From Asaia bogorensis (lineage in GTDB: Bacteria; Pseudomonadota; Alphaproteobacteria; Reyranellales; Reyranellaceae): a DNA stretch of 64,000 nucleotides. Shown piece after piece: positions 1-64,000 of this stretch. The stretch is from contig CAMDCE010000020.1 of assembly GCA_945889625.1 (NCBI GenBank), forward strand, positions 1 to 64,000, in the 5' to 3' direction. Position 1 is the stretch's first letter, and every line of letters starts with the position of its first letter. The notes beneath the pieces are model-generated. The model did no database searches, was not told the origin of the DNA, and worked only from the letters and a program-made list of their open reading frames with translations. The position numbers were made by a program, and so were the translations under genes.

Positions 1-790
1 CAAAGATAAATCCAATATCCTTGTCTTCGTGTCTGGCGAACATGATCCGGGCACCTTTTGAGGCAGCCATGCGTCGGAACATGGTGTGGTAGAATTTCTT
101 TGGCTGCCGCTCTGCCATCCCACACTGTCCAATACCCTTCCAACTGGAAAGCTCGACCGAGAGCATTCGACGATAGATTGCGTCGATTTCAGATATCGCG
201 GTGGGACCGTATCGTTCGAACGTCACGCCTTTTTCCGCTGCACGTCTGCTCTGCTTCCTCAGTTTTCGACGATGGTTTGCCGAGCGCCGCGATAGGAAGC
301 CGTCCATGCCCCCGGCAAGAGACGCGGCACATTGAGTTTCCAATGAGTGCCGAGAAAACACGAACCCGACGGGAAAGTTCTTTCGAAGCTTTTTGTAGAC
401 AGCGCCCTGCGGAGGTATCGCACTGATCATGATCTTCGGGAAAGTTGGGGCGTAGTGCCGTTCGATATCAATCAAGGTGTCCCGAAGAAGTTCGGTGCCT
501 TTTGGTCCTAGGACATTGTTTCCAAAAAACCATCTCGGTTCGATTGGTGTCAGATAAATGTCCTCGGGCGAGAAAATCTTTTCGGCGAATGCCACTAGGC
601 TGTCATCCGAGTGTCTGATCAAGAGCCGGCGCTTCGGGCTGAAGGCGTCATGAAACGACAGCTGCCAGCTCGGCGAGCAGCAGAATGGGTCCTGCTGGCG
701 TGTTTGGATAGCGAGCTTGTTCCAGAGAGATTGAGGTCGGTCCAAGCTTAGAACTTCTTTGGCCGACGTGAACAGTGACTCTGGTGGCAT
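1..790 (-). CDS. GNAT-fold (BioF2/CelD/FemAB-like) acetyltransferase, cut by the window edge
   Basis: The frame is open from an ATG at 790 to the left edge, giving 263 visible codons and no stop, so the C-terminus lies outside the window. The N-terminus contains a W-x-L-x-x-F segment typical of this group, and about residue 150 reads FLSRRSANHRRKLRKQSRRA, the basic helix that starts the second GNAT half of the Acetyltransf_6 family. These proteins transfer acyl or aminoacyl groups in envelope or exopolysaccharide synthesis. The substrate here is unknown. The start follows the stop of the next gene by 14 bases, so the two are probably co-transcribed. Base composition is more A/T-rich than the rest of the window. 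Family call is by motif only. Confidence 0.66.
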   Translation of the reverse strand, partial: MPPESLFTSAKEVLSLDRPQSLWNKLAIQTRQQDPFCCSPSWQLSFHDAFSPKRRLLIRHSDDSLVAFAEKIFSPEDIYLTPIEPRWFFGNNVLGPKGTELLRDTLIDIERHYAPTFPKIMISAIPPQGAVYKKLRKNFPVGFVFSRHSLETQCAASLAGGMDGFLSRRSANHRRKLRKQSRRAAEKGVTFERYGPTAISEIDAIYRRMLSVELSSWKGIGQCGMAERQPKKFYHTMFRRMAASKGARIMFARHEDKDIGFIF

Positions 791-804
791 TTCGGCGGGC
801 TCTC

Positions 805-1335
805 TTACCGACCGGGCTGATGAGGGTACTTGGATAATTCCTCGAAAGCTTGAACTTCCTGTTGGACATATTCTGCCCCTACTATCGCGCACGCGGCGAT
901 ACGGTCTTCGCCTGACGCAACGCGCGTCGCGATGACTCGACGGTTCGTCTCCACCAGCACCTTCCACTCGGTTGGGTTGGTCTCAAGCTCAAACGCACGT
1001 CTTCGCACATCAGTTTTCGATTCGCGCGGCACATAGTCAATAGCCATTTCGAGCGTATCCGAGATTCGGAGTGAAGATGGCCCGAGAACCCCGGCGCAAG
1101 TGCCGTCGGACAACTCGATGCCAAGTGCCGCAAACGTCACCATGGTGTTGGCAAGCTCGGTGGGTGACCGTCCTGCATAAGGATTCGGACTACCCGCTGG
1201 TGTTGTACTTTGTTGGTTAGGTCGGTAACGCGCCTCATGAATCGGACGCTCCATGCTTTGCTGAGCAATGGCGATTGGGTGTCCCCACCCTGGCGTAACA
1301 ATCGTCAACGCGAGCAGAAGCATAGTGGATTGCAT
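805..1335 (-). CDS. Small secreted hypothetical protein
   Basis: About 176 residues from the ATG at 1335 (MQSTMLLLALTIV...), which gives a normal signal peptide ending near AIAQQ. The frame stays open to an ATG at 1386, but that start lies right against a GAAGGG and would bury the signal peptide. The mature part is rich in Arg/Glu, has two cysteines, and contains repeated Val-Ile-Ala-Thr-Arg type strands. I recognise no family. It is the first of two small exported proteins in the A/T-rich island and is followed within 14 bases by the acetyltransferase gene, suggesting an envelope-related unit. Real coding status is supported by signal peptide and operon spacing only. Confidence 0.5.
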   Translation of the reverse strand: MQSTMLLLALTIVTPGWGHPIAIAQQSMERPIHEARYRPNQQSTTPAGSPNPYAGRSPTELANTMVTFAALGIELSDGTCAGVLGPSSLRISDTLEMAIDYVPRESKTDVRRRAFELETNPTEWKVLVETNRRVIATRVASGEDRIAACAIVGAEYVQQEVQAFEELSKYPHQPGR

Positions 1336-1463
1336 GATCGCAAAGGACCCGCGCGGGCATAGATTCCAAGGTGTCAGGGCAATCATCCCTTCAGATCATT
1401 CTGGACACGCCACCGGCCTGTTTCGACGCTGCAGCACCACTTGATGAAGTCATACAGGCCTAT

Positions 1464-1793
1464 TCAGAAGGCGCAGACTGCAATGGAATACGTCGGCGGA
1501 CCAATGAGCTTCCAAATGATGCCGCGATTGTCGAGGGTGTATACCACGTAGGTATTTTTGCCATCGTAGAAGACCCGAGTGCCACTCTTGTCTGACATTA
1601 GACGCTGCATGACTGCATCGTACCGCGAACCCGTTACGTCCATTCCGCCTGCTTTGCCGCAATCCCCTTCTTCAAAGTGACGCTTTTCGGCCGCGCCTGC
1701 GAAGCGACTGGCATTGGACGACTGAGCGGCGAGAGAGGCGACCTGTCCGAGCGCCATAACACTTACCACCAACACCACAATGGGTGCCTTCAT
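1464..1793 (-). CDS. Small secreted hypothetical protein (109 aa)
   Basis: A clear Sec signal peptide (MKAPIVVLVVSVMALGQ..., cleavage after SLAAQ, about residue 24) precedes an 85-residue mature domain with two cysteines (GDCGKAGG and the C-terminal AVCAF) that could form a disulfide. No family recognised. Its ATG overlaps the TGA of the upstream gene (ATGA at 1790-1793), so translation is probably coupled to the HGG-type protein next door. Confidence 0.6.
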   Translation of the reverse strand: MKAPIVVLVVSVMALGQVASLAAQSSNASRFAGAAEKRHFEEGDCGKAGGMDVTGSRYDAVMQRLMSDKSGTRVFYDGKNTYVVYTLDNRGIIWKLIGPPTYSIAVCAF

Positions 1794-2152
1794 GGGACCA
1801 CCCGCCGTTTGGCGACAGAAGCTTTAGAGACGAAGCGCGGAGGAACCAACGCCAACAACTCCGGATCGTGTCTCAAAAGTAGGTCAACCTGATCGGTCCG
1901 CAGCGGACCAATCCGATAGCGACTGGACCTCGGCGCAAGCTGTAACGCCTCGATGACGTGTGAAAGCGCCTTTAGCCGGACTATCGTGACCTTCCGGCTG
2001 ACCAAAGATTCGGCAGCCCACCGGCCGTGGCGTCGGGCATTCCCATTTTTGGGCTGACCACCCCGACGCCGGACAGGGCCGGCAATGTTGGCGCATTCGT
2101 TACCGATTTCGCGGCCTCGGCCGGCTCGTTTGACCGGGGAGATCGTATTCAT
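1790..2152 (-). CDS. Small phage/island-type protein with GxPxxxNARxHG motif
   Basis: About 120 residues from the ATG at 2152; another in-frame ATG at 2167 cannot be excluded. The motif GGQPKNGNARRHGRWAAE is the basic G-x-P-x-N-x-N-A-x-x-H-G segment common in small proteins of alphaproteobacterial phages and genomic islands, often near terminase or transfer genes. Function is unknown; the motif suggests nucleic-acid contact. It overlaps the next gene by four bases. Its presence beside a tRNA supports a mobile origin for 1-2.4 kb. Confidence 0.5.
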   Translation of the reverse strand: MNTISPVKRAGRGREIGNECANIAGPVRRRGGQPKNGNARRHGRWAAESLVSRKVTIVRLKALSHVIEALQLAPRSSRYRIGPLRTDQVDLLLRHDPELLALVPPRFVSKASVAKRRVVP

Positions 2153-2215
2153 TGCGCATTGCCCCATCGTGTCCGTGAAATCGTAACCCAATCTGCGCTG
2201 ATGGTACCAAAGCAA

Positions 2216-2444
2216 AAAAGGGCCCCTGCCCCCGGGGTGGGGTCAGACCACCCGGAAATAAACGGACCGCCGCACCGGTCAGACGGCCCTTCATCAAACC
2301 CGCCGCCAAGTGGCGTTATCCAAAGCCTTCCGAAACACTGGGGCGGAGCGGCAGGGGCATGCCGAATTTCGCGTCGGTGCCCGCAATGTGCCCGCATATG
2401 GCGGACTTCCTCGAAGTGGTTTGCCGATAACCCACTGAAAAGAT
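2216..2444. other. Non-coding stretch at island/tRNA-Arg junction with 11-bp tandem repeat
   Basis: No convincing gene is seen between the HGG protein and tRNA-Arg. At 2378-2399 the sequence GTGCCCGCAAT is repeated in tandem (GTGCCCGCAT-A), 9 of 11 bases equal, about 45 bases from the tRNA 3' end. This is where an integrase attachment site or arm-type sites would lie if an element had entered the tRNA. Confidence 0.3.
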
Positions 2445-2521
2445 TGGCGACCCCGGCGTGACTCGAACACGCAACATCCTGCTTAGAAGGCAGGTGCTCT
2501 ATCCGGTTGAGCTACGGGGTC
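2445..2521 (-). tRNA. tRNA-Arg (anticodon TCT)
   Basis: Reading the minus strand, the acceptor GACCCCG pairs with CGGGGTC, the D arm is AGCTC...GAGC, and the anticodon arm is CCTGC-CTTCTAA-GCAGG with anticodon TCT (reads AGA). The T arm contains GTTCGAGTC. A CCA is encoded at 2447-2445. The tRNA body is 2448-2521. It borders an A/T-rich accessory stretch on its 3' side. Confidence 0.95.
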
Positions 2522-2578
2522 GTATTCCAAGAATACACGAGACCCCTCGCAAAGGCTCGGGGTGAGCGCCAAGGGCGC

Positions 2579-2881
2579 TCAGTGTGTCCAGCGGCCGACC
2601 CGGGTGAAGGCGAAGTTGTCGGCGTAGGCCTTCGGTCTGATGCCGCGCGCGTGGGGCTGCTCGACGGTGTATTGCCAGCCGTTCTTTTCGGCGTGCGCCT
2701 TGGCCTCGTCGAGGGTCGGGAACCAGAGCTGCACCTGCTCCATCGTGTTGCGCGAACCGGTCCAGCCCATCAGCGGATCGAGTTCCTTGGGCGCCGGCTC
2801 GCTTTCCAGCAGCCACTCGTGCGTCCTGCGCTGGCCGGATTGCATGGCCGTCTTGGCCGGCTTGAAGATTCGTACCCTCAT
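2579..2881 (-). CDS. ETC complex I subunit conserved region protein (NDUFS4-like, 100 aa)
   Basis: Accessory subunit of respiratory NADH:ubiquinone oxidoreductase in alphaproteobacteria and mitochondria (PF04800). The start MRVRIFKPAKTAMQSGQ is the conserved N-terminus, followed by W-x-L-E-x-E, LMGWTGSRNT, WFPTLDEAKAHAEKNGW and a C-terminal KAYADNFAF...RW. The ATG at 2881 has GGAG about 10 bases upstream and gives the family length; longer reading frames run backward through tRNA-Pro and are artefacts. It sits alone between two tRNA genes, as is common for this gene in the class. Confidence 0.9.
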   Translation of the reverse strand: MRVRIFKPAKTAMQSGQRRTHEWLLESEPAPKELDPLMGWTGSRNTMEQVQLWFPTLDEAKAHAEKNGWQYTVEQPHARGIRPKAYADNFAFTRVGRWTH

Positions 2882-2921
2882 CTTCCCCATTCTCCAACGA
2901 CGCTCATCTTCGGCGGGCGGA

Positions 2922-2998
<77 letters not shown>

Positions 2999-3079
2999 CC
3001 GCAACCGCTTGTGACGCGGGGGGTTCTAGCAGTGCAGCGGCCACCTCGAAAGCGCAATTTCCGGGTGCTATGGTGGTTC

Positions 3080-3487
3080 ATGTTCGACCAGACGCCCGAA
3101 GACGGCGGCGGTGGACGGGCGCCCTCGATCAACGTCCTGGGCGGCGTTCTGCAGCCTTGCTCCAGCGAGCCGCTGACCGGCTTTTATCGCGACGCCTGCT
3201 GCAACACGGGGCGCGAGGACCATGGCCTGCACACGGTCTGTGTGGTCCTGACGGCGGCGTTCCTCGCCTTCTCGAAGTCAGCCGGCAACGATCTCAGCAC
3301 GCCGATGCCCCAGTACGGCTTCGCCGGCCTCAAGCCTGGCGACCGCTGGTGTCTCTGCGCCGCCCGCTGGAAGGAAGCGCTCGACGCCGGCGCGGCGCCC
3401 GACGTCGTGCTCGAGTCCACCCACGCCGTGACCCTTCGGGTCGTGCCTCTGGCCGAATTGAAGAAATTCGCCGTCAAGCTTCAATGA
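3080..3487 (+). CDS. DUF2237 family protein
   Basis: 135 residues. The whole chain matches the DUF2237 pattern: NVLGG-x-L-x-PC near residue 16, PLTGFYRD-x-CCNTG, HTVC-x-V-x-T, FSKS-x-GNDLSTP, [19 protein letters not shown]-x-EA and a closing V-x-LE-x-THA. The four conserved cysteines suggest metal or redox binding, but no biochemical role is established for the family. The stop at 3485-3487 lies only a base or two from the start of IS5 transposase sequence, so the natural C-terminus may have been trimmed by the insertion. Confidence 0.88.
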
Positions 3488-3488
3488 A

Positions 3489-3724
3489 CTGGTAGCCATC
3501 GAGAGCGTCGAGCGCCCGGCGGGCGTCAATGGCTTCCAACTCCTGCCCCGGCGATGGGTCGTCGAGCGCACCTTTGCCTGGCTGGGACGCAGCCGACGCC
3601 TCGCCAAGGACTTCGAGGCGACCATCGCCAGCGCAACCGCCTGGCTGCTCCTCGCCCATTTGCGTCTGCTCTCGCGACGACTCGCAAGGCCTTGATGCCG
3701 TTGCACTCATTTTGAGTCAGACTC
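3489..3724 (+). mobile_element. 3' remnant of an IS5-family (IS427-type) element: transposase C-terminus plus right end
   Basis: Codons 3489-3695 read [19 protein letters not shown] followed by [20 protein letters not shown] and [18 protein letters not shown], ending at TGA 3693-3695. This is the C-terminal part of an IS5-type DDE transposase with the catalytic Glu in VVERTF. The N-terminal two thirds are missing. The end at 3705-3724 reads, on the minus strand, GAGTCTGACTCAAAATGAGT. It matches 15 of 20 bases of the left end of the other IS5 remnant in the window, so it is probably the true right inverted repeat. No start codon of its own; a dead fragment. Confidence 0.82.
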
Positions 3725-3773
3725 TCAGGATGAGGTTGGGCTATATCGGCGTTCAGTGAAGGAAGGTACTAGA

Positions 3774-4535
3774 TCAGCTCGGCCGACGCGCGTACCTCGC
3801 TGCCCGCAGCAGCCGGCCGTCGGCTGTCTTCAGCCGTTCGAAGCGGACACCGAACGTCGCATCGAGCAGGGGATCGTCGATCAGGCGGCCGGCCGGTCCG
3901 TCGGCGACGACGGTTCCGCGATCCAGCACGACGATGCGATCGAAGAAACTGAAAGCCAGGTCGAGGTCGTGCACGACGACGATCGAAAGCCGGTCCTGAC
4001 CGCGCCGGGCCAGCGCCTCGATGACGTCCAGACGATGCCGGATGTCGAGCGCCGCGGCGGGTTCATCGGCCAGCAGCACCGGCGGATCGACGACCAGCAC
4101 CGTGGCCAGCAAGACGCGCGCGCGCTCGCCGCCTGAAAGCGTCGACCAGCGCCGCCGCTCCAGCCCCGACAGTTCGAACGTCGCGGCCATGCGGTCGAGG
4201 GCGTCGGCGGCGGGCCGCCCGCCGCGCTCGGCGCCTAGCCGGACGAGCTCGGCCACGGTGAGGTCCCAGTGCGGCTCGAAATACTGCGGCAGAAAGCCGA
4301 TCGTTCGGGCGCGCGCTGCAGGGGACAGGGTCGCGAGGTCGCGGTCGCCGATCCGCACCCGTCCCGACGTCGGCGGCTCGATTCCAGCCATCACCTTCAA
4401 CAGGGTCGATTTCCCCGCGCCGTTGGGGCCGATCACGGCAATGGAGCCCGTCGAACCGGACGACAGCGACAGGTCCCGGAGCAGCGTTGCCCGGCCGCGC
4501 CTGACGACGAGATTGTCGGCCGCAATCGCCGTCAT
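3774..4535 (-). CDS. btuD: Cobalamin ABC transporter ATP-binding protein
   Basis: 253 residues. Walker A GPNGAGKST at 36-44, a Q-loop (FLPQYFEP) near 84, signature LSGGE at 133-137, Walker B LLADEP at 154-159 and a switch His in VVVHD. Length and sequence fit the FecE/BtuD/HmuV ATPase family that powers import of corrinoids, haem or siderophores from the periplasm. It is the last gene of a riboswitch-led operon and its ATG overlaps the permease stop (ATGA at 4532-4535). Vitamin B12 is the favoured substrate because of the riboswitch. Confidence 0.87.
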   Translation of the reverse strand: MTAIAADNLVVRRGRATLLRDLSLSSGSTGSIAVIGPNGAGKSTLLKVMAGIEPPTSGRVRIGDRDLATLSPAARARTIGFLPQYFEPHWDLTVAELVRLGAERGGRPAADALDRMAATFELSGLERRRWSTLSGGERARVLLATVLVVDPPVLLADEPAAALDIRHRLDVIEALARRGQDRLSIVVVHDLDLAFSFFDRIVVLDRGTVVADGPAGRLIDDPLLDATFGVRFERLKTADGRLLRAARYARRPS

Positions 4536-5512
4536 GTGCGCAGCCTGCGGGCCAGCAGCAGGATGAAGAACGGACCGCCCGCCACGGCGGTCACCAGGCC
4601 GAGGGGAATCTCGGCTGGCGGCAGTGCGGCGCGGGCGATCGCGTCGGCCAGGATGACCACGATGGCGCCGATCAGAGCCGAGGCCGGGAGCAGCGGCCGA
4701 TGCAGCGGGCCGACAAGCCAGCGCGCGATGTGAGGCGACGCGAGACCGACGAAGGCGACCAGGCCGCCAAAAGCCACGGCAGCCGCCACGACCACCGAGC
4801 CCGCGAGCACCGCAAGCGCGATGAAGCGCGGCACGTTGAGACCAAAGGCGATCGCCATGGTCTCGCCGAGCCCAAGCACGTCGAGGCGGCCGGCGAGCAA
4901 CAGCGCAAGACCGAGGCAGCCGGCTGAAATCAGCGCCAGCACGCCGAGCATCGACCAGGTCGGAGTTTGCACGCCGCCCAGCACCCAGCTCAGCACGACC
5001 TGCAGGCTGACGGTGTCGTCGGACAGAGCGAGCATCAGGAAAGAGCGCAGCGCGCCCAGGATCGCGGCAATCGCCACACCGGCCAGCAGCAGGCCCGCTG
5101 CATCGACTGCGCCGGCCACGCGCGAGATGCCGATCACGAGGACGGTCGCTCCCCATGCCCCGGCGAAGGCCAGCAGCGGCAGGGTAAAGGCTTGCGGCGC
5201 CATCAGCGGGACCAGCAGCGCAACCGTGGCGCCCAGCGCCGCGCCGCCAGCCGATCCCAGCAGATACGGCTCCGCCAGGGGATTGCGGAACACGCCCTGA
5301 TAGATGGCGCCGCCCAGCCCGAGCAGCGCGCCGACGAAACCCGCCGCCAGGACGCGCGGGATTCGCCAGTCGAACAGGAGCCGGCTGCGCAATGCCCGAT
5401 CGCCCTCGACCGCCCGCACCAGATCGGCGGGCGTGGCCCAATCGTGGCCGGCACAGGCGGCGATCAGGATGGCGACGACGAGGGCGATGCCCAGGAGCAG
5501 CCAGACCCTCAT
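4532..5512 (-). CDS. btuC: Cobalamin ABC transporter permease (FecCD/BtuC family)
   Basis: 326 residues with about nine or ten membrane segments starting at residue 3. FecCD hallmarks are RIPRVLAA near residue 50, GAALGLGGAIYQG..RNPLAEPYLLG near 64-85, and GLASPHIAR-x-L-x-G near 265, followed by PAEIPLG-x-VTA-x-GGPFF at the C-terminus. It forms the transmembrane channel for BtuD. It overlaps btuF by four bases upstream and btuD by four bases downstream, so the three are translated as a unit. Confidence 0.87.
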   Translation of the reverse strand: MRVWLLLGIALVVAILIAACAGHDWATPADLVRAVEGDRALRSRLLFDWRIPRVLAAGFVGALLGLGGAIYQGVFRNPLAEPYLLGSAGGAALGATVALLVPLMAPQAFTLPLLAFAGAWGATVLVIGISRVAGAVDAAGLLLAGVAIAAILGALRSFLMLALSDDTVSLQVVLSWVLGGVQTPTWSMLGVLALISAGCLGLALLLAGRLDVLGLGETMAIAFGLNVPRFIALAVLAGSVVVAAAVAFGGLVAFVGLASPHIARWLVGPLHRPLLPASALIGAIVVILADAIARAALPPAEIPLGLVTAVAGGPFFILLLARRLRT

Positions 5513-6405
5513 CGAACCGGCGCCGTCGGATGGAAGAGTGCCGCCAGACGTTCGATGCCGTCGATCGTCCGCGGACCGGGGATCAGCAGTTCGGTGCGGT
5601 TGACCGCGTGCGCGCGCTTGTCGCGCACGGCACGCATGTCCGCCCAGCCCGGCCGGGCAATCAGCTCCTCGAGGCCCTTCTCGCTGCCGGCAAACAGCAG
5701 CACGTCGGGATCGGCGTTGAGGATCGCCTCGGGCGAGACCTGGGCGATCGCAGCCGTCCCTTCGAGACCGAAACGCCCGCCGGCCCGCACGATCGCGTCG
5801 CCGGTGTAGGTGCCTTGTCGCGCGACGAGCATGAGGCCGTTACCTAGCCGGCCGGTGATCATGATGGTGCTGGGCGGCTTCTGGCCCTCGACGCGCTGGC
5901 GCACGGCCGCCATGCGCCGGTCCATTCCGGCGACGACCGCCTCGCCTCGCTCGGGCACGCCGGCGATCAGCGCCATCAGGCGGATGTTGGCCAGAATCTC
6001 CGCCACGTTGCGCTGCAGCAGCACCACGATCGGAATACCCAGCCGTTCCATTGGATCGATCAGCTGGTTGGCAGCCTGCCGCGACGGCGTGACCACGACG
6101 AGGTCGGGCCGCAGCGCCACGACGGCATCGACCGAGAAACCGAGCCTCCCGCCGACCAGCGGCCGGTCCAATACCTCCCGCGGATAGCGCGTATAGGCCT
6201 CGATGCCGACGATGCGGTCGGCGAGGCCAAGCGACGCGATGATCTCGGTGTTCGAGGCGAAGATCGGCACGATCCGCTGCGGCGGTGCCGGCAGCGTCAC
6301 GGAGCGGTTGAAGGCGTCGCGGATCGTGAGCGGCCCGGCCATCGCCGGGCCGGACAGGCCAAGAACGCAACATGCCGCAACCAAGACGAGGCGGGCGTTC
6401 GGCAT
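5509..6405 (-). CDS. btuF: Periplasmic cobalamin-binding protein (BtuF-like)
   Basis: 298 residues from the ATG at 6405. A signal peptide ends near PAMAGP (about residue 25), then a helical-backbone binding fold of the TroA/BtuF class: RIVPIFASNTEIIASLG, VGIEAYTRYP, LVGG--SVDAVVALRPDLVV, a long connecting helix, and a C-terminal lobe with ILNADPDVLLF and RPGWADMRAVRDKR. It delivers the ligand to the BtuCD transporter. Its ATG overlaps the stop of the TonB receptor gene (TGATG at 6403-6407). Confidence 0.84.
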   Translation of the reverse strand: MPNARLVLVAACCVLGLSGPAMAGPLTIRDAFNRSVTLPAPPQRIVPIFASNTEIIASLGLADRIVGIEAYTRYPREVLDRPLVGGRLGFSVDAVVALRPDLVVVTPSRQAANQLIDPMERLGIPIVVLLQRNVAEILANIRLMALIAGVPERGEAVVAGMDRRMAAVRQRVEGQKPPSTIMITGRLGNGLMLVARQGTYTGDAIVRAGGRFGLEGTAAIAQVSPEAILNADPDVLLFAGSEKGLEELIARPGWADMRAVRDKRAHAVNRTELLIPGPRTIDGIERLAALFHPTAPVR

Positions 6406-8627
6406 CAGAACGTCACCTGCGCGCCGACGATGAACTGGCGGCCCGGCATTGAATTTCCGCACGAGCCGTTTTGCGCGGCAAAGTTCGCCCGGCACGGGTT
6501 CTGGTCCAGGGCGAAGAAGATCGGGTGATCGTTGATGTCGAAAACGTTGTTCACGGCCCCGAAGAGCTTCACGCCCTTCCGAAGTTCGACCTCGCCCCGC
6601 ATGTTCCAGACCCAGAACGCTTCCTTCCTGTAGACCGTGACGGTCCGGACCTGACCGGGGAAAAAGACCGGCGAAAGGGCTTCCTCGGTGTTGTACCACA
6701 TGGGTCCGCGCAGAATTCCCAGGACCTGCAGGTTCCACGGCACTTCCGTGTCGGCCTGGCCGAAGCGGGTTCCGATCGACGTCTCGTACTCGTTGATCCG
6801 CGTCGCACGATCAGTGCCGGCCGTCCTCACCACCGCACCGTAGTCGGTCATCTTGAAATTGTAGTAGCCGTTGCCGAATAGCGTCCAACGCCATGACGGA
6901 GGTGCGGGCAGCGCCAACGTCCGAAGGACATCGGCTTCAAGCTGGAACTCCAGCCCCTGGACCTGGATGTTCCCGGGATTGTTCTGGTACTGCTGGACGA
7001 CCACGCCGCCCACCGACGACTGCGTCACGGCCGAGATCCGGTTGCTGATGACGTTCTGGAACAGAGCGACGTCGAGCCGCGCGGCCGGCGCCGTGAGGGT
7101 GGCACCGACCTCGAGCTGGCTGCTGGTCTCCGGCGCAATGTTCGGATTGCCGAAGATCGTCGTGCCGATCGGCGTCCTCGTGAAGTTGGAGCCGAGCTCC
7201 GTGGCCGTCGGCGCACGAAAGCCTGAGGAGACGCCCACCCGACCGTTCAGCCAGTCGGTGACCCGCAAGGTCGATCCTACGGAGTAGGTGGTCGCCTGAT
7301 AGTTGACGCTGTCCGGGATCAGGGTCAGAGCGTTGGGCGTGGCATCGAGCGACGTCGTGCCGAAAGTCTGGCGCACGCCGCCCCGGACAATCAGGCGATC
7401 GTCGAACAGCTTCTGCGAATCCTCGGCGTACAACGCCCAAACGCTCGACGTTTCATTGTTGTCCTGCGGCGACAGCTGGGGAACGTTAACGGCAGGAGGG
7501 CCGGCGCGGAAGCGGGTGGAGCGTATCCAGCTCTTCTCCCAGTCGACCCCGAGCAACAACTCGTTGCTCGACCAGACCTTGTAGCGCGGTTGAAAGCGGG
7601 CGCCGAGGATGTCGAGCTGACGCCGGTTGTGATCCATCGTCGATCGCGTGGCGATCGAGTTCAGGTTGCTGAGCACCGATGGATTGTTGAGATCGTCGAC
7701 GTCCTGGACGTAGTAGGCCTGAAAGTAGGCATTGCCACGGCCATCCGGCGTCTTGCCGTTGTAGGTGAAATCGACCGACTAGTTGTAACGCGTGTCGAAG
7801 GCGAAAATGTTGGCGCCTGACCCGCGGAAGCCTGCATCGTAGATGCCGTCGGTACGCGCCGTCACATCGACGCGGTTGTCGTCATCGATCTGCCAGCCGA
7901 AGGCGGCCAGCGCGCCTTTCCTGTTCCAGGCGGTATTCAGTTCCGGCGCGCCGCCGCCGACCTGGTAGTTCTGCTGGCTGCTGCCCGAGAGTCCGACATA
8001 CCAGTCGACCGAACTGTGCGTCCCGCCTGTCTGAGCCTTGCCCTGGAAGTAATCCCACGAGCCGGCGCTCGCCTCGACGAGATTGCCGGGCGCCGTGCGG
8101 CCGTTCTTCAGGATGATGTTGATGACACCGCCCATGTTCTGGCTGCCGTAGACGATGGACGACGGCCCACGGACGATTTCGATGCGCTGGACGTCGGCAA
8201 GCGACAGCTTGGAGACGTTTGCCGTGCCGGCGCGGTGGCCGTTGATCAGCACCAGGACCTGGCTCTTGAAATCGCGCCCCTGTCCCTCGGTGGCTCCGCC
8301 GCGGATGTTGATCGAGGTCTGCCCGGGGGACCATTCACTCATGAAGCCCACGGCGTTCTCGGCCAACAGCTCGGTCACCGACTTGGCGGAGGAGTGCTTG
8401 ATCCTGTCCTGATTGATGACCTGCACCGTGCTGTAGATGTTGGTCACGGGCTCGGGATAGCCCGTCGCCGTGACGACGACATCGGGCATCATGACCGGCG
8501 ACGGGTCGGGCTGCTGAGGCGTGGGAGGTTGAGGGGGAGGCTGTTGGGCACTGGCAGGCGACAGCCAGATCGCCGTCGAGATCAAGGCGGCACTCGCCAT
8601 GCCGAAACGCAGATATGACTTGCTCAT
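6405..8627 (-). pseudogene. btuB: TonB-dependent receptor (BtuB-like) interrupted by one in-frame amber codon
   Basis: Outer-membrane gated beta-barrel for corrinoid uptake. From ATG 8627 (RBS GGGGAAG five bases upstream; ATG overlaps the stop of the methyltransferase gene) the protein has a signal peptide, a Pro/Gln-rich stretch, a TonB box-like PDVVVTATGYPEP, a plug with SINIRGG--G and IEIVRGPSSIVYGS, then barrel strands. After FDTRYN a TAG (7779-7781) stops the frame; the same frame resumes at once with SVDFTYNGK and runs to a normal barrel end, closing in the aromatic strand FIVGAQVTF at 6408. Without the TAG it would be about 740 residues, the usual length. Either a recent inactivation or a base error. 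The 3' half could only be made by reinitiation or suppression. Confidence 0.86.
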
Positions 8628-9415
8628 GAACTTCCCCACGCAAGAACGGCAGATCTTCTGGAAATGTTGAGACGGAACCCGGCGGTTTCGCGCGTCGCCT
8701 GTGCGGCAAGATGGGATGCCATCTGTCCGCGGCGATCGTCGGACGCGGGCCAGGCCAGACGGTCGGACAGGTACTCGGCGAGCTCCGCGAGATCGTGCAC
8801 GACGCCCGTGAAGGTCCAGTCTACGAAGCCGATCTCGTGCGGCCGTGCGGCGGGCGGCAGCCTGCGCAGCACGATATCGATGCCGGGTGTTTCGTCCTCA
8901 CCATGCCACGCCGTCGGCAGGCAGCCGGCGAAGCACAGGCCGCGCGGTCCGGCATGGGCCGGCACGATCCAGACCACTGCACGCCGCGCCCAGCTCCGGC
9001 AGCGGGCAAGGAAAAGCTCGGGCTGATCGAAGAAGGCCGGCATGGTCGCGGCCAGGACCGTGTCATGGCCGCCCGGTTCGACCATCGCCGCCTGCCAGTC
9101 CGACGGCACGACCACCGGCGGATGCTGCAGGCGGGCAAGCCGCGCCCGCATGGTTGGCGAGGGCTCAATGGCCGTCCATGGGCGGTCTTGGCCGGCCAAC
9201 GCGGCGCCGAGCTGGCCGGCGCCGGCACCGACATCGAGAAGCTCGCCGATCGCGGGCACGCACCGGCGAACCAGCGGCGCCACGCACGCGACATAGTCGG
9301 ACGTGTCGATGGCCGCCGCATAAAGCTCGAGCGGATCGATACTGTCGCGTCGCCGACCGGCAGGCAGAGAAGAAGGAACAGGCAAAAGAGACTCGCGGCG
9401 AACGTCGACCGTCAC
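8624..9415 (-). CDS. Class I SAM-dependent methyltransferase, first gene of the B12 operon
   Basis: 263 residues from a GTG at 9415; no upstream ATG exists, and the exact start is uncertain. The SAM-binding motif I is LLDVGAGAGQLG near residue 59, an acidic WTAIEPSP follows as motif II, then HDTVLAATMPAFFDQP as motif IV. The C-terminal half is typical of the Methyltransf_11/23 group. Substrate unknown. It lies about 100 bases downstream of the cobalamin riboswitch and is translationally coupled to btuB, so its product is made only when B12 is scarce. Possible roles are corrinoid modification or a B12-independent methylation, both inference. Confidence 0.75.
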   Translation of the reverse strand: MTVDVRRESLLPVPSSLPAGRRRDSIDPLELYAAAIDTSDYVACVAPLVRRCVPAIGELLDVGAGAGQLGAALAGQDRPWTAIEPSPTMRARLARLQHPPVVVPSDWQAAMVEPGGHDTVLAATMPAFFDQPELFLARCRSWARRAVVWIVPAHAGPRGLCFAGCLPTAWHGEDETPGIDIVLRRLPPAARPHEIGFVDWTFTGVVHDLAELAEYLSDRLAWPASDDRRGQMASHLAAQATRETAGFRLNISRRSAVLAWGSS

Positions 9416-9520
9416 CGCGAACCGTAGCCACCCCGCGCCGGACCGAAGATCGCGGCCAACGACAGGCTGGAGTCTACATCAGGACACCCCGCCCAATGCG
9501 TTCGCGCGTGACCGCGGCTA

Positions 9521-9705
9521 GTGGCAGGTCTCCTGGCTTACGGGTCTTTGCCTTTGACCGCCTTCCCAGGAACTTGTCAGTTCCCAGTGGCACTCTCGGT
9601 CGCAGGCTCGCCGCTCACAGTTGCGGGGGCAGCCGCGGAGTAATGCACCGAAGCACACTCACCGCGTTCCCTTTTGATCCCTTGCGGGAACCACTGACGT
9701 CATGC
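9521..9705 (-). promoter_or_regulatory. Cobalamin riboswitch
   Basis: On the minus strand the 3' end carries the B12 box AAGCCAGGAGACCTGCC (9539-9523). Upstream in the RNA are CTGGGAAGG, TGCCACTG, and the core GCCCCCGCAACTGTGAGCGG, preceded by a peripheral stem GGTTCCCGCAAGGGATC. Order and spacing are those of the adenosylcobalamin aptamer. It lies in the leader of the methyltransferase-btuBFCD operon and should switch the operon off when the coenzyme is bound. Confidence 0.94.
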
Positions 9706-9780
9706 TGGCAGCCGCGCTGAAAAGCGTCAAGGGTCAACGCGGCGACCGGATCTGCTTCAACAGACTCGCCTCATCCTTAG

Positions 9781-10440
9781 AGGCTGGCCGGAAATGAGTT
9801 GAGTTATTTCAGTCACTTGTGATTCGGTCGTGGTTGCGAAGCAACGACGGCGAAATACATGGCTTGGACTGAAACCACTCGGGCCCAGTATCGGCGCGAG
9901 GGGCTGATGCTCGAAGCCCTTCTGCCGCCGCCGCGGCGGCTGGGACGGCCCCGCACCAGGGATCTGCGCACGATCGTCAATGCCATCCTCCATATTCTGG
10001 CCACCGACTGCCAGTGGCGCGAGCCGCCACGGGACTTCCCGCCGCCCTCGACAGTGCGGGGTTATTTCTACTGCTGGTGCGACGACGGCACCTGGCATTG
10101 GATCAATGCTCGGCTGGTGGCGTGCGCCCACTGGGCGCTGGGGCGCAACATCGCTCCCTCGGCCGGCATCATCGACAGCCAGAGTGCTTCGACCACGGAA
10201 AGTGGCGGCCCGCGTGGGATCGATGCCGGCAAGCGCATCAAGGGCCGCAAACGCCATATCGTCACCGATACCCAAGGCTTCCTGCTCGTCGGCCAGGTTC
10301 ATCAGGCCAACATCGAGGACCCTCACGGCGCCGTGCCGCTGCTGCACACCTTGCCCCGAAGCTTTCCCAAGCTGCGCCACATCTTCGCCGACCGCATCTA
10401 CTGCGGCCCGCAGTTGCGTGCCGCCGTCGACGATTGCGGC
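9781..10440 (+). mobile_element. 5' remnant of an IS5-family (IS427-type) element: left end plus transposase N-terminus
   Basis: The left end starts at 9781 with GAGGCTGGCCGGAAATGAGT. The transposase frame opens at 9859 (MAWTETTRAQYRREGL) and shows LLPPPRRLGRPRT, CQWRE-PRDFPP-STVRGYFY, the first DDE aspartate in IIDSQSASTTESGGPRG, KIKGRKRHIVTDT and the second aspartate in HIFADRIYCGPQLR. After AAVDDCGP (about 10440) similarity ends and the frame runs into antisense NTF2-like sequence. About a dozen residues usually present after YRREGL are missing, and the third catalytic residue is absent, so it is inactive. The right end of this copy was not found. Confidence 0.84.
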
Positions 10441-10449
10441 CCTTGCACC

Positions 10450-10790
10450 AGTGAGGATGCGGCCATCCTTGCCCAGCACCATGAAGTCGAAGCCGATCGA
10501 GATCACCTCGCCGCCTGCCGCCGGCAGCATTTCCCAACGCAGTTTGATCGTGTCGTGATGGCCATCGATGCCGTCACGCAGGCGAAAGACGCAGCCCTTC
10601 TCCTTCACCCATTTTTCATAGCCAGCGGTCACGCGCGCTTCGATGCCGGCATGGCCGATCGCTTCGAGGGTGCGCGCCAGGTGACGGGCCTCGGGTTGCC
10701 AGAGAGCGCGGATGATGGCACGGCGCTCTCGGCATCCGGCTCGTTCCACACGGAGATGTATTGTTCGACGAAGGCCTTGATGTCGGTCAT
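10450..10790 (-). pseudogene. NTF2/SnoaL-like protein gene, frameshifted and cut by an IS remnant
   Basis: From ATG 10790 the chain reads MTDIKAFVEQYISVWNEPDAE. Then, near 10725-10730, one base is missing relative to the natural frame. The reading frame shifts and continues as RRAIIRALWQPEARHLARTL, RVTAGYEKWVKEKGCVFRLR, HDTIKLRWEMLPAAGGEVIS and GFDFMVLGKDGRI. The chain is then cut at about 10450 by the IS5 remnant. The pattern (WNEPD--RR--I--LW---A-, GHAGI---V, F-L-DGIDGHHD---LRWEM-P) is that of a SnoaL-like NTF2-fold protein of about 125 residues. It can no longer make a full product. Confidence 0.78.
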
Positions 10791-10854
10791 GCCCCTACTT
10801 GAGGTGGCAGGCCCTCGAAGGCGATAACCTGGGTGGTAATCAACGGGAGCAACG

Positions 10855-11514
10855 ATGAAAAGCTGGCCAAAAATCGATGGCGCCCTGGCCGACTATGTCG
10901 ACACCAATTGGCTGCGCGAGAGCCCTCTCAAGCGCCGCTTGCGCGAGGAAACCGGGAAGATGCGGCAGGCCGGCATGCAGATCTCGGCCCATCAGGGCCA
11001 GCAGATGGCGTTGCTTGCCCGCACCATCGGCGCCAAGCGCGCGGTCGAAGTCGGCACCTTCACCGGCTACTCGGCACTCTGCGTCGCCGAGGCCTTGGGC
11101 CCCGACGGCAAGCTCTGGTGCTGCGATGTCAGCGAGGAATGGACCGGGATCGCCCGCCGTTACTGGAAGGAGGCTGGTCTCGACAAGCGCATCGAGCTCA
11201 CCATCGCGCCTGCACTCAAGACGCTCGACTGGCTGCTGGCGCAGGGCCTCACCGGCCGGCTCGACATGGCTTTCATCGACGCCAACAAGAACGACTACGA
11301 TGCCTACTACGAGCGCTGCCTGAAGCTGATCCGACGCGGCGGCCTGATCCTGATGGACAACGTGCTGTGGGGCGGCTCGGTCGCGAACCTGGCCGACACC
11401 GACGTCGACACGCAGGCGATCCGCGCGCTCAACGCCAAGCTCAAGGCGGACCAACGCGTCGACCTCACCCTGTTCGCCGTCGGCGACGGCATGACCTGCG
11501 CGCTGAAACGCTGA
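10855..11514 (+). CDS. O-methyltransferase (caffeoyl-CoA/catechol OMT-like, COG4122)
   Basis: 219 residues, RBS GGGAGC before ATG. SAM motif VEVGTFTGYSAL near residue 62, an acidic CDVSEEW as motif II, MAFIDANKND-YDAYYE carrying the metal-binding Asp, and GGLILMDNVLWGG near 162 with the second metal ligand pair. This is the divalent-metal-dependent O-methyltransferase family of about 220 residues acting on catechol-type hydroxyls. The physiological substrate cannot be read from context. Monocistronic; followed by a paired palindrome that may end transcription. Confidence 0.88.
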   Translation: MKSWPKIDGALADYVDTNWLRESPLKRRLREETGKMRQAGMQISAHQGQQMALLARTIGAKRAVEVGTFTGYSALCVAEALGPDGKLWCCDVSEEWTGIARRYWKEAGLDKRIELTIAPALKTLDWLLAQGLTGRLDMAFIDANKNDYDAYYERCLKLIRRGGLILMDNVLWGGSVANLADTDVDTQAIRALNAKLKADQRVDLTLFAVGDGMTCALKR

Positions 11515-11524
11515 CGTCAGGGCG

Positions 11525-11654
11525 GTTTGCGATCGGATGGAACCGCGTGCGGTTCCATCCGATCGCAAACGCGCGCAGCAGGTATAGTGTCACAGGGCAC
11601 ATTCCGTCCGGCTGATCGTGGCGCGTTTACGCGCCTCACCCGGACGGAATGTGC
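11525..11654. repeat. Two-hairpin palindromic repeat, copy 1
   Basis: Hairpin A at 11525-11570 has 22-bp perfect arms around a 2-base loop (core GGATGGAACCGC/GCGGTTCCATCC). Hairpin B at 11597-11654 has arms GCACATTCCGTCCGG/CCGGACGGAATGTGC and an inner hairpin GGCGCG-TTTA-CGCGCC (11620-11635). Related pairs lie at 12806-12936 (inverted) and 37661-37787. It sits between two convergent genes and could act as a bidirectional terminator. Confidence 0.88.
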
Positions 11655-11655
11655 T

Positions 11656-12162
11656 CTAGGCGTTACCGAAGATCGCGTGCTTGACCTTGTCGCCCGCCTT
11701 GATGCCGAGCAGACGGGCGCTGCCGCCGTTGATCTCCAGAACTCCCCGCACCGGAAACTCGCTCGGGATGGTGTCGGTGGAGAGCGGTGTGGCGTTGGCG
11801 TGGATGTGACGGATGGTGCCGTCGGCCGCGATGAAGATCATGTCGAGCGGGATCAGGGTGTTCTTCATCCAGAAGCTGACGGGCGCTTCCTGGTGGAAAT
11901 CGAACAGCATGCCCTCGTAGGGCTCGAGCTTCTTGCGGAACATCAGGCCGTGCGAGCGCTCGGCCTCGTTAAGCGCCAAATCGACATCGAATTTGATCGC
12001 GCGCGCCGCGGTCTCGATCACCAGCGTAGAGCGCTTGAAGGTGATCTCGGCGCTCTGGCTACTGGCGACGCTCGCGGCCAGCACCAGGGGAGCACCGAGC
12101 ATGAGACGACGGCTGAGCCGTCGCGGGCGGCCGAACCGCCGTGAATTGAGAATGGACGCCAT
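11656..12162 (-). CDS. DUF192 family exported protein
   Basis: 168 residues. Arg-rich N-terminus (RRFGRPRRLSRRLMLGAPLVLAAS) then a hydrophobic signal segment ending near SSQSAE, possibly Tat-type. The DUF192 domain follows from about residue 45: ALNEAERSHGLMFRK, EGMLFDF, FWMKNTLIPLDMIFI, G-IRHIHANA and VLEINGGSARLLGIKAGD at the end. Function is unknown; the fold is a small beta-barrel found widely in proteobacteria. Often encoded next to a cold-shock gene, as here. Confidence 0.9.
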   Translation of the reverse strand: MASILNSRRFGRPRRLSRRLMLGAPLVLAASVASSQSAEITFKRSTLVIETAARAIKFDVDLALNEAERSHGLMFRKKLEPYEGMLFDFHQEAPVSFWMKNTLIPLDMIFIAADGTIRHIHANATPLSTDTIPSEFPVRGVLEINGGSARLLGIKAGDKVKHAIFGNA

Positions 12163-12196
12163 GGGGCGCTTAAGTGCCCGGCAACGGCTGCAGAGG

Positions 12197-12715
12197 TCAA
12201 GCCGTTCTGATCTCGACGACCTGCAGGCCCTTCTGGCCCTCGGCGATGCGGACCATCACCTTCTGGCCCGGCGCCAACGACTCCATGCCGTGCCGGCGCA
12301 GCACGGCGGCATGCACGAAGATGTCGCCGTCGGTCGCCTCGCGCGTGACGAAGCCATAGCCGCGCTCGTTGTTGTACCACTTGACCAGGGCGGTGATGTA
12401 TTCGCCCATGGCGATGCCGTCGGGAATGGGCGGCGGCTTGGGCGCAACCGCCACGGCAGTCGACGAATCAACGTCGATCACTTTCATGACCTGCCAGCCC
12501 TTGGGGCCGCGCACACCGGCGCAAACTACGGTCGCACCGGGCTTGAGATCCTCATGCCCGGATTGCCGAAGTGTAGTTACATGCAGGAACGCGTCGCTAT
12601 TGTCGCTTTCAAGGGCCAAGAACCCATAGCCCTTGACGGCGTTGAACCACTTTACCTTGCCACGCAGCTCAACCGATCCGCTATCCCCGCCTTGCTCTCC
12701 CTGGTGGGTCGTCAT
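12197..12715 (-). CDS. Tandem cold-shock domain protein
   Basis: 172 residues with two CSD folds. The first (about 16-85) has GKVKWFNAVKGYGFLA and DAFLHVTTLR; the second (about 107-170) has ALVKWYNNERGYGFVT and DIFVHAAVLRR. The RNP1 motifs KGYGF and RGYGF mark single-stranded nucleic acid binding. A Pro-rich linker (KPPPIPDG) joins them. Two-domain Csp proteins are characteristic of alphaproteobacteria and act as RNA chaperones. The first copy has departed from the usual FVH to FLH. DUF192 follows 34 bases downstream. Confidence 0.92.
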   Translation of the reverse strand: MTTHQGEQGGDSGSVELRGKVKWFNAVKGYGFLALESDNSDAFLHVTTLRQSGHEDLKPGATVVCAGVRGPKGWQVMKVIDVDSSTAVAVAPKPPPIPDGIAMGEYITALVKWYNNERGYGFVTREATDGDIFVHAAVLRRHGMESLAPGQKVMVRIAEGQKGLQVVEIRTA

Positions 12716-12805
12716 TATTCAACGATCCCTGTTGTTATGCGAAATCCTATCACCCCGGGGAGCGGGTGCAACAGCCCTTGTAGCCGGTGTGCAGCGCACG
12801 CTAGA

Positions 12806-12936
12806 GCATGGTCCATCCGGCTAAGGCGCGTAAACGCGCCGCGATCAGCCGGATGGACCATGCCCTGCCAATCATGATGGCCTGGCCAATGCGTTTCCGA
12901 CCGGATGGAACCGCGCGCGGTTCCATCCGGTCGGAA
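12806..12936. repeat. Two-hairpin palindromic repeat, copy 2 (inverted order)
   Basis: Hairpin B at 12806-12863 has arms GCATGGTCCATCCGG/CCGGATGGACCATGC and the inner hairpin GGCGCG-TAAA-CGCGCC. Hairpin A at 12895-12936 is a perfect 42-base palindrome (TTCCGACCGGATGGAACCGCG and its complement). Relative to copies 1 and 3 the unit is reversed. It lies between the divergent cold-shock gene and the SDR gene, so it is in a promoter region, not only at gene ends. Confidence 0.88.
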
Positions 12937-12981
12937 GCCGCTCTAGACGACAGTGCCAATGCAATTCGGAGGGCGCCGACG

Positions 12982-13860
12982 ATGTTCAGGGCCGATCTAT
13001 TCAAGGGAAAGCGCTTCCTTGTCACCGGCGGCGGTACCGGGCTCGGCCGGATCATGATGGAGAGGTTCGTCGAGCTGGGGGCGGACTGCGTGATCTGTGG
13101 CCGGCGCGGCAGCGTCCTGGAAGAAACCGCCAAGCAGGTCATGGGCAAGCACCCCGGCCGTCGGGTCGATACCTATGCGGTCGATATCCGGGTCGCCACG
13201 GCGGTTGAGGAGATGATTGGGCAGATCTGGGCGGCCGGGCCGCTCGACGGCCTGGTGAACAACGCCGCCGGCAACTTCATTTCCCAGACCAAGGACCTCA
13301 GCCCCCGCGCCTTCGACGCCATCGCCAATATCGTCCTGCACGGCACGTTCTACATGACCAACGCCTGCGGCAAGCGCTGGATTGCCGAGAAGCGCAAGGC
13401 GAGCGTGATCAGCATCCTCACCACCTGGGTGTGGACCGGCAGCCCGTTCGTGGTGCCGTCGGCCATGTCGAAGGCAGGCGTGGCGGTGATGACCCAGAGC
13501 CTCGCCGTCGAATGGGCTCGCCACGGTATCCGCCTCAACGCCATCGCGCCCGGCCCCTTCCCCACCGAAGGTGCCTGGGCGCGGCTCAACCCGCTGAAGG
13601 AAGGCGACGATGACCGCTACAAGAGCCGCAATCCGATGGGCCGGGTTGGCCGGCCGCACGAGCTCGCCAACATGGCGGCGTTCCTGATGAGCGAGGAAGT
13701 CGAGTACATCAACGGCGAAGTGATCGCCATCGATGGCGGCATGGGCATCATGGGCAACGGCACCTTTTCGAACATGATGGCTTACAGCGAGGACGACTGG
13801 CAGCGCATCCGCGAGCAGATCCAGTCGACCAACGCCGCCGACCGGGCCAAGCGCAGCTAG
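12982..13860 (+). CDS. SDR family oxidoreductase, 2,4-dienoyl-CoA reductase-like
   Basis: 292 residues from ATG 12982, with GGAGG ten bases upstream. NADP-binding TGGGTGLG at 15-22, NNAAGNF near 89, and GPFPTEGAW and DGGMGIMG as in DECR/peroxisomal trans-2-enoyl reductases. The usual SDR catalytic Tyr of YxxxK is replaced: the segment is VVPSAMSKAGV, keeping the Lys but with Ser-Ala-Met-Ser, as known in the dienoyl-CoA reductase branch. It would reduce unsaturated acyl-CoA intermediates in beta-oxidation. A frame extending upstream to 12808 runs through the palindromic repeat and is not credible. Monocistronic. Confidence 0.86.
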   Translation: MFRADLFKGKRFLVTGGGTGLGRIMMERFVELGADCVICGRRGSVLEETAKQVMGKHPGRRVDTYAVDIRVATAVEEMIGQIWAAGPLDGLVNNAAGNFISQTKDLSPRAFDAIANIVLHGTFYMTNACGKRWIAEKRKASVISILTTWVWTGSPFVVPSAMSKAGVAVMTQSLAVEWARHGIRLNAIAPGPFPTEGAWARLNPLKEGDDDRYKSRNPMGRVGRPHELANMAAFLMSEEVEYINGEVIAIDGGMGIMGNGTFSNMMAYSEDDWQRIREQIQSTNAADRAKRS

Positions 13861-13900
13861 CGCGTTGGAGCGTATTCCGTTCGATTGGACGCAGGCTCTT

Positions 13901-14042
13901 TGCTGGGGGCGCGCCACTCCAGTGGCGCGATCATCATCTTTTGGACCACGGGCTTCCAGCCCGCTCATGAGCATGAGCACGCAGGATGCGCGCGGTCCGA
14001 ATGAGCATGAAAGACGCGCCACTGGAGTGCGCGCCCCCAGCC
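13901..14042. repeat. Long imperfect inverted repeat between convergent genes
   Basis: Arms GCTGGGGGCGCGCCACTCC plus AGTGGCGCG (13902-13929) and their complement (14015-14041) differ by a single extra C. The roughly 85-base middle contains smaller palindromes (GGGCTTCCAGCCC, GCTCATGAGC) and GGACC...GGTCC. Sequence outside the arms (13861-13890 against 14050-14083) is also partly complementary. No open frame. Likely a folded transcript end or a miniature mobile element, distinct from the two-hairpin family. Confidence 0.75.
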
Positions 14043-14073
14043 AAGACATGAGTCCATCGATTCGCAACGAGCT

Positions 14074-15195
14074 CTAACGCGCGAACGCTGCGTCCAGCGT
14101 TCGATGGAAATGAACGATCGCGCTCTCGAACTTGCCGAAAGTAAAGACGTCGTTGGCGCCGCTCGCCAGGCCGCGCTGGATGGCCTGCACTACTGCGCGA
14201 TCCTCGGCCGCACCGGTGGTGCCGACAAACTCGGCGTCGCGCCTGGCCTCGGCCAGCGCCTCGGGATCGTCGCCGCCGCCGTTGGTCAGCGTGTAGGTGA
14301 TCTGCCGTGTGCGGTCGATCGAGAGCGGTTCCAGGATCACCACGTTGGTGTGACGCGACAGCACGGTGATCAGCACGTTGGGAAACAGGTGATAGACATA
14401 GGTCAGCAGGCCTTCGACCCGGCGCTCCGGCGGCGGCACCTTCGCCAGCTTCTTGATGCGCTGGAACGGATAGGTGACACGGCTGTGGCGGCCGAACAGG
14501 TCGATGACGTTGAGATTATCGAAGCCATGGGGAAGAAAGCTTTCCGGATGGGTCGACTTGATGTGGTAGCCCTCGATGAAGCTCTCGAGCAGGATCTTCC
14601 AGTTGACCTCGAACTCGCGCTCGGCCGAGGCGAACAGCCGCTGATCCGGCACGATCAGCTTGGCCAGGCCATCGAGCGAATCGTCGCCCAGGGCCGGCTC
14701 GTTCTGCGTCACGAACACCAGGCCGAAGCGCTCGCTTGCCGTTACCGGAGCCAGCGGGTGGCTGTCCTTGTCGAAGCCGGGAAAGCCTGCTTCGTGCGGG
14801 ATGTGCCGCAACTGGCCTTCGAGATTGTAGGTCCAGCCATGATAGCGACAGACGAAGGCCCTAGTGCAGCCCGAGCCGCTCGCTACCTGCATGCCACGAT
14901 GCCGGCAGGCATTGCGAAAAGCCCGCACCTTGCGGTCGGCGCCGCGCACCACGACGATCGGCGTGCCCGCCGCCTCGCGCGCGACATACGATCCGGGCTC
15001 AGGAAGCGCTGCCGAGGGACAGAATGGCGTCGGCGATTTTCTCAGGACCTGTTGCATCTCTGCAACAAGGCGCTCGGGCGATCGGTAGTTGGCGACAGGC
15101 TCCCACCAGACCTCCTGCCCGACGTCGGTCGTGCCATGGGCAATGTGGTCGAGAATGCGTTGAGCTACGGATTGATCGTCCATCGCCGTCGTCAT
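14074..15195 (-). CDS. Rieske non-haem iron oxygenase, alpha subunit
   Basis: 373 residues from ATG 15195 (GAGGAGCG upstream). Rieske [2Fe-2S] ligands Cys97-x-His99 (CRHRG) and Cys116-x2-His119 (CRYHGWTYNL). The catalytic mononuclear iron site is in FIEGYHIKSTHPESF with His211 and His216. It resembles the aromatic-ring/quaternary-amine oxygenase group (choline, carnitine or stachydrine-type monooxygenases included). No reductase or ferredoxin gene is adjacent, so electrons must come from a partner elsewhere. Substrate unknown. Confidence 0.9.
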   Translation of the reverse strand: MTTAMDDQSVAQRILDHIAHGTTDVGQEVWWEPVANYRSPERLVAEMQQVLRKSPTPFCPSAALPEPGSYVAREAAGTPIVVVRGADRKVRAFRNACRHRGMQVASGSGCTRAFVCRYHGWTYNLEGQLRHIPHEAGFPGFDKDSHPLAPVTASERFGLVFVTQNEPALGDDSLDGLAKLIVPDQRLFASAEREFEVNWKILLESFIEGYHIKSTHPESFLPHGFDNLNVIDLFGRHSRVTYPFQRIKKLAKVPPPERRVEGLLTYVYHLFPNVLITVLSRHTNVVILEPLSIDRTRQITYTLTNGGGDDPEALAEARRDAEFVGTTGAAEDRAVVQAIQRGLASGANDVFTFGKFESAIVHFHRTLDAAFAR

Positions 15196-15295
15196 TTTTC
15201 GCTCCTCGGGGTCCCGCTTAGTACGCGCAACCACCATTGATACGAATTGATCGTGTGCCGTTCCAGGACCTTGTGCTCTATAGTCCAGTGCGAGC

Positions 15296-15988
15296 GTGAG
15301 TAAAGGTGGCGTGGCCGCGCCTCAATTGGGCCAAAGTGTTGTGGTTCCTGTCGTTTCCCCTTTATTCAGCCTAGGTTTCGGTCGAGCCCCTGTCGTGCGA
15401 TCCAGCGTCAATTCGATCCCACAAACAGCACGGCGCACTGTGCGCCGCCGCATCGTGCGTCTTGGCGTCCTGACGGCGTCGTTGCTTGTGGGCTTCACCA
15501 TCGGCGCCGCCGCGCAGACGGTTGAAGTCCGCCAGTGGCAAGGCCTCACCGCCGTAACGCGCCAGCCCGAACAAGTCATCGCCGGAACGATGGCCGAGTG
15601 GCGCAGCCTGTGGAGTCGGGTCGGAGTCGCTGCGCCCGACCTGTTCGAGCCGGGCCGTACCAACGCCGTCGGCATTTTCCTCGGCGCCCGCAGCGTGGCG
15701 GGTTACTCGGTCAATGTGCTGTCGGCGAGCCGCCGGCGCGACCGCATCACGGTGGTGTTCGAGGAACGTGCGCCGCCCGATCTCATGACGACACAACGCG
15801 TAGCGCCGCGGTCGATTGCGGGCTCGAGCGGGCCGGCGCCGGGCGCAGCCTTCGCCTCGCCCAATGCCGCCGCCAGCCTCGCGCCGATGCCGAGCCATCC
15901 AACCGGTGCGCCGACCTCGCCGTGGGCGATCGTGCTGATCAACCGTGCCGACCTGCCGGTCTCTGTCGAGCAGCGCCTGTTCCGCTGA
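15296..15988 (+). CDS. Exported protein with PrcB C-terminal-like domain
   Basis: 230 residues from a GTG; the true start may be a later GTG near 15439 just before the hydrophobic segment RLGVLTASLLVGFTIGAAAQ, which is the signal peptide or anchor. The mature part has EWRSLWSRVG, AVGIFLGARSVAGYSVNVL, DRITVVFEERAPP and a final PWAIVLINRADLPVSV. This matches the PrcB_C domain (PF14343), named for a treponemal protease partner. A Pro/Ala-rich loop interrupts it. Role unknown; a periplasmic protein-binding domain is the usual guess. Confidence 0.68.
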   Translation: MSKGGVAAPQLGQSVVVPVVSPLFSLGFGRAPVVRSSVNSIPQTARRTVRRRIVRLGVLTASLLVGFTIGAAAQTVEVRQWQGLTAVTRQPEQVIAGTMAEWRSLWSRVGVAAPDLFEPGRTNAVGIFLGARSVAGYSVNVLSASRRRDRITVVFEERAPPDLMTTQRVAPRSIAGSSGPAPGAAFASPNAAASLAPMPSHPTGAPTSPWAIVLINRADLPVSVEQRLFR

Positions 15989-16019
15989 GCGCACTCCGAT
16001 GCGCGCAAGCGGCGCATCC

Positions 16020-17816
16020 CTAGTGGGAGTGCCGCGGCACTCCCCTGGTCTGGGCGACCTTCTGGAAATTTACGGCGAAGTCCAAACAGGCCCCGCTCGC
16101 AAGCTGACCCACGTACTTGCGCTGAAGTTCCTGCCAGGGTGTCTGGCTGGGCACGATGTTCGGCTTCCAGGCGGCCTTGCGCCGGGCGAGTTCGGCGGCC
16201 GAAATCTTGATGTCGGCGCGTCGCTTGCCGATGTCCACCCTGACCCTGTCGCCGGTCTTGAGCAGGGCGAGTCCGCCACCGACCGCGGCCTCCGGTGAGG
16301 CATTGAGGATCGACGGACTGGCCGAGGTCCCGCTCTGTCGTCCATCGCCGACGCACGGCAGCAGCAGGACACCGCCCTTCACCAGCCGGTCCGGCGGCAG
16401 CATGTTCACCACCTCGGCCGCGCCCGGATATCCTACGGGGCCGCAATTGCGGATGAACAGGATGCTGTTCTCGTCGATCGGCAGCTTGGGATCGTTGATC
16501 CTGTGGTGATAGTCCTCCGGTCCTTCGAACACGATTGCCGTGCCTTCGAAGGCGTTCTTGTCGCCTTTGCGCTCGAGATATTTCTTGCGAAATTCCGGCG
16601 AGATCACCGAGGTCTTCATGATCGCCGACTCGAACAGATTGCCGCTCATCACTGCGAAGCCCGCCTGGCCAAGCATCGGCTTGCCGTAGGTCTTGATCAC
16701 CTCGCCGTCGGCCGGCGTCGCATCCTTGAGGTTCTGGGCCATGGTCTTGCCGGTGACGGTGAGAGCATCGCCGTGGATCTTCTTTTTGCGTAGAAGCTCG
16801 CGCATCACCGTCGGCACGCCGCCGGCGCGGTGAAACGCCTCGCCGAGATACTTGCCGGCCGGCATGCAGTTCACCAGCAACGGGATGTCGTAGCCGATCT
16901 TGTCCCAATCCCTGTTGTCCAGCCTGACGCCGATGTGGCGCGCGATCGCGTTGATGTGCGGCGGGCAATTGGTCGAGGCACCGAGCGCGCTTGCCGCGAC
17001 GATGGCGTTCTCGAACGCCTTGCGCGTCAGGATGTCGGATGGTTTCAGATCCTCCCACACCATGTCGACGATGCGCCTGCCGGTCTCATAGGCGATCTGG
17101 CCGCGCTCGCGATAGGGACCCGGAATGGCCGCGCAGCCAGTGAGCGACATGCCGAGTGCCTCGGCCATGCTGTTCATGGAAAGCGCGGTGCCCATGGTGT
17201 TGCAGTGGCCGACGCTGGGGGCGCTGGAGGCCACCATCTCGACGAACTTCTCGAGATCGATGCGCCCGGCCGCCAATTCCTGGCGCGCGTACCAGACGAT
17301 GGTGCCGGAGCCCGCCAGTCCGCCGGCGAAATGCCCATCCAGCATCGGCCCACCCGACAGCACGATGGCCGGGATGTTGACCGTGGCCGCGCCCATGATC
17401 ATGGCCGGCGTGGTCTTGTCGCAGCCCGTGGTCAGCACGACACCGTCGAAGAAATAGCCATAGAGGCATTCGACCAGGCTGAGGTAGGCGAGGTTGCGGT
17501 CGAGCGCGGCAGTCGGCCGCTTGCCCGTCTCCTGGATCGGATGGACGGGGAACTCGATGGGAATGCCGCCGGCGTCCCGGATGCCGTCGCGCACGCGCGT
17601 CGCCAGGTCGAGGTGGTGGCGGTTGCAGGGCGAGAGGTCGCTGCCAGTCTGGGCGATGCCGATGATCGGCCTGCCGCTGCGCAGCTCGGCGAGTGTCAGG
17701 CCGAAATTCATGTAGCGTTCGAGGTAGAGCGCCGCCATCGTCGGATCGCCCGGCGCGTCGAACCATTCGCGGCTGCGCAAACGGCGCTTGCCCTTGCCCT
17801 TCTTGTCAACGGCCAT
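16020..17816 (-). CDS. IlvD/Edd family sugar-acid dehydratase
   Basis: 598 residues from ATG 17816 (TTGGAGGAA upstream). [Fe-S]-dependent dehydration of an aldonate to the 2-keto-3-deoxy acid. Cluster-binding motifs are [21 protein letters not shown] and [21 protein letters not shown] at the start and [17 protein letters not shown] near the end are features of the arabonate/xylonate/gluconate-type dehydratases rather than branched-chain-amino-acid IlvD. It is divergent from a KDG kinase (100 bases apart) and a KDPG aldolase lies nearby, so a hexonate such as gluconate or galactonate is a good candidate. Substrate unproven. Confidence 0.88.
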
Positions 17817-17916
17817 TGCGTTCCTCCAATTTCGTTGGCGCAACCCTGGGAGAAGCCGGCAGGGAAGTCCAGCGCCTCGCTTGAGGTTCGCCCGGCGGCG
17901 TGACAAACCTCGCGGA

Positions 17917-18846
17917 ATGGAAACGTCTCCTGCCATCGTCTGTCTCGGCGAGCCGCTGATCGAGTTCAACCGGCCGCGCGAGGGCGACGGCCGCACCTGG
18001 CTGCAGGGCTTCGGCGGCGATTCGCAGAATGTGGCGATCGCGGCCGCCCGCCAGGGCGCATCGGCCGGCTATCTCACCAGCGTCGGCCAGGATTGGATGG
18101 GCGATGCCTTCCTCGATCTGTGGCGGTCCGAAGGCGTCGATGCCTCGCGCGTCAGCCGCCATCCCAGTGCACCGACCGGCGTCAGCTTCGTCACCCACAC
18201 GGCCGCCGGCCACAAGTTCGATTACCTGCGCAAGAATTCCGCGGCGTCGCTCATGCAGCCGAAGGAACTGGCCGCCGACTACATCGCGGGCGCCCGATTC
18301 TTCCATCTGTCGGCCATCGGCCAGGCGATCAGCACCAGCGCGCGCGAGACCTGCGACGCCGCCATCTCGGCTGCCCGCTCAGCCGGCGTGAAGGTCTCCT
18401 ACGACACCAACCTTCGCCTGCGGCTGTGGGACCTCGAAACCGCGCGCCGGACGATCGACGCCACCATCGCACAATGCGACGTGGCGCTGCCCAGCCTCGA
18501 CGATTCGCAACAGCTCACCGGGCTCTCCGCGCCGGACGCCATCGCCGATTTCTACCTCAAGCTGGGAGCGCCGCTGGTGGCCCTGAAGATGGGGCCCGAG
18601 GGTTGCTTGCTCGCCACGCCCAAGGATCGCTTTCGCCTGCCGCCGCATCGCGTCGAGGCAGTCGATGCCACGGGCGCCGGCGATACATTCGATGGGGCGT
18701 TCCTCAGCCGGCTGCTGGCGGGCGACGATCTGGAGACGGCCGGCCGCTATGCCAATGTCGCGGCCGCCCTCTCGACCCTTGGCTATGGCGCGGTGGCGCC
18801 CATTCCGCGGCAAGCCGCGGTTCTCAAAGCGCTGTCGCGCGCCTGA
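17917..18846 (+). CDS. kdgK: 2-keto-3-deoxygluconate kinase (PfkB family)
   Basis: 309 residues. N-terminal [12 protein letters not shown] and [15 protein letters not shown], and the C-terminal PfkB signature [14 protein letters not shown] with the catalytic Asp. Internal HLSAIGQAI and [11 protein letters not shown] are typical of KDG kinases. It phosphorylates KDG to KDPG in the cytoplasm. It shares a 100-base divergent promoter region with the dehydratase and its last 23 bases overlap the end of the convergent sterol-desaturase-like gene. Confidence 0.88.
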
Positions 18847-19798
18847 GCCTCGGGACCAAGGCCCGCATAAAGCGCCAGAACACCGTGACCTGCTGGACGA
18901 GCCAGCCGCGGCCGTTGTCGGCATCGACTGTCGGATCGGCTACGCCGGTCGGCCGGTTTCGCTCGTCGTAGATCGCCGTGCCGAAAAGGATGTCCCAGAT
19001 CGGGAACACAGGCGCGAAATTGTGGTCCTGGATGTGGCGCTCTTCGGCATTCGCCAGCGCGTGATGCAGGCGGTGGAAGCGCGGGCCGACGAGCAACCGA
19101 TTGCCGAGCCAGCCGAAGCCCATATCGACGTTGGCGTGCGACCAGCTTTCGACGAGGCGACCGATCATCAGGATGACGACATATTCCCCGGGCTGGACAC
19201 CGACCAGCTGGGAGAACAGCACCAGCGCCAGCGTGATCAACAGGTCGTCGACGACGTGATTGCGGTCATCCGTCCAGACCGTCATCCGGCGCTGGCTGTG
19301 ATGCAGGCTGTGCAGCGCCCACCACCATGAGAAGCCGTGCTGCGCGCGGTGCAGCCAATAGGCCGCGAAGTCGTAGAGGACGAAGTAGAGCAGGAACGAG
19401 GCCAGTACATTGTCGCCCAGCCACGGCAGCAGCCGTTCCAGCCGCGGCGGCGCAAACCCCCAGGCCCGCACCGTCAACTCGATCTCCTGAACCAGCGGAT
19501 AGGTGATGACGAAGATGGCCAGCGGAACGGCGCCGAGCTTGTTCAGCAGCGTGTAGATCTGGTCGACCGGGATCAGCCGGTCGTCCTTGCCGGGCTTCTC
19601 GAGCGGCCAGCGGCGCTCGAAGAACCGCATGCCAACGGCGATGACGGCGATCTGCACCACGCCCAGCATCACGTATTCGACGGCGTTGTACCCCGGCTCG
19701 TACCAGGCCATCAGCCCGACCTGGAAAAGCACCGGACCGACGAAGGTCTCGAAGATCCAGGTCTGGACGCCGACCCAGACGTCTATGAGGTCGCGCAT
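18824..19798 (-). CDS. Fatty acid hydroxylase/sterol desaturase superfamily membrane protein
   Basis: 324 residues with four to five hydrophobic segments. Diiron histidine motifs are in the right order: YWLHRAQH near 148, ALHSLHHSQ near 161, WSHANVD near 220, and FHRLHHALA plus QDHNFAP near 242-258. This integral membrane oxygenase class hydroxylates or desaturates lipids, sterols or carotenoids. It is the last gene of a minus-strand run (SDR, aldolase, propeller, this gene), an odd companion for sugar-acid enzymes. It may be a read-through passenger. Confidence 0.87.
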   Translation of the reverse strand: MRDLIDVWVGVQTWIFETFVGPVLFQVGLMAWYEPGYNAVEYVMLGVVQIAVIAVGMRFFERRWPLEKPGKDDRLIPVDQIYTLLNKLGAVPLAIFVITYPLVQEIELTVRAWGFAPPRLERLLPWLGDNVLASFLLYFVLYDFAAYWLHRAQHGFSWWWALHSLHHSQRRMTVWTDDRNHVVDDLLITLALVLFSQLVGVQPGEYVVILMIGRLVESWSHANVDMGFGWLGNRLLVGPRFHRLHHALANAEERHIQDHNFAPVFPIWDILFGTAIYDERNRPTGVADPTVDADNGRGWLVQQVTVFWRFMRALVPRLRRATAL

Positions 19799-19808
19799 GC
19801 GCGCTCCT

Positions 19809-20813
19809 CTACTTCGAGCCGCCCGTCGCCGACACCGCGCGTATCGGCCCGCTTGCCGGCCCCGCCGCCCCGGACTTCAGCATGAACACGCCATGCGGCG
19901 ACTTGCCCACGGGAATGCTGGCGACGATTTTGAGCTGTTCGATGTCGACCACCGCGACCCGGCGCAGGAAGCGCTGGGTCACCCACAGCTCCTTGCCGTC
20001 CGGCGTGATGTCCATGCAGTCCGGGCCACCTGGAACGCGAACGCTACCGACCACTTTCATATCATCGGTGTCGATCAACGATACGGTGCCCTCGACACGG
20101 TTGCTCAGGAAGTAGAGACGGCCGTCGCCCTTGGGCCAGAAGTTGTGTGCACCCTTGCCGGTTTGCAGCGCACCCTTCGCACTGCCATCTTTCGGATCGA
20201 CGACAACGATGCCGTCTTCGCCCGTCAACGCCACGAGCAACCGCTTGTTGTCCGGCAGCATGACGACACCGGCCGGGGCGTTGCCGACGGGTACACTCCA
20301 CTTCAGGGTCTGGGTCTGCAAGTCGAACGCCGCGAGCCGGCCGCTCTGCTGCAAGGTGACGAAGACTGTCTTCGAGTCCGTGTCGAACGCCATATGGCTC
20401 GGCAGGCCATCGATGAAGATCCGGCCGACCATGCGAAACCCGTCGGCACGGAAAATGTCGACATGGTCCAGCCGGTAGGCCGCCGTGACGAACCACTTGC
20501 CGTCTGGGCTGAAGCCCAGATGGTAGGGATCGATGATGTCCTTCACGACGCGCCGGCGCTCGCCCGTCTTGATGTCCAGTCCGAGCAGCTCGTTGGTTAC
20601 CGTCGAGCCCATCAGCACTTCCTTGCCGTCGGGCGTGACGATGAGATGGTGCGGTTCGCGGCCAACCGGGTGACGCGCCACTTCAGTCCGACTGCTACGG
20701 CTCAGGATGCTGTAGGAAGCTTCGTCCGAGTTGAGCACGATCACGGAATCGGCGCGCGCAACGGCGCTTGCACTCATACTGAATGCCAATGCAGCCAGCG
20801 CCAGTTTTTTCAT
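19809..20813 (-). CDS. Periplasmic YncE-like beta-propeller protein
   Basis: 334 residues from ATG 20813. Signal peptide (MKKLALAALAFSMSASAVARA), then about seven propeller blades with the recurrent pattern P-D-G-K-x-L/V-x-V (VTPDGKEVLMGS, FSPDGKWFVTAAY, LPDNKRLLVALTG, ITPDGKELWVTQR). This is the YVTN/cytochrome d1-like family of secreted propellers. No haem site is seen. Ligand and role unknown. It lies 10 bases upstream of the desaturase-like gene and 53 bases after the aldolase. Confidence 0.82.
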   Translation of the reverse strand: MKKLALAALAFSMSASAVARADSVIVLNSDEASYSILSRSSRTEVARHPVGREPHHLIVTPDGKEVLMGSTVTNELLGLDIKTGERRRVVKDIIDPYHLGFSPDGKWFVTAAYRLDHVDIFRADGFRMVGRIFIDGLPSHMAFDTDSKTVFVTLQQSGRLAAFDLQTQTLKWSVPVGNAPAGVVMLPDNKRLLVALTGEDGIVVVDPKDGSAKGALQTGKGAHNFWPKGDGRLYFLSNRVEGTVSLIDTDDMKVVGSVRVPGGPDCMDITPDGKELWVTQRFLRRVAVVDIEQLKIVASIPVGKSPHGVFMLKSGAAGPASGPIRAVSATGGSK

Positions 20814-20866
20814 CAAAACGGTTCCCAACCCCTTGTTATAGTTGAAGCATCTTTCGGGGCTGGGCG

Positions 20867-21493
20867 CTAGGGTCGTTTGAGGGCGGAGGCTGCGGCGGCC
20901 AACCGCTCGATCCTCGCCCAATCGCCGGCAGCCACCGCCTCCCGGGGGGCCACCCAGGAACCGCCGATGCAGGCCACATTGGCCAGGGCGAGGTAGGCGG
21001 GAGCGCTCTCTGCCCCTATCCCGCCGGTGGGGCAGAAGCGCAGCCCGGCCAGCGGAGCCGCCACCGCCCCCAGCCAACCGAGGCCGCCGGCGTTGTCGGC
21101 GGGGAAGAACTTCAACAAGCGGAAACCCTGCTCGGACAGCACCATGGCCTCCGAAACCGTCTGCACGCCGGGCAGGAACGGCAGGCCGACGGCCGTTGCC
21201 GCCTGAGCGAGGGCCGCGGTGGAGCCCGGGCTGACGGCAAAGCGGGCGCCGGCGCGTTTGGCCTGTTCGAGCTGGCCTGCGTCCAGCACCGTTCCCGCCC
21301 CGACGATGGCGTCGGGCACCTCGGCCGCGATGGTTCGCAACGCCTCCAAAGCGGCATCGGTGCGAAAGGTGATCTCGAGCACCGGCAGGCCGCCTTTGAC
21401 CAGGGCGCGGGCCAGCGGCACGGCGTCGGCGGCCCGTTCGATGGTCAGCACCGGCACCACCGGCGCTCGCGCCGCGATGGCGGCGATATCCAC
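20867..21493 (-). CDS. eda: KDPG/KHG aldolase
   Basis: 208 residues. Class I aldolase TIM barrel with LEITFRT (Glu40), GAGTVLD (65-71), SPGST, and the Schiff-base Lys128 in FRLLKFFPA, followed by FCPTGGI for phosphate binding. It cleaves 2-keto-3-deoxy-6-phosphogluconate to pyruvate and glyceraldehyde-3-phosphate, the step after KdgK. It lies two bases downstream of the SDR gene, so they are co-translated. Confidence 0.92.
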   Translation of the reverse strand: MDIAAIAARAPVVPVLTIERAADAVPLARALVKGGLPVLEITFRTDAALEALRTIAAEVPDAIVGAGTVLDAGQLEQAKRAGARFAVSPGSTAALAQAATAVGLPFLPGVQTVSEAMVLSEQGFRLLKFFPADNAGGLGWLGAVAAPLAGLRFCPTGGIGAESAPAYLALANVACIGGSWVAPREAVAAGDWARIERLAAAASALKRP

Positions 21494-21495
21494 CG

Positions 21496-22242
<747 letters not shown>

Positions 22243-23247
22243 TTATTTGATCAGGCCCTTTTCCTTGTAGAACTTCTCCGCCCCGGCATGCAGTGGAATG
22301 CCGAGGCCGGTCACCGCCGTGCCGAGCCTGATGTCACGGCCCTTGGCGTGGCCGGAATCGAGCAACTTGCGGGTGTTGGGGTTCCACAGCGCGGCGGTGA
22401 CGTTGTAGATCAGCTCGTCCGGCAACTTCGATGATGTCGCCCAAATTGCATGGACGCTGACCGTCTTCACGCCGGCAACGCCCTTGTAGGCATCGTCGGG
22501 GATCACGTCGGCTCCGAAGAAACTATATTGCTTGATCAGCTTGTCGGCCTCCGGCCCGGCGATCGGCACGAGTTCGATGCCGACCGTCGCGGCGAGCTCG
22601 GCGATGGCACTCTGTGGCCAGCCGCTGACGCTGAAAAAAGCGTCGATGGTCCCGTTCTTCAGGTTGTCGGCGACCTGCTGGGCGCGGAAATACTCCGCGT
22701 TCAGGTCCTTTTCGCTCAAGCCGTAGGCCGTCAGGATCATCCGCGCATCGACCAGCGTGCCCGACCCCGGTTCGTCGAGCGACACCCGCTTGCCGCGCAG
22801 GTCGGGGACCGACTTGATGCCCGAGCCTTTGCGCGCCACCAGGTGGAAACTCTCGGGATAGAGATTGGCAATGGCACGCAGGGTGTCGATCTTGGCCAGA
22901 CCGGCATAGATCCCCGTGCCGGTGTAGGCCCAGTAGGCGATGTCCGACTGAACGAAGCCCGATTGCGCCGTGCCGGCGGCGATGGCGGCAGCGTTGGCGA
23001 CCGAGCCGTTGGACGCGACCGACGTCGCGACCAGGCCCGGCACGCCGCACGACCCACCCTCGTTGCACGGTCGCGAACCCGGCGGGTTGGAAATCGCATT
23101 GGCGATCAACCCGCCGATCGGGAAATAGGTGCCGACCGTGCCACCCGTCATGATGCGGAAGAAAGTGATGTCCTGCGCGTGCGCCGGCAGAGCCGCGGAT
23201 CCCGCCGCGCCGAGCGCCCCGGCGATAGCCGACCTGCGCGTGATCAT
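22243..23247 (-). CDS. TAXI family TRAP transporter solute-binding protein
   Basis: 334 residues from ATG 23247 (GGGAGGAAGG upstream). Signal peptide MITRRSAIAGALGAAGSAAL (a twin Arg suggests Tat), then FFRIMTGGTVGTYFPIGGLIANAIS, the TAXI hallmark, VQSDIAYWAYTG, LRGKRVSLDEPGSGT and VDAFFSVSG-like segments (TIDAFFSVSGWP). Such proteins bind organic acids and feed a fused TRAP permease. No permease gene is nearby, so it is an orphan or works with a distant DctQM. It precedes the SDR by 12 bases, which suggests it binds the pathway substrate. Confidence 0.88.
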   Translation of the reverse strand: MITRRSAIAGALGAAGSAALPAHAQDITFFRIMTGGTVGTYFPIGGLIANAISNPPGSRPCNEGGSCGVPGLVATSVASNGSVANAAAIAAGTAQSGFVQSDIAYWAYTGTGIYAGLAKIDTLRAIANLYPESFHLVARKGSGIKSVPDLRGKRVSLDEPGSGTLVDARMILTAYGLSEKDLNAEYFRAQQVADNLKNGTIDAFFSVSGWPQSAIAELAATVGIELVPIAGPEADKLIKQYSFFGADVIPDDAYKGVAGVKTVSVHAIWATSSKLPDELIYNVTAALWNPNTRKLLDSGHAKGRDIRLGTAVTGLGIPLHAGAEKFYKEKGLIK

Positions 23248-23311
23248 TTGCCTTCCTCCCTGCCCCGCGCCGATTAAACAGACGGCACCGGTGGGCCGCA
23301 ACACCGACCCT

Positions 23312-24058
23312 TCAGTTGACGCCCACCACCCGGCTGATGGTCGGTCCGATCTCGTCATGGATGACCAGGTCGGCATCGCCGTCCTGATCGGTGGGATCGC
23401 GATTGAGTATGATTAGCCCGGCGCCCTTGCGCTTGGCCACGCGCGGGAAACCCGCCGCCGGATAGACGACCAGGGAACTGCCCAGCACGATGAAGAGGTC
23501 GCAGCTCATGGTCTCGTCCTGTGCGTGCGCCATCTGGATCTCGGGCATGGCCTGCCCGAACGAGATCGTGGCCGTCTTCACCAGACCGTCGCATTTTTCG
23601 CAGATCGGCAAGGTACCGCCGCCGAGGAAGGCCTTCTTGATCGGCTCCAGCTCGTGGCGATGGCCGCAGTCGAGGCAGGACGCGTAGGTTGCGTTGCCGT
23701 GCAGTTCGATCACCCTGGAAGCGGGGACGCCGGAGCGCTGGTGCAGCCCGTCGATGTTCTGGGTAATGATGGCGCTCATGCGCCCCTGCTCGACCAGCTT
23801 GGCAAGCGCGCGATGGCCGGCGTTCGGCTCGGCTTTGAGCAATGTCTCGTCGGTCGCGAACTTGCGCCGCCACGACTCGCGGCGCATCTCTTCCGAGGAC
23901 ATGAAATCGTCGAAATAGATCGGCTGGTACTTGCTCCAGATGCCGCCCGGCGATCGGAAGTCCGGAATGCCCGATTCGGTGGAAATGCCGGCTCCGGTGA
24001 AGGCGACGATGCGTTTGGCCGAACCGATCATTTCCCGCAGACGCTCGAAGTCGCTCAT
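23312..24058 (-). CDS. cobB: NAD-dependent protein deacylase (Sir2 family)
   Basis: 248 residues, RBS GGAGAGGGG. NAD-binding GAGIS (22-26) with SGIPDFRS, TQNIDGLH (99-106), catalytic His120 in ELHGN, zinc cysteines 128, 131, 153 and 156, and GSSLVVYPAAG. It removes acyl groups from lysines of metabolic enzymes such as acyl-CoA synthetases, one of which is encoded 5 kb away. The Tyr/Arg pair of desuccinylases is not evident in this alignment by eye. Monocistronic. Confidence 0.92.
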   Translation of the reverse strand: MSDFERLREMIGSAKRIVAFTGAGISTESGIPDFRSPGGIWSKYQPIYFDDFMSSEEMRRESWRRKFATDETLLKAEPNAGHRALAKLVEQGRMSAIITQNIDGLHQRSGVPASRVIELHGNATYASCLDCGHRHELEPIKKAFLGGGTLPICEKCDGLVKTATISFGQAMPEIQMAHAQDETMSCDLFIVLGSSLVVYPAAGFPRVAKRKGAGLIILNRDPTDQDGDADLVIHDEIGPTISRVVGVN

Positions 24059-24079
24059 GTCCCCTCTCCTGTCACACGA

Positions 24080-25132
24080 TCATGGCGCAGGCATGGCCGG
24101 ATTGTGCGCCGCACATCCGGCGAGCGATTTACCCTCGCTTTGCACTTCAACGCGATAGGCAAACAGCGAGCCGGACGGCGAATCCACACAGCGCAGCTCG
24201 TCGATCCTCACCCGCAGCTCCGGCCCTTCCGTCGTGATGTAGACGATCGAGCCGCCGTCGTGGTGCAGTCCGCCATGGGGCACGCGTTGTCCCGGCACGC
24301 CGCCCGGCACATTCATCAACAGATCCTTGGCCGTAATGTCGAGGCGCCAGGAGGCATCGCTGCCCGTCGCCACCCATTCGCGCTGGTCGAAGCGTTCGCG
24401 GCACCCCGCAGTCTCGACAGCCGCCCGCCGGACCTCTAGCGCACCGACGCCCAGACCTGGGCCGGTCTCACGCCGGCCCAGAAACTCGACGAACATCGCC
24501 CGGCCTTCCTGACCCTGGGTCAATCCGCGCAGGACGTGGCTCAATTCCTGGCCCGGGGTGCGATCTTCCAGGGCGAGGGGTGCTCCGTCGCACGGCGAGA
24601 ACTGCAGCCGGCCGCCGATGTCGCGAACCAGCCCGCGCAACTGGATGGCGCCGGCCGGCAGCGCCGGACGCGGCGGCTCCGCGGCCCGGGACGCTGCGGA
24701 CGCCTGGGGCGTCGCGGACGCCCGAGGCGCGAGCGCCATGGTGGGTGACGGCGGCGGTGCCGGGGTGCCGCCACGGACCAGCGGCGTCGGCGCCGTGCGC
24801 GAGGCCAGCACCGGCAAGGCATAGAAAAAGATCGGCCGGTCCGCGGCATCGAGCAGACAGACAAACTGGGTCTCGAGCCCCGGGCGATTTCGGTAGATCA
24901 GTCGGCCGCGCAAGGTCAGCGCCGCCGCGACCGCCTGAGATCCCGCTTTCGCCTCGAAGCGCTCCAGCGCCGGGGTGGGAAATTCGATGGCCGCGATGCG
25001 TTCAACCGACGAGTCGAGCCTGCGGTACTGCGCCTCGCCGAACCCAGTACATTGCTGTGCGAGGTTGGTCTGCGCCGCCGCCGGCAGGGCGGGCGCGAGG
25101 ATCGACAGGGCGACGAGCAGCGGCAGGCGCAT
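24080..25132 (-). CDS. Secreted protein, Pro/Ala-rich linker, unknown family
   Basis: 350 residues from ATG 25132. Signal peptide (MRLPLLVALSILAPALPAAAQ), an N-terminal domain of about 110 residues, then a low-complexity Pro/Ala/Ser linker (about 115-150), and a C-terminal part with LRGLVRDIGGRLQFSPCDGAPLALEDR. It has four to six cysteines that may form disulfides. The central segment recalls NlpE/META-like lipoprotein folds, but I do not assign a family. It lies seven bases after livF and probably rides on that operon. Confidence 0.6.
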   Translation of the reverse strand: MRLPLLVALSILAPALPAAAQTNLAQQCTGFGEAQYRRLDSSVERIAAIEFPTPALERFEAKAGSQAVAAALTLRGRLIYRNRPGLETQFVCLLDAADRPIFFYALPVLASRTAPTPLVRGGTPAPPPSPTMALAPRASATPQASAASRAAEPPRPALPAGAIQLRGLVRDIGGRLQFSPCDGAPLALEDRTPGQELSHVLRGLTQGQEGRAMFVEFLGRRETGPGLGVGALEVRRAAVETAGCRERFDQREWVATGSDASWRLDITAKDLLMNVPGGVPGQRVPHGGLHHDGGSIVYITTEGPELRVRIDELRCVDSPSGSLFAYRVEVQSEGKSLAGCAAHNPAMPAP

Positions 25133-25139
25133 CAGGCGC

Positions 25140-25934
25140 CTAGGATAGCCACCGCTTGCGCCGCTTGTAATGCTTGGTGTCGTGGTAGGACTTGCGCGCC
25201 CCGCCCTCGTTGAGGCCGAGATAGAACTCCTTGATGTCGGAGTTGTTGCGCAGCTTGTCAGCCGGCCCTTCCAGCACGATACGGCCGTTTTCCATGACAT
25301 AGCCGTGATCGGCCACGGCCAGCGCCATGGCGGCGTTCTGTTCGACCAGCAGGACGGAGAGCTTCTCCTGCTTCACCAGCCGGCCGACGATGCCGAAAAT
25401 CTCCTCGACCAGCATGGGGGCGAGGCCGAGCGACGGCTCGTCGAGCAGCACCACCTTGGGCTTGCTCATCAGCGCCCGGCCGATCGCCAGCATCTGCTGC
25501 TCGCCACCAGAGAGATATCCCGCCTGCTGGTAGCGCCGTTCCTTGAGGCGCGGAAAATATGAATAGACCATTTCCATGCCCAGCTTCACCGCGCTTCCCG
25601 CTTTCTGCACGTGTGCGCCAGCAATCAGGTTCTCGTCGGCGGTCAGATGCTCGAAGACCCGCCGGCCCTCGAAGACCTGGACCAGACCGAGCCGCGTGAC
25701 GTCGTGGGCGCGCATGCCGTCGATGCGGCGGTCGCCGAGCTGGATGGTGCCCTTGGTGACCTGGCCGCGTTCGCTGCCCAGCACGCCGGAAATCGCCTTG
25801 AGCGTCGTCGTCTTGCCCGCGCCATTGCCACCCAGCAGGGTCGTGATACTGCCCTCGCTCACGTCGATCGACACGCCCTTCAGGACGAGGATGACGCGGT
25901 CGTAGACGACTTCGATGTTGTTGATCGCCAACAT
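25140..25934 (-). CDS. livF: Branched-chain amino acid-type ABC transporter ATPase (LivF)
   Basis: 264 residues. Walker A GGNGAGKTTT near 35 (Gly for the usual Pro), QVFEGRRVFEHLTADENL, signature LSGGEQQMLAIGRAL, Walker B VVLLDEPSLGLAP, and VLLVEQNA. The C-terminus has an unusual basic tail (YHDTKHYKRRKRW) beyond the normal LivF end. It pairs with LivG to power import. Last transporter gene of the livG-acs-livH-livM-binding protein-livF operon. Confidence 0.9.
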   Translation of the reverse strand: MLAINNIEVVYDRVILVLKGVSIDVSEGSITTLLGGNGAGKTTTLKAISGVLGSERGQVTKGTIQLGDRRIDGMRAHDVTRLGLVQVFEGRRVFEHLTADENLIAGAHVQKAGSAVKLGMEMVYSYFPRLKERRYQQAGYLSGGEQQMLAIGRALMSKPKVVLLDEPSLGLAPMLVEEIFGIVGRLVKQEKLSVLLVEQNAAMALAVADHGYVMENGRIVLEGPADKLRNNSDIKEFYLGLNEGGARKSYHDTKHYKRRKRWLS

Positions 25935-25978
25935 GGGAAGAAGGGCGGCGATTGCTCGCCGCCCACCCTTTCAAACGT

Positions 25979-27226
25979 TCAGGACTTCGAGGCGTCCGCC
26001 GCGAGATGCTTCTGGATCGTCGGGCGATAGCCCTGGAACCAGTCCTTCACCTTCACGAGCTTGCCGCCCTTGACCGTCCAGACTTGAACCCAGCCGCCGC
26101 CCTCATGGTCGGCCGGCGTGATTTCCAGCGGCGGCACGAAGCCGCCCAGGGTGAAGCCCTTGATGGCCTCCATGCCGTTCTTGACGTCCACCGCGGTCGG
26201 TATGGCACCGCCCTTGGCCTTGACGGCATTGCGCAGCGCCTCGACATGCAGCGCGGCGACGAAAACACCGCGATTGTAGTAGACGGTCGAGTCCATTTCC
26301 TTGGGCGGGGCCTTGCCCTGCGCCTTGTACATGGCCTCGATATCCTTGAGCACCTGGTGGTCCTTGCCGACGCCGGCAAACTGCATGGTGTTGTAGCCTT
26401 CGGCCACGCCCATGCCGCCGGCTGCGATGATGTCGGACTCGGCGCTGCCCCAAACCAGGGAAACCACCTTGCTGAGCGGGAATCCCTTGCCCTTGAGCTC
26501 CTTAATGGAGACCGACGGCGCGCGCCCGAACAGGTGGGCGATGATGAAGTCCGGCTTGAAGCGGCCAGTGATGTCGAGGATCTGGGCGCCCATCTCGAGG
26601 CCGGGCGCCGGCACCGCGAAAGTGCGCATCTCGAAGCCCTCGGACTTGGCGAGATCCTCGAGGATGGCCAGCGGCTCCTTGCCCGCCGGATTGTCGTAGT
26701 AGATGTAGGCGATCTTCTTTCCCTTGAGGTCCTTCAGCTGCTCCTTGGCAAAGGCCACCGCAGCGCCAGCCTGCGACCAGTAGCTGGCCGCGACCGGGAA
26801 GGTGTAGGGATAGCGCTTGCCGTCGGCGGCGGCAGCGGTGCCGAAGCCCGGCGAGGTGCCGAGGATCTTGTCCTCTTCCAGCTTCTTGTTCAGGGCCGCC
26901 GTCTGCGGCGTGCCATAGAGGCTTTCGAGGACGGCGCCTTCCTTCTTGAAGCGCTCGTGCGCTTCGATGGCCGGCGGCACCTTGTACTCGTGGTCGATCT
27001 CGAGGACCTTGATCTTGACGCCCTCGACTCCGCCCTTGCTGTTCACCAGGGCGATGTAGTCGTGATAGCCGGGGCACAGCACCGTGCCCACGTTCGCCGT
27101 CGGCCCGGTGCGGTCGCATTGCAGTCCGAACACGACTTCTTTCTGGGCGAAGGCCTGGCCTGCGCCGATTGCCAGGGTCGCGGTCGTTGCCGCCACTCCC
27201 AGCCAACTCCTAACGAACCTCGTCAT
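25979..27226 (-). CDS. Liv-type ABC transporter substrate-binding protein
   Basis: 415 residues, RBS AAAGGGAGG. Signal peptide ending AGQAFAQ, then the periplasmic-binding fold of the LivJ/K class (Peripla_BP_6): TGPTANVGTVLCPGYHDYIALVNSKGGVEG, PPAIEAHERFKKEGAV and a ligand-cleft TSPGFGTAAAADG. Such long (over 400 residue) members near acyl-CoA synthetases usually bind aromatic or aliphatic carboxylates rather than leucine. Ligand not determined. Confidence 0.88.
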   Translation of the reverse strand: MTRFVRSWLGVAATTATLAIGAGQAFAQKEVVFGLQCDRTGPTANVGTVLCPGYHDYIALVNSKGGVEGVKIKVLEIDHEYKVPPAIEAHERFKKEGAVLESLYGTPQTAALNKKLEEDKILGTSPGFGTAAAADGKRYPYTFPVAASYWSQAGAAVAFAKEQLKDLKGKKIAYIYYDNPAGKEPLAILEDLAKSEGFEMRTFAVPAPGLEMGAQILDITGRFKPDFIIAHLFGRAPSVSIKELKGKGFPLSKVVSLVWGSAESDIIAAGGMGVAEGYNTMQFAGVGKDHQVLKDIEAMYKAQGKAPPKEMDSTVYYNRGVFVAALHVEALRNAVKAKGGAIPTAVDVKNGMEAIKGFTLGGFVPPLEITPADHEGGGWVQVWTVKGGKLVKVKDWFQGYRPTIQKHLAADASKS

Positions 27227-27256
27227 GGGTTCCTCCCTTTGCAGCCATGCCCCGCT

Positions 27257-28324
27257 CTAATAAGAGAAGGGCCAAACCCGGAAATAGCTCCGGATATTTC
27301 TCCACAGACGGTTGAGCCCTTCGGGCTCGACGATAAGAAAGAAGATGATCAAGCCGCCGAATACGCCCAACCGCAGACCCGAAATGACGTTGGCCATCTG
27401 CGCCTGGGTGAAAAGCAGTGACCCTACATCTTCCATCAAAATACGGATAGCAATGGGCAACAATGTGACGAAAATCGCTCCCAAGATCGAGCCCAGCACC
27501 GAGCCCAGTCCGCCGATGATGATCATGGCGAGGTAGTCGATCGAGACGATGAGCTGGAACTGCTCGTAGTTGGCGATGCCGAAATAGTAGGTGTAGAGCA
27601 CGCCGCAGACTCCAGCGTAGAAGGACGATATCGCAAAGGCCAGCAGCTTGTAGCGGTAGATGTTGATGCCGATGATCTCGGCGGCGATGTCCTGGTCGCG
27701 CACCGCCACGAAGGCGCGACCTATGCGGCTCCTCACCAGATTGAGCGTCGCCACGATCGCCAACACGGCGAAGAACAGGAGGAAGAAGTAAAGGGTGCCC
27801 TGGGTGTTGAAGCTGAACCCGAAGAGGCTCGGCCGGCCGACCTCGATGGAGGCCTGCGCGCCACCAGAGATCGCCGGCACGCGGTTGATGGTCCATTCGA
27901 TGATGAGCTGGCCGGCCAGCGTGGCGATCGCGAGATAGAGGCCCTTGATGCGCAGGCTCGGCATGCCGACGATCACTCCGATCAATGCGGCCATCAGCCC
28001 GCCGGCCGGCAGGGTGAGCCAGAACGGTAGGTCGAGCTTCACCGCGAGGTTGGCGGCGGTGTAGGCGCCGACCGACATGAAGGCGCCATGTCCGATCGAG
28101 ATTTGGCCGGTGTAGCCCACCAGGATGTTGAGCCCGAGCGCGCCCACGATGGCGATGAAGATCAGGTTCAGGATCGACAGATAATATTCATGGACGGTGA
28201 GCGGGATGATCACCACGAACAGCGCCGCCAACACCACCACCGTCCACTTCGCGATCGGCAGCGGGTAGAGCGCCATGTCGGCGCCGTAGGTCGTCTTGAA
28301 GACTCCGGACTCGCGATGGAACAT
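27257..28324 (-). CDS. livM: Liv-type ABC transporter permease LivM
   Basis: 355 residues, about ten membrane segments. Typical motifs are ILVGYTGQISIGHGAFMSVGAYTAA near 80-100, RIKGLYLAIATLA, SRIGRAFVAVRDQDIAAEIIGIN and the permease loop YLAMIIIGGLGSVLGSILGA. Two bases separate it from livH. Forms the channel with LivH. Confidence 0.9.
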   Translation of the reverse strand: MFHRESGVFKTTYGADMALYPLPIAKWTVVVLAALFVVIIPLTVHEYYLSILNLIFIAIVGALGLNILVGYTGQISIGHGAFMSVGAYTAANLAVKLDLPFWLTLPAGGLMAALIGVIVGMPSLRIKGLYLAIATLAGQLIIEWTINRVPAISGGAQASIEVGRPSLFGFSFNTQGTLYFFLLFFAVLAIVATLNLVRSRIGRAFVAVRDQDIAAEIIGINIYRYKLLAFAISSFYAGVCGVLYTYYFGIANYEQFQLIVSIDYLAMIIIGGLGSVLGSILGAIFVTLLPIAIRILMEDVGSLLFTQAQMANVISGLRLGVFGGLIIFFLIVEPEGLNRLWRNIRSYFRVWPFSY

Positions 28325-28326
28325 GG

Positions 28327-29223
28327 TTACACGCGCTCGATCTGGCGTCGGCCGAAGATGCCGTAGGGTCTGACCATGAGGACCAGGATCATCAGGACGT
28401 AAGGCGCGAAATCCTTGGTGCCGCCGCCGACGTAGGGATCGAGGTAGCCTGCCGCCAGGCTCTCCACGATGCCGATGATCAGGCCGCCGATGAGCGCGCC
28501 GCCGATCGAATCGAGGCCGCCCAGGATCACCACCGGGAACACCTTGAGTCCGACCAGCGCGAGCTGCACGTCGACGCCCAACATGCTACCCCACACGACG
28601 CCGCCCAGAGCCGAGACGATGCCGGCCATCGCCCAGGCCAAAGCAAAATAGCGCTCGACGTTGATGCCCATCGCCTGCGCCACCTGCTGGTTGTCGGCGA
28701 TGGCGCGCATGGCCACGCCCATGCGGCTCTTCTTGAAGAACCAGCTGAAGGCCACGAAGAACACCACCGCCACCACGGCGCCCAGCACCTGGATCGGAGG
28801 CAGGCTGGCCGGCCCGATCACGATGGGCTCGTCTCCGATCGGCAGTGGCAAGGCGCGCGTCTCGATGCCGAGAGTGATCGGTCCCAGGCCGCGCAGCATG
28901 GCGGCGATCCCGATAGTCGCCATGATGACCGCGACCACCGGCCTTCCGAGCAGCGGCCGAAGCACCACGCGCTCCAGACCGAAGCCGAAGCCGATCATCA
29001 CCGCCAGCACGACTATGATGCCGGCCACCAATGGGGTGCCTTCGAAGGCCAGCACGCTCACCACAATCATGCCGGCCAGCATGACGAACTCGCCCTGGGC
29101 GAAGTTGATGGCGTCGGTCGCCTTGTAGACGAGCACGAAGCCCAGCGCGATCAGCGAATACATCAACCCGATCGAGGCGCCGCTCAGGACCAACGCGAAG
29201 GCGAATTCCATGTCTTCGGACAT
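28327..29223 (-). CDS. livH: Liv-type ABC transporter permease LivH
   Basis: 298 residues from ATG 29223 with GAGGGAG upstream. About eight membrane segments; LGFVLVYKATDAINFAQGEFVMLAG near 30-50, SRMGVAMRAIADNQQVAQAMGIN, and VVILGGLDSIGGALIGGLIIG. Ten bases after the acyl-CoA synthetase stop. Forms the translocation pore with LivM. Confidence 0.9.
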   Translation of the reverse strand: MSEDMEFAFALVLSGASIGLMYSLIALGFVLVYKATDAINFAQGEFVMLAGMIVVSVLAFEGTPLVAGIIVVLAVMIGFGFGLERVVLRPLLGRPVVAVIMATIGIAAMLRGLGPITLGIETRALPLPIGDEPIVIGPASLPPIQVLGAVVAVVFFVAFSWFFKKSRMGVAMRAIADNQQVAQAMGINVERYFALAWAMAGIVSALGGVVWGSMLGVDVQLALVGLKVFPVVILGGLDSIGGALIGGLIIGIVESLAAGYLDPYVGGGTKDFAPYVLMILVLMVRPYGIFGRRQIERV

Positions 29224-29233
29224 CGCCGCTCCC

Positions 29234-31174
29234 TCAGGCTGCCCGACGGGCAGGCGCATCTGCCGTCGTGTCGTGAATGGCAATGGTGGAGTTGAGCGTC
29301 GACTTGCGCCCGTCCTCGAAGGTTATCTCCATGCTGACATCGACCTCGGCCTTGCCGCCATAGAACGCCTCGATGACGTTGGCGTACTTCTCGGCTACGA
29401 AACGCCGCCGCACCTTGCGCGTGCGTGTCATCTCGGCATCGTCGGCCTCGAGCTCCTTGTTGAGCAGCAGATAGCGCTTGACCTGCTGCACGTCCGGCAG
29501 GCTCGCGTTGGCCTTGCCGATTTCCGCACCGATCATTGCCGCCACCTCGGGCTTGCGGCTGAGGTCCATGAAGCTCGTGTAGGCCAAGCCGCGCTTCTCG
29601 GCCCATGTGCCGACCGTCTGCATATCGACGGCGATCATCGCCGCCACCATCGGCCGCTGGTCGCCGAAGGCCACGGCCTCGCGGATGAACGGGCTGAATT
29701 TCAGCTTGTTCTCGATGAATTGCGGCGCGAAGGCTGAACCGTCGGCCAGCTTGCCGACGTCCTTGGCGCGATCGATGATGACGAGGTGGCCTTGCTTGTC
29801 GAAGAAACCGGCGTCGCCGGTCTTCAGCCAGCCGTCCGCAGTGATGGTGTCCCGCGTCACCTCTTCCTGCTTGAAGTAGCCGATGAAGACGTTCGGCCCC
29901 TTCAGCATGACCTCGCCGCGATCGTCGATCTTGACTTCGATGTGCGGGAACGGCCGGCCGACGGTGTTGGGATTGGCCTCGGCATCGGGCTGGCAGGCGA
30001 TCAACGCGGTCGCTTCCGTGGCGCCGTAGACCTGCTTGAGGTTGATGCCGAAGGAGCGGAAGAAACGATAGGTGTCGGGGCCGAGCGGCGCACCACCGGT
30101 GTAGCACCAGCGCGCGTTACGCAAGCCGAGTTGGTCGCGCACCGGGCCGTAGACCAGCAGCTCGCCGATCGCCAGTCCCAGGCGGTCGAGCACCGACGGC
30201 GACTTGCCGTCGGAGCGATTGAGCTCGCAACGCTCGGCGAAGCTGCGGAAATAGCCGAAGATTCCGCGCTTCAGCGGCGATGCGTCGCCGCCCTTGATCT
30301 GCATCAGGGTCAGCATGTTCTCCCAGATGCGCGGCGGCGCCAGCATGGCGTCCGGACCGAGCTCGCGCAGGTCGCGCTGGACGGTTTCCGGGTTCTCCGG
30401 ACAATTGACCGTGAGCCGCGCCACCAGCGCCATGCCGAGCGTGAAGGCCGTGTCGCCGACCCAGGCCATCGGCAGGTAGGACAGCCAGTTGTCGCCGCGC
30501 TTGACCTCGTTCACCTCGACGAACGCCTCTGCCGCCGCGATCATGTTGCGGTGGCTGAGCATGGCACCCTTGGGCGTGCCGGTGGTGCCCGACGTATAGG
30601 CGAACATCGCCGTGTCGTCGGCTGAGCCCAGGGCGAGTTCCTTGGCGTAGTAACCAGGATTGAGCTGGCCGAAGGTGCGCCCTTCCTTCAGGACGCCTTC
30701 GAAGGAGCGCAGCATCGGATCGTCGTAGGCCCACAGGCCGCGCGGATCGTCGAACACGATCCAGCGCAGGTTGGGCAGCTTGTCCTTGAGCGACAGCGCC
30801 TTGTCGACCTGCTCCTGGTCCTCGGCCACGATCACCGACGTCTCGGCGTGGCTCAGCACGAAGACCAGTTCGGAGGCAATCGAGTCCTGATAGACCGGCA
30901 CAGAAACGCCGCCCAGCACCTGCGCCGAGAGCTGGGCGAAGTAAAGCTGCGGACGGTTGTCGCCGATCACCGAAAGCTTGTCGCCGCGCTTGAATCCGAG
31001 TGCAGCGAGGCCGAGGGCCAAGTCGCGCACGTTGTCGCGATAGCTGGCCCAACTGTAGGTCTGCCAGACGCCGCGCGTTTTTTCGCGAATGCCGGCGCCG
31101 CCCGGATCCTCCTCGGCGTTGCGCTGCAGCAACTTGGGCAGGGTCGAGGAATTGGCGGAATCGACCAGGCTCAT
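29234..31174 (-). CDS. AMP-dependent long-chain acyl-CoA synthetase within the Liv operon
   Basis: 646 residues. P-loop-like AMP motif YTSGTTGTPKG at 193-203, VYGATEAT near 380, and the hinge GWLKTGDAGFFDKQGHLVIIDR with the RAKD switch, then a C-terminal lid. This is the long (bubblegum/FadD15-like) acyl-CoA synthetase class. Its ATG overlaps the livG stop (ATGA) and livH follows by 10 bases, so uptake and CoA activation are genetically coupled: the importer ligand is probably a carboxylic acid. Confidence 0.9.
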   Translation of the reverse strand: MSLVDSANSSTLPKLLQRNAEEDPGGAGIREKTRGVWQTYSWASYRDNVRDLALGLAALGFKRGDKLSVIGDNRPQLYFAQLSAQVLGGVSVPVYQDSIASELVFVLSHAETSVIVAEDQEQVDKALSLKDKLPNLRWIVFDDPRGLWAYDDPMLRSFEGVLKEGRTFGQLNPGYYAKELALGSADDTAMFAYTSGTTGTPKGAMLSHRNMIAAAEAFVEVNEVKRGDNWLSYLPMAWVGDTAFTLGMALVARLTVNCPENPETVQRDLRELGPDAMLAPPRIWENMLTLMQIKGGDASPLKRGIFGYFRSFAERCELNRSDGKSPSVLDRLGLAIGELLVYGPVRDQLGLRNARWCYTGGAPLGPDTYRFFRSFGINLKQVYGATEATALIACQPDAEANPNTVGRPFPHIEVKIDDRGEVMLKGPNVFIGYFKQEEVTRDTITADGWLKTGDAGFFDKQGHLVIIDRAKDVGKLADGSAFAPQFIENKLKFSPFIREAVAFGDQRPMVAAMIAVDMQTVGTWAEKRGLAYTSFMDLSRKPEVAAMIGAEIGKANASLPDVQQVKRYLLLNKELEADDAEMTRTRKVRRRFVAEKYANVIEAFYGGKAEVDVSMEITFEDGRKSTLNSTIAIHDTTADAPARRAA

Positions 31175-31992
31175 GTCCGTCCTCCCGCCTTCCCCGTGCC
31201 GAGATAGGCTTCGATCACCTTGGGGTTGCGCTGAACCTCGTCGGGCGTGCCCGAGGCGATGCGCCGGCCGCGGTCGAGCACCACGACCCTGTCGGAAATA
31301 TCCATGACCACGCCCATGTCATGTTCGATCAGGACCACCGTCACGCCGCGTTCCTGGTTCACGTCCAGGATGTAGCGCGCCATGTCTTCCTTCTCGTCCT
31401 GGTTCATGCCGCCCATCGGCTCGTCGAGCAACAGCAGCTTGGGATCGCTGGCCAGCGCCCGCCCCAGCTCGACCCTCTTGCGCAGACCGTAGGCCAGAGC
31501 GGCCGTCGGCTGCTTGCGCAGATCCTGGAGCTTCAGGAACTCGATGATCTCCTCGACCGCCTCGCGATGGGCGATGTCCTCTTTCTGCGCCAGTCCCCAA
31601 TAGATGACGCTCGAAAGCACGCCAGCCTTCATGCGGACATGACGGCCGAGCATCAGGTTGTCGAGCACGGTGAGCCCGGCGAACAGGGCGATGTTCTGGA
31701 AGGTGCGCGCAATGCCCAATGCGGCAATGTCGCTCGGCTTCTTCTGGGTGATGTCCCGGCCGTCCAGCATCACGCGGCCGGTGTCAGGCTTGTAGAAGCC
31801 CGAAATCATGTTCAGGAGCGAGGTCTTGCCGGCGCCGTTGGGGCCAATGATCGACAGGATGCTGCCGCGCGGCACCTCGAGCGATACATCTTCGGCGGCG
31901 GTAACGCCGCCGAACTTCTTGGACATGCCCACGAGCACGAGTTGGTTGTCGCCCTCTCGCGCCATGACGCGCTGGGCGGACGCGCCAGCCAT
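31171..31992 (-). CDS. livG: Branched-chain amino acid-type ABC transporter ATPase (LivG)
   Basis: 273 residues from ATG 31992 (GGGAGGG upstream; an earlier TTG is unlikely). Walker A GPNGAGKTSLL near 48, ARTFQNIALFAGLTVLDNLMLGRH, a divergent signature (LAYGLRKRVELGRAL in place of LSYGQQR), Walker B LLLLDEPMGGMNQDEK and VLIEHDMG. First gene of the operon; its partner is LivF. Confidence 0.9.
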   Translation of the reverse strand: MAGASAQRVMAREGDNQLVLVGMSKKFGGVTAAEDVSLEVPRGSILSIIGPNGAGKTSLLNMISGFYKPDTGRVMLDGRDITQKKPSDIAALGIARTFQNIALFAGLTVLDNLMLGRHVRMKAGVLSSVIYWGLAQKEDIAHREAVEEIIEFLKLQDLRKQPTAALAYGLRKRVELGRALASDPKLLLLDEPMGGMNQDEKEDMARYILDVNQERGVTVVLIEHDMGVVMDISDRVVVLDRGRRIASGTPDEVQRNPKVIEAYLGTGKAGGRT

Positions 31993-32101
31993 AAGCCCTC
32001 CCTGCAAACCCTTGTCTTTTCGTTGGCGGCATCATGCAGGCTCTTGTGGGCGAGCGCAACAAATCCGCTTAGACTTTGTGTCTTCCCTGAGGGAGTGCGA
32101 A

Positions 32102-32956
32102 ATGCCGCGCCACATCGTCTGCCTAACATTCGATCACGATCACCTGTCGGGCTTCATCGCCCGCGGCCAGACCTCGCCCACCGCCCTCTCCCGCGGCGAG
32201 TACGACGTGGTGGTCATTCCGCGCCTGGTCGCACTGCTGGCGCGCCACGACATCAAGGCGACCTTCTTCACTCCCGGCCACACCATCGACAGCACGCCTT
32301 CGGCGGTGATGCCCTATGTCGAGGCAGGCCACGAGCTCGCCCACCATGGCTGGACCCATCGCCTGCCCGTCACGCTCTCCCGCGAAGAAGAGGAAGAGGA
32401 GATCGTGCGCGGCAACAACTCGATCAAACGGGTCAGTGGCAAGGCGGCGCGCGGCTACCGTTCGCCCGCGTGGGACCTGTCTCCGCATTCCATCGAGCTG
32501 CTGCTCAAGCACAACATCCAGTACGACAGCTCGATGATGGGCCATGACTACGATTGCTACTTCGCCCGCCATAACGACGTCGCCGAGCTCAAGAAGCCGT
32601 TCGTGCGCGGCCGTGAGACCAGGCTGGTCGAAATGCCGATCAGCTGGTCGCTCGACGACTATCCGCACTTCGAATACATGCGCAATCCCAACGGCTCCAT
32701 CCAGGCCGGCCTGATGAACGCCAACAACGTCCTCGAGAATTTCGTCGACGACTACACCTACATGACTCAGGTCTGCGACTTCGGCATCCTCACCTACACT
32801 TTCCACCCGCACGTGATCGGCCGCGGCCATCGCATGATGATGCTGGAACGTCTGATCCAGCGCCTGGCCGCGGGCGGCGCGGTATTCATGACCATGGAAG
32901 CCGCCATGCAGGAGTGGCTGACGCGACGGCAGAACGCGACAAAGGCCGCAGAGTAG
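32102..32956 (+). CDS. NodB-type polysaccharide deacetylase family protein
   Basis: 284 residues from ATG 32102. Motif 1 TFDHD (metal Asp), motif 2 HGWTHRLP with H-x3-H spacing, motif 3 RSPAWDLSPHS. The chain lacks a signal peptide, and the arrangement resembles the cytosolic PuuE/PgdA-like CE4 group that acts on allantoin-type cyclic amides or peptidoglycan. Cytosolic location makes a small-molecule amidohydrolase more likely than a wall enzyme. Divergent from livG, about 110 bases apart. Confidence 0.85.
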   Translation: MPRHIVCLTFDHDHLSGFIARGQTSPTALSRGEYDVVVIPRLVALLARHDIKATFFTPGHTIDSTPSAVMPYVEAGHELAHHGWTHRLPVTLSREEEEEEIVRGNNSIKRVSGKAARGYRSPAWDLSPHSIELLLKHNIQYDSSMMGHDYDCYFARHNDVAELKKPFVRGRETRLVEMPISWSLDDYPHFEYMRNPNGSIQAGLMNANNVLENFVDDYTYMTQVCDFGILTYTFHPHVIGRGHRMMMLERLIQRLAAGGAVFMTMEAAMQEWLTRRQNATKAAE

Positions 32957-32974
32957 GCAGCGGCGGCAGGCAAC

Positions 32975-33856
32975 TCACTCGGCAGCCTGCTTGGAGTCCT
33001 GTCCCAGCACCGTGAAAAAAGAGGCCGACTTGGGCTGCTTGGGCAGTTCGACCAGGCCTTCGGTGAGCCGGGCGAAGCGCGCTTCCTTGCCGCGCACGAT
33101 GCGACCCTCGTTGAGGCTCGGCATCGGGTTGCGCGCGATCGGCACGGCGTCGGCCGCGGCATAGACACAGATGTAGAGGCCGCGCGACTTGTCGGCCCCG
33201 TTGGCCGCCGAGCCGTGCAACAGCTTGGTATGCATCAGGCAGACGCTGCCGGCCTTGCCCAGGCAGGGAACGGATTTCGCCAGCGCCTGCTTTTCCTCGT
33301 CGGCGGCGACGCCGCCGGTGAAGCGCTCGCCCTCGAACAGCGACAGCATCGGTCCCTTGTGCGAGCCCGGCACGACGGTCAGGCAGCCGTTGCTTTCGTC
33401 GATGTCGTCGAGGAACAGCAGCGCCGTCACCACGTCGTCGTTGGTGTGCGGCGTATAGGCGAAGTCCTGGTGATAGGCGACTTCGGTCTTGGCGCCCGAA
33501 AGCTTCAGGTTGATCTTGCAATGGTGGAACTTCACGTCAGGTCCGATCAGGTCGGCCACCATCTCGACCGTGCGCGCGTCGAGCATGACCTCGCGATAGG
33601 CGTCGGAAATGTCCGAGGGATTGTTGACGCGCCTGAGCGCCGGCTTCGCAGCACTATGCTCGGCGCCCATGTCGAAGCGCGGCCGACCGTCGATCGTCGG
33701 CGGCCCGAAGGGCTCGGCGTGGGCGCGGCTCTGTTCGACCCACGAGGCGATCTCGGAATTGAGGGAAGCCAGCTGCGCTGGCGTCACGGCATCGCCGACC
33801 ATGAGGTAGCCGTCCCGCCAGAACGCGTCGTACTGCTCCTGGGTCAGAGTCTTCAT
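32975..33856 (-). CDS. Phytanoyl-CoA dioxygenase family (PhyH) protein
   Basis: 293 residues. Fe(II)/2-oxoglutarate oxygenase with facial triad His129-x-Asp131 (YHQDF) and distal His214 (LLHGSAAN), and the 2OG-binding Arg near 225. It hydroxylates an acyl-CoA or small acid next to the carbonyl. It starts one base after the crotonase stop and is the end of a four-gene operon (ABC ATPase, CoA transferase, crotonase, PhyH). Confidence 0.9.
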   Translation of the reverse strand: MKTLTQEQYDAFWRDGYLMVGDAVTPAQLASLNSEIASWVEQSRAHAEPFGPPTIDGRPRFDMGAEHSAAKPALRRVNNPSDISDAYREVMLDARTVEMVADLIGPDVKFHHCKINLKLSGAKTEVAYHQDFAYTPHTNDDVVTALLFLDDIDESNGCLTVVPGSHKGPMLSLFEGERFTGGVAADEEKQALAKSVPCLGKAGSVCLMHTKLLHGSAANGADKSRGLYICVYAAADAVPIARNPMPSLNEGRIVRGKEARFARLTEGLVELPKQPKSASFFTVLGQDSKQAAE

Positions 33857-33857
33857 G

Positions 33858-34655
33858 TCAGCGTCCCTTGAATTGGGGCCGGCGCTTTTCCATGAACGCG
33901 CGGCGGCCCTCGATGTAGTCCTCCGAATCGAAGCACTTCTTCACCAGTCCGCTGAGGCGGGGGAAGTCGGGCTCGCCGTCGAGCCGCGTCAGTTCCTCGA
34001 TGGTGCGCTTGGCGGCGTGCATGGTGAGCGGCGCATTCTCACCGATCATCCTGCAGTAGTTGTCGACGTAGGAGTCGAGCTCGGCGTCGGGCACGACCCG
34101 GTTGACCAGCCCCATACCGAGAGCCTCCTGGGCGGAGAAGTGCCGGGCGGTGAAGAAGATCTCCTTTGCAGTCGATGGCCCGACGAGATCCATCAGGATC
34201 TTGAGACCGGACGCGCGATAGCCGAGCCCAAGCCGCGCCGCCGGCACGCCGAACTTGCTGTTGTCCGAGGCGATACGGATGTCGCAGAGCAGCGACACCG
34301 CCATCCCGCCGCCGATGCAGTAGCCGCGGATTCGGGCGATCGTCGGCTTGGAGCATTTGTTGAGGCGCGCGTTGGCGATCTCGCCGATCTTGTCGTAGTA
34401 GGCCACCTGCTCGGGCGTGTTGCGCGCCTTCTCGAACTCCGAAATGTCGGCGCCCGAAACGAACGCTTTGTCGCCCGCGCCGGTGACGACGACGACGCGA
34501 ACCGCCGGGTCTTTCTCGAAGTCGTCGAGGATGACCGGGATCGCCTCCCACATGTCGGTCGAGGTGGCGTTGTGCTTGTGCGGCTTGTTGAAGACGAGCC
34601 GGCCGACCGGCCCCACCTTCTCCGCGATCATGTTGGGCGTCGGGCTGATGTTCAT
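33858..34655 (-). CDS. Enoyl-CoA hydratase/isomerase (crotonase) family protein lacking both usual catalytic Glu
   Basis: 265 residues from ATG 34655 (AATGAGGAGC upstream). Crotonase fold: GRLVFNKPHKHNA, KAFVSGADISEF, and the oxyanion segment RIRGYCIGGGMAVSLLCDIRIAS. In true hydratases the Glu after GGG-x (GGGCEL) and the Glu in PE-x-x-LG are catalytic; here the residues read GGGMAV and GVPAARLGLGY, so both are changed. The product may be a different crotonase activity (isomerase, dehydratase, decarboxylase). Paired with CoA transferase and PhyH. Confidence 0.87.
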   Translation of the reverse strand: MNISPTPNMIAEKVGPVGRLVFNKPHKHNATSTDMWEAIPVILDDFEKDPAVRVVVVTGAGDKAFVSGADISEFEKARNTPEQVAYYDKIGEIANARLNKCSKPTIARIRGYCIGGGMAVSLLCDIRIASDNSKFGVPAARLGLGYRASGLKILMDLVGPSTAKEIFFTARHFSAQEALGMGLVNRVVPDAELDSYVDNYCRMIGENAPLTMHAAKRTIEELTRLDGEPDFPRLSGLVKKCFDSEDYIEGRRAFMEKRRPQFKGR

Positions 34656-34677
34656 AAGATGCTCCTCATTTCGGACC

Positions 34678-34700
34678 CCTCTCCCCCGCTGGGGGAGAGG
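34678..34700. terminator. Perfect GC hairpin inside the CoA transferase-crotonase intergenic gap
   Basis: CTCTCCCCC-GCT-GGGGGAGAG, a 9-bp perfect stem with 3-base loop, no U tract on either strand. It may attenuate transcription or stabilise mRNA between the two genes. Similar CTCCCC/GGGGAG hairpins lie at 41344-41365 and 43667-43689. Confidence 0.55.
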
Positions 34701-34708
34701 AATATGGT

Positions 34709-35887
34709 TCAAATCACGCCGCGCTTGCGGAAGCCTTCGATCGCGGCGGCGGCGTAGCCGGCTTCCGTCAGCACCGCATCGGTGTGCTCACCCTGCTCCG
34801 GCGTCGCGGTCTTCATCTCGAACTGCGTGCGGCTCATGTTGATCGCCTGGCCGATCAGTTCGATCGTTCCGAGCTTGGGATGCTCGACCGGATGCGCCAT
34901 CTTGAGGTGCTTAACCTGCGGGTCGTCGAACATCTCGTTCATCTTGTAGATCGGCCCGGCCGGCACACCCGCCTTGTTCAGTTTCTCTACCCACTCGGCG
35001 CTGGGCGCCCCGGCGAGCCGCTTATCGATCTCCTCGTTCAGCACGTCGCGGTGCTTGACCCGGGCCTTGGCAGACGAGAAACGCTCGTCAGTCAGCAGCT
35101 CCGGCGCCTTGATACTGTCGCAGAAGCGCTTGTAGATGTGGTCGCCCGACGCCGCGATGTTGATGTAGCCATCGCTGGTCTTGAACACGCCAGTCGGGAT
35201 TCCGGTCGGATGGTTGTTGCCTGCCTGGCCCGGCACGTCCTTGGCGATGGTCCAGCGCGCGGCCTGGAAGTCGCACATCGAGATCATCGCCTGCAGCAGC
35301 GAGCTCGACACCCACTGACCTTGCCCGGAAACCTCGCGCTCCAGCAGGGCGATCAGGCAGCCGATGGCGCAGTGCAGCCCCGCGCCCACGTCGGCGACAG
35401 CGATGCCGGCGCGGACCGGGCCGCCGCCCGGTTGTCCGGTGACCCACATGATGCCGCCCATGCCCTGGGCGATCTGGTCGAAGCCAGCGCGCTCGGCATA
35501 GGGCCCGTCCTGGCCGAAGCCGGAGATCGATCCCAGGATGATGCGCGGATTGACCTTCTTCAGGCTCTCATAGTCGATGCCGAGCCGGAATTTCACATCG
35601 GCGCGATAGTTCTCCACCACCACGTCGGCCTTCTCCACCAGCTTCATGAAGATGGCCTTGCCCTCGGGCTCCTTGAGGTTGAGCGTGATCGAGCGCTTGT
35701 TGCGATGCAGGTTCTGGAAGTCGGGCCCGTGGCGCGGCCCGCCCATGTCCATCTCGCCGGCCGAAAGCGGCATCTCGACCTTGATGCAGTTGGCGCCCCA
35801 GTCGGCGAAATAGCGCACGGCAGTCGGACCGGCGCGCACCCGCGTCAGGTCGAGCACGGTGTAACGGGCAAGCGGTCCTGCGGTCAT
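34709..35887 (-). CDS. CaiB/BaiF family CoA transferase
   Basis: 392 residues, class III CoA transferase. YTVLDLTRVRAGPTAVRYFADWGA (usually VLDLTRVLAGP) at the start, GADVIKVE-type NCIKVEMP, RNKRSITLNLK, VVENYRADV with the conserved ENYRP-like segment, and GQDGPYAERAGFDQIAQG. It moves CoA between carboxylic acids. It lies 22 bases after the ABC ATPase gene and before the crotonase, a context recalling carnitine-type (CaiB/CaiD) chemistry, though the substrate is not shown. Confidence 0.9.
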   Translation of the reverse strand: MTAGPLARYTVLDLTRVRAGPTAVRYFADWGANCIKVEMPLSAGEMDMGGPRHGPDFQNLHRNKRSITLNLKEPEGKAIFMKLVEKADVVVENYRADVKFRLGIDYESLKKVNPRIILGSISGFGQDGPYAERAGFDQIAQGMGGIMWVTGQPGGGPVRAGIAVADVGAGLHCAIGCLIALLEREVSGQGQWVSSSLLQAMISMCDFQAARWTIAKDVPGQAGNNHPTGIPTGVFKTSDGYINIAASGDHIYKRFCDSIKAPELLTDERFSSAKARVKHRDVLNEEIDKRLAGAPSAEWVEKLNKAGVPAGPIYKMNEMFDDPQVKHLKMAHPVEHPKLGTIELIGQAINMSRTQFEMKTATPEQGEHTDAVLTEAGYAAAAIEGFRKRGVI

Positions 35888-35909
35888 GTCTCACTCTGCT
35901 GTGTGGTTG

Positions 35910-36971
35910 CTACTCGACACGTACCATGTCGGCGGGATCGATCTCCAGCCAGACCCGGCTGCCGGGCGCGAAAACCGTATTCGGCCCGGTCGACACCCGC
36001 AAAGGCTTCGAGCCGCTGAGCGGTCGGGCCTGGTAATCCCAGTATTCGCCGAGATAGGCCCGCCCGGTGATCTCGGCCTCGACGGCAAGGTTGGCGCCGT
36101 TGGATCGCTGAACTGCGAGACCGACGGCCTGTGGCCGCAGGGAATAAAGAAGTGTGGCGGCGCCCACCGCTCCGTTGAGCGAGGCTGCGGACACGGTGAA
36201 ACCATCGAATTTCACGTCGCTGCCCTGTCGATTGCCTTCGAGGAAATTGGTGCGGCCGATGAAGCCGGCCACAAACCGGCTCTTCGGCCGGCCGTAGAGC
36301 ACGTGCGGGGTGTCGATCTGCTCGATGCGGCCCTTGTTCATCACCACGATGCGATCCGAGGTCACCATTGCTTCGGACTGGTCATGCGTCACATAGACGG
36401 TGGTGATCTTGAATTCGTCGTGCAGGCGGCGGATCTCGAAGCGCATCTCTTCCCGCAGGTTGGCGTCGAGATTGCTGAGCGGCTCGTCGAGCAACAACAC
36501 CTCGGGCTCGACGACGATGGCACGGGCGAGCGCCACGCGCTGCTGCTGGCCGCCTGACAGCTCGCCGGGATAGCATCCCCTCAGGCCGCGCATCTGCACG
36601 ACGTCGAGGATCTTGTCGACCCGGCTCTCGATCTCGGCCCGCGACAGCTTGCGCACAATCAAACCGAAGCCGACGTTTTCCCCCACCGTCATGTTCGGCC
36701 AGATGGCGTAGCTCTGGAATATCATCGACATGCGCCGCTTCTCGGGCGGCACGACGGCCGAGGGCGTGGAGATGGTCTGGCCGTCCAGCTCGATCGTCCC
36801 GGCAGTGGGCGGCATGAAACCGGCGATCAAGCGCAAGGTCGTGGTCTTGCCACAGCCGGACGGGCCCAGCAGCGAGACGAACTCGCCTTTGACCAGTTCG
36901 AGCGAGAAATCGGTGACCGCCTCGAAAGCGCCAAAGCTTTTGCTGACGCCGCGGAGAATAAGTTTGCTCAT
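35910..36971 (-). CDS. ABC transporter ATPase of the PotA/UgpC (spermidine/iron/sugar) class, orphan
   Basis: 353 residues from ATG 36971. Walker A GPSGCGKTTT near 38, MIFQSYAIWPNMTVGENV, signature LSGGQQQRVALARA, Walker B LLLLDEPLSNLD, THDQSEAM, then a C-terminal TOBE-like regulatory region (SLRPQAVGLAV, GRAYLGEYWDY). No permease or binding-protein gene is in this operon, so either the remaining subunits are elsewhere or the ATPase is shared. First gene before CoA transferase, crotonase and PhyH. Confidence 0.88.
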   Translation of the reverse strand: MSKLILRGVSKSFGAFEAVTDFSLELVKGEFVSLLGPSGCGKTTTLRLIAGFMPPTAGTIELDGQTISTPSAVVPPEKRRMSMIFQSYAIWPNMTVGENVGFGLIVRKLSRAEIESRVDKILDVVQMRGLRGCYPGELSGGQQQRVALARAIVVEPEVLLLDEPLSNLDANLREEMRFEIRRLHDEFKITTVYVTHDQSEAMVTSDRIVVMNKGRIEQIDTPHVLYGRPKSRFVAGFIGRTNFLEGNRQGSDVKFDGFTVSAASLNGAVGAATLLYSLRPQAVGLAVQRSNGANLAVEAEITGRAYLGEYWDYQARPLSGSKPLRVSTGPNTVFAPGSRVWLEIDPADMVRVE

Positions 36972-37042
36972 ATCGCCATTGGCCGAGATACGATCACACG
37001 AAGCGCACCGCGACAAGCACGGGCGCTCGGAAGAGGGAGCGC

Positions 37043-37651
37043 ATGACGGAAAACGAGCGGTCTGCCAGCTGGGCTGCCTATTACCAGCAACTGCGCGATA
37101 GGCCACCGCGCCGCACGCTGCTCGCCGCACTCGACTGCTTCGGAGCATCGTTGATCGATCCCCTGGCGCTCGATCTCGGCTGCGGAGACGGCCGCGACGT
37201 CGTGGAACTACTGCGGCGCGGCTGGCGGGTGATCGCCGTCGACTCCGAACCCGAGGCGCTGCGCCAGCTAGCCGCGCGCAATCTGCCGTCAGCCGACCGA
37301 ATCACGCCGGTTCTGGCGCGCCTCGAGGAAGTTCCACTTCCCCTCGGTGTGCAACTCGTCAATTCGAGCTTCGCCATGCCCTTGTGCGAGCCCGAAGCCT
37401 TTCGCCAGCTTTGGACGCGCATCCGCGAGAACCTGCCGCCCGGTGGCCGTTTCAGCGGCCAATGGTACGGCAAGCGCGACAGTTGGCTCGGCCGGCCGGG
37501 TATCACCTTTCTCGAGCGGGACGAGGCGCTCGCCCTGCTCGACGGTTTGGAGGTCGAAATGTTCGAGGAAGAGGAAGCGGACAGGACGACGCCGCGCGGC
37601 AATGCCAAGCACTGGCACATCTTCCATATCGTTGCGCGAAAACCCCAATAG
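37043..37651 (+). CDS. Class I SAM-dependent methyltransferase (TehB-like)
   Basis: 202 residues, RBS AGAGGGAG. Motif I LALDLGCGDGRDVVELLRRGW near 42-62, motif II VIAVDSEPEAL, then a short C-terminal domain with ITFLERDEALALLDGLEVE. It resembles tellurite-resistance TehB/thiopurine-type small methyltransferases, but substrate is unknown. Divergent from the ABC ATPase gene with about 70 bases between starts; followed by a two-hairpin repeat. Confidence 0.83.
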   Translation: MTENERSASWAAYYQQLRDRPPRRTLLAALDCFGASLIDPLALDLGCGDGRDVVELLRRGWRVIAVDSEPEALRQLAARNLPSADRITPVLARLEEVPLPLGVQLVNSSFAMPLCEPEAFRQLWTRIRENLPPGGRFSGQWYGKRDSWLGRPGITFLERDEALALLDGLEVEMFEEEEADRTTPRGNAKHWHIFHIVARKPQ

Positions 37652-37660
37652 AACGGCTTG

Positions 37661-37787
37661 CGGTCAAATGGAACCGCGGAGCGGTTCCATTTGACCGGAA
37701 ACGTGTTGTCCTGAGCATTTCCCTCAATGGCACAGTCCGTCCGGCTGATCGCGGCGCGATTACGCGCCTCAGCCGGACGGACTGTGC
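37661..37787. repeat. Two-hairpin palindromic repeat, copy 3
   Basis: Hairpin A 37661-37697: CGGTCAAATGGAACCGC, loop GGA, then its exact complement. Hairpin B 37730-37787: arms GCACAGTCCGTCCGGCT / AGCCGGACGGACTGTGC with inner GGCGCG-ATTA-CGCGCC. Same order as copy 1. It lies between two genes read in the same direction (methyltransferase and MmgE/PrpD). Confidence 0.88.
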
Positions 37788-37847
37788 TTTAGTGGACAAG
37801 ACGCCGGCTGGTGGCCGACACTTTGACCACATGATTTAGGAGGCAGC

Positions 37848-39194
37848 ATGGCCGCCGTTCCCGTCACCGCCGAAATCGCCAAGAAGGCCGCCCATCTCGC
37901 GTGGAGCGACCTGCCCGAGGACCTGGTCGAACGCACCAAGCAGTGCCTGCTGGACTGGTTTGCCGTGACGGTCGCCGGCGCCCAGGACGAATTGACGGAC
38001 ATCCTCGTGCACGAAGCGCTCGACGATGGCGCCAAGGGCGCCGCCACCCTGGTCGGCCGCAGCGAAAAGGTTCTGCCCTCGGTGGCCGCCATGATCAACG
38101 GCGCGGCCAGCCACGCGCTCGACTACGACGACGTCAATTTCGCCATGGGCGGCCATCCGACGGTCACCGTCGTCCCCGCCCTGCTGGCGCTCGGCGAACA
38201 GATGAGGGCCTCGGGCCGCCTGTTCATCGAAAGCTTCGTGGCAGGCTACGAGACGTCGGGCCGGGTCGGACGCCTGGTCTCACCCAGCCACTACCAGAAA
38301 GGCTTTCATGTCACCGGCACGGTCGGCTCCTTCTCGGCGACCGCCGCAGCCGGCCGCATGCTGGGTCTCAGCGACAGGCAGCTCGCCGTCGCCTTCGGGA
38401 TCGCCGCGACCCAGGCCGCCGGGCTGAAATCCAACTTCGGCACCATGTGCAAGCCACTGCATGCCGGCACAGCGTCGGAGCACGGCCTGCGCGCTGCGCG
38501 GCTCGCCGCCAAGGGCTTCACGGCGCGCAGCGATTCGCTGGAATGCGACCAGGGCTTCGCCTCCTCGCAGAGCGATCACCTCAACGCCGAGGCGGCGCTC
38601 GGCGAACCGCCGGCCGGCTGGCACCTGCGCAACAACCTCTTCAAGTATCACGCCGCCTGCTACCTGACGCATTCTCCGATCGAGTGCGCCAAGGAGATCC
38701 GGCTCAAGAGCAACTTCCCACCGGAGCGGGTGAAGAAGATCCTGCTACGCATCGATGCCGGCGCCGACAAGGTCTGCAACATCCCCAATCCGACCACTGG
38801 ACTGGAGGCCAAGTTCTCGCTGCGCCAGACCGTGGCCATGGCGCTCACCGGCGTCGATACGGCGGCGCTCGGTTCCTACAACGCGGCTTCTACGCAGGAG
38901 CCGCGCATGAAGGCGCTGCGCGACAAGATGGAGATTGAGTTCCGGCCGAACTGGGCGCATTCGGTCGCCGAAATGGCGATTCAGCTCGACGACGGCAGCA
39001 CGCTCGAAGCCAAGCACGACTCAGGCATCCCGTGGACCGATGTCGCCAAGCAGCGCCGGGCGCTCGAGACCAAGTACGAGAGCCTGGTCACGCCCGTCCT
39101 GGGCGCCGCCGGCACCAAGCGCCTGCACGACGCCATCGAACGCATCGACAGCCTGACCGACATAGGCGAACTCGCCCGGGCTTCGGCCAAGTAG
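37848..39194 (+). CDS. MmgE/PrpD family protein
   Basis: 448 residues with a perfect AGGAGG upstream. Long helical N-terminal domain (LVERTKQCLLDWFAVTVAGA, HALDYDDVNFAMGGHPTVTVVPALLALGE, SFVAGYETSGRVGR, HVTGTVGSFSATAAAGRMLGL) and the C-terminal alpha/beta lid. The family includes 2-methylcitrate dehydratase, cis-aconitate decarboxylase and iminodisuccinate epimerase. With downstream MaoC, CoA transferase and CitE-type lyase genes, action on a C5/C6 branched dicarboxylate (for example a racemase, dehydratase or decarboxylase step) is likely. Confidence 0.9.
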   Translation: MAAVPVTAEIAKKAAHLAWSDLPEDLVERTKQCLLDWFAVTVAGAQDELTDILVHEALDDGAKGAATLVGRSEKVLPSVAAMINGAASHALDYDDVNFAMGGHPTVTVVPALLALGEQMRASGRLFIESFVAGYETSGRVGRLVSPSHYQKGFHVTGTVGSFSATAAAGRMLGLSDRQLAVAFGIAATQAAGLKSNFGTMCKPLHAGTASEHGLRAARLAAKGFTARSDSLECDQGFASSQSDHLNAEAALGEPPAGWHLRNNLFKYHAACYLTHSPIECAKEIRLKSNFPPERVKKILLRIDAGADKVCNIPNPTTGLEAKFSLRQTVAMALTGVDTAALGSYNAASTQEPRMKALRDKMEIEFRPNWAHSVAEMAIQLDDGSTLEAKHDSGIPWTDVAKQRRALETKYESLVTPVLGAAGTKRLHDAIERIDSLTDIGELARASAK

Positions 39195-39202
39195 GAGAAG
39201 GA

Positions 39203-39688
39203 ATGTCGGAGGATTTCAGGAGCCGTGCCCGCCTCGTTGCCAAAGGCAACCGCTACGAGGATTTTGAACTGGGCCGCGTCTTCCGCCATCACTGGGGCCG
39301 CACCATCACCGAGTCGGAAAGCACCCTCTTCTCGACGCTGACGCTGCACTTCAATCCGCACTATTTCAACGCCGCCTACGCCCGGGCGCACGGCCATCCC
39401 GGCCTGGTCGCCAATCCACTACTGGTTTTCACCACGGTATTCGGCATGACGGTGGAGGATCTGAGCGAAGGCGGCGGGCCTTTCCTCGGTGTCAATGAGC
39501 TTACCTACCACCAGCCCGTCTATCCGGGCGATTCGTTGCGCGCCGAATCGATCGTGCTCGACCGCCGCGTCTCCGATTCGCACAAGGGCTTCGGCATCGT
39601 CACTTGGCAAACAATTGGCTTCAACCAGCGCGAAGAACGCATCATCGACTTCAAGCGTACCAACCTCGTGCGTCTCAGGAATCCATAG
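39203..39688 (+). CDS. MaoC-like hot-dog dehydratase, first of two
   Basis: 161 residues, GGAGAAGG upstream. Single hot-dog domain: GNRYEDFELGRVFRHHWGRTITE, then TLHFNPHYFNAAYA. In R-specific hydratases this site reads GDxNPxH with the catalytic Asp and His; here the Asp position is His (LHFNPH). Later LGVNELTYHQPVYPGDSLRA and FKRTNLVRL are normal. The altered site is seen in mesaconyl/branched-acyl-CoA-type MaoC proteins in my recollection. It starts eight bases after PrpD and is followed by the dehydrogenase within two bases. Confidence 0.87.
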   Translation: MSEDFRSRARLVAKGNRYEDFELGRVFRHHWGRTITESESTLFSTLTLHFNPHYFNAAYARAHGHPGLVANPLLVFTTVFGMTVEDLSEGGGPFLGVNELTYHQPVYPGDSLRAESIVLDRRVSDSHKGFGIVTWQTIGFNQREERIIDFKRTNLVRLRNP

Positions 39689-39689
39689 A

Positions 39690-40850
39690 ATGACTTTTCT
39701 CACCGAAGAACGCCGCATGATCCAGGAGCAGGCGCGCGAGTTCACCCTGAACGAGGTCCTGCCCGTCGCCAACAAACTCGACCCCGAGAAGGGCGACATC
39801 CCGATGGCGCTGCGCGACAAGATGGCCGAGCTCGGCTATTTCGGCATCCTGATCCCCGAGCAGTACGGCGGCTTGGGCCTCGGCTGCTCGGAATACTGCC
39901 TCGTCACCGAAGAGCTGTCGCGCGGCTGGATGAGCGTGGCCTCGCTGATCGCGCGCGGCAACCTGCTGATCGGCTCTCAAATGATGAGCGAGGAGCAGCG
40001 CGGCCGCTATCTCCCGCGCATGGCCAAGGGCGAGTTCCTCGGCGCCTTCTCCATGTCGGAGCCCAATGCCGGCTCTGACATCTCCAACATCTCCTGCCGC
40101 GCCAAGAAGGACGGCGACAGCTACCTGATCAGCGGCAACAAGTACTGGTGCACCTTCGCCGACGGTGCCGACTTCCTGATCATCATCGCCCGCACGTCGG
40201 ACGCGCCTCCCGGCAAGCGCCACATGGGTCTCTCGATGTTTTTCGTCGAGAAGAAGCGCGGCGAATTGCCGAAGGGCTGCAACGGCGCGCCGATTCCCAA
40301 GATCGGCTATTTCGGCTGGAAGACCTGGGAACTGGCCTTCGACAATTTTCGCGTCACCGCAGCGGACATGATCGGCGAGGAAGGTCACGCCTTCTATTAT
40401 GCGACCTCGGGCCTCGAGACGGCCCGCGCCCATACCGCGGCACGCGCCATCGGGCTCGCCCAGGGCGCGCTGGACGATTCGGTCCAGTATGCCAATGACC
40501 GCAAGCAGTTCGGCCGCTCGATCTCGGACTTCCAGGCGATCCGCTTCAAGATCGCCGACATGGCGACCCAGATCGAGGCGGCGCGCCAGCTCATGTATTT
40601 CGTCTGCGAGCAGATCGACACCGGACAGCGCTGCGACAAGGAGGCCTCGATGGTGAAGCTGTTCGCCTCGGAAATGGCCGAGCGCGTGACCAGCGAGGGC
40701 ATCCAGATCCATGGCGGCGCCGGCTACACCACGCTGCACGCCGTCGAGAGGCACTGGCGCGACGCCCGCCTGACCAAGATCTTCGAGGGCACATCGGAGA
40801 TCCAGAAGCGCATCATTTCCGATCGCCTGCTCGGGCGGGGGAAGAATTGA
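39690..40850 (+). CDS. Acyl-CoA dehydrogenase
   Basis: 386 residues. N-terminal helical domain with GILIPEQYGGLGLG, FAD motif FSMSEPNAGSDI and YWCTFADGADFLII, and C-terminal ADRKQFG-type YANDRKQFGRSISDFQ, IQIHGGAGYT and FEGTSEIQKRII with the catalytic-base Glu366. It would oxidise a saturated acyl-CoA to the enoyl-CoA. In an itaconate-type locus the partner enzyme oxidises methylsuccinyl-CoA; that is inference. Stop overlaps the next ATG (TGATG). Confidence 0.92.
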   Translation: MTFLTEERRMIQEQAREFTLNEVLPVANKLDPEKGDIPMALRDKMAELGYFGILIPEQYGGLGLGCSEYCLVTEELSRGWMSVASLIARGNLLIGSQMMSEEQRGRYLPRMAKGEFLGAFSMSEPNAGSDISNISCRAKKDGDSYLISGNKYWCTFADGADFLIIIARTSDAPPGKRHMGLSMFFVEKKRGELPKGCNGAPIPKIGYFGWKTWELAFDNFRVTAADMIGEEGHAFYYATSGLETARAHTAARAIGLAQGALDDSVQYANDRKQFGRSISDFQAIRFKIADMATQIEAARQLMYFVCEQIDTGQRCDKEASMVKLFASEMAERVTSEGIQIHGGAGYTTLHAVERHWRDARLTKIFEGTSEIQKRIISDRLLGRGKN

Positions 40851-41329
40851 TGAAGGTCTCAGCGCTCACCGGCAAGAACAACTACTTCGAGGACTTCACC
40901 GTCGGCGAGGTGCTGAAGCACGCACGCGGCAAGACCGTCGAACCGCTCGAGCAGGTCTGGATCACCAACGTCACGATGAACACGGCCGAGGCGCACTTCA
41001 ACGAGCACCTGACCAAGTCGACCAACTACGGCCAGCGCCTGGGCTTCGGCGGCGTCACGATCTCGATGTGCATCGGCCTTGCCGCCGAGGACACCGCCGA
41101 GAACGCCCTGATGGAACTCGGCATGGACAAGATCAGGCTGAAGGGCCCGCTGTATCACGGCGACACGCTCTATTGTTACAGCGAGGTCCTGGAGAAAACC
41201 GATGCCAAGCAGGTCGACGCCGGCATCGTGCGCTTCAAGCACTATGGAGTTAACCAGGACGACAAGCACATCTTCGAGGGCGTACGCACGGTGCTGATCA
41301 AGCGGCGCAGTCACTGGGGAAACAAGTGA
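40850..41329 (+). CDS. MaoC-like hot-dog dehydratase, second of two
   Basis: 159 residues from ATG 40850, which shares a base with the upstream stop. N-terminus NNYFEDFTVGEVLKHARGKTVE; active-site region VTMNTAEAHFNEHLTKS, again with His where R-hydratases have Asp (HFNEH). GFGGVTISMCIGLAAEDTAENAL and LYHGDTLYCYSEVL complete the fold. The two MaoC proteins share little identity by eye and may form a heterodimer or act on successive intermediates. Confidence 0.87.
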   Translation: MKVSALTGKNNYFEDFTVGEVLKHARGKTVEPLEQVWITNVTMNTAEAHFNEHLTKSTNYGQRLGFGGVTISMCIGLAAEDTAENALMELGMDKIRLKGPLYHGDTLYCYSEVLEKTDAKQVDAGIVRFKHYGVNQDDKHIFEGVRTVLIKRRSHWGNK

Positions 41330-41343
41330 CGACATCTCTTATC

Positions 41344-41365
41344 CCTCCCCTGTCTTCAGGGGAGG
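41344..41365. terminator. Perfect GC hairpin after the second MaoC gene
   Basis: CCTCCCCTG-TCTT-CAGGGGAGG, 9-bp perfect stem, 14 bases past the stop; then a smaller hairpin GTCACCGT-TAT-ACGGTGAC at 41367-41385. No U run follows. Could be a processing or partial termination site within the cluster. Confidence 0.5.
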
Positions 41366-41400
41366 TGTCACCGTTATACGGTGACGGAAAGGTTCATCAG

Positions 41401-41480
41401 TCTCCGACCCCCTCCGCCCTGCGGGCACCTGCGCGTTTAGCCGCTCCGCGGCTAAACGCTGATCCGCAGACGGGGGAGGA
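41401..41480 (+). repeat. GC-rich intergenic repeat carrying a ribosome binding site, copy 1
   Basis: CCCCCTCCGCCCTGCGGGCACCTG, then GCGTTTAGCCGC-TCC-GCGGCTAAACGC as an inner hairpin (41432-41459), then GACGGGGGAGGAA ending just before the ATG of the next gene. A closely related unit lies at 43752-43835. The final GGGGGAGGAA is a strong Shine-Dalgarno sequence for the CoA transferase. Confidence 0.72.
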
Positions 41481-41489
41481 AAGGCTCCA

Positions 41490-42710
41490 ATGACCGAAGT
41501 CCTCGGGGCGCTCGACGGAGTCCGGATCGTCGACCTGACCCAGATGCTGGCGGGCCCCTACTGCACGATGCTGCTGGCCGACCAGGGTGCGGAGATCATC
41601 AAGGTCGAGCCGCTCGACGGCGACCATACGCGGATCATCGGGCCCTACCACGACGACGACAGGCTGCGCTCGTTCGGCGGTTATTTCGCCTCGATCAACC
41701 GCAACAAGAAGTCGATTGCCATCGACCTCAAACGACCGCAGGGCCGCGAGCTGGTGATGCGGCTGTGCGACGGCGCCGATGCCGTGGTCGAAAACTATCG
41801 CGGCGGTGTGATGGATCGCCTCGGCCTCGGCTACGAGACCCTGCACGAGCGCTATCCGACCCTCGTTTACGCCACCATCCGTGGCTTCGGAGACTGGCGC
41901 ACCGGCAGGAGCCCCTATACCGACTGGCCGGCCTACGACGTCGTGGCCCAGGCCTTTGGCGGCGTCATGGCGATCACCGGTCCGGACAAGGACACGCCGA
42001 TGAAGGTCGGCCCCGGCATCGGCGACCTGATGCCCGCAACCATGTGCGCCCTGGGCATCGTCAGCGCCATCTTCCGCGCCCACAAAACCGGACGCGGCCA
42101 ATTCGTCGATGTCGGCATGGTCGACGCCATTCTCTCGATGTGCGAGCGCATCGTGCACCAGCACGCCTACACCGGCGGCGTGCCGGTGCCGGAGGGCAAC
42201 CACCATCCCCTGCTCTGCCCATTCGGCATGTTCCCTGCCAGGGACGGCTTCATCACCATCGCCGCCCACGCCGACACGCACTTCCCGATCCTCTGTCGAT
42301 TGATCGGCAGGCCGGAGATGGCGGCCGACCCGCGCTTCGTCGATGTGCAAAGCCGGCGCGCACACCAGGACGCGATCATCGACGCGGTCTCGTCCTTCAC
42401 GCGCCGGCGCACCAAGCAGGAGCTGCTGGCTCACCTCGGCGGCCAGGTGCCGTTCGCGCCGGTCAACGACGTCCGCGACGTCTTCGCCAACCCGCATTTC
42501 GCCGCCCGCGACATGGTGGTCTCCGTCCCACATCCGGGTCTAGATCGCGAGACCCGGGTCGCCGGCGTGGCGATCAAGATGACCGAAACGCCGGGCCGCG
42601 TGCGCCATCGCGCGCCCTTGCTGGGTGAGCATACGGACGAGTATCTGACTTCCCTTGGCCTCGGTAGCGCAGAAATTGCGCGCTTGCGAGGCGAGAAGAT
42701 TGTCGCCTGA
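41490..42710 (+). CDS. CaiB/BaiF family CoA transferase of the C5-dicarboxylate-like cluster
   Basis: 406 residues. Class III CoA transferase: VRIVDLTQMLAGPYCTMLLADQGAEIIKVE with the usual catalytic Asp region later (VGPGIGDLMPATMCALGI), RNKKSIAIDLKRPQG, VVENYRGGVMDRLGLGYE. In Pseudomonas itaconate loci and in the 3-hydroxypropionate bicycle an enzyme of this family charges itaconate or shifts CoA on mesaconate. Translation is driven by the repeat-borne GGGGGAGGAA. Exact acids unproven. Confidence 0.9.
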   Translation: MTEVLGALDGVRIVDLTQMLAGPYCTMLLADQGAEIIKVEPLDGDHTRIIGPYHDDDRLRSFGGYFASINRNKKSIAIDLKRPQGRELVMRLCDGADAVVENYRGGVMDRLGLGYETLHERYPTLVYATIRGFGDWRTGRSPYTDWPAYDVVAQAFGGVMAITGPDKDTPMKVGPGIGDLMPATMCALGIVSAIFRAHKTGRGQFVDVGMVDAILSMCERIVHQHAYTGGVPVPEGNHHPLLCPFGMFPARDGFITIAAHADTHFPILCRLIGRPEMAADPRFVDVQSRRAHQDAIIDAVSSFTRRRTKQELLAHLGGQVPFAPVNDVRDVFANPHFAARDMVVSVPHPGLDRETRVAGVAIKMTETPGRVRHRAPLLGEHTDEYLTSLGLGSAEIARLRGEKIVA

Positions 42711-42741
42711 CGACAAAGACAGTTGCCTGAGGAGATGTGAC

Positions 42742-43656
42742 ATGACCGACCGTCCACGCCGCGCTCGCCGCGTCCAGCTCTCGACGCCCGGCTCCAGCGA
42801 GAAGATGATGCAGAAGGCGTCGGAGTCGAAGGCCGACCATGTCTTCCTCGACCTCGAGGATGCCGTGGCGCCGAGCCAGAAGCGCGAGGCGCGCAAGAAG
42901 ATCGTCGAGGCGCTGAAGACGCTCAACTGGAAGGGCAAGACGATCTGCGTGCGCATCAACGATCTCACCACCGAGTATGCCTTCGAGGATATCATCGAGG
43001 TGGTCGAGGGCGCAGGCGAGCATCTCGACACCATCATGATGACCAAGGTCATGGTCCCGGCCGACGTGCTGTTTGCCGACAAGCTGCTGCATCAGCTCGA
43101 AAAGAAGCTGAAGCTCAAGCGCCGCATCGGGCTGGAGGCGCTGATCGAGGAGGTCGAGGGCATGCAGAATGTCGATGCCATCGCCAAGTGCACGCCGAGG
43201 CTGGAGTGCCTGGTGTTCGGCATGGGCGACTTTTCGGCCTCGATGGGCGTCACCAACAAGAATGTCGGCGAGTCCGACGGCTACCCCGGCGACATCTGGC
43301 ACTATGCCCGCTTCCGCCTGGTCATGGCCTGCCGCGCCGCCGGCATCGACCCGGTCGACGGGCCGTTCGCCGACTTCAAGAATCCCGACGCCTATCGCGA
43401 GGAATGCCGGCGCTCGATGATCCTGGGTTGCGTCGGAAAGTGGGCGATCCATCCCTCGCAGATCGAGCATGCGCTCGAGATCTATTCGCCCAAGCCCGAG
43501 GACATCGCCCGCGCCCGCAAGCTCGAGAAGGCCTATGCCGAAGCGGAGGCCAAGGGCCTGGGCGCGATCAACATCGACGGCATCATGGTCGACGTCGCCT
43601 CGATCCGCATCCTGCGCAACACGGTGCTGAACAAGGCGGACCTCTACGGGATGTGA
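42742..43656 (+). CDS. HpcH/HpaI-CitE family lyase, malyl-CoA/citramalyl-CoA lyase-like
   Basis: 304 residues, TGAGGAGATG upstream. TIM barrel with PGSSEKMMQKA, DHVFLDLEDAVAPSQK (metal-linked region), RINDLTT, GLEALIEEVEGM with the metal Glu, FGMGDFSASMG with the metal Asp, and VGKWAIHPSQIEHA. The C-terminal pattern RRS-x-LG-x-VGKWAIHP and DPWHYA-like YPGDIWHYAR match the Mcl1 (L-malyl-CoA/beta-methylmalyl-CoA lyase) branch better than short CitE subunits. It would split a 3-hydroxy-dicarboxyl-CoA to acetyl- or propionyl-CoA plus glyoxylate or pyruvate. Confidence 0.9.
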   Translation: MTDRPRRARRVQLSTPGSSEKMMQKASESKADHVFLDLEDAVAPSQKREARKKIVEALKTLNWKGKTICVRINDLTTEYAFEDIIEVVEGAGEHLDTIMMTKVMVPADVLFADKLLHQLEKKLKLKRRIGLEALIEEVEGMQNVDAIAKCTPRLECLVFGMGDFSASMGVTNKNVGESDGYPGDIWHYARFRLVMACRAAGIDPVDGPFADFKNPDAYREECRRSMILGCVGKWAIHPSQIEHALEIYSPKPEDIARARKLEKAYAEAEAKGLGAINIDGIMVDVASIRILRNTVLNKADLYGM

Positions 43657-43666
43657 CGCATCTTCT

Positions 43667-43689
43667 CCTCCCCCGTTTTACGGGGGAGG
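43667..43689. terminator. Perfect GC hairpin after the lyase gene
   Basis: CCTCCCCCG-TTTTA-CGGGGGAGG, 9-bp stem, 10 bases past the stop. Resembles the hairpin at 41344. No long U run; termination or mRNA end protection is inferred. Confidence 0.55.
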
Positions 43690-43751
43690 ATACAGGAGGG
43701 GGAAAGCATCAGACGATGCGCATGACCCGTACGGATCAAGAGCCCTCGAGT

Positions 43752-43835
43752 TGCCCTCCCCCTCCGGCCCTCTGGGCCACCTGGGCGCTTTTGACCGCTT
43801 CGCGGCCAAAACGCCGACCCGTACGACGGGGGAGG
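43752..43835 (+). repeat. GC-rich intergenic repeat carrying a ribosome binding site, copy 2
   Basis: CCCTCCCCCTCCGGCCCTCTGGGCCACCTG is split here: CCCCCTCCGGCCC-TCT-GGGCC, then GCGCTTTTGACCGC-TTC-GCGGCCAAAACGC as an inner hairpin, then CCCGTACGACGGGGGAGGAA before the MFS gene. Same order of parts as 41401-41480, with different stem sequences but conserved pairing and the same GGGGGAGGAA end. Confidence 0.72.
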
Positions 43836-43848
43836 AAGTGAAAAGGAC

Positions 43849-45027
43849 ATGAAACGCGCATTCATCCCTGTCGCCTCGATGCTGGGCATACAGGTGATGA
43901 TCTCGTTCAGCGTCCTGTCGCTGGGCGTGATGATGCCGGCGGTGGCACGCGATCTGGCGATCGACCCCAAGCTGATCGGCATCTTCACCGCCATCATCTA
44001 TGCCGTCGCAGCCACCGTCGCCCTGGTAGCGGCCGGCCCGATCGTGCGGGTGGGTGCGGTGCGCGTCTGCCAGGCCGCGTTGCTGATGGGCGCCATCGGG
44101 CTTGCGCTCAATTCGGTGTCGCTGGTCGCGGCGACGGTCGCGGCCGTGCTGTTCATCGGCGCGGCCCAAGGTCCGATCAATCCGGCGTCCGCCCACATCC
44201 TCGCCCAGCGCGTGCCGCGCGAGTATTTCGGCATGGTCTTCTCGGTAAAGCAGACCGGCACGCCGATCGGCTTCGCGCTGGCGGGCGTGGTCTTTCCTTT
44301 CCTGCTCGAACTCGTCGGCTGGCGCGGCGCCAGCCTCGTGGGCGCCGCCTTGCTGGTGCTGGCGGCCATCATCGTCGAGCCGCTCCGCCCAAGACTGGAC
44401 GTGATCGCGGTCGCCGGCCGGCCGCCGGTCGGTATCTGGCGTTCCATCCGCTTCGTGCTGGCTCACTCGCAGCTCCGGGTGCTGGGCTGGTCGGCCTTCG
44501 TCTATGTCGTCGCCCAGCACACCTTCACCTTCTACCTGGTGACCTATCTCTATGAGCATTGCGGTCTCAGCATCGCCCGCGCCGGCTTCCTGCTGTTCCT
44601 GTCGCAGACCGCCGGCACCGCCGTGCGCCTGGTGAGCGGCGGCATGGGCGACCGCATCCCGCGCATGCAGGTTCTCGGCTGGACCGGCATCGGCATGACC
44701 GCGGGCTGCATCGCCACCGGCCTGCTGCAGCCGGACACGCCGTTCTGGCTGATCACGCTGGTCGTTGTCGGCTACGGCTCGGTGGTGATCAGCTGGAACG
44801 GCACCTCGCAGGCCGAGTTCGCCCATCTCTCGCCGCCCGGCGAGGCGGCCGCCGTCGCCGCGGTGCAGACCGCACTTGCCTTCTCAGGCGCCGTGTTCGG
44901 CCCGCCGCTGTTCGCGCTGATCGCCTCGGCGCTCAGCTATCGCATGGCCTTCTTCGCGGTCGCCGCCTGCGTTCTCCTCGCCGCGCTATGGCAGCTCGTC
45001 GCCAGCCGCCGACCGGTACCGGCCTAA
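43849..45027 (+). CDS. MFS transporter
   Basis: 392 residues with twelve hydrophobic segments. NHGP-like GAAQGPINPASAHILA near 105, loop REYFGMVFSVKQTGTPIG after TM4 (a motif of the OFA/NNP-like carboxylate branch), and SGGMGDRIPRMQ in the middle loop. Position after the lyase and the shared repeat suggest it imports the cluster's organic acid. Direction of transport not shown. Confidence 0.86.
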   Translation: MKRAFIPVASMLGIQVMISFSVLSLGVMMPAVARDLAIDPKLIGIFTAIIYAVAATVALVAAGPIVRVGAVRVCQAALLMGAIGLALNSVSLVAATVAAVLFIGAAQGPINPASAHILAQRVPREYFGMVFSVKQTGTPIGFALAGVVFPFLLELVGWRGASLVGAALLVLAAIIVEPLRPRLDVIAVAGRPPVGIWRSIRFVLAHSQLRVLGWSAFVYVVAQHTFTFYLVTYLYEHCGLSIARAGFLLFLSQTAGTAVRLVSGGMGDRIPRMQVLGWTGIGMTAGCIATGLLQPDTPFWLITLVVVGYGSVVISWNGTSQAEFAHLSPPGEAAAVAAVQTALAFSGAVFGPPLFALIASALSYRMAFFAVAACVLLAALWQLVASRRPVPA

Positions 45028-45183
45028 GGTTCCTTCATTCCCGCGATCCGCACGACCGCACTCCACTTGCAGCAAATTGAGCGCTCTCATCCGGTTGCCC
45101 TGCAAGGTTTCCATTCGGTAAGTACCTGCGCGCGCCAGGCAACCGGTCTACAATGCGAACAGCGATTGCCAGGGAGGATAATC

Positions 45184-45861
45184 ATGAAACTCTATACCCA
45201 TCCTGTTTCCACGGCCTGCCGGCCGGTGATGCAGTTCATCGCCGACAACAACATCGCGTGCGAGATGGAAGTCGTCGACATCCTGAAGGGCCAGCACTAC
45301 GAACCCGCCTACAGCGCGAAGAACCCCAACCGCCTGGTGCCGATGCTGGAGGATGGCGACTTTCGCCTGACCGAGAGCGCCTCCATCCTGCGCTATCTTG
45401 CCGAGAAGACCGGTTCAGCCGCCTATCCGAAGGACCTCAAGCAGCGCGCCCGGGTCAACGAGGCAATGGATTGGTTCAATTCCAATTTCTACAAGGACTT
45501 TGGCTACGGCCTTGTCTATCCGCAGCTCTTCCCCCATCACAAACGGCCGGACGAAAAGGCCCATTCCGGGACGATCGCCTGGGGCCAGGACAAGTCGAAG
45601 GTCTGGCTACAGGTGCTGAACGATCATTGGCTGGGCGGCGGCAAGCAGTATCTGGTCGGTAATGAGATCACCATCGCCGACTATCTCGGCTCGGCGATCA
45701 TGAGCATCGGCGAGTTGATCCATTGCGATCTGTCGAAGTATCCCAATGTTCAGCGCTGGATCGGCAACGTGAAAAAGCAGCCGAACTACGAGAAGATCAA
45801 CGACGCAGCCTTCAACGGCTTCGCCGCCTCGACCAAGGGCAAGACCTGGCAGACGGTGTAA
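45184..45861 (+). CDS. Glutathione S-transferase family protein
   Basis: 225 residues, CAGGGAGG upstream. Thioredoxin-like N-domain (MKLYTHPVSTACRPVMQFIA, with Ser as likely activating residue, NPNRLVPMLEDGDFRLTESASILRYLAEKTG binding the glutathione gamma-Glu) and a helical C-domain with ITIADYLGSAIMS. Theta-like GSTs. It precedes a VOC protein by 16 bases, so the two may detoxify a reactive intermediate together. Confidence 0.9.
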   Translation: MKLYTHPVSTACRPVMQFIADNNIACEMEVVDILKGQHYEPAYSAKNPNRLVPMLEDGDFRLTESASILRYLAEKTGSAAYPKDLKQRARVNEAMDWFNSNFYKDFGYGLVYPQLFPHHKRPDEKAHSGTIAWGQDKSKVWLQVLNDHWLGGGKQYLVGNEITIADYLGSAIMSIGELIHCDLSKYPNVQRWIGNVKKQPNYEKINDAAFNGFAASTKGKTWQTV

Positions 45862-45877
45862 CGACAGGAGAGCGACC

Positions 45878-46384
45878 ATGATCAAGGGCCTGCACCACAA
45901 CGCCTATCGCTGCCGCGACTCGGAAGAGACGCGGAAGTTCTACGAGGACTTCCTCGGCCTGCCGCTGGTCAACTCCTTCAAGATCGAGGAGACCATGACC
46001 GGCCGCAAGACGGGCGCCGGCGTCCTTCACAGCTTCTATCAGCTCGACGACGGCTCGTGTCTGGCCTTCTTCGACGCGCCCGACATGCCGTTCGAGTTCA
46101 AGCAGCAGCACGACTTCGATCTGCACATCGCGCTCGAGGTCGAGCCCGAGGCGCTCGACAGGATGTTCGCCAAGGGCAAGGCGGAGAGCCGCGAGGTCCG
46201 CGGCGTCTCCGACCATCGTTTCATCCGCTCGATCTACTTCCGCGATCCCAACGGCTACGTGATCGAACTCACGGCCAAAGTCCCCGGCTGCGAGAGCGAG
46301 ATGGATCCGGCGAAGAACAAGGCGCGCGACATCCTGGACAAGTGGCAGGCCGCCAAGAGGCACCCGTCGCGAACGGCAGCCTGA
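45878..46384 (+). CDS. VOC superfamily (glyoxalase/ring-cleavage dioxygenase fold) protein
   Basis: 168 residues. Two beta-alpha-beta-beta-beta modules: LHHNAYRCRDSEETRKFYEDFLGLPLVNSFK (metal His near 6-7) and FDLHIALEVEPEALDRMF, ending SIYFRDPNGYVIELTAK with the metal Glu. A VOC protein is also part of the Pseudomonas itaconate locus. A C-terminal tail of 35 residues is extra. Reaction unknown. Confidence 0.88.
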   Translation: MIKGLHHNAYRCRDSEETRKFYEDFLGLPLVNSFKIEETMTGRKTGAGVLHSFYQLDDGSCLAFFDAPDMPFEFKQQHDFDLHIALEVEPEALDRMFAKGKAESREVRGVSDHRFIRSIYFRDPNGYVIELTAKVPGCESEMDPAKNKARDILDKWQAAKRHPSRTAA

Positions 46385-46388
46385 CGCC

Positions 46389-47168
46389 ATGAGACATGCG
46401 GCGTTCGCCCTCTGCCTCGTTCTGTCGGCGGCGAGCGCCGCATCAGCCAATCCGCAGCTCGTGGAGAGCGCTCGCGCCTCCTATGTCAGCCTCGAGCGAC
46501 AGGGACTGGCCCGGTTCACCTGCTCTGTTGCGCTGAATTGGAACGCGATTCTGGCGGTCGCCTTCAGGGCGCAACCCGAGACCGGCAAGCAGGTCGAGTC
46601 CGCTCTCGTCGGCCGTCCCCTTTCGGTGACCGTCAGCGTCCACAAGCCCGTCAAGGTTGCGCTTGGCGAAGCAGCATCGGCGGGCAATGGACAGCAGGCA
46701 CAGCTCATCGAGCTCGTCGCCACGGGAGTGAACGCCATGCTGTCGGGCGTGCTTACCGTGTGGTCGAGTTATGTCCTAACCTCTCCCTTTCCGGCGTCGT
46801 CCACGCCGTTTGAGCTGACGGACCAGGCAGGACAATGGCTGCTTTCCTACACCGACGGCGCGAACAAGATCGAGCTCACGGTCGGCAAGGACTACATGAT
46901 CCGCATCATGCGCAGCAGCTTCTCGGGTTCGTCCACCGTCGTTCAGCCTGCCTTTGCCCAAACCATCCGCGGGCTGCTGCTGTCGGCCTTTCAAGCCGAA
47001 AGTCGCAGCCAGCCCGCCGAGCCGCCGACACCCTTGCAGGCCCGCTTCGACTATCAGCAGATCGAGGGTTTCGACTTGCCGAAGACCATCACCCTGAGCA
47101 GCAGCCAAGGTGGCACGCAACTCGAGATGGTCGCCACCTTCGGCAATTGCAGCACGGCCCGACGTTAA
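46389..47168 (+). CDS. Secreted hypothetical protein
   Basis: 259 residues. Signal peptide (MRHAAFALCLVLSAASAASA), then a mature chain with two cysteines (FTCSVALNWNA, TFGNCSTARR), no membrane segments and a mixed beta pattern (FDYQQIEGFDLPKTITLSSS resembles outer-membrane lipoprotein-sorting or DUF domains with a lipid-binding beta sheet). I recognise no family. Four bases after the VOC stop, so in the same transcript. Confidence 0.62.
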   Translation: MRHAAFALCLVLSAASAASANPQLVESARASYVSLERQGLARFTCSVALNWNAILAVAFRAQPETGKQVESALVGRPLSVTVSVHKPVKVALGEAASAGNGQQAQLIELVATGVNAMLSGVLTVWSSYVLTSPFPASSTPFELTDQAGQWLLSYTDGANKIELTVGKDYMIRIMRSSFSGSSTVVQPAFAQTIRGLLLSAFQAESRSQPAEPPTPLQARFDYQQIEGFDLPKTITLSSSQGGTQLEMVATFGNCSTARR

Positions 47169-47243
47169 AGGTCCCTCGCCTAAGCGCGGGGGTTACCCCG
47201 CGCGACTCGGGCTGACACCACATTCTCGGATCGACTGCGGTAT

Positions 47244-47984
47244 TCATCCCAAGCGCCGGCGATAAAGCGCGATCAGCCGCTCCCAGTGTCGTTCGGCGGC
47301 CGGCTTGTCGTAGCACCAGCGTTGCGGGAAGGCGAAGCCGTGATGGACGCCCATCTGGATCTCGAGCTCCCCCGGGTTGCCTGACTTGTCGAACAGCCCC
47401 TTCAGCTCCTTGACCATCTCCGGCGGCGCCAGCTCATCGTGCTCGGCACAGGAGATGTAGAGCTCGCCTTTGGCTTTGGCGAGGTTGAGGTGCGGGCTTT
47501 CGACCGCCTCGCTCACCAGCCATGTTCCATAGAACGAGGCGGCGGCCGCTACACGGTCGGGGTAGCGCGCTGCGGCAGCCAGCGCATAGGGCCCGCTCAT
47601 GCAGTAGCCGTGGGCGCCGACCGGGCCCATCGTGGCCGCCGCCTGCTGGTCGGCGAAGGCGATGAGAGCCGCTACGTCATCCATCATCGGTGGAATGGTC
47701 ATCTTGGTGCGCACGGCACGCATGCGCACCTGCTCGGCGCTGCCTTTCTCCAGCACGTCGGGGCCATATTTCGTGTCCTTGCCGGCGCGGTGATAGAGGT
47801 TGGGCAGCATCACGTAGTAGCCCACCGTCGCGAGGCGCCGGGCCATGTCGTAAAGCTCCTCGCGGATGCCGGGCGCATCCATCAGGAAGAGCACCGGCGG
47901 AAAAGGTCCGCCCCGTTCCGGATGGCAGACGAAGGTTTCGATGGCACTGTCCTTGGTCGCGATGTCCAGGATCTGTTCTTTCAT
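47244..47984 (-). CDS. Dienelactone hydrolase family protein
   Basis: 246 residues from ATG 47984. Alpha/beta hydrolase with nucleophile Cys128 in GAHGYCMSG, Asp183 in AEHDELAP and His215 in VHHGFAFP, the classic Cys-His-Asp triad of carboxymethylenebutenolidase. It opens dienelactones in aromatic degradation or cleaves related esters. No aromatic ring-cleavage genes are nearby. Divergent from the binding-protein gene. Confidence 0.9.
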   Translation of the reverse strand: MKEQILDIATKDSAIETFVCHPERGGPFPPVLFLMDAPGIREELYDMARRLATVGYYVMLPNLYHRAGKDTKYGPDVLEKGSAEQVRMRAVRTKMTIPPMMDDVAALIAFADQQAAATMGPVGAHGYCMSGPYALAAAARYPDRVAAAASFYGTWLVSEAVESPHLNLAKAKGELYISCAEHDELAPPEMVKELKGLFDKSGNPGELEIQMGVHHGFAFPQRWCYDKPAAERHWERLIALYRRRLG

Positions 47985-48077
47985 GTCGGGTTGCTTCCTC
48001 CAGCTTTGCGGCCATGCCAGCATCTTGATAGGCTTCCCACAACAACAAAGCCGAAGAAAACCCATGGGAGTGAAACG

Positions 48078-49295
48078 ATGAAGCGTCTGATGTTCTGCGG
48101 GGCGGCTCTTGCCGTGGCCGCGTTTGCAGCACCTGCACCGGCCCAGCAGGCCACGGATGGCGTCGTGAAGATCGGCGTACTGACCGACATGTCGAGCCTC
48201 TATGCCGACATCAACGGCATTGGCGCGGTGACCGCCGTGCAAATGGCGATCGAGGATTTCGGTGGCACGATTTTCGGCAAGAAGATCGAGATGGTGCAGG
48301 CCGACGTCCAGAACAAGGCCGACGTTGCCGCGACCATCTCCGGCCGCTGGTTCGACACCGAGCAGGTCGACGTGATCCTCGGCACCGGTGCCTCGTCGGC
48401 ATCGATCGCGACCTCGCGCGTCGCGGCCGAGAAAAAGAAGATGTACCTCGCCACCGACCCGGCCTCGTCGGACCTCACCGGCAAGCTGTGCAACGCCAAC
48501 ACCGTGCACTGGACCTACGACACCTCGGCGCTGGCCAACGGCACCGGCTCGGCGGTCGTGAAGGCCGGCGGCAAGACCTGGTTCTTCCTCACCGCCGACT
48601 ACGCCTTCGGCTATGCGCTGGAGCGCGACGTATCGGCCGTGGTGAAGAAGGCCGGCGGCAACGTGGTCGGCGGCGTCAAGCACCCGATCAACACCAACGA
48701 CTTCTCGTCGTACCTGCTGCAGGCGCAGGCTTCCAAGGCACAGGTCATCGGTCTGGCCAATGCCGGCGGCGACACCATCAACGCGATCAAGCAGGCGGCG
48801 GAATTCGGCATCGTCAAGGGTGGCCAGAAGCTCGCCGGCCTGCTGGTCTTCGTCTCCGACGTGCACTCGCTGGGACTGGAGCGCGTCCAGGGACTCAACC
48901 TCACCGAAGCGTTCTACTGGGACCTCAACGACAAGACCCGCGCCTTCGCCAAGCGCTTCGCGCCCAGGAACAACAACAAGATGCCGACCAGCATCCAGGC
49001 CGGCTTCTACTCGGCGGCGCTGCAGTACCTCAACACGGTCAAGGCCGCCGGCACCGACGCCAGCGACAAGGTGATGGAGAACTTCAAGTCGACCAAGTGG
49101 GACGATCCGATCTTCGGCCCGAGCTATATCCGCCAGGACGGCCGCAAGATGCACAACATGTACCTGTTCGAGGTCAAGAAGCCGTCCGAGTCCAAGGGCC
49201 CGTACGACTACTACAAGCTGATAGCGACGATCCCCGGCGAAGAAGCCTTCCGGCCGATGGATCAGGGCGACTGCCCGCTGGTCAAGAAGAACTGA
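48078..49295 (+). CDS. Liv-type ABC transporter substrate-binding protein, orphan
   Basis: 405 residues, ATG 48078 after GGGAGTG. Signal peptide ending APAPAQQ, then Peripla_BP_6 fold: VKIGVLTDMSSLYADINGIGAVTAVQMAIEDFGG, VDVILGTGASSASIATSRVAAEKKKM, FFLTADYAFGYALERDVS and QASKAQVIGLANAGGDTINAIKQAAEFG. No permease or ATPase follows; the next gene is a BNR-propeller protein. Binds a small acid or amino acid; ligand unknown. Confidence 0.9.
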   Translation: MKRLMFCGAALAVAAFAAPAPAQQATDGVVKIGVLTDMSSLYADINGIGAVTAVQMAIEDFGGTIFGKKIEMVQADVQNKADVAATISGRWFDTEQVDVILGTGASSASIATSRVAAEKKKMYLATDPASSDLTGKLCNANTVHWTYDTSALANGTGSAVVKAGGKTWFFLTADYAFGYALERDVSAVVKKAGGNVVGGVKHPINTNDFSSYLLQAQASKAQVIGLANAGGDTINAIKQAAEFGIVKGGQKLAGLLVFVSDVHSLGLERVQGLNLTEAFYWDLNDKTRAFAKRFAPRNNNKMPTSIQAGFYSAALQYLNTVKAAGTDASDKVMENFKSTKWDDPIFGPSYIRQDGRKMHNMYLFEVKKPSESKGPYDYYKLIATIPGEEAFRPMDQGDCPLVKKN

Positions 49296-49316
49296 GCCGA
49301 ACCGGAGGACCGCACC

Positions 49317-50369
49317 ATGGCTGCGCAATCGAACATCTATGTCGGCGTTGCCGGCTACTTCGGCAAACCCGACCATCCCGGCAAGGTCGGAGTGTTCCAG
49401 CGCGCAGCCAAAGGCGGCGACTGGAAGCATGTGCTGGGTACCGTCCAGACCTATACCGTCTTCGTGCATCCCAACGATCCCGAGACGGTGTTCGCCGGCA
49501 CAAGCGACGGCGTGTGGCGCAGCACCGATCGCGGCGCCACCTTCCGGCGCACCGGCTTTCCTGATGCCAACAGGCAGGTCTGGTCGTTCATGGTCGATTC
49601 GCGCGACCCCAAGCGGATGTTCGCCGGGGCCTCGCCGATCGACGTCTATCGCAGCGACGACGGCGGCACGAACTGGCGCAAGCTCGCCACGCCCAGGATC
49701 GGCACGCACTGCACCGGGCCCTTCGCCTCGCGCGTCATGCGCTTCGCCCAGAATCCGAAGAAGCCCGACGAGATCTACGCCGCGCTCGAGATCAACGGCG
49801 TCATGCGCTCAACCGACGGCGGCGAGAGCTGGACCGACTGTAGCGAGGGGCTGATCAAGCTCTCCGAACGGCCCCACCTCAAGAGCCAGATCGTGAGCGA
49901 TACCACGGCCGAGGGCATGCTCGACGGTCATGCCGTCACCATCAACCCGGCCGATCCTGACAACCCCATCATTGCGTTGCGCATGGGCCTGTTCCGCACC
50001 ATCGACCACGGCAAGACTTGGCAGGACATGGAGGTCGGCCGTTTCTCGCCCACCACCTATGGCCGTGACGTGAAGGCGTCACCCACCGAGTCCAACACGC
50101 TCTACGCGGCGCTCTCGGTGGCCGCCGCGAGCCACGACGGTGGACTCTATCGCAGCCAGGATGGCGGCCAGAGCTGGCAGCGCTTCGACAAGGTCCAGGT
50201 GCATGGCACCATCATGTCGATCGGCCTGCATCAGAGCGATCCTGCCCAAGTCTATATTGGCGCGCGCTATGACGGCGAGGTATTCGGCACGCAGGACGGC
50301 GGCAAGAACTGGCAGGCCATGCCCCTGCCCGGCGAGGTGCAGCACATCTACTCGGTGGCCTGCGGTTAG
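49317..50369 (+). CDS. BNR/VPS10-like beta-propeller protein
   Basis: 350 residues, no signal peptide. At least five BNR Asp-box repeats of the form S-x-D-x-G-x-x-W (WRSTDRGATF, YRSDDGGTNWR, MRSTDGGESWTD, FRTIDHGKTW, YRSQDGGQSWQ, GTQDGGKNWQ). A sialidase-like propeller without the Arg triad seen in sialidases. It is 21 bases after an exported binding protein, so a cytosolic sensor or accessory role is possible. Its stop overlaps that of the convergent EmrA-like gene. Confidence 0.83.
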   Translation: MAAQSNIYVGVAGYFGKPDHPGKVGVFQRAAKGGDWKHVLGTVQTYTVFVHPNDPETVFAGTSDGVWRSTDRGATFRRTGFPDANRQVWSFMVDSRDPKRMFAGASPIDVYRSDDGGTNWRKLATPRIGTHCTGPFASRVMRFAQNPKKPDEIYAALEINGVMRSTDGGESWTDCSEGLIKLSERPHLKSQIVSDTTAEGMLDGHAVTINPADPDNPIIALRMGLFRTIDHGKTWQDMEVGRFSPTTYGRDVKASPTESNTLYAALSVAAASHDGGLYRSQDGGQSWQRFDKVQVHGTIMSIGLHQSDPAQVYIGARYDGEVFGTQDGGKNWQAMPLPGEVQHIYSVACG

Positions 50370-51457
50370 TTGCTCGCCTCGCCTGACGGCCCGGCCTTGG
50401 CGTCGGCGCGCGTGCCGCCGAAGAGAGAGCTGACGTTAAGGCTGCGCTGGCGGCCGGTGTCGATGCTGACCGTCGCCGTCATGCCGGCGCGCAGCGGCGG
50501 CTCGCCGACATGCGGCAGCAGGCGGAGTTTCACGGGCAGGCGCTGCACGACCTTCACCCAGTTGCCGCTGGCATTCTGCGGCGGCAGGATCGCGAACTCC
50601 GCTCCCGTCGCCGGGCTGACGCTCTCGACCAGCGCCTCCCAGGTCGCATCGGGATAGGTGTCGAGAACCACGGTTGCCTTCTGGCCGACCCGCACATGGG
50701 TGAGCTCGGTTTCCTTGAAATTCGCCTCGATCCACGGTCGGCTGGTCACCACAAGCGCGAACAGCGGCGTCGCCGCCTTGATCTGCTCGCCCTGCTGAAG
50801 GCGCAGATTGACCACCACGCCGTCGACCGGCGCACGCACGGTAGTGCGGGCGAAGTCGAGCGCCGCCCGCTCGCGCGCCGCGCTCTTGTCGCGCACCATG
50901 GGGTGCTCCTCCGGCGGCATCTTCGGATCGCCATTCAGCGCCGTCAGGACGCGCCGTAGCCTTTCCCTCACCGTCGCCACCCGGTCGGCAGCGGCGCGCG
51001 CGTCGTTCTCCGATTCCTCGCGCTTGGCAACCGAAGCCACGCCCTTGATCGCCAGCTCCTCCTGACGCTGCCATGTGCGCTGGAAGTAGGCCGCGCGCGC
51101 CTCGGCGTCGGCCAGCTCGGTCACCGTTTCGCGCCAGGCGGCGCGCAGCGTCTCGACCAGGGTCCGCGCGGCGTCGAGTTCAGCCTCGGCGCTGTCGAGC
51201 GCCAGGCGGAACGGCCGCTGCTCGATGGTGAGCAGTGTGTCGCCGGCGGCTACGTTGGCATGATCGCGCACCAGCACGCGGCGTACCTGGCCGGACACTT
51301 CCGGCGAAATCTGAACGATGTGGGCCTTCACGTAGGCGTTGTCGGTGGCGACGTAGCGCCCGCCCGACAGCCACCAGACGGTAGCGCCGACGATCGCCGC
51401 AAGCGGCACCACCACCAGAAGAACGACCCGCAGCAGGCGTTGCCCGGCGTAGGTCAT
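50366..51457 (-). CDS. HlyD/EmrA-type membrane fusion protein
   Basis: 363 residues from ATG 51457. N-terminal membrane anchor (LLRVVLLVVVPLAAIVGATVWWL), biotinyl-lipoyl half-motifs NAYVKAHIVQISPEVSGQVRRVLV and RTTVRAPVDGVVVNLRLQQGEQI, a coiled-coil between them, and a beta-barrel (VRVGQKATVVLDTYPDATWEALVESVSPATG). Periplasmic adaptor for the divergently encoded MFS pump. ATG overlaps the MarR stop. Confidence 0.9.
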   Translation of the reverse strand: MTYAGQRLLRVVLLVVVPLAAIVGATVWWLSGGRYVATDNAYVKAHIVQISPEVSGQVRRVLVRDHANVAAGDTLLTIEQRPFRLALDSAEAELDAARTLVETLRAAWRETVTELADAEARAAYFQRTWQRQEELAIKGVASVAKREESENDARAAADRVATVRERLRRVLTALNGDPKMPPEEHPMVRDKSAARERAALDFARTTVRAPVDGVVVNLRLQQGEQIKAATPLFALVVTSRPWIEANFKETELTHVRVGQKATVVLDTYPDATWEALVESVSPATGAEFAILPPQNASGNWVKVVQRLPVKLRLLPHVGEPPLRAGMTATVSIDTGRQRSLNVSSLFGGTRADAKAGPSGEASN

Positions 51458-51912
51458 GACGCGGCCCCAGCCAGCGTCTGAAGACGGCCCTTGACCCGCG
51501 CCGTCAGCTGCGTGAATTGGTTGCGTTCCTTGGGCGACAGCGGGGCGAGCGCATCGTCGACGGTCGCCTCGGCGATCGCCCACATCTTGGCGTGCACCCG
51601 GCGCGCCTCGGCGGTCAGGTGGAGGCGGTTGACCCGGCGGTCCACGCCGTCGGCGCGGCGTTCGATCCAGCCGCCCTTCTCCATGCGGTCGATCATGCGG
51701 CCCGCGCTGGCACGGTCGATCTCCAGCATGTCGGCAAGCTCGGTCTGGCTGGCGCCGGGTCGGCGATGGAGCCGCGTCAGCATCAGCCATTGCGCGCGGG
51801 TGAGGCCCAGGCTGCGCACGCGCCGATCGAACACGGTGCGGATCAGCCGCGCCACGTCCGACAGCATGTAGCCGATATATCCGTCGTCGTTTGGACTCAA
51901 AGCCCCTCGCAA
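51454..51912 (-). CDS. MarR family transcriptional regulator
   Basis: 152 residues from a TTG; an ATG at 51867 is a shorter alternative, but GYIGYMLSDVARLIRTVFDRR is typical family N-terminus so an upstream start is likely. Winged helix: LTRAQWLMLTRLHRRPGASQTELADMLEIDRASAGRMIDRMEKGGWIERR and the wing DRRVNRLHLTAEA. It probably represses the emrA-like gene (ATGA overlap) and the divergent pump until a ligand binds. The only transcription factor recognised in the window. Confidence 0.88.
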   Translation of the reverse strand: MRGALSPNDDGYIGYMLSDVARLIRTVFDRRVRSLGLTRAQWLMLTRLHRRPGASQTELADMLEIDRASAGRMIDRMEKGGWIERRADGVDRRVNRLHLTAEARRVHAKMWAIAEATVDDALAPLSPKERNQFTQLTARVKGRLQTLAGAAS

Positions 51913-51919
51913 GAGATTG

Positions 51920-51931
51920 TTGCCTAGGCTA
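51920..51931. promoter_or_regulatory. Candidate MarR operator
   Basis: In the 33-base gap between the divergent MarR and pump genes, TTGCCTAGGCTA is palindromic at 10 of 12 positions around CCTAGG. Location and symmetry suit a MarR-family site; binding is not shown. Confidence 0.45.
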
Positions 51932-51945
51932 CATTAGCCCAGCCC

Positions 51946-53487
51946 ATGACTTCAAGTGCCTCCGGCGCCGCACCCCCTGCAATCGTTTCGGCCGATGACT
52001 ACTCGGTCGGCCGGCGGGTCCTGATCCTGGTCATGGTCGTGCTGGGCTCGACGCTCTACGCCACCACGCTTCTGATCGCCTCGACCCTGCTGCCGCAGAT
52101 GCAGGGCGCCATGTCGGCCACTCAGGACGAGATCGCCTGGGCCATGACTTTCAACATCCTGGCGACAGCAGTAATGACGCCGATGACCGGCTGGCTGGCC
52201 GCCCGCTTCGGCCGGCGCGAGACCATGATCTGGTCGGTTTTCTGCTTCACGGCCACGACCCTGATGTGTGGCATGGCCGAGTCGCTGGAGACCTTGATTC
52301 TGTGGCGCGTCCTGCAGGGGGCGCTGGGCGCACCGGTGATCCCGCTGTCGCAGACCATCCTGCTCGACACTTTCCCCAAACGGCAGCAGGGCCTCGTCAC
52401 CTCGATCTTCGGCATGGCCGTGGTCATCGGCCCGGTGATCGGCCCGACCGTCGGCGGCATGCTGTCGGAACTCTACAGCTGGCGTTGGGCCTTCTACATG
52501 ATCGTGCCGGTCGGGCTGATGTCCTTCGTCGGGCTTCGATTGACGCTGCCGCGAGATCGCCCATTGGGACGCACGAGCCTCGACTGGACGGGTTTCCTCT
52601 CGCTATCCGTGGCGATCGCCTGTGTGCAGCTCGTGCTGTCGCGCGGCCAGCGCCTCGACTGGTTCGAGTCGACCGAGATCCTCATCGAGGCTTTTGTGGC
52701 GGTCGTCTCCTTCTGGATCTTCGTGGCCCACAGCCTCACCGCGACGAGGCCCTTCCTGAATCTGAGGCTGCTGCTCGACCGCAACTATGCCCTCGGCCTG
52801 ATGCTGGTGCTGATCTACGGCATGCTGAACTTCACGCCGATGGTCCTGCTCCCTCCGCTGTTGCAGCAGCATGCCGGCTTCCCCGACGCGCTGATCGGCG
52901 AGATCATCGCCGCGCGGGGCGTCGGCGCCGCCATCGGCTTCTTTCTCGCCATCTTCATCGGCCGCATGGACCCGCGCATCGGCCTGATCGGCGGCTTCGC
53001 CATGCAGGCCATCTCCGGCCTGTGGCTGATGAGCATCGACCTCAACGTCGATACTGCCACGTTGATGCTGAACGGCCTGGTCCAGGGCATCGCCATCGGT
53101 GTCATCTGGGTGCCGCTGACGCTGGTCACCTTCTCGACCGTCAGCTCGAGCAACCTCGCCGAGGGGACGGCCGTCTACCATCTGCTGCGCAACATCGGCT
53201 CGAGCTTCTTCATCTCGATCTGCGTGACCGAGATCGTGCGCGCCACCGGCGCCAACTACAGCCGCATGGTCGAGATGCTGAACCACTATAACCGGTCGCT
53301 GGCCTTCCCCTGGGTGACCGGCGGCTGGGACGCCGAATCGATCGGCGGCCTCTCCCGGCTCTCCAAGGAGATCAACCGGCAAGCCGCCATGTTGGGCTAT
53401 ATCAATGCCTTCGGTTTCTACACGCTGTGCTCGGTGATGGCGGTGCCGCTCATACTTCTGATCGGCCGCCGCCGGCGCGTGCGCTGA
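51946..53487 (+). CDS. DHA2-type MFS drug efflux pump (EmrB-like)
   Basis: 513 residues with 14 hydrophobic segments. GWLAARFGRRETMIWSVFCF (motif A), LILWRVLQGALGAPVIPLSQTIL (motif B), GMAVVIGPVIGPTVGGML (motif C), typical of proton-driven drug exporters. Works with the EmrA-like adaptor and an outer-membrane channel not in this window. First ATG 33 bases from the MarR start. Confidence 0.92.
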   Translation: MTSSASGAAPPAIVSADDYSVGRRVLILVMVVLGSTLYATTLLIASTLLPQMQGAMSATQDEIAWAMTFNILATAVMTPMTGWLAARFGRRETMIWSVFCFTATTLMCGMAESLETLILWRVLQGALGAPVIPLSQTILLDTFPKRQQGLVTSIFGMAVVIGPVIGPTVGGMLSELYSWRWAFYMIVPVGLMSFVGLRLTLPRDRPLGRTSLDWTGFLSLSVAIACVQLVLSRGQRLDWFESTEILIEAFVAVVSFWIFVAHSLTATRPFLNLRLLLDRNYALGLMLVLIYGMLNFTPMVLLPPLLQQHAGFPDALIGEIIAARGVGAAIGFFLAIFIGRMDPRIGLIGGFAMQAISGLWLMSIDLNVDTATLMLNGLVQGIAIGVIWVPLTLVTFSTVSSSNLAEGTAVYHLLRNIGSSFFISICVTEIVRATGANYSRMVEMLNHYNRSLAFPWVTGGWDAESIGGLSRLSKEINRQAAMLGYINAFGFYTLCSVMAVPLILLIGRRRRVR

Positions 53488-53572
53488 TCGCCGCACGGCC
53501 CGCTGGACTCGCCGACGGACTTCAGTTAGCGACGGGAGGATTTTCCAAGGCGCTGCGGAGAGACAACAGGAT

Positions 53573-54136
53573 ATGACTGACAACGTCACGGCGCGCGACC
53601 CGGCCGCCCTACGCCCCCTGCCGCGGTTGATCTTTGCGTCGCGCTGGCTGCAGTTGCCCCTGTATCTCGGTCTGATCGTCGCCCAGGTCGTCTATGTGAT
53701 CCTGTTCCTCAAGGAGCTGTGGCATCTCGTGCTGCACAGCTTCACGGTCAGCGAGCAGCAGGTCATGCTGATCGTTCTGGGGCTGATCGACGTGGTGATG
53801 ATCTCCAATCTGCTCATCATGGTGATCGTCGGCGGCTACGAGACATTCGTGTCGCGCATGGAGCTCAACAAGCATCCCGACCAACCGGAATGGCTGAGCC
53901 ACGTCAACGCCAGCGTGCTCAAGATCAAATTGGCAATGGCCATCATCGGCATCTCCTCCATCCACCTGCTGCGGACCTTCATCGAGGCCGGGAACCTCGG
54001 CACGCCAGCCTCGACCTACACCGAGAACGGCATCATGTGGCAGGTCATCATCCATGCCCTGTTCGTGCTGTCGGCTCTCGGCATCGCCTTCGTCGACCGC
54101 CTGGGCAACATGCCAAACAACGGACAGTCACATTAA
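53573..54136 (+). CDS. yqhA: YqhA/UPF0114 family membrane protein
   Basis: 187 residues with four membrane segments (about 35-55, 66-88, 117-137, 160-178). Conserved loop VVGGYETFVSRMELNKHPDQPEWLSHVNASVLKIKLAMAIIGISSIHLL is the hallmark. Function of the family is unknown; it is distantly linked to proton or ion channels. Solitary gene. Confidence 0.9.
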   Translation: MTDNVTARDPAALRPLPRLIFASRWLQLPLYLGLIVAQVVYVILFLKELWHLVLHSFTVSEQQVMLIVLGLIDVVMISNLLIMVIVGGYETFVSRMELNKHPDQPEWLSHVNASVLKIKLAMAIIGISSIHLLRTFIEAGNLGTPASTYTENGIMWQVIIHALFVLSALGIAFVDRLGNMPNNGQSH

Positions 54137-54157
54137 TGAGGCGCAAGCCCGGCTCGT

Positions 54158-54206
54158 CAGTCCGATCATTGGCAATGACGGGCTCTGCCAACTGAGCTAA
54201 TCAAGG
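54158..54206 (-). pseudogene. 5' fragment of a tRNA (Gly-GCC-like)
   Basis: Minus strand: ...TTGATTAGCTCAGTTGGCAG, AGC, then an anticodon-like arm CGTCA-TTGCCAA-TGATC. The D arm GCTC-AGTTGGCA-GAGC is perfect and the loop would give anticodon GCC. No T arm or 3' acceptor partner (no GGTTCGA) follows, so this is half a tRNA and not a gene. Possibly the scar of an excised or deleted element. Confidence 0.6.
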
Positions 54207-54316
54207 CATAATGGCGCACCGGCATCGGTGGTGACGCAGACCTGTGTCCGTCCCGGGACCGACATGGCATGCACCATGCTTCGCACCGACCGCGCCAACA
54301 GCAAAGGAGATGCTCC

Positions 54317-55489
54317 ATGGAGTCCAAGGCCGCCCCGGGTTCTGCCCCGGCGAATTCGCCGGTCCGGCCGGAGTTCGAGCGGATAGCGCTGCTTCTCCAG
54401 GGCGGCGGCGCGCTTGGGGCCTATCAGGGCGGCGTCTTCCAGGCCCTGTCCGAGGCCAACCTGCATCCCGACTGGGTCGCCGGCGTTTCGATCGGCGCCA
54501 TCAACGCTGCGCTGATCGCCGGCAACCCGCCGGAGCGGCGCGTCGAGCGGCTGCGTGCCTTCTGGGAAACCGTCACCCAGCCACCGCTCGGAATCCCCCA
54601 TATCGCGTCGATCGAAATCAAGAACGACATGATGCGCCAGATGATCAACCAGTGGCGCTCCATGGGCACGTTGCTATGGGGCGCGCCGAGCTTCTTCAAG
54701 CCGCGCGTGCCGCCGCCGATCTTCACGCCGGCCGGCAACCCCGGAAACCTCAGCTTCTACGACGTCTCGCCGCTCAAGACGCTGCTCGAAAAGCTGGTCG
54801 ATTTCGACCGCCTCAATTCGGGCGCGATGCGCTTCAGCGTCGGCGCCACCAACGTCAGGAACGGCAACCTCACGATCTTCGACACCATCGACCACAGGAT
54901 CGGCCCGGCGCATGTCATGGCCAGCGGTTCGCTGCCGCCGGGCTTTCCCGCCACCGAGATCGAGGGCGAGTTCTACTGGGACGGCGGCGTCGTCTCGAAT
55001 ACACCGCTGCAGTGGGTGCTCGACGCCGTGCCACGCCAGGACACGCTGGCCTTCCAGATCGACCTCTGGAGTGCCAGGGGTGAACTGCCGCGCGACATGA
55101 TCGAGGTCGACACGCGCATGAAGGACATCCGCTACTCCAGCCGCACCCGCATGGGCACCGATCAGTTCCGCAAGGCCCAGGCGCTGCGTCGCGCCGCAGC
55201 GAAGCTCCTGAAGGAAGTACGGCCGGAGGTCCGCCAGACCCCGGAAGCCGAGCTGATCGCCTCCGCAGCCGACGAGAAAGTCTACAACATCATCCAGATG
55301 ATCTATCGCGCCCAGAATTACGAAGGCGCATCGAAGGACTACGAGTTCTCCCGCCGCACCATGGAGGAGCACTGGACGTCGGGCTACAGCGACATGAAGC
55401 GGACGCTTGCCTATCCCGAGGTGCTGCAGCGGCCGACCAGTCCGGATGGCGTTTTCACCTTCGATCTCAAGCGCCAGCCAACCAAGTAG
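54317..55489 (+). CDS. Patatin-like phospholipase (DUF3734 type)
   Basis: 390 residues, AAAGGAGATG upstream. Serine-Asp dyad hydrolase: GGGALGAYQGG (30-40, oxyanion), GVSIG with Ser58, and YWDGGVVSNTP with the Asp. A DUF3734 C-terminal region follows (YSSRTRMGTDQFR, NYEGASKDYEFSRRTMEEHWTSGY). Often encoded with 3-hydroxybutyrate dehydrogenase and acetoacetate decarboxylase genes, as here; may hydrolyse lipid or polyhydroxybutyrate oligomers. Confidence 0.92.
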   Translation: MESKAAPGSAPANSPVRPEFERIALLLQGGGALGAYQGGVFQALSEANLHPDWVAGVSIGAINAALIAGNPPERRVERLRAFWETVTQPPLGIPHIASIEIKNDMMRQMINQWRSMGTLLWGAPSFFKPRVPPPIFTPAGNPGNLSFYDVSPLKTLLEKLVDFDRLNSGAMRFSVGATNVRNGNLTIFDTIDHRIGPAHVMASGSLPPGFPATEIEGEFYWDGGVVSNTPLQWVLDAVPRQDTLAFQIDLWSARGELPRDMIEVDTRMKDIRYSSRTRMGTDQFRKAQALRRAAAKLLKEVRPEVRQTPEAELIASAADEKVYNIIQMIYRAQNYEGASKDYEFSRRTMEEHWTSGYSDMKRTLAYPEVLQRPTSPDGVFTFDLKRQPTK

Positions 55490-55501
55490 GAGACGCTACA
55501 G

Positions 55502-56260
55502 ATGAATCTAGCCGACGTCCGTGCCAAAGCCTTTGCCATGCCGCTCAACAACCCGGCATATCCCAGGGGCCCGTACAAGTTCTACAACCGCGAATTCATC
55601 ATCATCAGCTACCGCACCGATCCCGATGTCCTGCGCGCATTGGTGCCCGAGCCTCTCGAGGTGATCGGCGACACGGTCAACTATGAATTCATCCGCATGC
55701 CCGATTCGACCGGCTTCGGCGACTACACCGAGACCGGCCAGGTGATTCCGGTGCGCTTCAAGGGCAAGGACGGCGTCGTGCAGGAGGGCGGCTACGTGCA
55801 CGCCATGTATCTCGACGACGATTCGCCGATCGCCGGCGGGCGCGAGATCTGGGGCTTCCCCAAGAAGCTCGCCCGTCCAAAGGTCAGCCACGAGAACGAG
55901 ACCCTGGTCTGCACCCTGCATTACGGCCCGGTGCTCTGCGTCAGCGCCACCATGGGCTACAAGCATCGCGAGATCGACCACGCGCCGCTCCTGAAGTCAC
56001 TGGCCAAACCCAACTTCATGATCAAGATCATCCCGCACGTCGATTGCACGCCGCGGATCTGCGAACTGGTGCGCTACTACGTCGAGGACGTCACGCTCAA
56101 GGGCGCCTGGGCGGGCCCGGCGGCGCTGCAGCTCTTCGACCACGCGCTGTGCGACGTCAATCGCCTGCCGGTCCGCGAGGTTCTGTCGGCAACCCATTTC
56201 GTCACCGACCTGACGCTAGGTCTTGGTGAAGTGGTGTTCGACTATCTGGCTAAAGCCTGA
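55502..56260 (+). CDS. adc: Acetoacetate decarboxylase
   Basis: 252 residues, 12 bases after the patatin stop. Catalytic Lys121 with Lys122 in [12 protein letters not shown], matching the Lys115-Lys116 pair of the clostridial enzyme; [26 protein letters not shown] and TGYGDYTE-like [11 protein letters not shown] complete the signature. Converts acetoacetate to acetone and CO2. Confidence 0.92.
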
Positions 56261-56271
56261 AAGGAAGTTCC

Positions 56272-57054
56272 ATGGCTCGTTTCGACAAGAAAGTCGCGAT
56301 CATCACCGGCGCCGCCAGCGGCATCGGCAAGGAGATCGCGCTGCGCTTCGCCGCCGAAGGCGGCACGCCGGTGATCGCCGACCTCAATTTCGCCGCCGCC
56401 AACGCGACAGCGTCCGAGATCAAGGCCAAAGGTAGCGACGCCTTTGCCGTGGCGATGAACGTGGTCGACGAGGCCGCGGTGAACAAGGGCGTGGCCGATG
56501 TCATGGCCAAGTACGGCCGCATCGACGTGCTGGTCTCCAACGCCGGCATCCAGATCGTCAAGCCCGTGGTCGATTTCGACTTCGCCGACTGGAAGAAGCT
56601 GCTGGCGATCCATCTCGACGGCGCCTTCCTGACCACCAAGGCATGCCTCAAGCATATGTACGCCGCCAAGTCCGGCAGCGTCGTCTACATGGGCTCGGTA
56701 CATTCCAAGGAAGCGTCCAAGCTCAAGGCGCCCTATGTCACCGCCAAGCACGGCTTGATCGGGCTGTGCAAAGTGGTGGCCAAGGAAGGTGCCGAATTCA
56801 ACGTGCGCGCCAACGTGGTCTGCCCCGGCTTCGTGCGAACGCCGCTGGTCGACAAGCAGATCCCCGAGCAGGCCAAGGAACTCAACATCTCCGAAGCCGA
56901 CGTCATCAAGCACGTGATGCTGAAGGATACCGTCGACGGCGAGTTCACCACCACCGACGACGTGGCCGACTGCGTGTTGTTCTTTGCCGCGGCCCGCAGC
57001 AACGCGCTGACCGGCCAGTCGATGGTGGTCAGCCATGGCTGGTTCATGCAGTAG
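56272..57054 (+). CDS. bdhA: 3-hydroxybutyrate dehydrogenase (SDR)
   Basis: 260 residues, 11 bases after the decarboxylase. [21 protein letters not shown], catalytic Ser ([15 protein letters not shown]) and YVTAK, and the long C-terminal loop [21 protein letters not shown] that is typical of D-3-hydroxybutyrate dehydrogenases. Interconverts 3-hydroxybutyrate and acetoacetate with NAD. With the two genes upstream it forms a ketone-body/PHB turnover operon. Confidence 0.92.
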
Positions 57055-57094
57055 CGCCTATCCAGCGGGCCAGGGGGTCGTCTAAAACCTCTCC

Positions 57095-58678
57095 ATGATG
57101 TCTGTCGTCATCGAGAGCAAGACGTGCGCAAGCCTGCACGCGCTGACCGGCGTTCTCGTCGTGGCCTATGCCGTGGGGACCTTCCTCGTCGGACCCTCGA
57201 TCTTCTCGGATCCCGGCTGGGGCTTTCTCGTCGCCGACTCGATGGCGCAGGGCGGCCCCTTCAACCACCTGGTCGAACCGGACCTCGACAACATCGCCCG
57301 GAACGCCAGCCGGTTCCTGGCGGCGTGGTCGCCGGCGCAGTATGTCCTGCCCACCCTCATCGAGCGCCTTGGCCTCGACCTTGGGCACTCGATTGCCGTC
57401 GTCACATCGGTGTTCTCGGCGCTCGGCCTGATCGGCTGGCACAGGCTTTACCGAGCTTGGGGTTTTCCGCCACTCAGCTCGGCGATCGCTCTGCTCATCA
57501 TCGCCGGGGGGCGGATGTTCAGCTTGCCCTTCGGCATTTTCTCGGGAGGCGAGATCCTCGTGTTCGGCGGCCTGCCGTGGTTCACCTTGCTGCTGTGGCG
57601 CTGGCGCGCGCTGGCGGCATGGCAGGCGCTCGGCATCCTGCTGGCCATGGCGGCACTGGTGTTCCTCAAGCTCTCCGGCCTGGTCTTCGCTCTTTCAGCG
57701 CTGGCAGCGATCGTCGTCTCCGACCTCTGGCCGCCGAGAGCGGCACGGCTGCGCCGGCCTGCGATGGCACTGGCGATCGCTGTCGTATTTTGCATCGCAT
57801 TCCATGAGTTCTGGATCAGCGGGGAGTGGACCCCGGTCGTAGACATCGGCGAATTCTACCCGGAGCGATTGCTGACACATTCGGCTGGAGGAATTGCCGC
57901 GGCGGTCATGGGCACGCTCTCGCTCGGCGACCTGACGGCGCGTCTCCTTCGGTATCCCGGCTACCCGATGCTTGCCTCGCTCGATTGGGTCTATGTGGCG
58001 GCAAGCGTGCCGGCGCTTGCTCTGTTGATATTCACGGCCCGTCGCCTGCGCGCGTCGCATGCCGATTATCTGCGTTTCGTCCTGCCGACATCGGCGATCT
58101 TCATCGTGCTATTGACGATCATCTTTGCGCGGGGTGGTGCGCTGGACTTGGAGGATCGCCACTTCCGGCCCCTCGCCCTGATCCTGCTCATCGGGGTCGT
58201 GCACGCCGTCGCGACTACCGGCGGGCGGCTGAGGATGGCGTTTGCAGGCGTCGCGGCAACGTCGATCGCTTACGGCATGGCCTCCTTTGTCGTGCATCTC
58301 GGTCACAACTTCCATCGCCCCCTCAGCGACCGCGGATTTCGCCACGCCATCCTCTCGCAACCCGCATTGGATTTCCTGCGATCCGGCGGCCTCGAGCGGT
58401 CGGGCAGCCGCGCCGATTCAGTCGTGTATGTCACCTCGCCGGAGATCGGGCTTGAAGTCCGCAATGCCAGGATCATCTGCGCGCACGCCGACTTCGAGGA
58501 CGATGCGGTGCTCCGTGACCGGATCTATGCCGGACGCGTCGAGCGCCTGACAGTCCTCGTCCAGACGAAGTTGATCGGCGAAGGCAAGGCCGACCTGATC
58601 CTCGCGTCGTTCGTCGACTACGACCGCAGCAAATGGATTGCCCATTCGCTCGGCGACTTCACCTATTTCACGCAGTAG
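57095..58678 (+). CDS. Polytopic membrane protein, GT-C-like, unknown
   Basis: 527 residues with about ten to eleven hydrophobic segments up to residue 400, then a soluble tail of 110 residues. An acidic loop after the first segment (VEPDLDNIARNASRF) and a loop EFYPERLL recall lipid-linked glycosyltransferases of the GT-C fold, but no diagnostic motif is secure. Four His residues cluster at HLGHNFHRP. Upstream RBS is weak. Monocistronic. Confidence 0.6.
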   Translation: MMSVVIESKTCASLHALTGVLVVAYAVGTFLVGPSIFSDPGWGFLVADSMAQGGPFNHLVEPDLDNIARNASRFLAAWSPAQYVLPTLIERLGLDLGHSIAVVTSVFSALGLIGWHRLYRAWGFPPLSSAIALLIIAGGRMFSLPFGIFSGGEILVFGGLPWFTLLLWRWRALAAWQALGILLAMAALVFLKLSGLVFALSALAAIVVSDLWPPRAARLRRPAMALAIAVVFCIAFHEFWISGEWTPVVDIGEFYPERLLTHSAGGIAAAVMGTLSLGDLTARLLRYPGYPMLASLDWVYVAASVPALALLIFTARRLRASHADYLRFVLPTSAIFIVLLTIIFARGGALDLEDRHFRPLALILLIGVVHAVATTGGRLRMAFAGVAATSIAYGMASFVVHLGHNFHRPLSDRGFRHAILSQPALDFLRSGGLERSGSRADSVVYVTSPEIGLEVRNARIICAHADFEDDAVLRDRIYAGRVERLTVLVQTKLIGEGKADLILASFVDYDRSKWIAHSLGDFTYFTQ

Positions 58679-58708
58679 GCACGCTCGTTCGGCTCACTGC
58701 GCCTTGCC

Positions 58709-59533
58709 TCATTGCGCCTTGATCGTGTAGCGCGCGCGTATACGCGACCAGTGCGCGGCGAGCGGCACTCCGACGCCGAGACGTTGCAGCAAGTTGTTCG
58801 GATCCCGCGGGAATTCGAGCTTCGCCTTGCCGAGCTTGATTTGATAATCGCCTCTCGCCGCCAGTTCGGCGAAGCCCGCTCCCGAGCCGCCGAACTTCTG
58901 GACGCGCCCCTGCAGTAGCCCGAATTGCGGCAGCACGCCGTACTGGCGCAGCAGCTCGCGCGCGCCGGCGCCTGGCTCGCCGACATCGACCGTGAGCGTG
59001 ATCTCCGGCGTGGCGCCACCGAGAATATATTGCGTGCCGACATAGCGCTCCGGCGATCGCGTGAGCGTGATGCGCCGCATGACCTTGGCCAGGCCGAAGA
59101 GATTGCGGCCGCCAATACAGGCCGGACCGTTGGTCACCGGCAGGGTCAGCACGACCCAGCCCGCTTGCGCCCCGTCCATGCCGAGCACGGCGACCTCGGT
59201 CTCGAGATAGGTCGGTCCCGAGGCCATGTCGTAGAAATCGAGGAACGTCACGCGAATGAGCGGCCGCGCCGGCATGGCGAACGGCGCGGGAAGCGCTTGT
59301 TTGTAGGCAGCAAGGTTGGTCGGCTCGAAGTAGCCGCGGATATAGTCCTGCTCCTGGAAGATGAAGGGACTCGTGCGCCCGAGCCAGTCGCAGCGCCCGA
59401 CACTGGGATCGTCGAGCGGTGCGGCGTCGAAGAAGCCTGCCCCCGGCCGCGGGTCGGCCGCCGCCGCAGGGCCGGCATGGTTGACTAATGCAAGGGCGAT
59501 GACGATCGCTGACGCGTGCTTCAAGGCAGCCAT
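58709..59533 (-). CDS. Secreted acetoacetate-decarboxylase-fold protein
   Basis: 274 residues from ATG 59533 (GGGGGAGA upstream). Signal peptide (MAALKHASAIVIALALVNHAGPAAAA), then an ADC-like core: LIRVTFLDFYDMASGPTYLETEVAV, VLTLPVTNGPACIGGRNLFGLAKVMRRITLTRS. The Lys in GGRNLFGLAK lies where the Schiff-base Lys of decarboxylases sits. An exported member is unusual because classical ADC is cytosolic. Probable enzyme or ligand-binder of the periplasm; substrate unknown. Confidence 0.62.
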   Translation of the reverse strand: MAALKHASAIVIALALVNHAGPAAAADPRPGAGFFDAAPLDDPSVGRCDWLGRTSPFIFQEQDYIRGYFEPTNLAAYKQALPAPFAMPARPLIRVTFLDFYDMASGPTYLETEVAVLGMDGAQAGWVVLTLPVTNGPACIGGRNLFGLAKVMRRITLTRSPERYVGTQYILGGATPEITLTVDVGEPGAGARELLRQYGVLPQFGLLQGRVQKFGGSGAGFAELAARGDYQIKLGKAKLEFPRDPNNLLQRLGVGVPLAAHWSRIRARYTIKAQ

Positions 59534-59588
59534 TCGGTCTCCCCCGCAACGATCCAGAGGACCAGCAGGCACCGTTCCACCCGTGCCG

Positions 59589-60434
59589 TCAAGGCAACGG
59601 GCCGAACAGATCGGCAAGCGCGCGATGATCGGTGAGCCACGCCCAGTCGCCGTAGCGCTGAGCGACCTCGAGCGAATTCATGAACTCGATGGCGCCCATC
59701 GGCCGGCCGAAGACATGGGCGTGCACGGTGATGTCGAGGCAGCCCGCCGGCCGGCCGAGCCGCGGCCAGTTGGCAACGATCCGTTCGAGGGTGCGCGTGA
59801 AGGCCTCGGGCTCGCTGCCGTAGCGGACATAGAGCGGCATGTCGTTCACCTCCATGGTGAAGGGCACGGCGGTGATGGCGCCTGACGGCGTGGCGTGCCG
59901 GTAAGGCAGGTCGGCATCGAAGAAATCCGCGTGCCAGTGAAAGCCGGCCTTGGCCAGCAACCCCGAGGTCGCGGCACTCGGTGTGCAACGCGGGCTCAGC
60001 CATCCCGGTGGCGGCGCGCCGGCGCTTTGGGCGATGGCGGCGGTGCAGCGGCCGAGATCCCGCACTTCTTCTTCCGGCGTCTGATAGGCCGGAACGATGT
60101 TCTGCCCCCAGCCATGTGCAGCGACCACGTGACCGGCGTCGGCAATGGCCCGCATCAGGTCGGGATAACGTTCGGCCAAGATGCCGCTCACATAGAAGAC
60201 AGAGCGGAGTTTCAATCTGTCGAGGATGTCGAGGATCCGCCAGGCGCCGACCTTCGGACCGTACTCAGCCCACGATCGGGCCTGCAGATCGAGCACGCCC
60301 GGCTTCAGCGGGTTCCCCATGGGCCCAATGCCCGGCGCCGAGTCATCGGTCCAGCCCTCGAGCATGACGCTGACCGAAATGGCGAGCGGCCTGTCCTGGG
60401 GCCAACCTGACGGGAGAGTCTTGGCAGGCATCAT
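59589..60434 (-). CDS. Polysaccharide deacetylase (PuuE/allantoinase-like NodB domain)
   Basis: 281 residues from ATG 60434 (a GTG four codons earlier is also possible). NodB fold with AISVSVMLEGW replacing the usual TFDDG Asp motif, GHVVAAHGWGQNI (motif 2, H-x3-N rather than H-x3-H), and LSPRCTPSAATSGLLAKAGF (motif 3 SPR). ITVHAHVFGRP near the C-terminus provides His. No signal peptide. The replaced metal residues question a classical deacetylase activity. Differs clearly from the NodB protein at 32102. Confidence 0.8.
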   Translation of the reverse strand: MMPAKTLPSGWPQDRPLAISVSVMLEGWTDDSAPGIGPMGNPLKPGVLDLQARSWAEYGPKVGAWRILDILDRLKLRSVFYVSGILAERYPDLMRAIADAGHVVAAHGWGQNIVPAYQTPEEEVRDLGRCTAAIAQSAGAPPPGWLSPRCTPSAATSGLLAKAGFHWHADFFDADLPYRHATPSGAITAVPFTMEVNDMPLYVRYGSEPEAFTRTLERIVANWPRLGRPAGCLDITVHAHVFGRPMGAIEFMNSLEVAQRYGDWAWLTDHRALADLFGPLP

Positions 60435-60472
60435 GGCGTGGGTCACAGTAAAGCAACAAAGGGAGGATCGCG

Positions 60473-60774
60473 ATGTTTCTCGGACGACGCGCTGCGCTGG
60501 CCTCGGCTGGCGCCTTCGTCGTCGCGCTGGGCGAGCCGATTGTCGACAAGCTCAACGCAGTCATGAACCAGGCGATGACGCATCCCGACATGGCGGCGAA
60601 GTCAAGGGAACTGGCCATCGATTGGGTACCTCGACGCCGGTCGAAGCGCAGAAATTCTACGATGCCCCGATGCCCTTCCGGGATCCGATCGTCAATGAAT
60701 CGGGAGCCAAGGCCGAGCAGATGCCAATGCGACACGAATGTAAGCCATCCGTCATGATGCATGCGCTAGACTGA
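60473..60774 (+). pseudogene. TctC/Bug-type tripartite tricarboxylate binding protein gene, internally deleted and frameshifted
   Basis: The start MFLGRRAALASAGAFVVAL is a Tat-type signal peptide. It jumps directly to the C-terminal motif EPIVDKLNAVMNQAMTHPDM (normal start of the last 80 residues), then after AIDW near 60628 the frame shifts and resumes as GTSTPVEAQKFYDAPMPF and PIVNESGAKAE. More than two thirds of the usual 320 residues are gone. No TctA/TctB genes nearby. A relic. Confidence 0.75.
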
Positions 60775-60778
60775 TCCC

Positions 60779-61270
60779 GTGGAGCCCGGCTTCAATATCC
60801 TTCATTTCACGATCCTGGCGAGCGCACTCGCCTGTCTGGCGTTCGCCCTGAGGGAAGCGGCCGGCCGCTCGATCATGCTGCCGCGGCTGTTCACGCCGCC
60901 GGTGCTGGCCGGCTTTACCGCGGTCGTCATGCTGCTGATCGCCGCCGGCGAGCCCGGGCTGCTGTGGACCTGGCTGGGCGCGGGGGTCGTCGGGGCGATC
61001 ATCGGCGGGATCCGTGGCGCCACCATGGTGATGTCGGTCGATCAGGTCCGCAGCAAGCTGCGCATGCCCAACGGCCGCCACATCTTCTGGATCGCCATCG
61101 TGCTCGTGCTGGCGGCGGCGGACGAGGTGGCGATCGCCATCTGGGGCAGCGGCATGTCGCCCCATCGCGCGCTGGCACCAGCCCTTGCTGCGCTGTGCGG
61201 CGGCCTCCTCACCGGCCGTGCCGTCGCCGTGGCGATCCGTATTCCCTACGCGCCGAACGAAGAGCCCTGA
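60779..61270 (+). CDS. Small membrane protein, unknown
   Basis: 163 residues from GTG 60779. Four hydrophobic segments (about 8-24, 38-58, 60-80, 105-122) plus a final one near 138. Loop GATMVMSVDQVRSKLRMPNGRHIFW separates the third and fourth. No recognised family; layout resembles DUF1453/CcdC-like four-helix proteins. Start lies just after the TctC relic stop. Confidence 0.55.
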   Translation: MEPGFNILHFTILASALACLAFALREAAGRSIMLPRLFTPPVLAGFTAVVMLLIAAGEPGLLWTWLGAGVVGAIIGGIRGATMVMSVDQVRSKLRMPNGRHIFWIAIVLVLAAADEVAIAIWGSGMSPHRALAPALAALCGGLLTGRAVAVAIRIPYAPNEEP

Positions 61271-61303
61271 GTGCAGGGCTCTGATCGTCCCTGACGACGA
61301 GGT

Positions 61304-61333
61304 GATTTGGAGAACATCGATCGAGCCGCTAGG
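61304..61333 (+). repeat. 30-bp direct repeat, copy 1
   Basis: GATTTGGAGAACATCGATCG then AGCCGCTAGG, 28 of 30 bases shared with 62697-62726. About 60 bases upstream of the lipoprotein gene. May be a promoter or operator element. Confidence 0.8.
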
Positions 61334-61393
61334 TTGCTCGCGATGCGGCAATAGCGATGCCGTCGCGCCGGCCACGTTGGGAGAGAAAGTGTC

Positions 61394-62596
61394 ATGAACA
61401 TGCGCCAACTGGTGTCGCTTGCGATGTTTGCGATCGGCCTCAGCGCCGTTGCCGGCTGTTCGATCCCCGAACGCGGGCCCGCCGTGCCGGAGGCCGATAC
61501 CATGCGCGCCCTGCCACTCGGCATCGCCAACGCCCGCTTCTATGCCGACGCCGACCCCAAGCCGATTACGGAAGAAGCCATCCGTGCCGGCGAGCGCGAA
61601 CAGGCGATCCTGCGCGCCGCCGGCAAGCCGACCACGCGGTTGCCGCCGGCCTATTTTCTCGCCGTGTCCGGCGGCGGCGACAACGGCGCCTACGGCGCCG
61701 GACTGCTGAACGGCTGGACAGAGACCGGCAAGCGACCCGAGTTCAAGTTGGTGACCGGCGTCAGCACCGGCGCCCTGATCGCGCCCTTCGCCTTTCTCGG
61801 CGCCGACTACGACCCTGTGCTGCGCGAGGTCTATACGACCATGACTCCGGACAAGGTCTTTCGCCCGCGAGGGCTCACGGCCGCCTTGTTCGACGACGCC
61901 ATGGCCAATACCGATCCGCTCGCCCAGGTCATCGCCCAATATGCCAATCAGAAGATGTTCGACGCTATTGCCGCCGAGTATCAGAAAGGCCGCCTTCTTC
62001 TCATCGGCACGACCGACCTCGACGCCCAGCGTCCGGTGATCTGGAACATCGGCGCGATCGCGGCCAGCGGACATCCCGGCGCGCTCGAGCTGTTCCACAA
62101 GATCCTGCGTGCGTCGGCGGCGATCCCCGGCGCCTTCCAGCCGGTGCTGGTCGACGTCGAGATCGACAGCAAGAAATACCAGGAGATGCATGTCGACGGC
62201 GGCGCCATCGCCCAGCTCTTCCTCTACCCGGCGTCGATCGACGTTACCGCCAGCGGTTTTCGCCGACAACGCACCGCCTATATCATCCGCAACGGCTACC
62301 TCGACCCGAAGCACGCGGCGAGCGACCGACGCACCCTCTCGATCGCCGTCCGCGCCATCGACACCATGCTGGGGGCGAGCGGCAAGAACGACGTGCTGCG
62401 CACCTATTTCATCAGCCTGCGCGACAAGGTCGACTACAATCTGGCCTACATCGGCTCGGATTTCGTGATGGTGAAGTCCGGCGAGTTCGACCAGGCCTAC
62501 ATGCGGGCGCTTTACGAATACGGTTACCGCCAGGTCAAGGACGGCCAACCCTGGCACAAGACGCCACCGGGTCTTGAAGGGATCGGAAAACCCTAG
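61394..62596 (+). CDS. Patatin-like phospholipase, lipoprotein
   Basis: 400 residues. Type II signal peptide with lipobox LSAVAGC (Cys22 lipidated). Patatin core: VSGGGDNGAYGAGLL (oxyanion), GVSTG with Ser124, and MHVDGGAIAQ with the catalytic Asp. LFHKILRASAAIPGAFQPV is typical. Outer- or inner-membrane-anchored lipolytic enzyme. Different from the cytosolic DUF3734 patatin at 54317. Confidence 0.88.
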   Translation: MNMRQLVSLAMFAIGLSAVAGCSIPERGPAVPEADTMRALPLGIANARFYADADPKPITEEAIRAGEREQAILRAAGKPTTRLPPAYFLAVSGGGDNGAYGAGLLNGWTETGKRPEFKLVTGVSTGALIAPFAFLGADYDPVLREVYTTMTPDKVFRPRGLTAALFDDAMANTDPLAQVIAQYANQKMFDAIAAEYQKGRLLLIGTTDLDAQRPVIWNIGAIAASGHPGALELFHKILRASAAIPGAFQPVLVDVEIDSKKYQEMHVDGGAIAQLFLYPASIDVTASGFRRQRTAYIIRNGYLDPKHAASDRRTLSIAVRAIDTMLGASGKNDVLRTYFISLRDKVDYNLAYIGSDFVMVKSGEFDQAYMRALYEYGYRQVKDGQPWHKTPPGLEGIGKP

Positions 62597-62696
62597 ATCG
62601 GGCCGACTGGAACTCGTCGACACTCGGCAGGAAGAAGTGCCGGCGACAGGTGAGGTAGGGATAGTACTTCCTGTATTCGTCGGTCGCCTTGGAGAC

Positions 62697-62726
62697 GATT
62701 TGGAGAACATCGACGGAGCCGCTAGG
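62697..62726 (+). repeat. 30-bp direct repeat, copy 2
   Basis: GATTTGGAGAACATCGACGG then AGCCGCTAGG; ends 21 bases before the ATG of the 59-residue gene. The sequence around it, 62597-62696, has no clear gene. Confidence 0.8.
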
Positions 62727-62747
62727 GTGTTCTGACGTGAGGACAAG

Positions 62748-62927
62748 ATGAGCACCGCCAAGCTGTACGCCGCCGTCGACGCCGCACCTGTCGCCGCGTC
62801 GAAAGACGACCTCTCCTTCCTGCAAGGCTTCACGGCCAAGCGCCCATCGATCGAGGAGTACCTGGCGCTCGACAAGGCTCGCCGCAGCGGCCGCATCCGG
62901 GTCGCCGCCCGCGAACTGGTGAGTTGA
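62748..62927 (+). CDS. Small hypothetical protein (59 aa)
   Basis: ATG 62748 to TGA 62925-62927, with GTGAGGAC upstream. Sequence begins MSTAKLYAAVDAAPVAASKD and ends RRSGRIRVAARELVS; mainly helical, with a basic C-terminus. Six bases separate its stop from the AI-2E permease ATG, so the two are likely co-translated. Family unknown; supported by spacing and coding-type composition. Confidence 0.58.
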   Translation: MSTAKLYAAVDAAPVAASKDDLSFLQGFTAKRPSIEEYLALDKARRSGRIRVAARELVS

Positions 62928-62932
62928 GTCCC

Positions 62933-63988
62933 ATGGCCGGCGGCCCGCAGCGCGATCTCGCCCGCACCACCCTCGCCGTCCTGTTCATCGGCGGGCTGAT
63001 GGCGGCCTCGTTCTTCGTCGTGCAGCCGTTCCTGGCGGCCACCGTGTGGGCGACCACCCTGGTGATCGCCACCTGGCCGCTGCTGCTGAAGGCCGAGGCG
63101 GCCTTCGGCGGGCGGCGCTGGCTGGCGGTGACGCTCATGACTCTTGGCCTGCTGGTGATCGTCCTGCTGCCGCTGTCGGCCGCGGTCGCCGCCATCGTGA
63201 CGCATTCGGACAGGATCATGACGCTGCTCGCCTCGGTGCCGAACTTTCGCATGCCGGCGTCGCCGGGCTGGCTCCCCGATATCCCGATGATCGGCGCGCC
63301 GGCTGCCGAAGTGTGGCAGCGCATCGCCGATTCGGCCTTGACCGACGTCGTGCGCGTGGTGAGGCCCTATCTCGGCACGATCACCCAGTGGTTCGTGGGC
63401 GCCGCCGGCAGCGTGGGCGGGTTGCTGGTGCACCTGATACTCACCATCGCCATCGCCGCCGTGCTCTACGCGTCCGGCGAAAGCGCCGCCGGCTGGTGCA
63501 GCCGGTTCGGCAAAAGGCTCGCGGGGCAGCGTGGCGAGGCGGTCGTCGTGCTGGCCGGACAGGCGATCCGAAGCGTGGCGCTCGGCGTCGTGGTCACCGC
63601 CGTCGCCCAGACATTCGTCGCCGGGGCCGGTCTGGCCCTGGCCGGCGTGCCGCGCTCCGGGCTGCTCAGTGCGGTGATCCTGCTGCTGTGCATCGCCCAG
63701 CTCGGGCCCGCCCTGGTGATGGTGCCGGCCACGATCTGGCTGTTCGCGACCGGCGCGATGGTGCCCGGCATCGTGCTCGTCGTCTTCACGGTGATGGCGC
63801 TGTTGCTCGACAACTTCCTGCGGCCGTTCCTGATCAAGCGCGGCGCCGACCTGCCGCTGCTGCTCATCCTCGTCGGCGTGATCGGCGGCCTGCTGGCCTT
63901 CGGGCTGATCGGCCTGTTCCTCGGCCCCGTCGTGCTGGCGGTCACCTACACCCTGTTGCAGGCCTGGATCTCCGAGAGCGACCTGTAG
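62933..63988 (+). CDS. AI-2E family transporter (PerM/YdiK-like)
   Basis: 351 residues from ATG 62933. About eight hydrophobic segments: two near the N-terminus with a VVQPFLAATVWATTLVIATWPL loop, a periplasmic region (PNFRMPASPGWLPD), then the conserved AVAQTFVAGAGLALAGVPRSGLLSA, LGPALVMVPATIWLF and the C-terminal DNFLRPFLIKRGADLPLLLILVGVIGGLLAFGLIGLFLGPVV. That final segment is diagnostic for the family (DUF20). Substrate is debated in this group. Ends 12 bases before the window end. Confidence 0.92.
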   Translation: MAGGPQRDLARTTLAVLFIGGLMAASFFVVQPFLAATVWATTLVIATWPLLLKAEAAFGGRRWLAVTLMTLGLLVIVLLPLSAAVAAIVTHSDRIMTLLASVPNFRMPASPGWLPDIPMIGAPAAEVWQRIADSALTDVVRVVRPYLGTITQWFVGAAGSVGGLLVHLILTIAIAAVLYASGESAAGWCSRFGKRLAGQRGEAVVVLAGQAIRSVALGVVVTAVAQTFVAGAGLALAGVPRSGLLSAVILLLCIAQLGPALVMVPATIWLFATGAMVPGIVLVVFTVMALLLDNFLRPFLIKRGADLPLLLILVGVIGGLLAFGLIGLFLGPVVLAVTYTLLQAWISESDL

Positions 63989-64000
63989 GCGAGCTCAAGG

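Follow-up and report, generated by a model that had tools for sequence, protein, structure and literature searches.

The genes at positions 37848-46384 of the window, a 64,000-nucleotide stretch from a Reyranellaceae genome deposited as Asaia bogorensis and most likely that of a Reyranella, raise the question of which C5 dicarboxylate they degrade and by what chemistry. A sequence-only reading had proposed an itaconate/mesaconate-type cluster; all of the genes that it named are open reading frames where it placed them, on the + strand, and each gene family of the locus scores above the Pfam gathering score. These data suggest that the six genes at 37848-43656 probably form a complete pathway to propionyl-CoA and glyoxylate from a C5 dicarboxylate taken up from outside, methylsuccinate being the likeliest. 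What is observed directly is which genes are present, how widely they are conserved, where they fall within their families, and which active-site residues they keep; the pathway is built on these observations.

The grouping of these genes is not due to chance, because the acyl-CoA dehydrogenase (ACAD), MaoC2, and the lyase each occur in all 55 related loci with enough flank, the CoA transferase in 52/55, and PrpD in 50/55. These loci come from the best 80 of 307 relatives, picked via MaoC1, so that co-occurrence is conditional on MaoC1; to be scored, a gene had to exceed an identity threshold and lie no more than 8 kb from MaoC1. Genes in unannotated loci were called by our own codon-usage caller, and their starts may be off. 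The six enzymes are found together across Alpha- and Betaproteobacteria, with variants of the cluster in Gammaproteobacteria, Rhodococcus, and one haloarchaeon. A 17.8-kb Paracoccus plasmid carries the six-enzyme module, with a TRAP transporter, as its main cargo, and TRAP transporter genes lie immediately 5' of the six genes in Tistrella, Pseudosulfitobacter, and Paracoccus plasmids. Among 16 distant full loci, the CoA transferase is absent from three and PrpD from three; the Sphingomonas panacis plasmid cluster is without PrpD. A malyl-CoA-thioesterase-type gene adjoins the cluster in four loci and is also near it in Rhodococcus koreensis.

The conserved core does not extend to the downstream genes, all on the + strand: an MFS carrier (43849-45027; PF07690) that is a possible importer, and two peripheral proteins, one GST-like (glutathione-S-transferase-like; 45184-45861; Pfam GST_N/GST_C) and one of the VOC/glyoxalase fold (45878-46384; PF00903). 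The earlier reading had counted the MFS and VOC genes as parts of the cluster; the GST-like gene was absent from its list. Close homologues of the three (identity of 30% or more, no farther than 8 kb away) occur in none of 27 loci whose MaoC1 is less than 78% identical, and we reject all three as core parts; those of the window MFS are confined to Reyranella-like loci. Other members of these families do lie near some distant clusters: L140 and L146 contain GST genes, L147 has a glyoxalase-like one, another VOC gene follows the lyase of L162, and the Tistrella cluster is followed by a gene for an MFS protein 33% identical to that of the window.

The CitE-superfamily lyase (42742-43656, + strand) is a predicted beta-methylmalyl-CoA lyase. 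In the phylogeny that the earlier reading had called for, an MCL superclade (support 100/98) unites 27 cluster lyases with malyl/beta-methylmalyl-CoA lyases and leaves out CLYBL, RipC, and the lyases of the Pseudomonas type; inside it, the cluster lyases form their own clade (89/100), which branches with canonical Mcl1 at a node supported by 85/79. The entry labeled 5vxc in the lyase comparison is one that we take to be CLYBL. The best NCBIfam model is RipC_Ccl, at 165 of 375 bits and below cut-off, with the haloarchaeal malyl-CoA lyase model at 109. The MCL-type Pro and Trp are kept in 27/27 cluster lyases (those of the chosen list, genes outside the limits having been removed before counting) and in 8/8 further ones; the L151 lyase has no residue at D299, where its contig ends. 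This pair has been related to a poor fit of pyruvate (PMC3832036). However, the C. aurantiacus lyase has both residues and cleaves citramalyl-CoA (PMC3832036), and the pair therefore fails to exclude that substrate. All 27 cluster lyases also carry Gly at the position of R. sphaeroides Mcl1 Ala167, and a substituent larger than methyl could therefore fit.

The class III (CaiB-type) CoA transferase (41490-42710, + strand) is predicted to be a succinyl-CoA:methylsuccinate/mesaconate CoA transferase acting at C1. Its placement, also proposed earlier as a check, is nearest to the mesaconate CoA-transferase model NF041294, by far its best NCBIfam match at 460.5 bits, though short of the cut-off of 700. 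Eight cluster transferases score 395-549 bits on this model, as against 145-266 for five other class III proteins and 194-200 for the Pseudomonas-type transferases. For a characterized mesaconate CoA transferase, PMC5592240 gives the C1 ester as the only product, methylsuccinate as a slightly better substrate than mesaconate, and itaconate as a poor one. It also gives that enzyme as inactive with citramalate, which makes citramalate, an entry substrate suggested earlier, unlikely here. On the lyase tree and the CoA-transferase model together, the label "itaconate" is likewise unlikely, while the suggestion that methylsuccinate or mesaconate feeds a distinct variant pathway gains support.

MaoC1 (39203-39688) and MaoC2 (40850-41329), both on the + strand, look like one split enzyme, a predicted mesaconyl-CoA hydratase. 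MaoC1 matches positions 14-169 of 353 in PF19315 and would be the N-terminal half; MaoC2, the predicted C-terminal catalytic half, matches positions 225-353 of 353. Against individual Mch domains, MaoC1 scores 65 and 59 bits with the first and 10 and 9 with the second, and MaoC2 scores 67 and 71 bits with the second and 47 and 37 with the first. Among near-full-length genes (140-200 aa), the substrate residues S79 and R142 of MeaC are kept in 30/30 MaoC1, and N226, H231, and G249 in 29/29 MaoC2; N226/H231 form the catalytic pair, located in the C-terminal half of mesaconyl-CoA hydratase (residue assignments from PMC10164722). Position N85, which in MeaC contacts the ligand via its backbone (PMC10164722), is Phe in 30/30 MaoC1. 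The earlier reading had noted HFNxH in both proteins in place of D-x-N-x-H. The strings are there (HFNPH in MaoC1, HFNEH in MaoC2), but for MaoC2 the comparison is off register: N-T-A-x-x-H, which lies just upstream of HFNEH and is kept in 29/29 MaoC2, aligns with the catalytic Asn/His pair of the solved mesaconyl-CoA hydratase, and we reject an odd catalytic motif in this protein. The two halves reach 118 and 78 bits on NF041625, missing its curated cut-off of 560. The best NCBIfam model for MaoC2 is RipB_Ich (96 bits, below cut-off, vs. 78 for haloarchaeal Mch), which is also the best-scoring model for a two-domain Mch encoded in the same genome.

The MmgE/PrpD protein (37848-39194, + strand; PF03972/PF19305 above cut-off) is a predicted methylsuccinate (R/S) epimerase. 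Equivalents of iminodisuccinate epimerase H85, D88, H99, H150, and K198 are present in 22/22 cluster PrpDs (380-500 aa) and of Y145 in 21/22; the K266 column is not cleanly aligned. The two-base epimerase residues (His, Tyr) and the carboxylate-binding residues of Msi are present in cluster PrpDs; at D88, where the cluster has Asp, Pseudomonas-type rows have Glu. Twenty of the 22 proteins, including that of the window, form a separate clade (100/100) outside the Msi clade of Pseudomonas/Cupriavidus.

The ACAD (39690-40850, + strand; 386 aa) has 6es9 as its best PDB match and is a predicted methylsuccinyl-C1-CoA dehydrogenase. Residues S248/R252/T418/R421/E535 of methylsuccinyl-CoA dehydrogenase are kept in 27/27 cluster ACADs (370-430 aa, + strand); the S/R/T/R set recurs in 7/7 more and in 0/24 rows of non-Mcd controls (21 distinct, 3 duplicates). 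The best NCBIfam model, acryloyl-CoA reductase, is below cut-off. The window protein has Arg421, in helix G, and Glu535; in the Pseudomonas-type ACAD, position 421 is Glu and positions 534-535 are Ala-Pro, an arrangement that we read as presumably isovaleryl-CoA-dehydrogenase-like and suited to a beta-branched C4 ester. Mcd has an N-terminal extension of ~170 residues, the Ala285 methyl pocket, and Arg376; the window ACAD is without all three. Mcd R376 and E380 are lost in the cluster ACAD, position 376 in the window being Phe. Residue 285 is Phe in the window and in 15/27 cluster ACADs overall; it varies among cluster ACADs (F/A/S/V/Y/T), and the methyl pocket is lost in most. R. sphaeroides Mcd is inactivated by larger residues at 285, Phe among them (PMC5798300).

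From these features we infer every reaction, the substrate of the pathway, the use of C1 esters, and the heteromeric nature of the hydratase. PrpD would interconvert (S)- and (R)-methylsuccinate, and the CoA transferase would move CoA from succinyl-CoA onto the C1 carboxyl. The ACAD would then form mesaconyl-C1-CoA, the two-subunit hydratase MaoC1-MaoC2 would yield beta-methylmalyl-CoA, and the lyase would cleave this to propionyl-CoA and glyoxylate; mesaconate could enter one step after methylsuccinate. A C1-CoA route is favored over the C4-CoA route of Pseudomonas because of the lyase clade, the MaoC halves, the transferase model, and the ACAD residues. Also counted for the pathway are the malyl-CoA-thioesterase-type gene near some of the clusters, the TRAP transporter genes of plasmid relatives, the presence of the cluster lyase, among the matches listed, in 25 of the 26 genomes of the genus with both Ccr and canonical Mcd, and two sister loci that place MaoC2, the CoA transferase, the lyase, and MaoC1 beside glutamate mutase; within the fetched flanks, glutamate mutase homologues occur only in L159 and L161, both betaproteobacterial relatives. 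The missed curated cut-offs, the RipC and RipB best models, the lost methyl pocket, and the position of PrpD outside the Msi clade count against the pathway, as do Phe at N85 of MaoC1, the loci without the CoA transferase or PrpD, the absence of a methylaspartate ammonia-lyase above cut-off from the two glutamate-mutase MAGs, and the lack of canonical Mcd and malate synthase in the window's own genome, itself 94% complete.

Some of these features could reflect the same chemistry on another 2-substituted succinate, such as ethylsuccinate or a longer alkylsuccinate, ending in glyoxylate and a longer acyl-CoA. Gly for Ala167 widens the lyase pocket, and most cluster ACADs have lost the methyl pocket of Mcd. 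Additionally, Cupriavidus sp. LEh25 and Variovorax sp. UMC13 each contain both the window-type cluster and a Pseudomonas-type methylsuccinate cluster, and a different substrate is thus possible. However, the same Gly is found in the lyase of L159, a glutamate-mutase-linked relative in which a methyl-bearing intermediate is expected, and the CoA transferase is nearest to the mesaconate enzyme; we consider such a substrate unlikely.

It is improbable that the cluster is mainly anaplerotic, supplying its lyase (and its dehydrogenase where Mcd is lacking) to the ethylmalonyl-CoA pathway when cells grow on substrates that yield acetyl-CoA, with uptake of an outside acid being secondary. The window's own genome (94% complete) contains Ccr; no full-length isocitrate lyase, canonical Mcd, or malate synthase was found in it. 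Among the matches listed for 37 genomes of the genus, most of them incomplete, canonical Mcd is present in 27 and absent in 10, including the window's own; we therefore reject the idea that the whole genus lacks it. Ccr and canonical Mcd co-occur in 26 of the 37, and among the matches listed the cluster lyase is present in 25 of these 26 and another Mcl1-grade lyase in only one; with few exceptions, therefore, no lyase of this grade other than that of the cluster is present. A free-acid epimerase, a CoA transferase, and the TRAP transporter of plasmid relatives nonetheless fit an imported free acid, as does a small plasmid with the module as its main cargo. No paper linking Reyranella to the ethylmalonyl-CoA pathway turned up in our literature search.

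A Pseudomonas-type route for itaconate or methylsuccinate, in which C4-CoA esters lead to citramalyl-CoA and then acetyl-CoA and pyruvate, has on its side the enzyme family list shared with the clusters of P. aeruginosa and C. necator (PMC12290011), the below-cut-off RipC_Ccl and RipB_Ich models, and a citramalyl-CoA-compatible Pro/Trp pair (PMC3832036). It is nonetheless improbable, and itaconate degradation of this type is rejected as the main reading, given the lyase and PrpD clades, the ACAD residues, the transferase scores (460 vs. 194-200 bits), and the low (29-33%) identity of the LEh25/UMC13 Pseudomonas-type lyase, PrpD, CoA transferase, and ACAD to the window proteins.

With methylsuccinate breakdown through C1 esters as the preferred reading, a broader scheme can be put forward tentatively. 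The CoA transferase, split hydratase, and lyase may be a portable mesaconyl-C1-CoA hub in bacteria and haloarchaea. Joined to PrpD, the ACAD, and TRAP transporters, it could form a second, convergently assembled methylsuccinate pathway ending in glyoxylate; in Reyranella its lyase may have replaced Mcl1 of the ethylmalonyl-CoA pathway; and beside betaproteobacterial glutamate mutase it could make up a bacterial version of the methylaspartate cycle of haloarchaea. A methylaspartate ammonia-lyase above cut-off was found in 0/6 genomes searched, including the window's own and the two glutamate-mutase MAGs. PMC12290011 treats methylsuccinyl-C1-CoA as a dead-end product in C. necator and describes catabolism in pseudomonads as proceeding through C4 esters. 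If our reading is true, this widespread C1-ester cluster would be a second solution to methylsuccinate breakdown, and methylsuccinate/mesaconate carbon would enter metabolism elsewhere, as glyoxylate and propionyl-CoA. It would also account for the single-domain bacterial proteins homologous to haloarchaeal Mch for which PMC5592240 gives no partner, a neighboring gene being the source of the second half. The cluster lyase would be a candidate for what acts as Mcl1 in Reyranella, and the enzymes may serve C5-dicarboxylate engineering.

Among known systems, the lower part of the ethylmalonyl-CoA pathway (Mcd, Mch/MeaC, Mcl1) comprises the same three predicted reactions, with a related dehydrogenase, hydratase halves, and lyase. 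The window cluster differs in presenting a single operon with a CoA transferase and an epimerase, a dehydrogenase without the Mcd extension and methyl pocket, a lyase with Gly for Ala167, and a hydratase split in two, whereas Mch/MeaC is one protein with two hot-dog domains; MaoC1 and MaoC2 each match one half of PF19315. The haloarchaeal methylaspartate cycle (Mct, Mch, Mcl; PMC5592240) provides the nearest model for the CoA transferase, and the MaoC halves match its two-domain Mch model; the window cluster is without glutamate mutase, contains PrpD and the ACAD, and misses the curated cut-offs. The P. aeruginosa locus PA0878-PA0883, which the earlier reading had considered nearly identical in content, holds ich, mcd, mmgE, ict, and ccl with a glyoxalase-family gene (PMC12290011); the likeness stands for gene content and fails for close orthology at 29-33% identity to Pseudomonas-type proteins. 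By family, the P. aeruginosa/C. necator clusters (Ich, Mcd, Msi, Ict, Ccl; same source) have the same set of activities, with methylsuccinate a likely substrate. However, the lyase and PrpD of the window fall in other clades, its hydratase is divided between two single-domain proteins, and its predicted route would run through C1 esters to glyoxylate and propionyl-CoA, where that of P. aeruginosa and C. necator runs through C4 esters to pyruvate and acetyl-CoA.

The open reading frames named in the sequence-only reading are present on the plus strand at positions 37848–46384, as nine genes including a GST, and their products score above Pfam gathering thresholds for the PrpD, MaoC, acyl-CoA dehydrogenase (ACAD), class III CoA transferase, CitE-type lyase, MFS, GST, and glyoxalase-fold families. 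The second MaoC gene (MaoC2) overlaps the ACAD gene by one base, the last of its stop codon. A G+C-rich, palindrome-like repeat with three mismatches between strands lies between the lyase and MFS genes (43667–43689), with a related copy at 43818–43836. A divergent minus-strand operon (32975–36971) comprises a PhyH dioxygenase, an enoyl-CoA hydratase-like gene, a second CaiB-type CoA transferase, and an ABC ATPase; in a related locus, L081, the ATPase and the methyltransferase are separated by genes for an ABC permease and a binding protein, for which the stretch here has no space.

Scanning named genomes with a MaoC1 alignment identified 307 relatives, the best 80 of which were kept as loci; locus counts are therefore conditional on MaoC1, and a gene was counted only above an identity threshold and at most 8 kb from MaoC1. 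All 55 loci with enough flank have ACAD, MaoC2, and lyase, while 52 have the CoA transferase and 50 have PrpD; in the non-Reyranella-like subset (n = 16), the counts were 16 for each of the first three and 13 for each of the last two. The CoA transferase is absent from the gammaproteobacterial loci L158 and L164. Close homologs of the window MFS, GST, and VOC proteins were not found at any of the 27 loci whose MaoC1 falls below 78% identity; other members of these families occur near L162, L147, L140, L146, and the Tistrella cluster. The same six-gene order occurs on annotated plasmids of Tistrella mobilis, Variovorax boronicumulans, and Pseudosulfitobacter, and a Sphingomonas panacis plasmid groups two MaoC genes, transferase, and lyase, with a more distant ACAD and no PrpD. 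On Paracoccus sp. SCSIO 75233 plasmid p9 (L218, 17,834 bases), a LysR gene, three TRAP genes, and the six enzymes account for 10 of 19 annotated features, the rest being two recombinases, ParA, two DNA-binding proteins, and four hypotheticals; the TRAP transporter, regulator, and six-enzyme module are the main cargo of this small plasmid. The haloarchaeon Halomarina sp. PSR21 carries a version with split MaoC genes, and Rhodococcus carries rearranged versions. The conservation pattern, plasmid copies, and TRAP neighbors indicate that the module is self-contained and mobile, and that it probably acts on a dicarboxylate taken up from outside.

Subunits of the 3-isopropylmalate dehydratase/aconitase type lie upstream of the haloarchaeal version (L216:255–2017), and large and small acyl-CoA mutase subunits, as separate genes (558 and 135 aa), are divergent from a PrpD-less cluster (L147:4400–6485). 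In Variovorax (L155:1419–6684) and Cupriavidus (L156:15684–20445), the cluster is flanked by genes for a class V aminotransferase and an ABC transporter with a two-part permease; these genes are 73–80% identical and lie on different cluster sides. Two loci are probably mis-binned or mislabeled: L160, labeled Akkermansiaceae, has a lyase nested among Betaproteobacteria, and L104, labeled Rhizobium, has a MaoC1 91% identical to that of the window.

Against a mesaconate CoA-transferase model, the window transferase scored 460.5 bits and eight cluster proteins in all scored 395–549, short of the cut-off of 700; five other class III proteins scored 145–266, including two Pseudomonas-type transferases at 194 and 200. 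The characterized haloarchaeal mesaconate CoA transferase forms only the C1 ester; its activity is slightly higher with methylsuccinate than with mesaconate, low with itaconate, and absent with citramalate (PMC5592240).

The best solved match to the window ACAD is 6es9, its residues the same in letter and number as those reported for Paracoccus denitrificans methylsuccinyl-CoA dehydrogenase (Mcd) in PMC5798300. Considering near-full-length plus-strand genes (370–430 aa), Ser248, Arg252, Thr418, Arg421, Phe534, and Glu535 are kept in 27/27 cluster ACADs and 7/7 plasmid-locus ACADs; the Ser/Arg/Thr/Arg set occurs in none of 24 non-Mcd control rows (three duplicates, 21 distinct). Pseudomonas-type ACADs carry Glu at 421 and Ala-Pro at 534–535, which we interpret as the arrangement that isovaleryl-CoA dehydrogenase uses for beta-branched substrates and which agrees with their C4 ester. 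A route from methylsuccinate through mesaconyl-C1-CoA and beta-methylmalyl-CoA must, however, contend with the window ACAD itself, which has Phe285 and has lost Arg376 and Glu380. Residue 285 is Phe in 15 cluster ACADs, Ala in 6, Ser in 4, and Val in 2 (n = 27), and replacing the equivalent Ala of Rhodobacter sphaeroides Mcd with Leu, Ile, or Phe abolished activity (PMC5798300). The window's genome also encodes a stand-alone ACAD paralog (C39, L075:9113–10279), 69% identical to the window ACAD, in which Ala occupies the methyl-pocket position of Mcd; comparable second copies are found repeatedly within the genus.

In a maximum-likelihood tree of 45 lyases, the 27 cluster lyases adjoin canonical malyl/beta-methylmalyl-CoA lyase (Mcl1; 5ugr, 4l9y) in a malyl-CoA-lyase group (support 100/98), apart from CLYBL, RipC, and Pseudomonas-type lyases; support is 89/100 for the cluster clade and 85/79 for its fork to Mcl1. 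The phylogeny proposed in the sequence-only reading thus places the lyase among malyl-CoA lyases, not Pseudomonas-type ones. Its best NCBIfam model is RipC_Ccl, at 165 bits vs. a cut-off of 375. Pro and Trp are kept in 27/27 cluster lyases, with Gly replacing the conserved Ala167 in all 27. PMC3832036 relates the MCL-type Pro and Trp to a poor fit of pyruvate; because the Chloroflexus aurantiacus lyase has both and nonetheless cleaves citramalyl-CoA (PMC3832036), the pair is no proof against that substrate. At four loci (two Variovorax, Cupriavidus, and L160), a divergent second lyase lies beside the cluster; these group with a protein from the window's genome (C6; 100/99) and carry the Glu described for malyl-CoA thioesterases (PMC3832036). 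A malyl-CoA-thioesterase-type gene also lies near the Rhodococcus koreensis cluster. Such neighbors would suit conversion of glyoxylate to malate.

By PF19315 and the haloarchaeal mesaconyl-CoA hydratase (Mch) model, MaoC1 corresponds to the N-terminal half and MaoC2 to the C-terminal half. Against two solved hydratases, MaoC1 scored 65 vs. 10 and 59 vs. 9 bits for domain 1 vs. 2, and MaoC2 scored 71 vs. 37 and 67 vs. 47 bits for domain 2 vs. 1. MaoC2 scored 96 bits for RipB_Ich vs. 78 for haloarchaeal Mch; the two-domain Mch of the same genome scored 114 vs. 69. Residues were counted in near-full-length genes (140–200 aa) against the malate-binding residues of MeaC, where N85 is a backbone contact (PMC10164722). 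In MaoC1, S79 and R142 are kept in 30/30 and F71 in 28/30, and N85 is Phe in 30/30; in MaoC2, N226, H231, and G249 are kept in 29/29, and Y248 is Phe in 27. Bacterial one-domain homologs of haloarchaeal Mch have been noted (PMC5592240); for one such homolog, MaoC1, the predicted partner is the neighboring gene, MaoC2.

Among 22 near-full-length cluster PrpDs (380–500 aa), 20 form a clade (100/100) apart from Pseudomonas-type isomerases; those of L150 and L152 are other subtypes. Their nearest solved structures are those of a Bacillus subtilis IRG1 protein and iminodisuccinate epimerase. Epimerase residues are kept, with the second-base Tyr in 21/22, and we predict epimerase activity on grounds of mechanism rather than descent.

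The transferase scores, dehydrogenase residues, lyase placement, and hydratase halves together indicate that this conserved, mobile module most likely yields propionyl-CoA and glyoxylate from methylsuccinate (or mesaconate), favoring the variant pathway first suggested from sequence alone. We infer this chemistry from families and residues, and are least sure of the substrate. A literature search, with most subscription papers outside its reach, turned up no paper whose entry describes a stand-alone C1 methylsuccinate cluster or split mesaconyl-CoA hydratase.

The genome (94% complete) contains Ccr, of the ethylmalonyl-CoA pathway, and the two-domain Mch beside a thioesterase-type lyase; neither full-length isocitrate lyase nor a second Mcl1-grade lyase was found in it. 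Across 37 genomes of the genus, most likely Reyranella, the cluster lyase occurs in at least 36 (this one included), Ccr in 32, and canonical Mcd in at least 27 among matches listed; 26 have both, of which 25 carry the cluster lyase, another Mcl1-grade lyase appearing only in G036 among matches listed. Seven of eight other Ccr- and Mcd-containing genomes, a positive control, have a lyase 43–48% identical to the window's among matches listed. As nearly all Ccr- and Mcd-containing genomes of the genus have the cluster lyase and hardly any has another of Mcl1 grade, it is likely the Mcl1 of Reyranella.

Two sister betaproteobacterial MAG loci (L159:3114–9165; L161:2333–8384) combine MaoC2, CoA transferase, lyase, an IclR-type regulator, and MaoC1 with GlmL and adjoining glutamate mutase subunits E and S. 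The mutases are 99–100% identical, and GlmL and both subunits of L159 exceed curated cut-offs. Neither PrpD nor ACAD was found in the fetched stretches, nor methylaspartate ammonia-lyase in the genomes. This gene set would serve a route from glutamate through methylaspartate and mesaconate to mesaconyl-C1-CoA, possibly a bacterial methylaspartate route.

As shown in PMC12290011, PrpD of P. aeruginosa and C. necator isomerizes methylsuccinate, and their ACAD dehydrogenates methylsuccinyl-C4-CoA; these steps supply itaconyl-CoA hydratase and citramalyl-CoA lyase. Cupriavidus sp. LEh25 and Variovorax sp. UMC13 contain both cluster kinds; their Pseudomonas-type copies (L188, L194) run lyase-PrpD-transferase-ACAD and are bordered on one side by a gene for a FAS1-like dehydratase. 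The likeness to the P. aeruginosa locus noted earlier holds for enzyme-family content but not for the proteins, the lyase, PrpD, transferase, and ACAD of these copies being only 29–33% identical to those of the window; the similar content of the two clusters looks like convergence.
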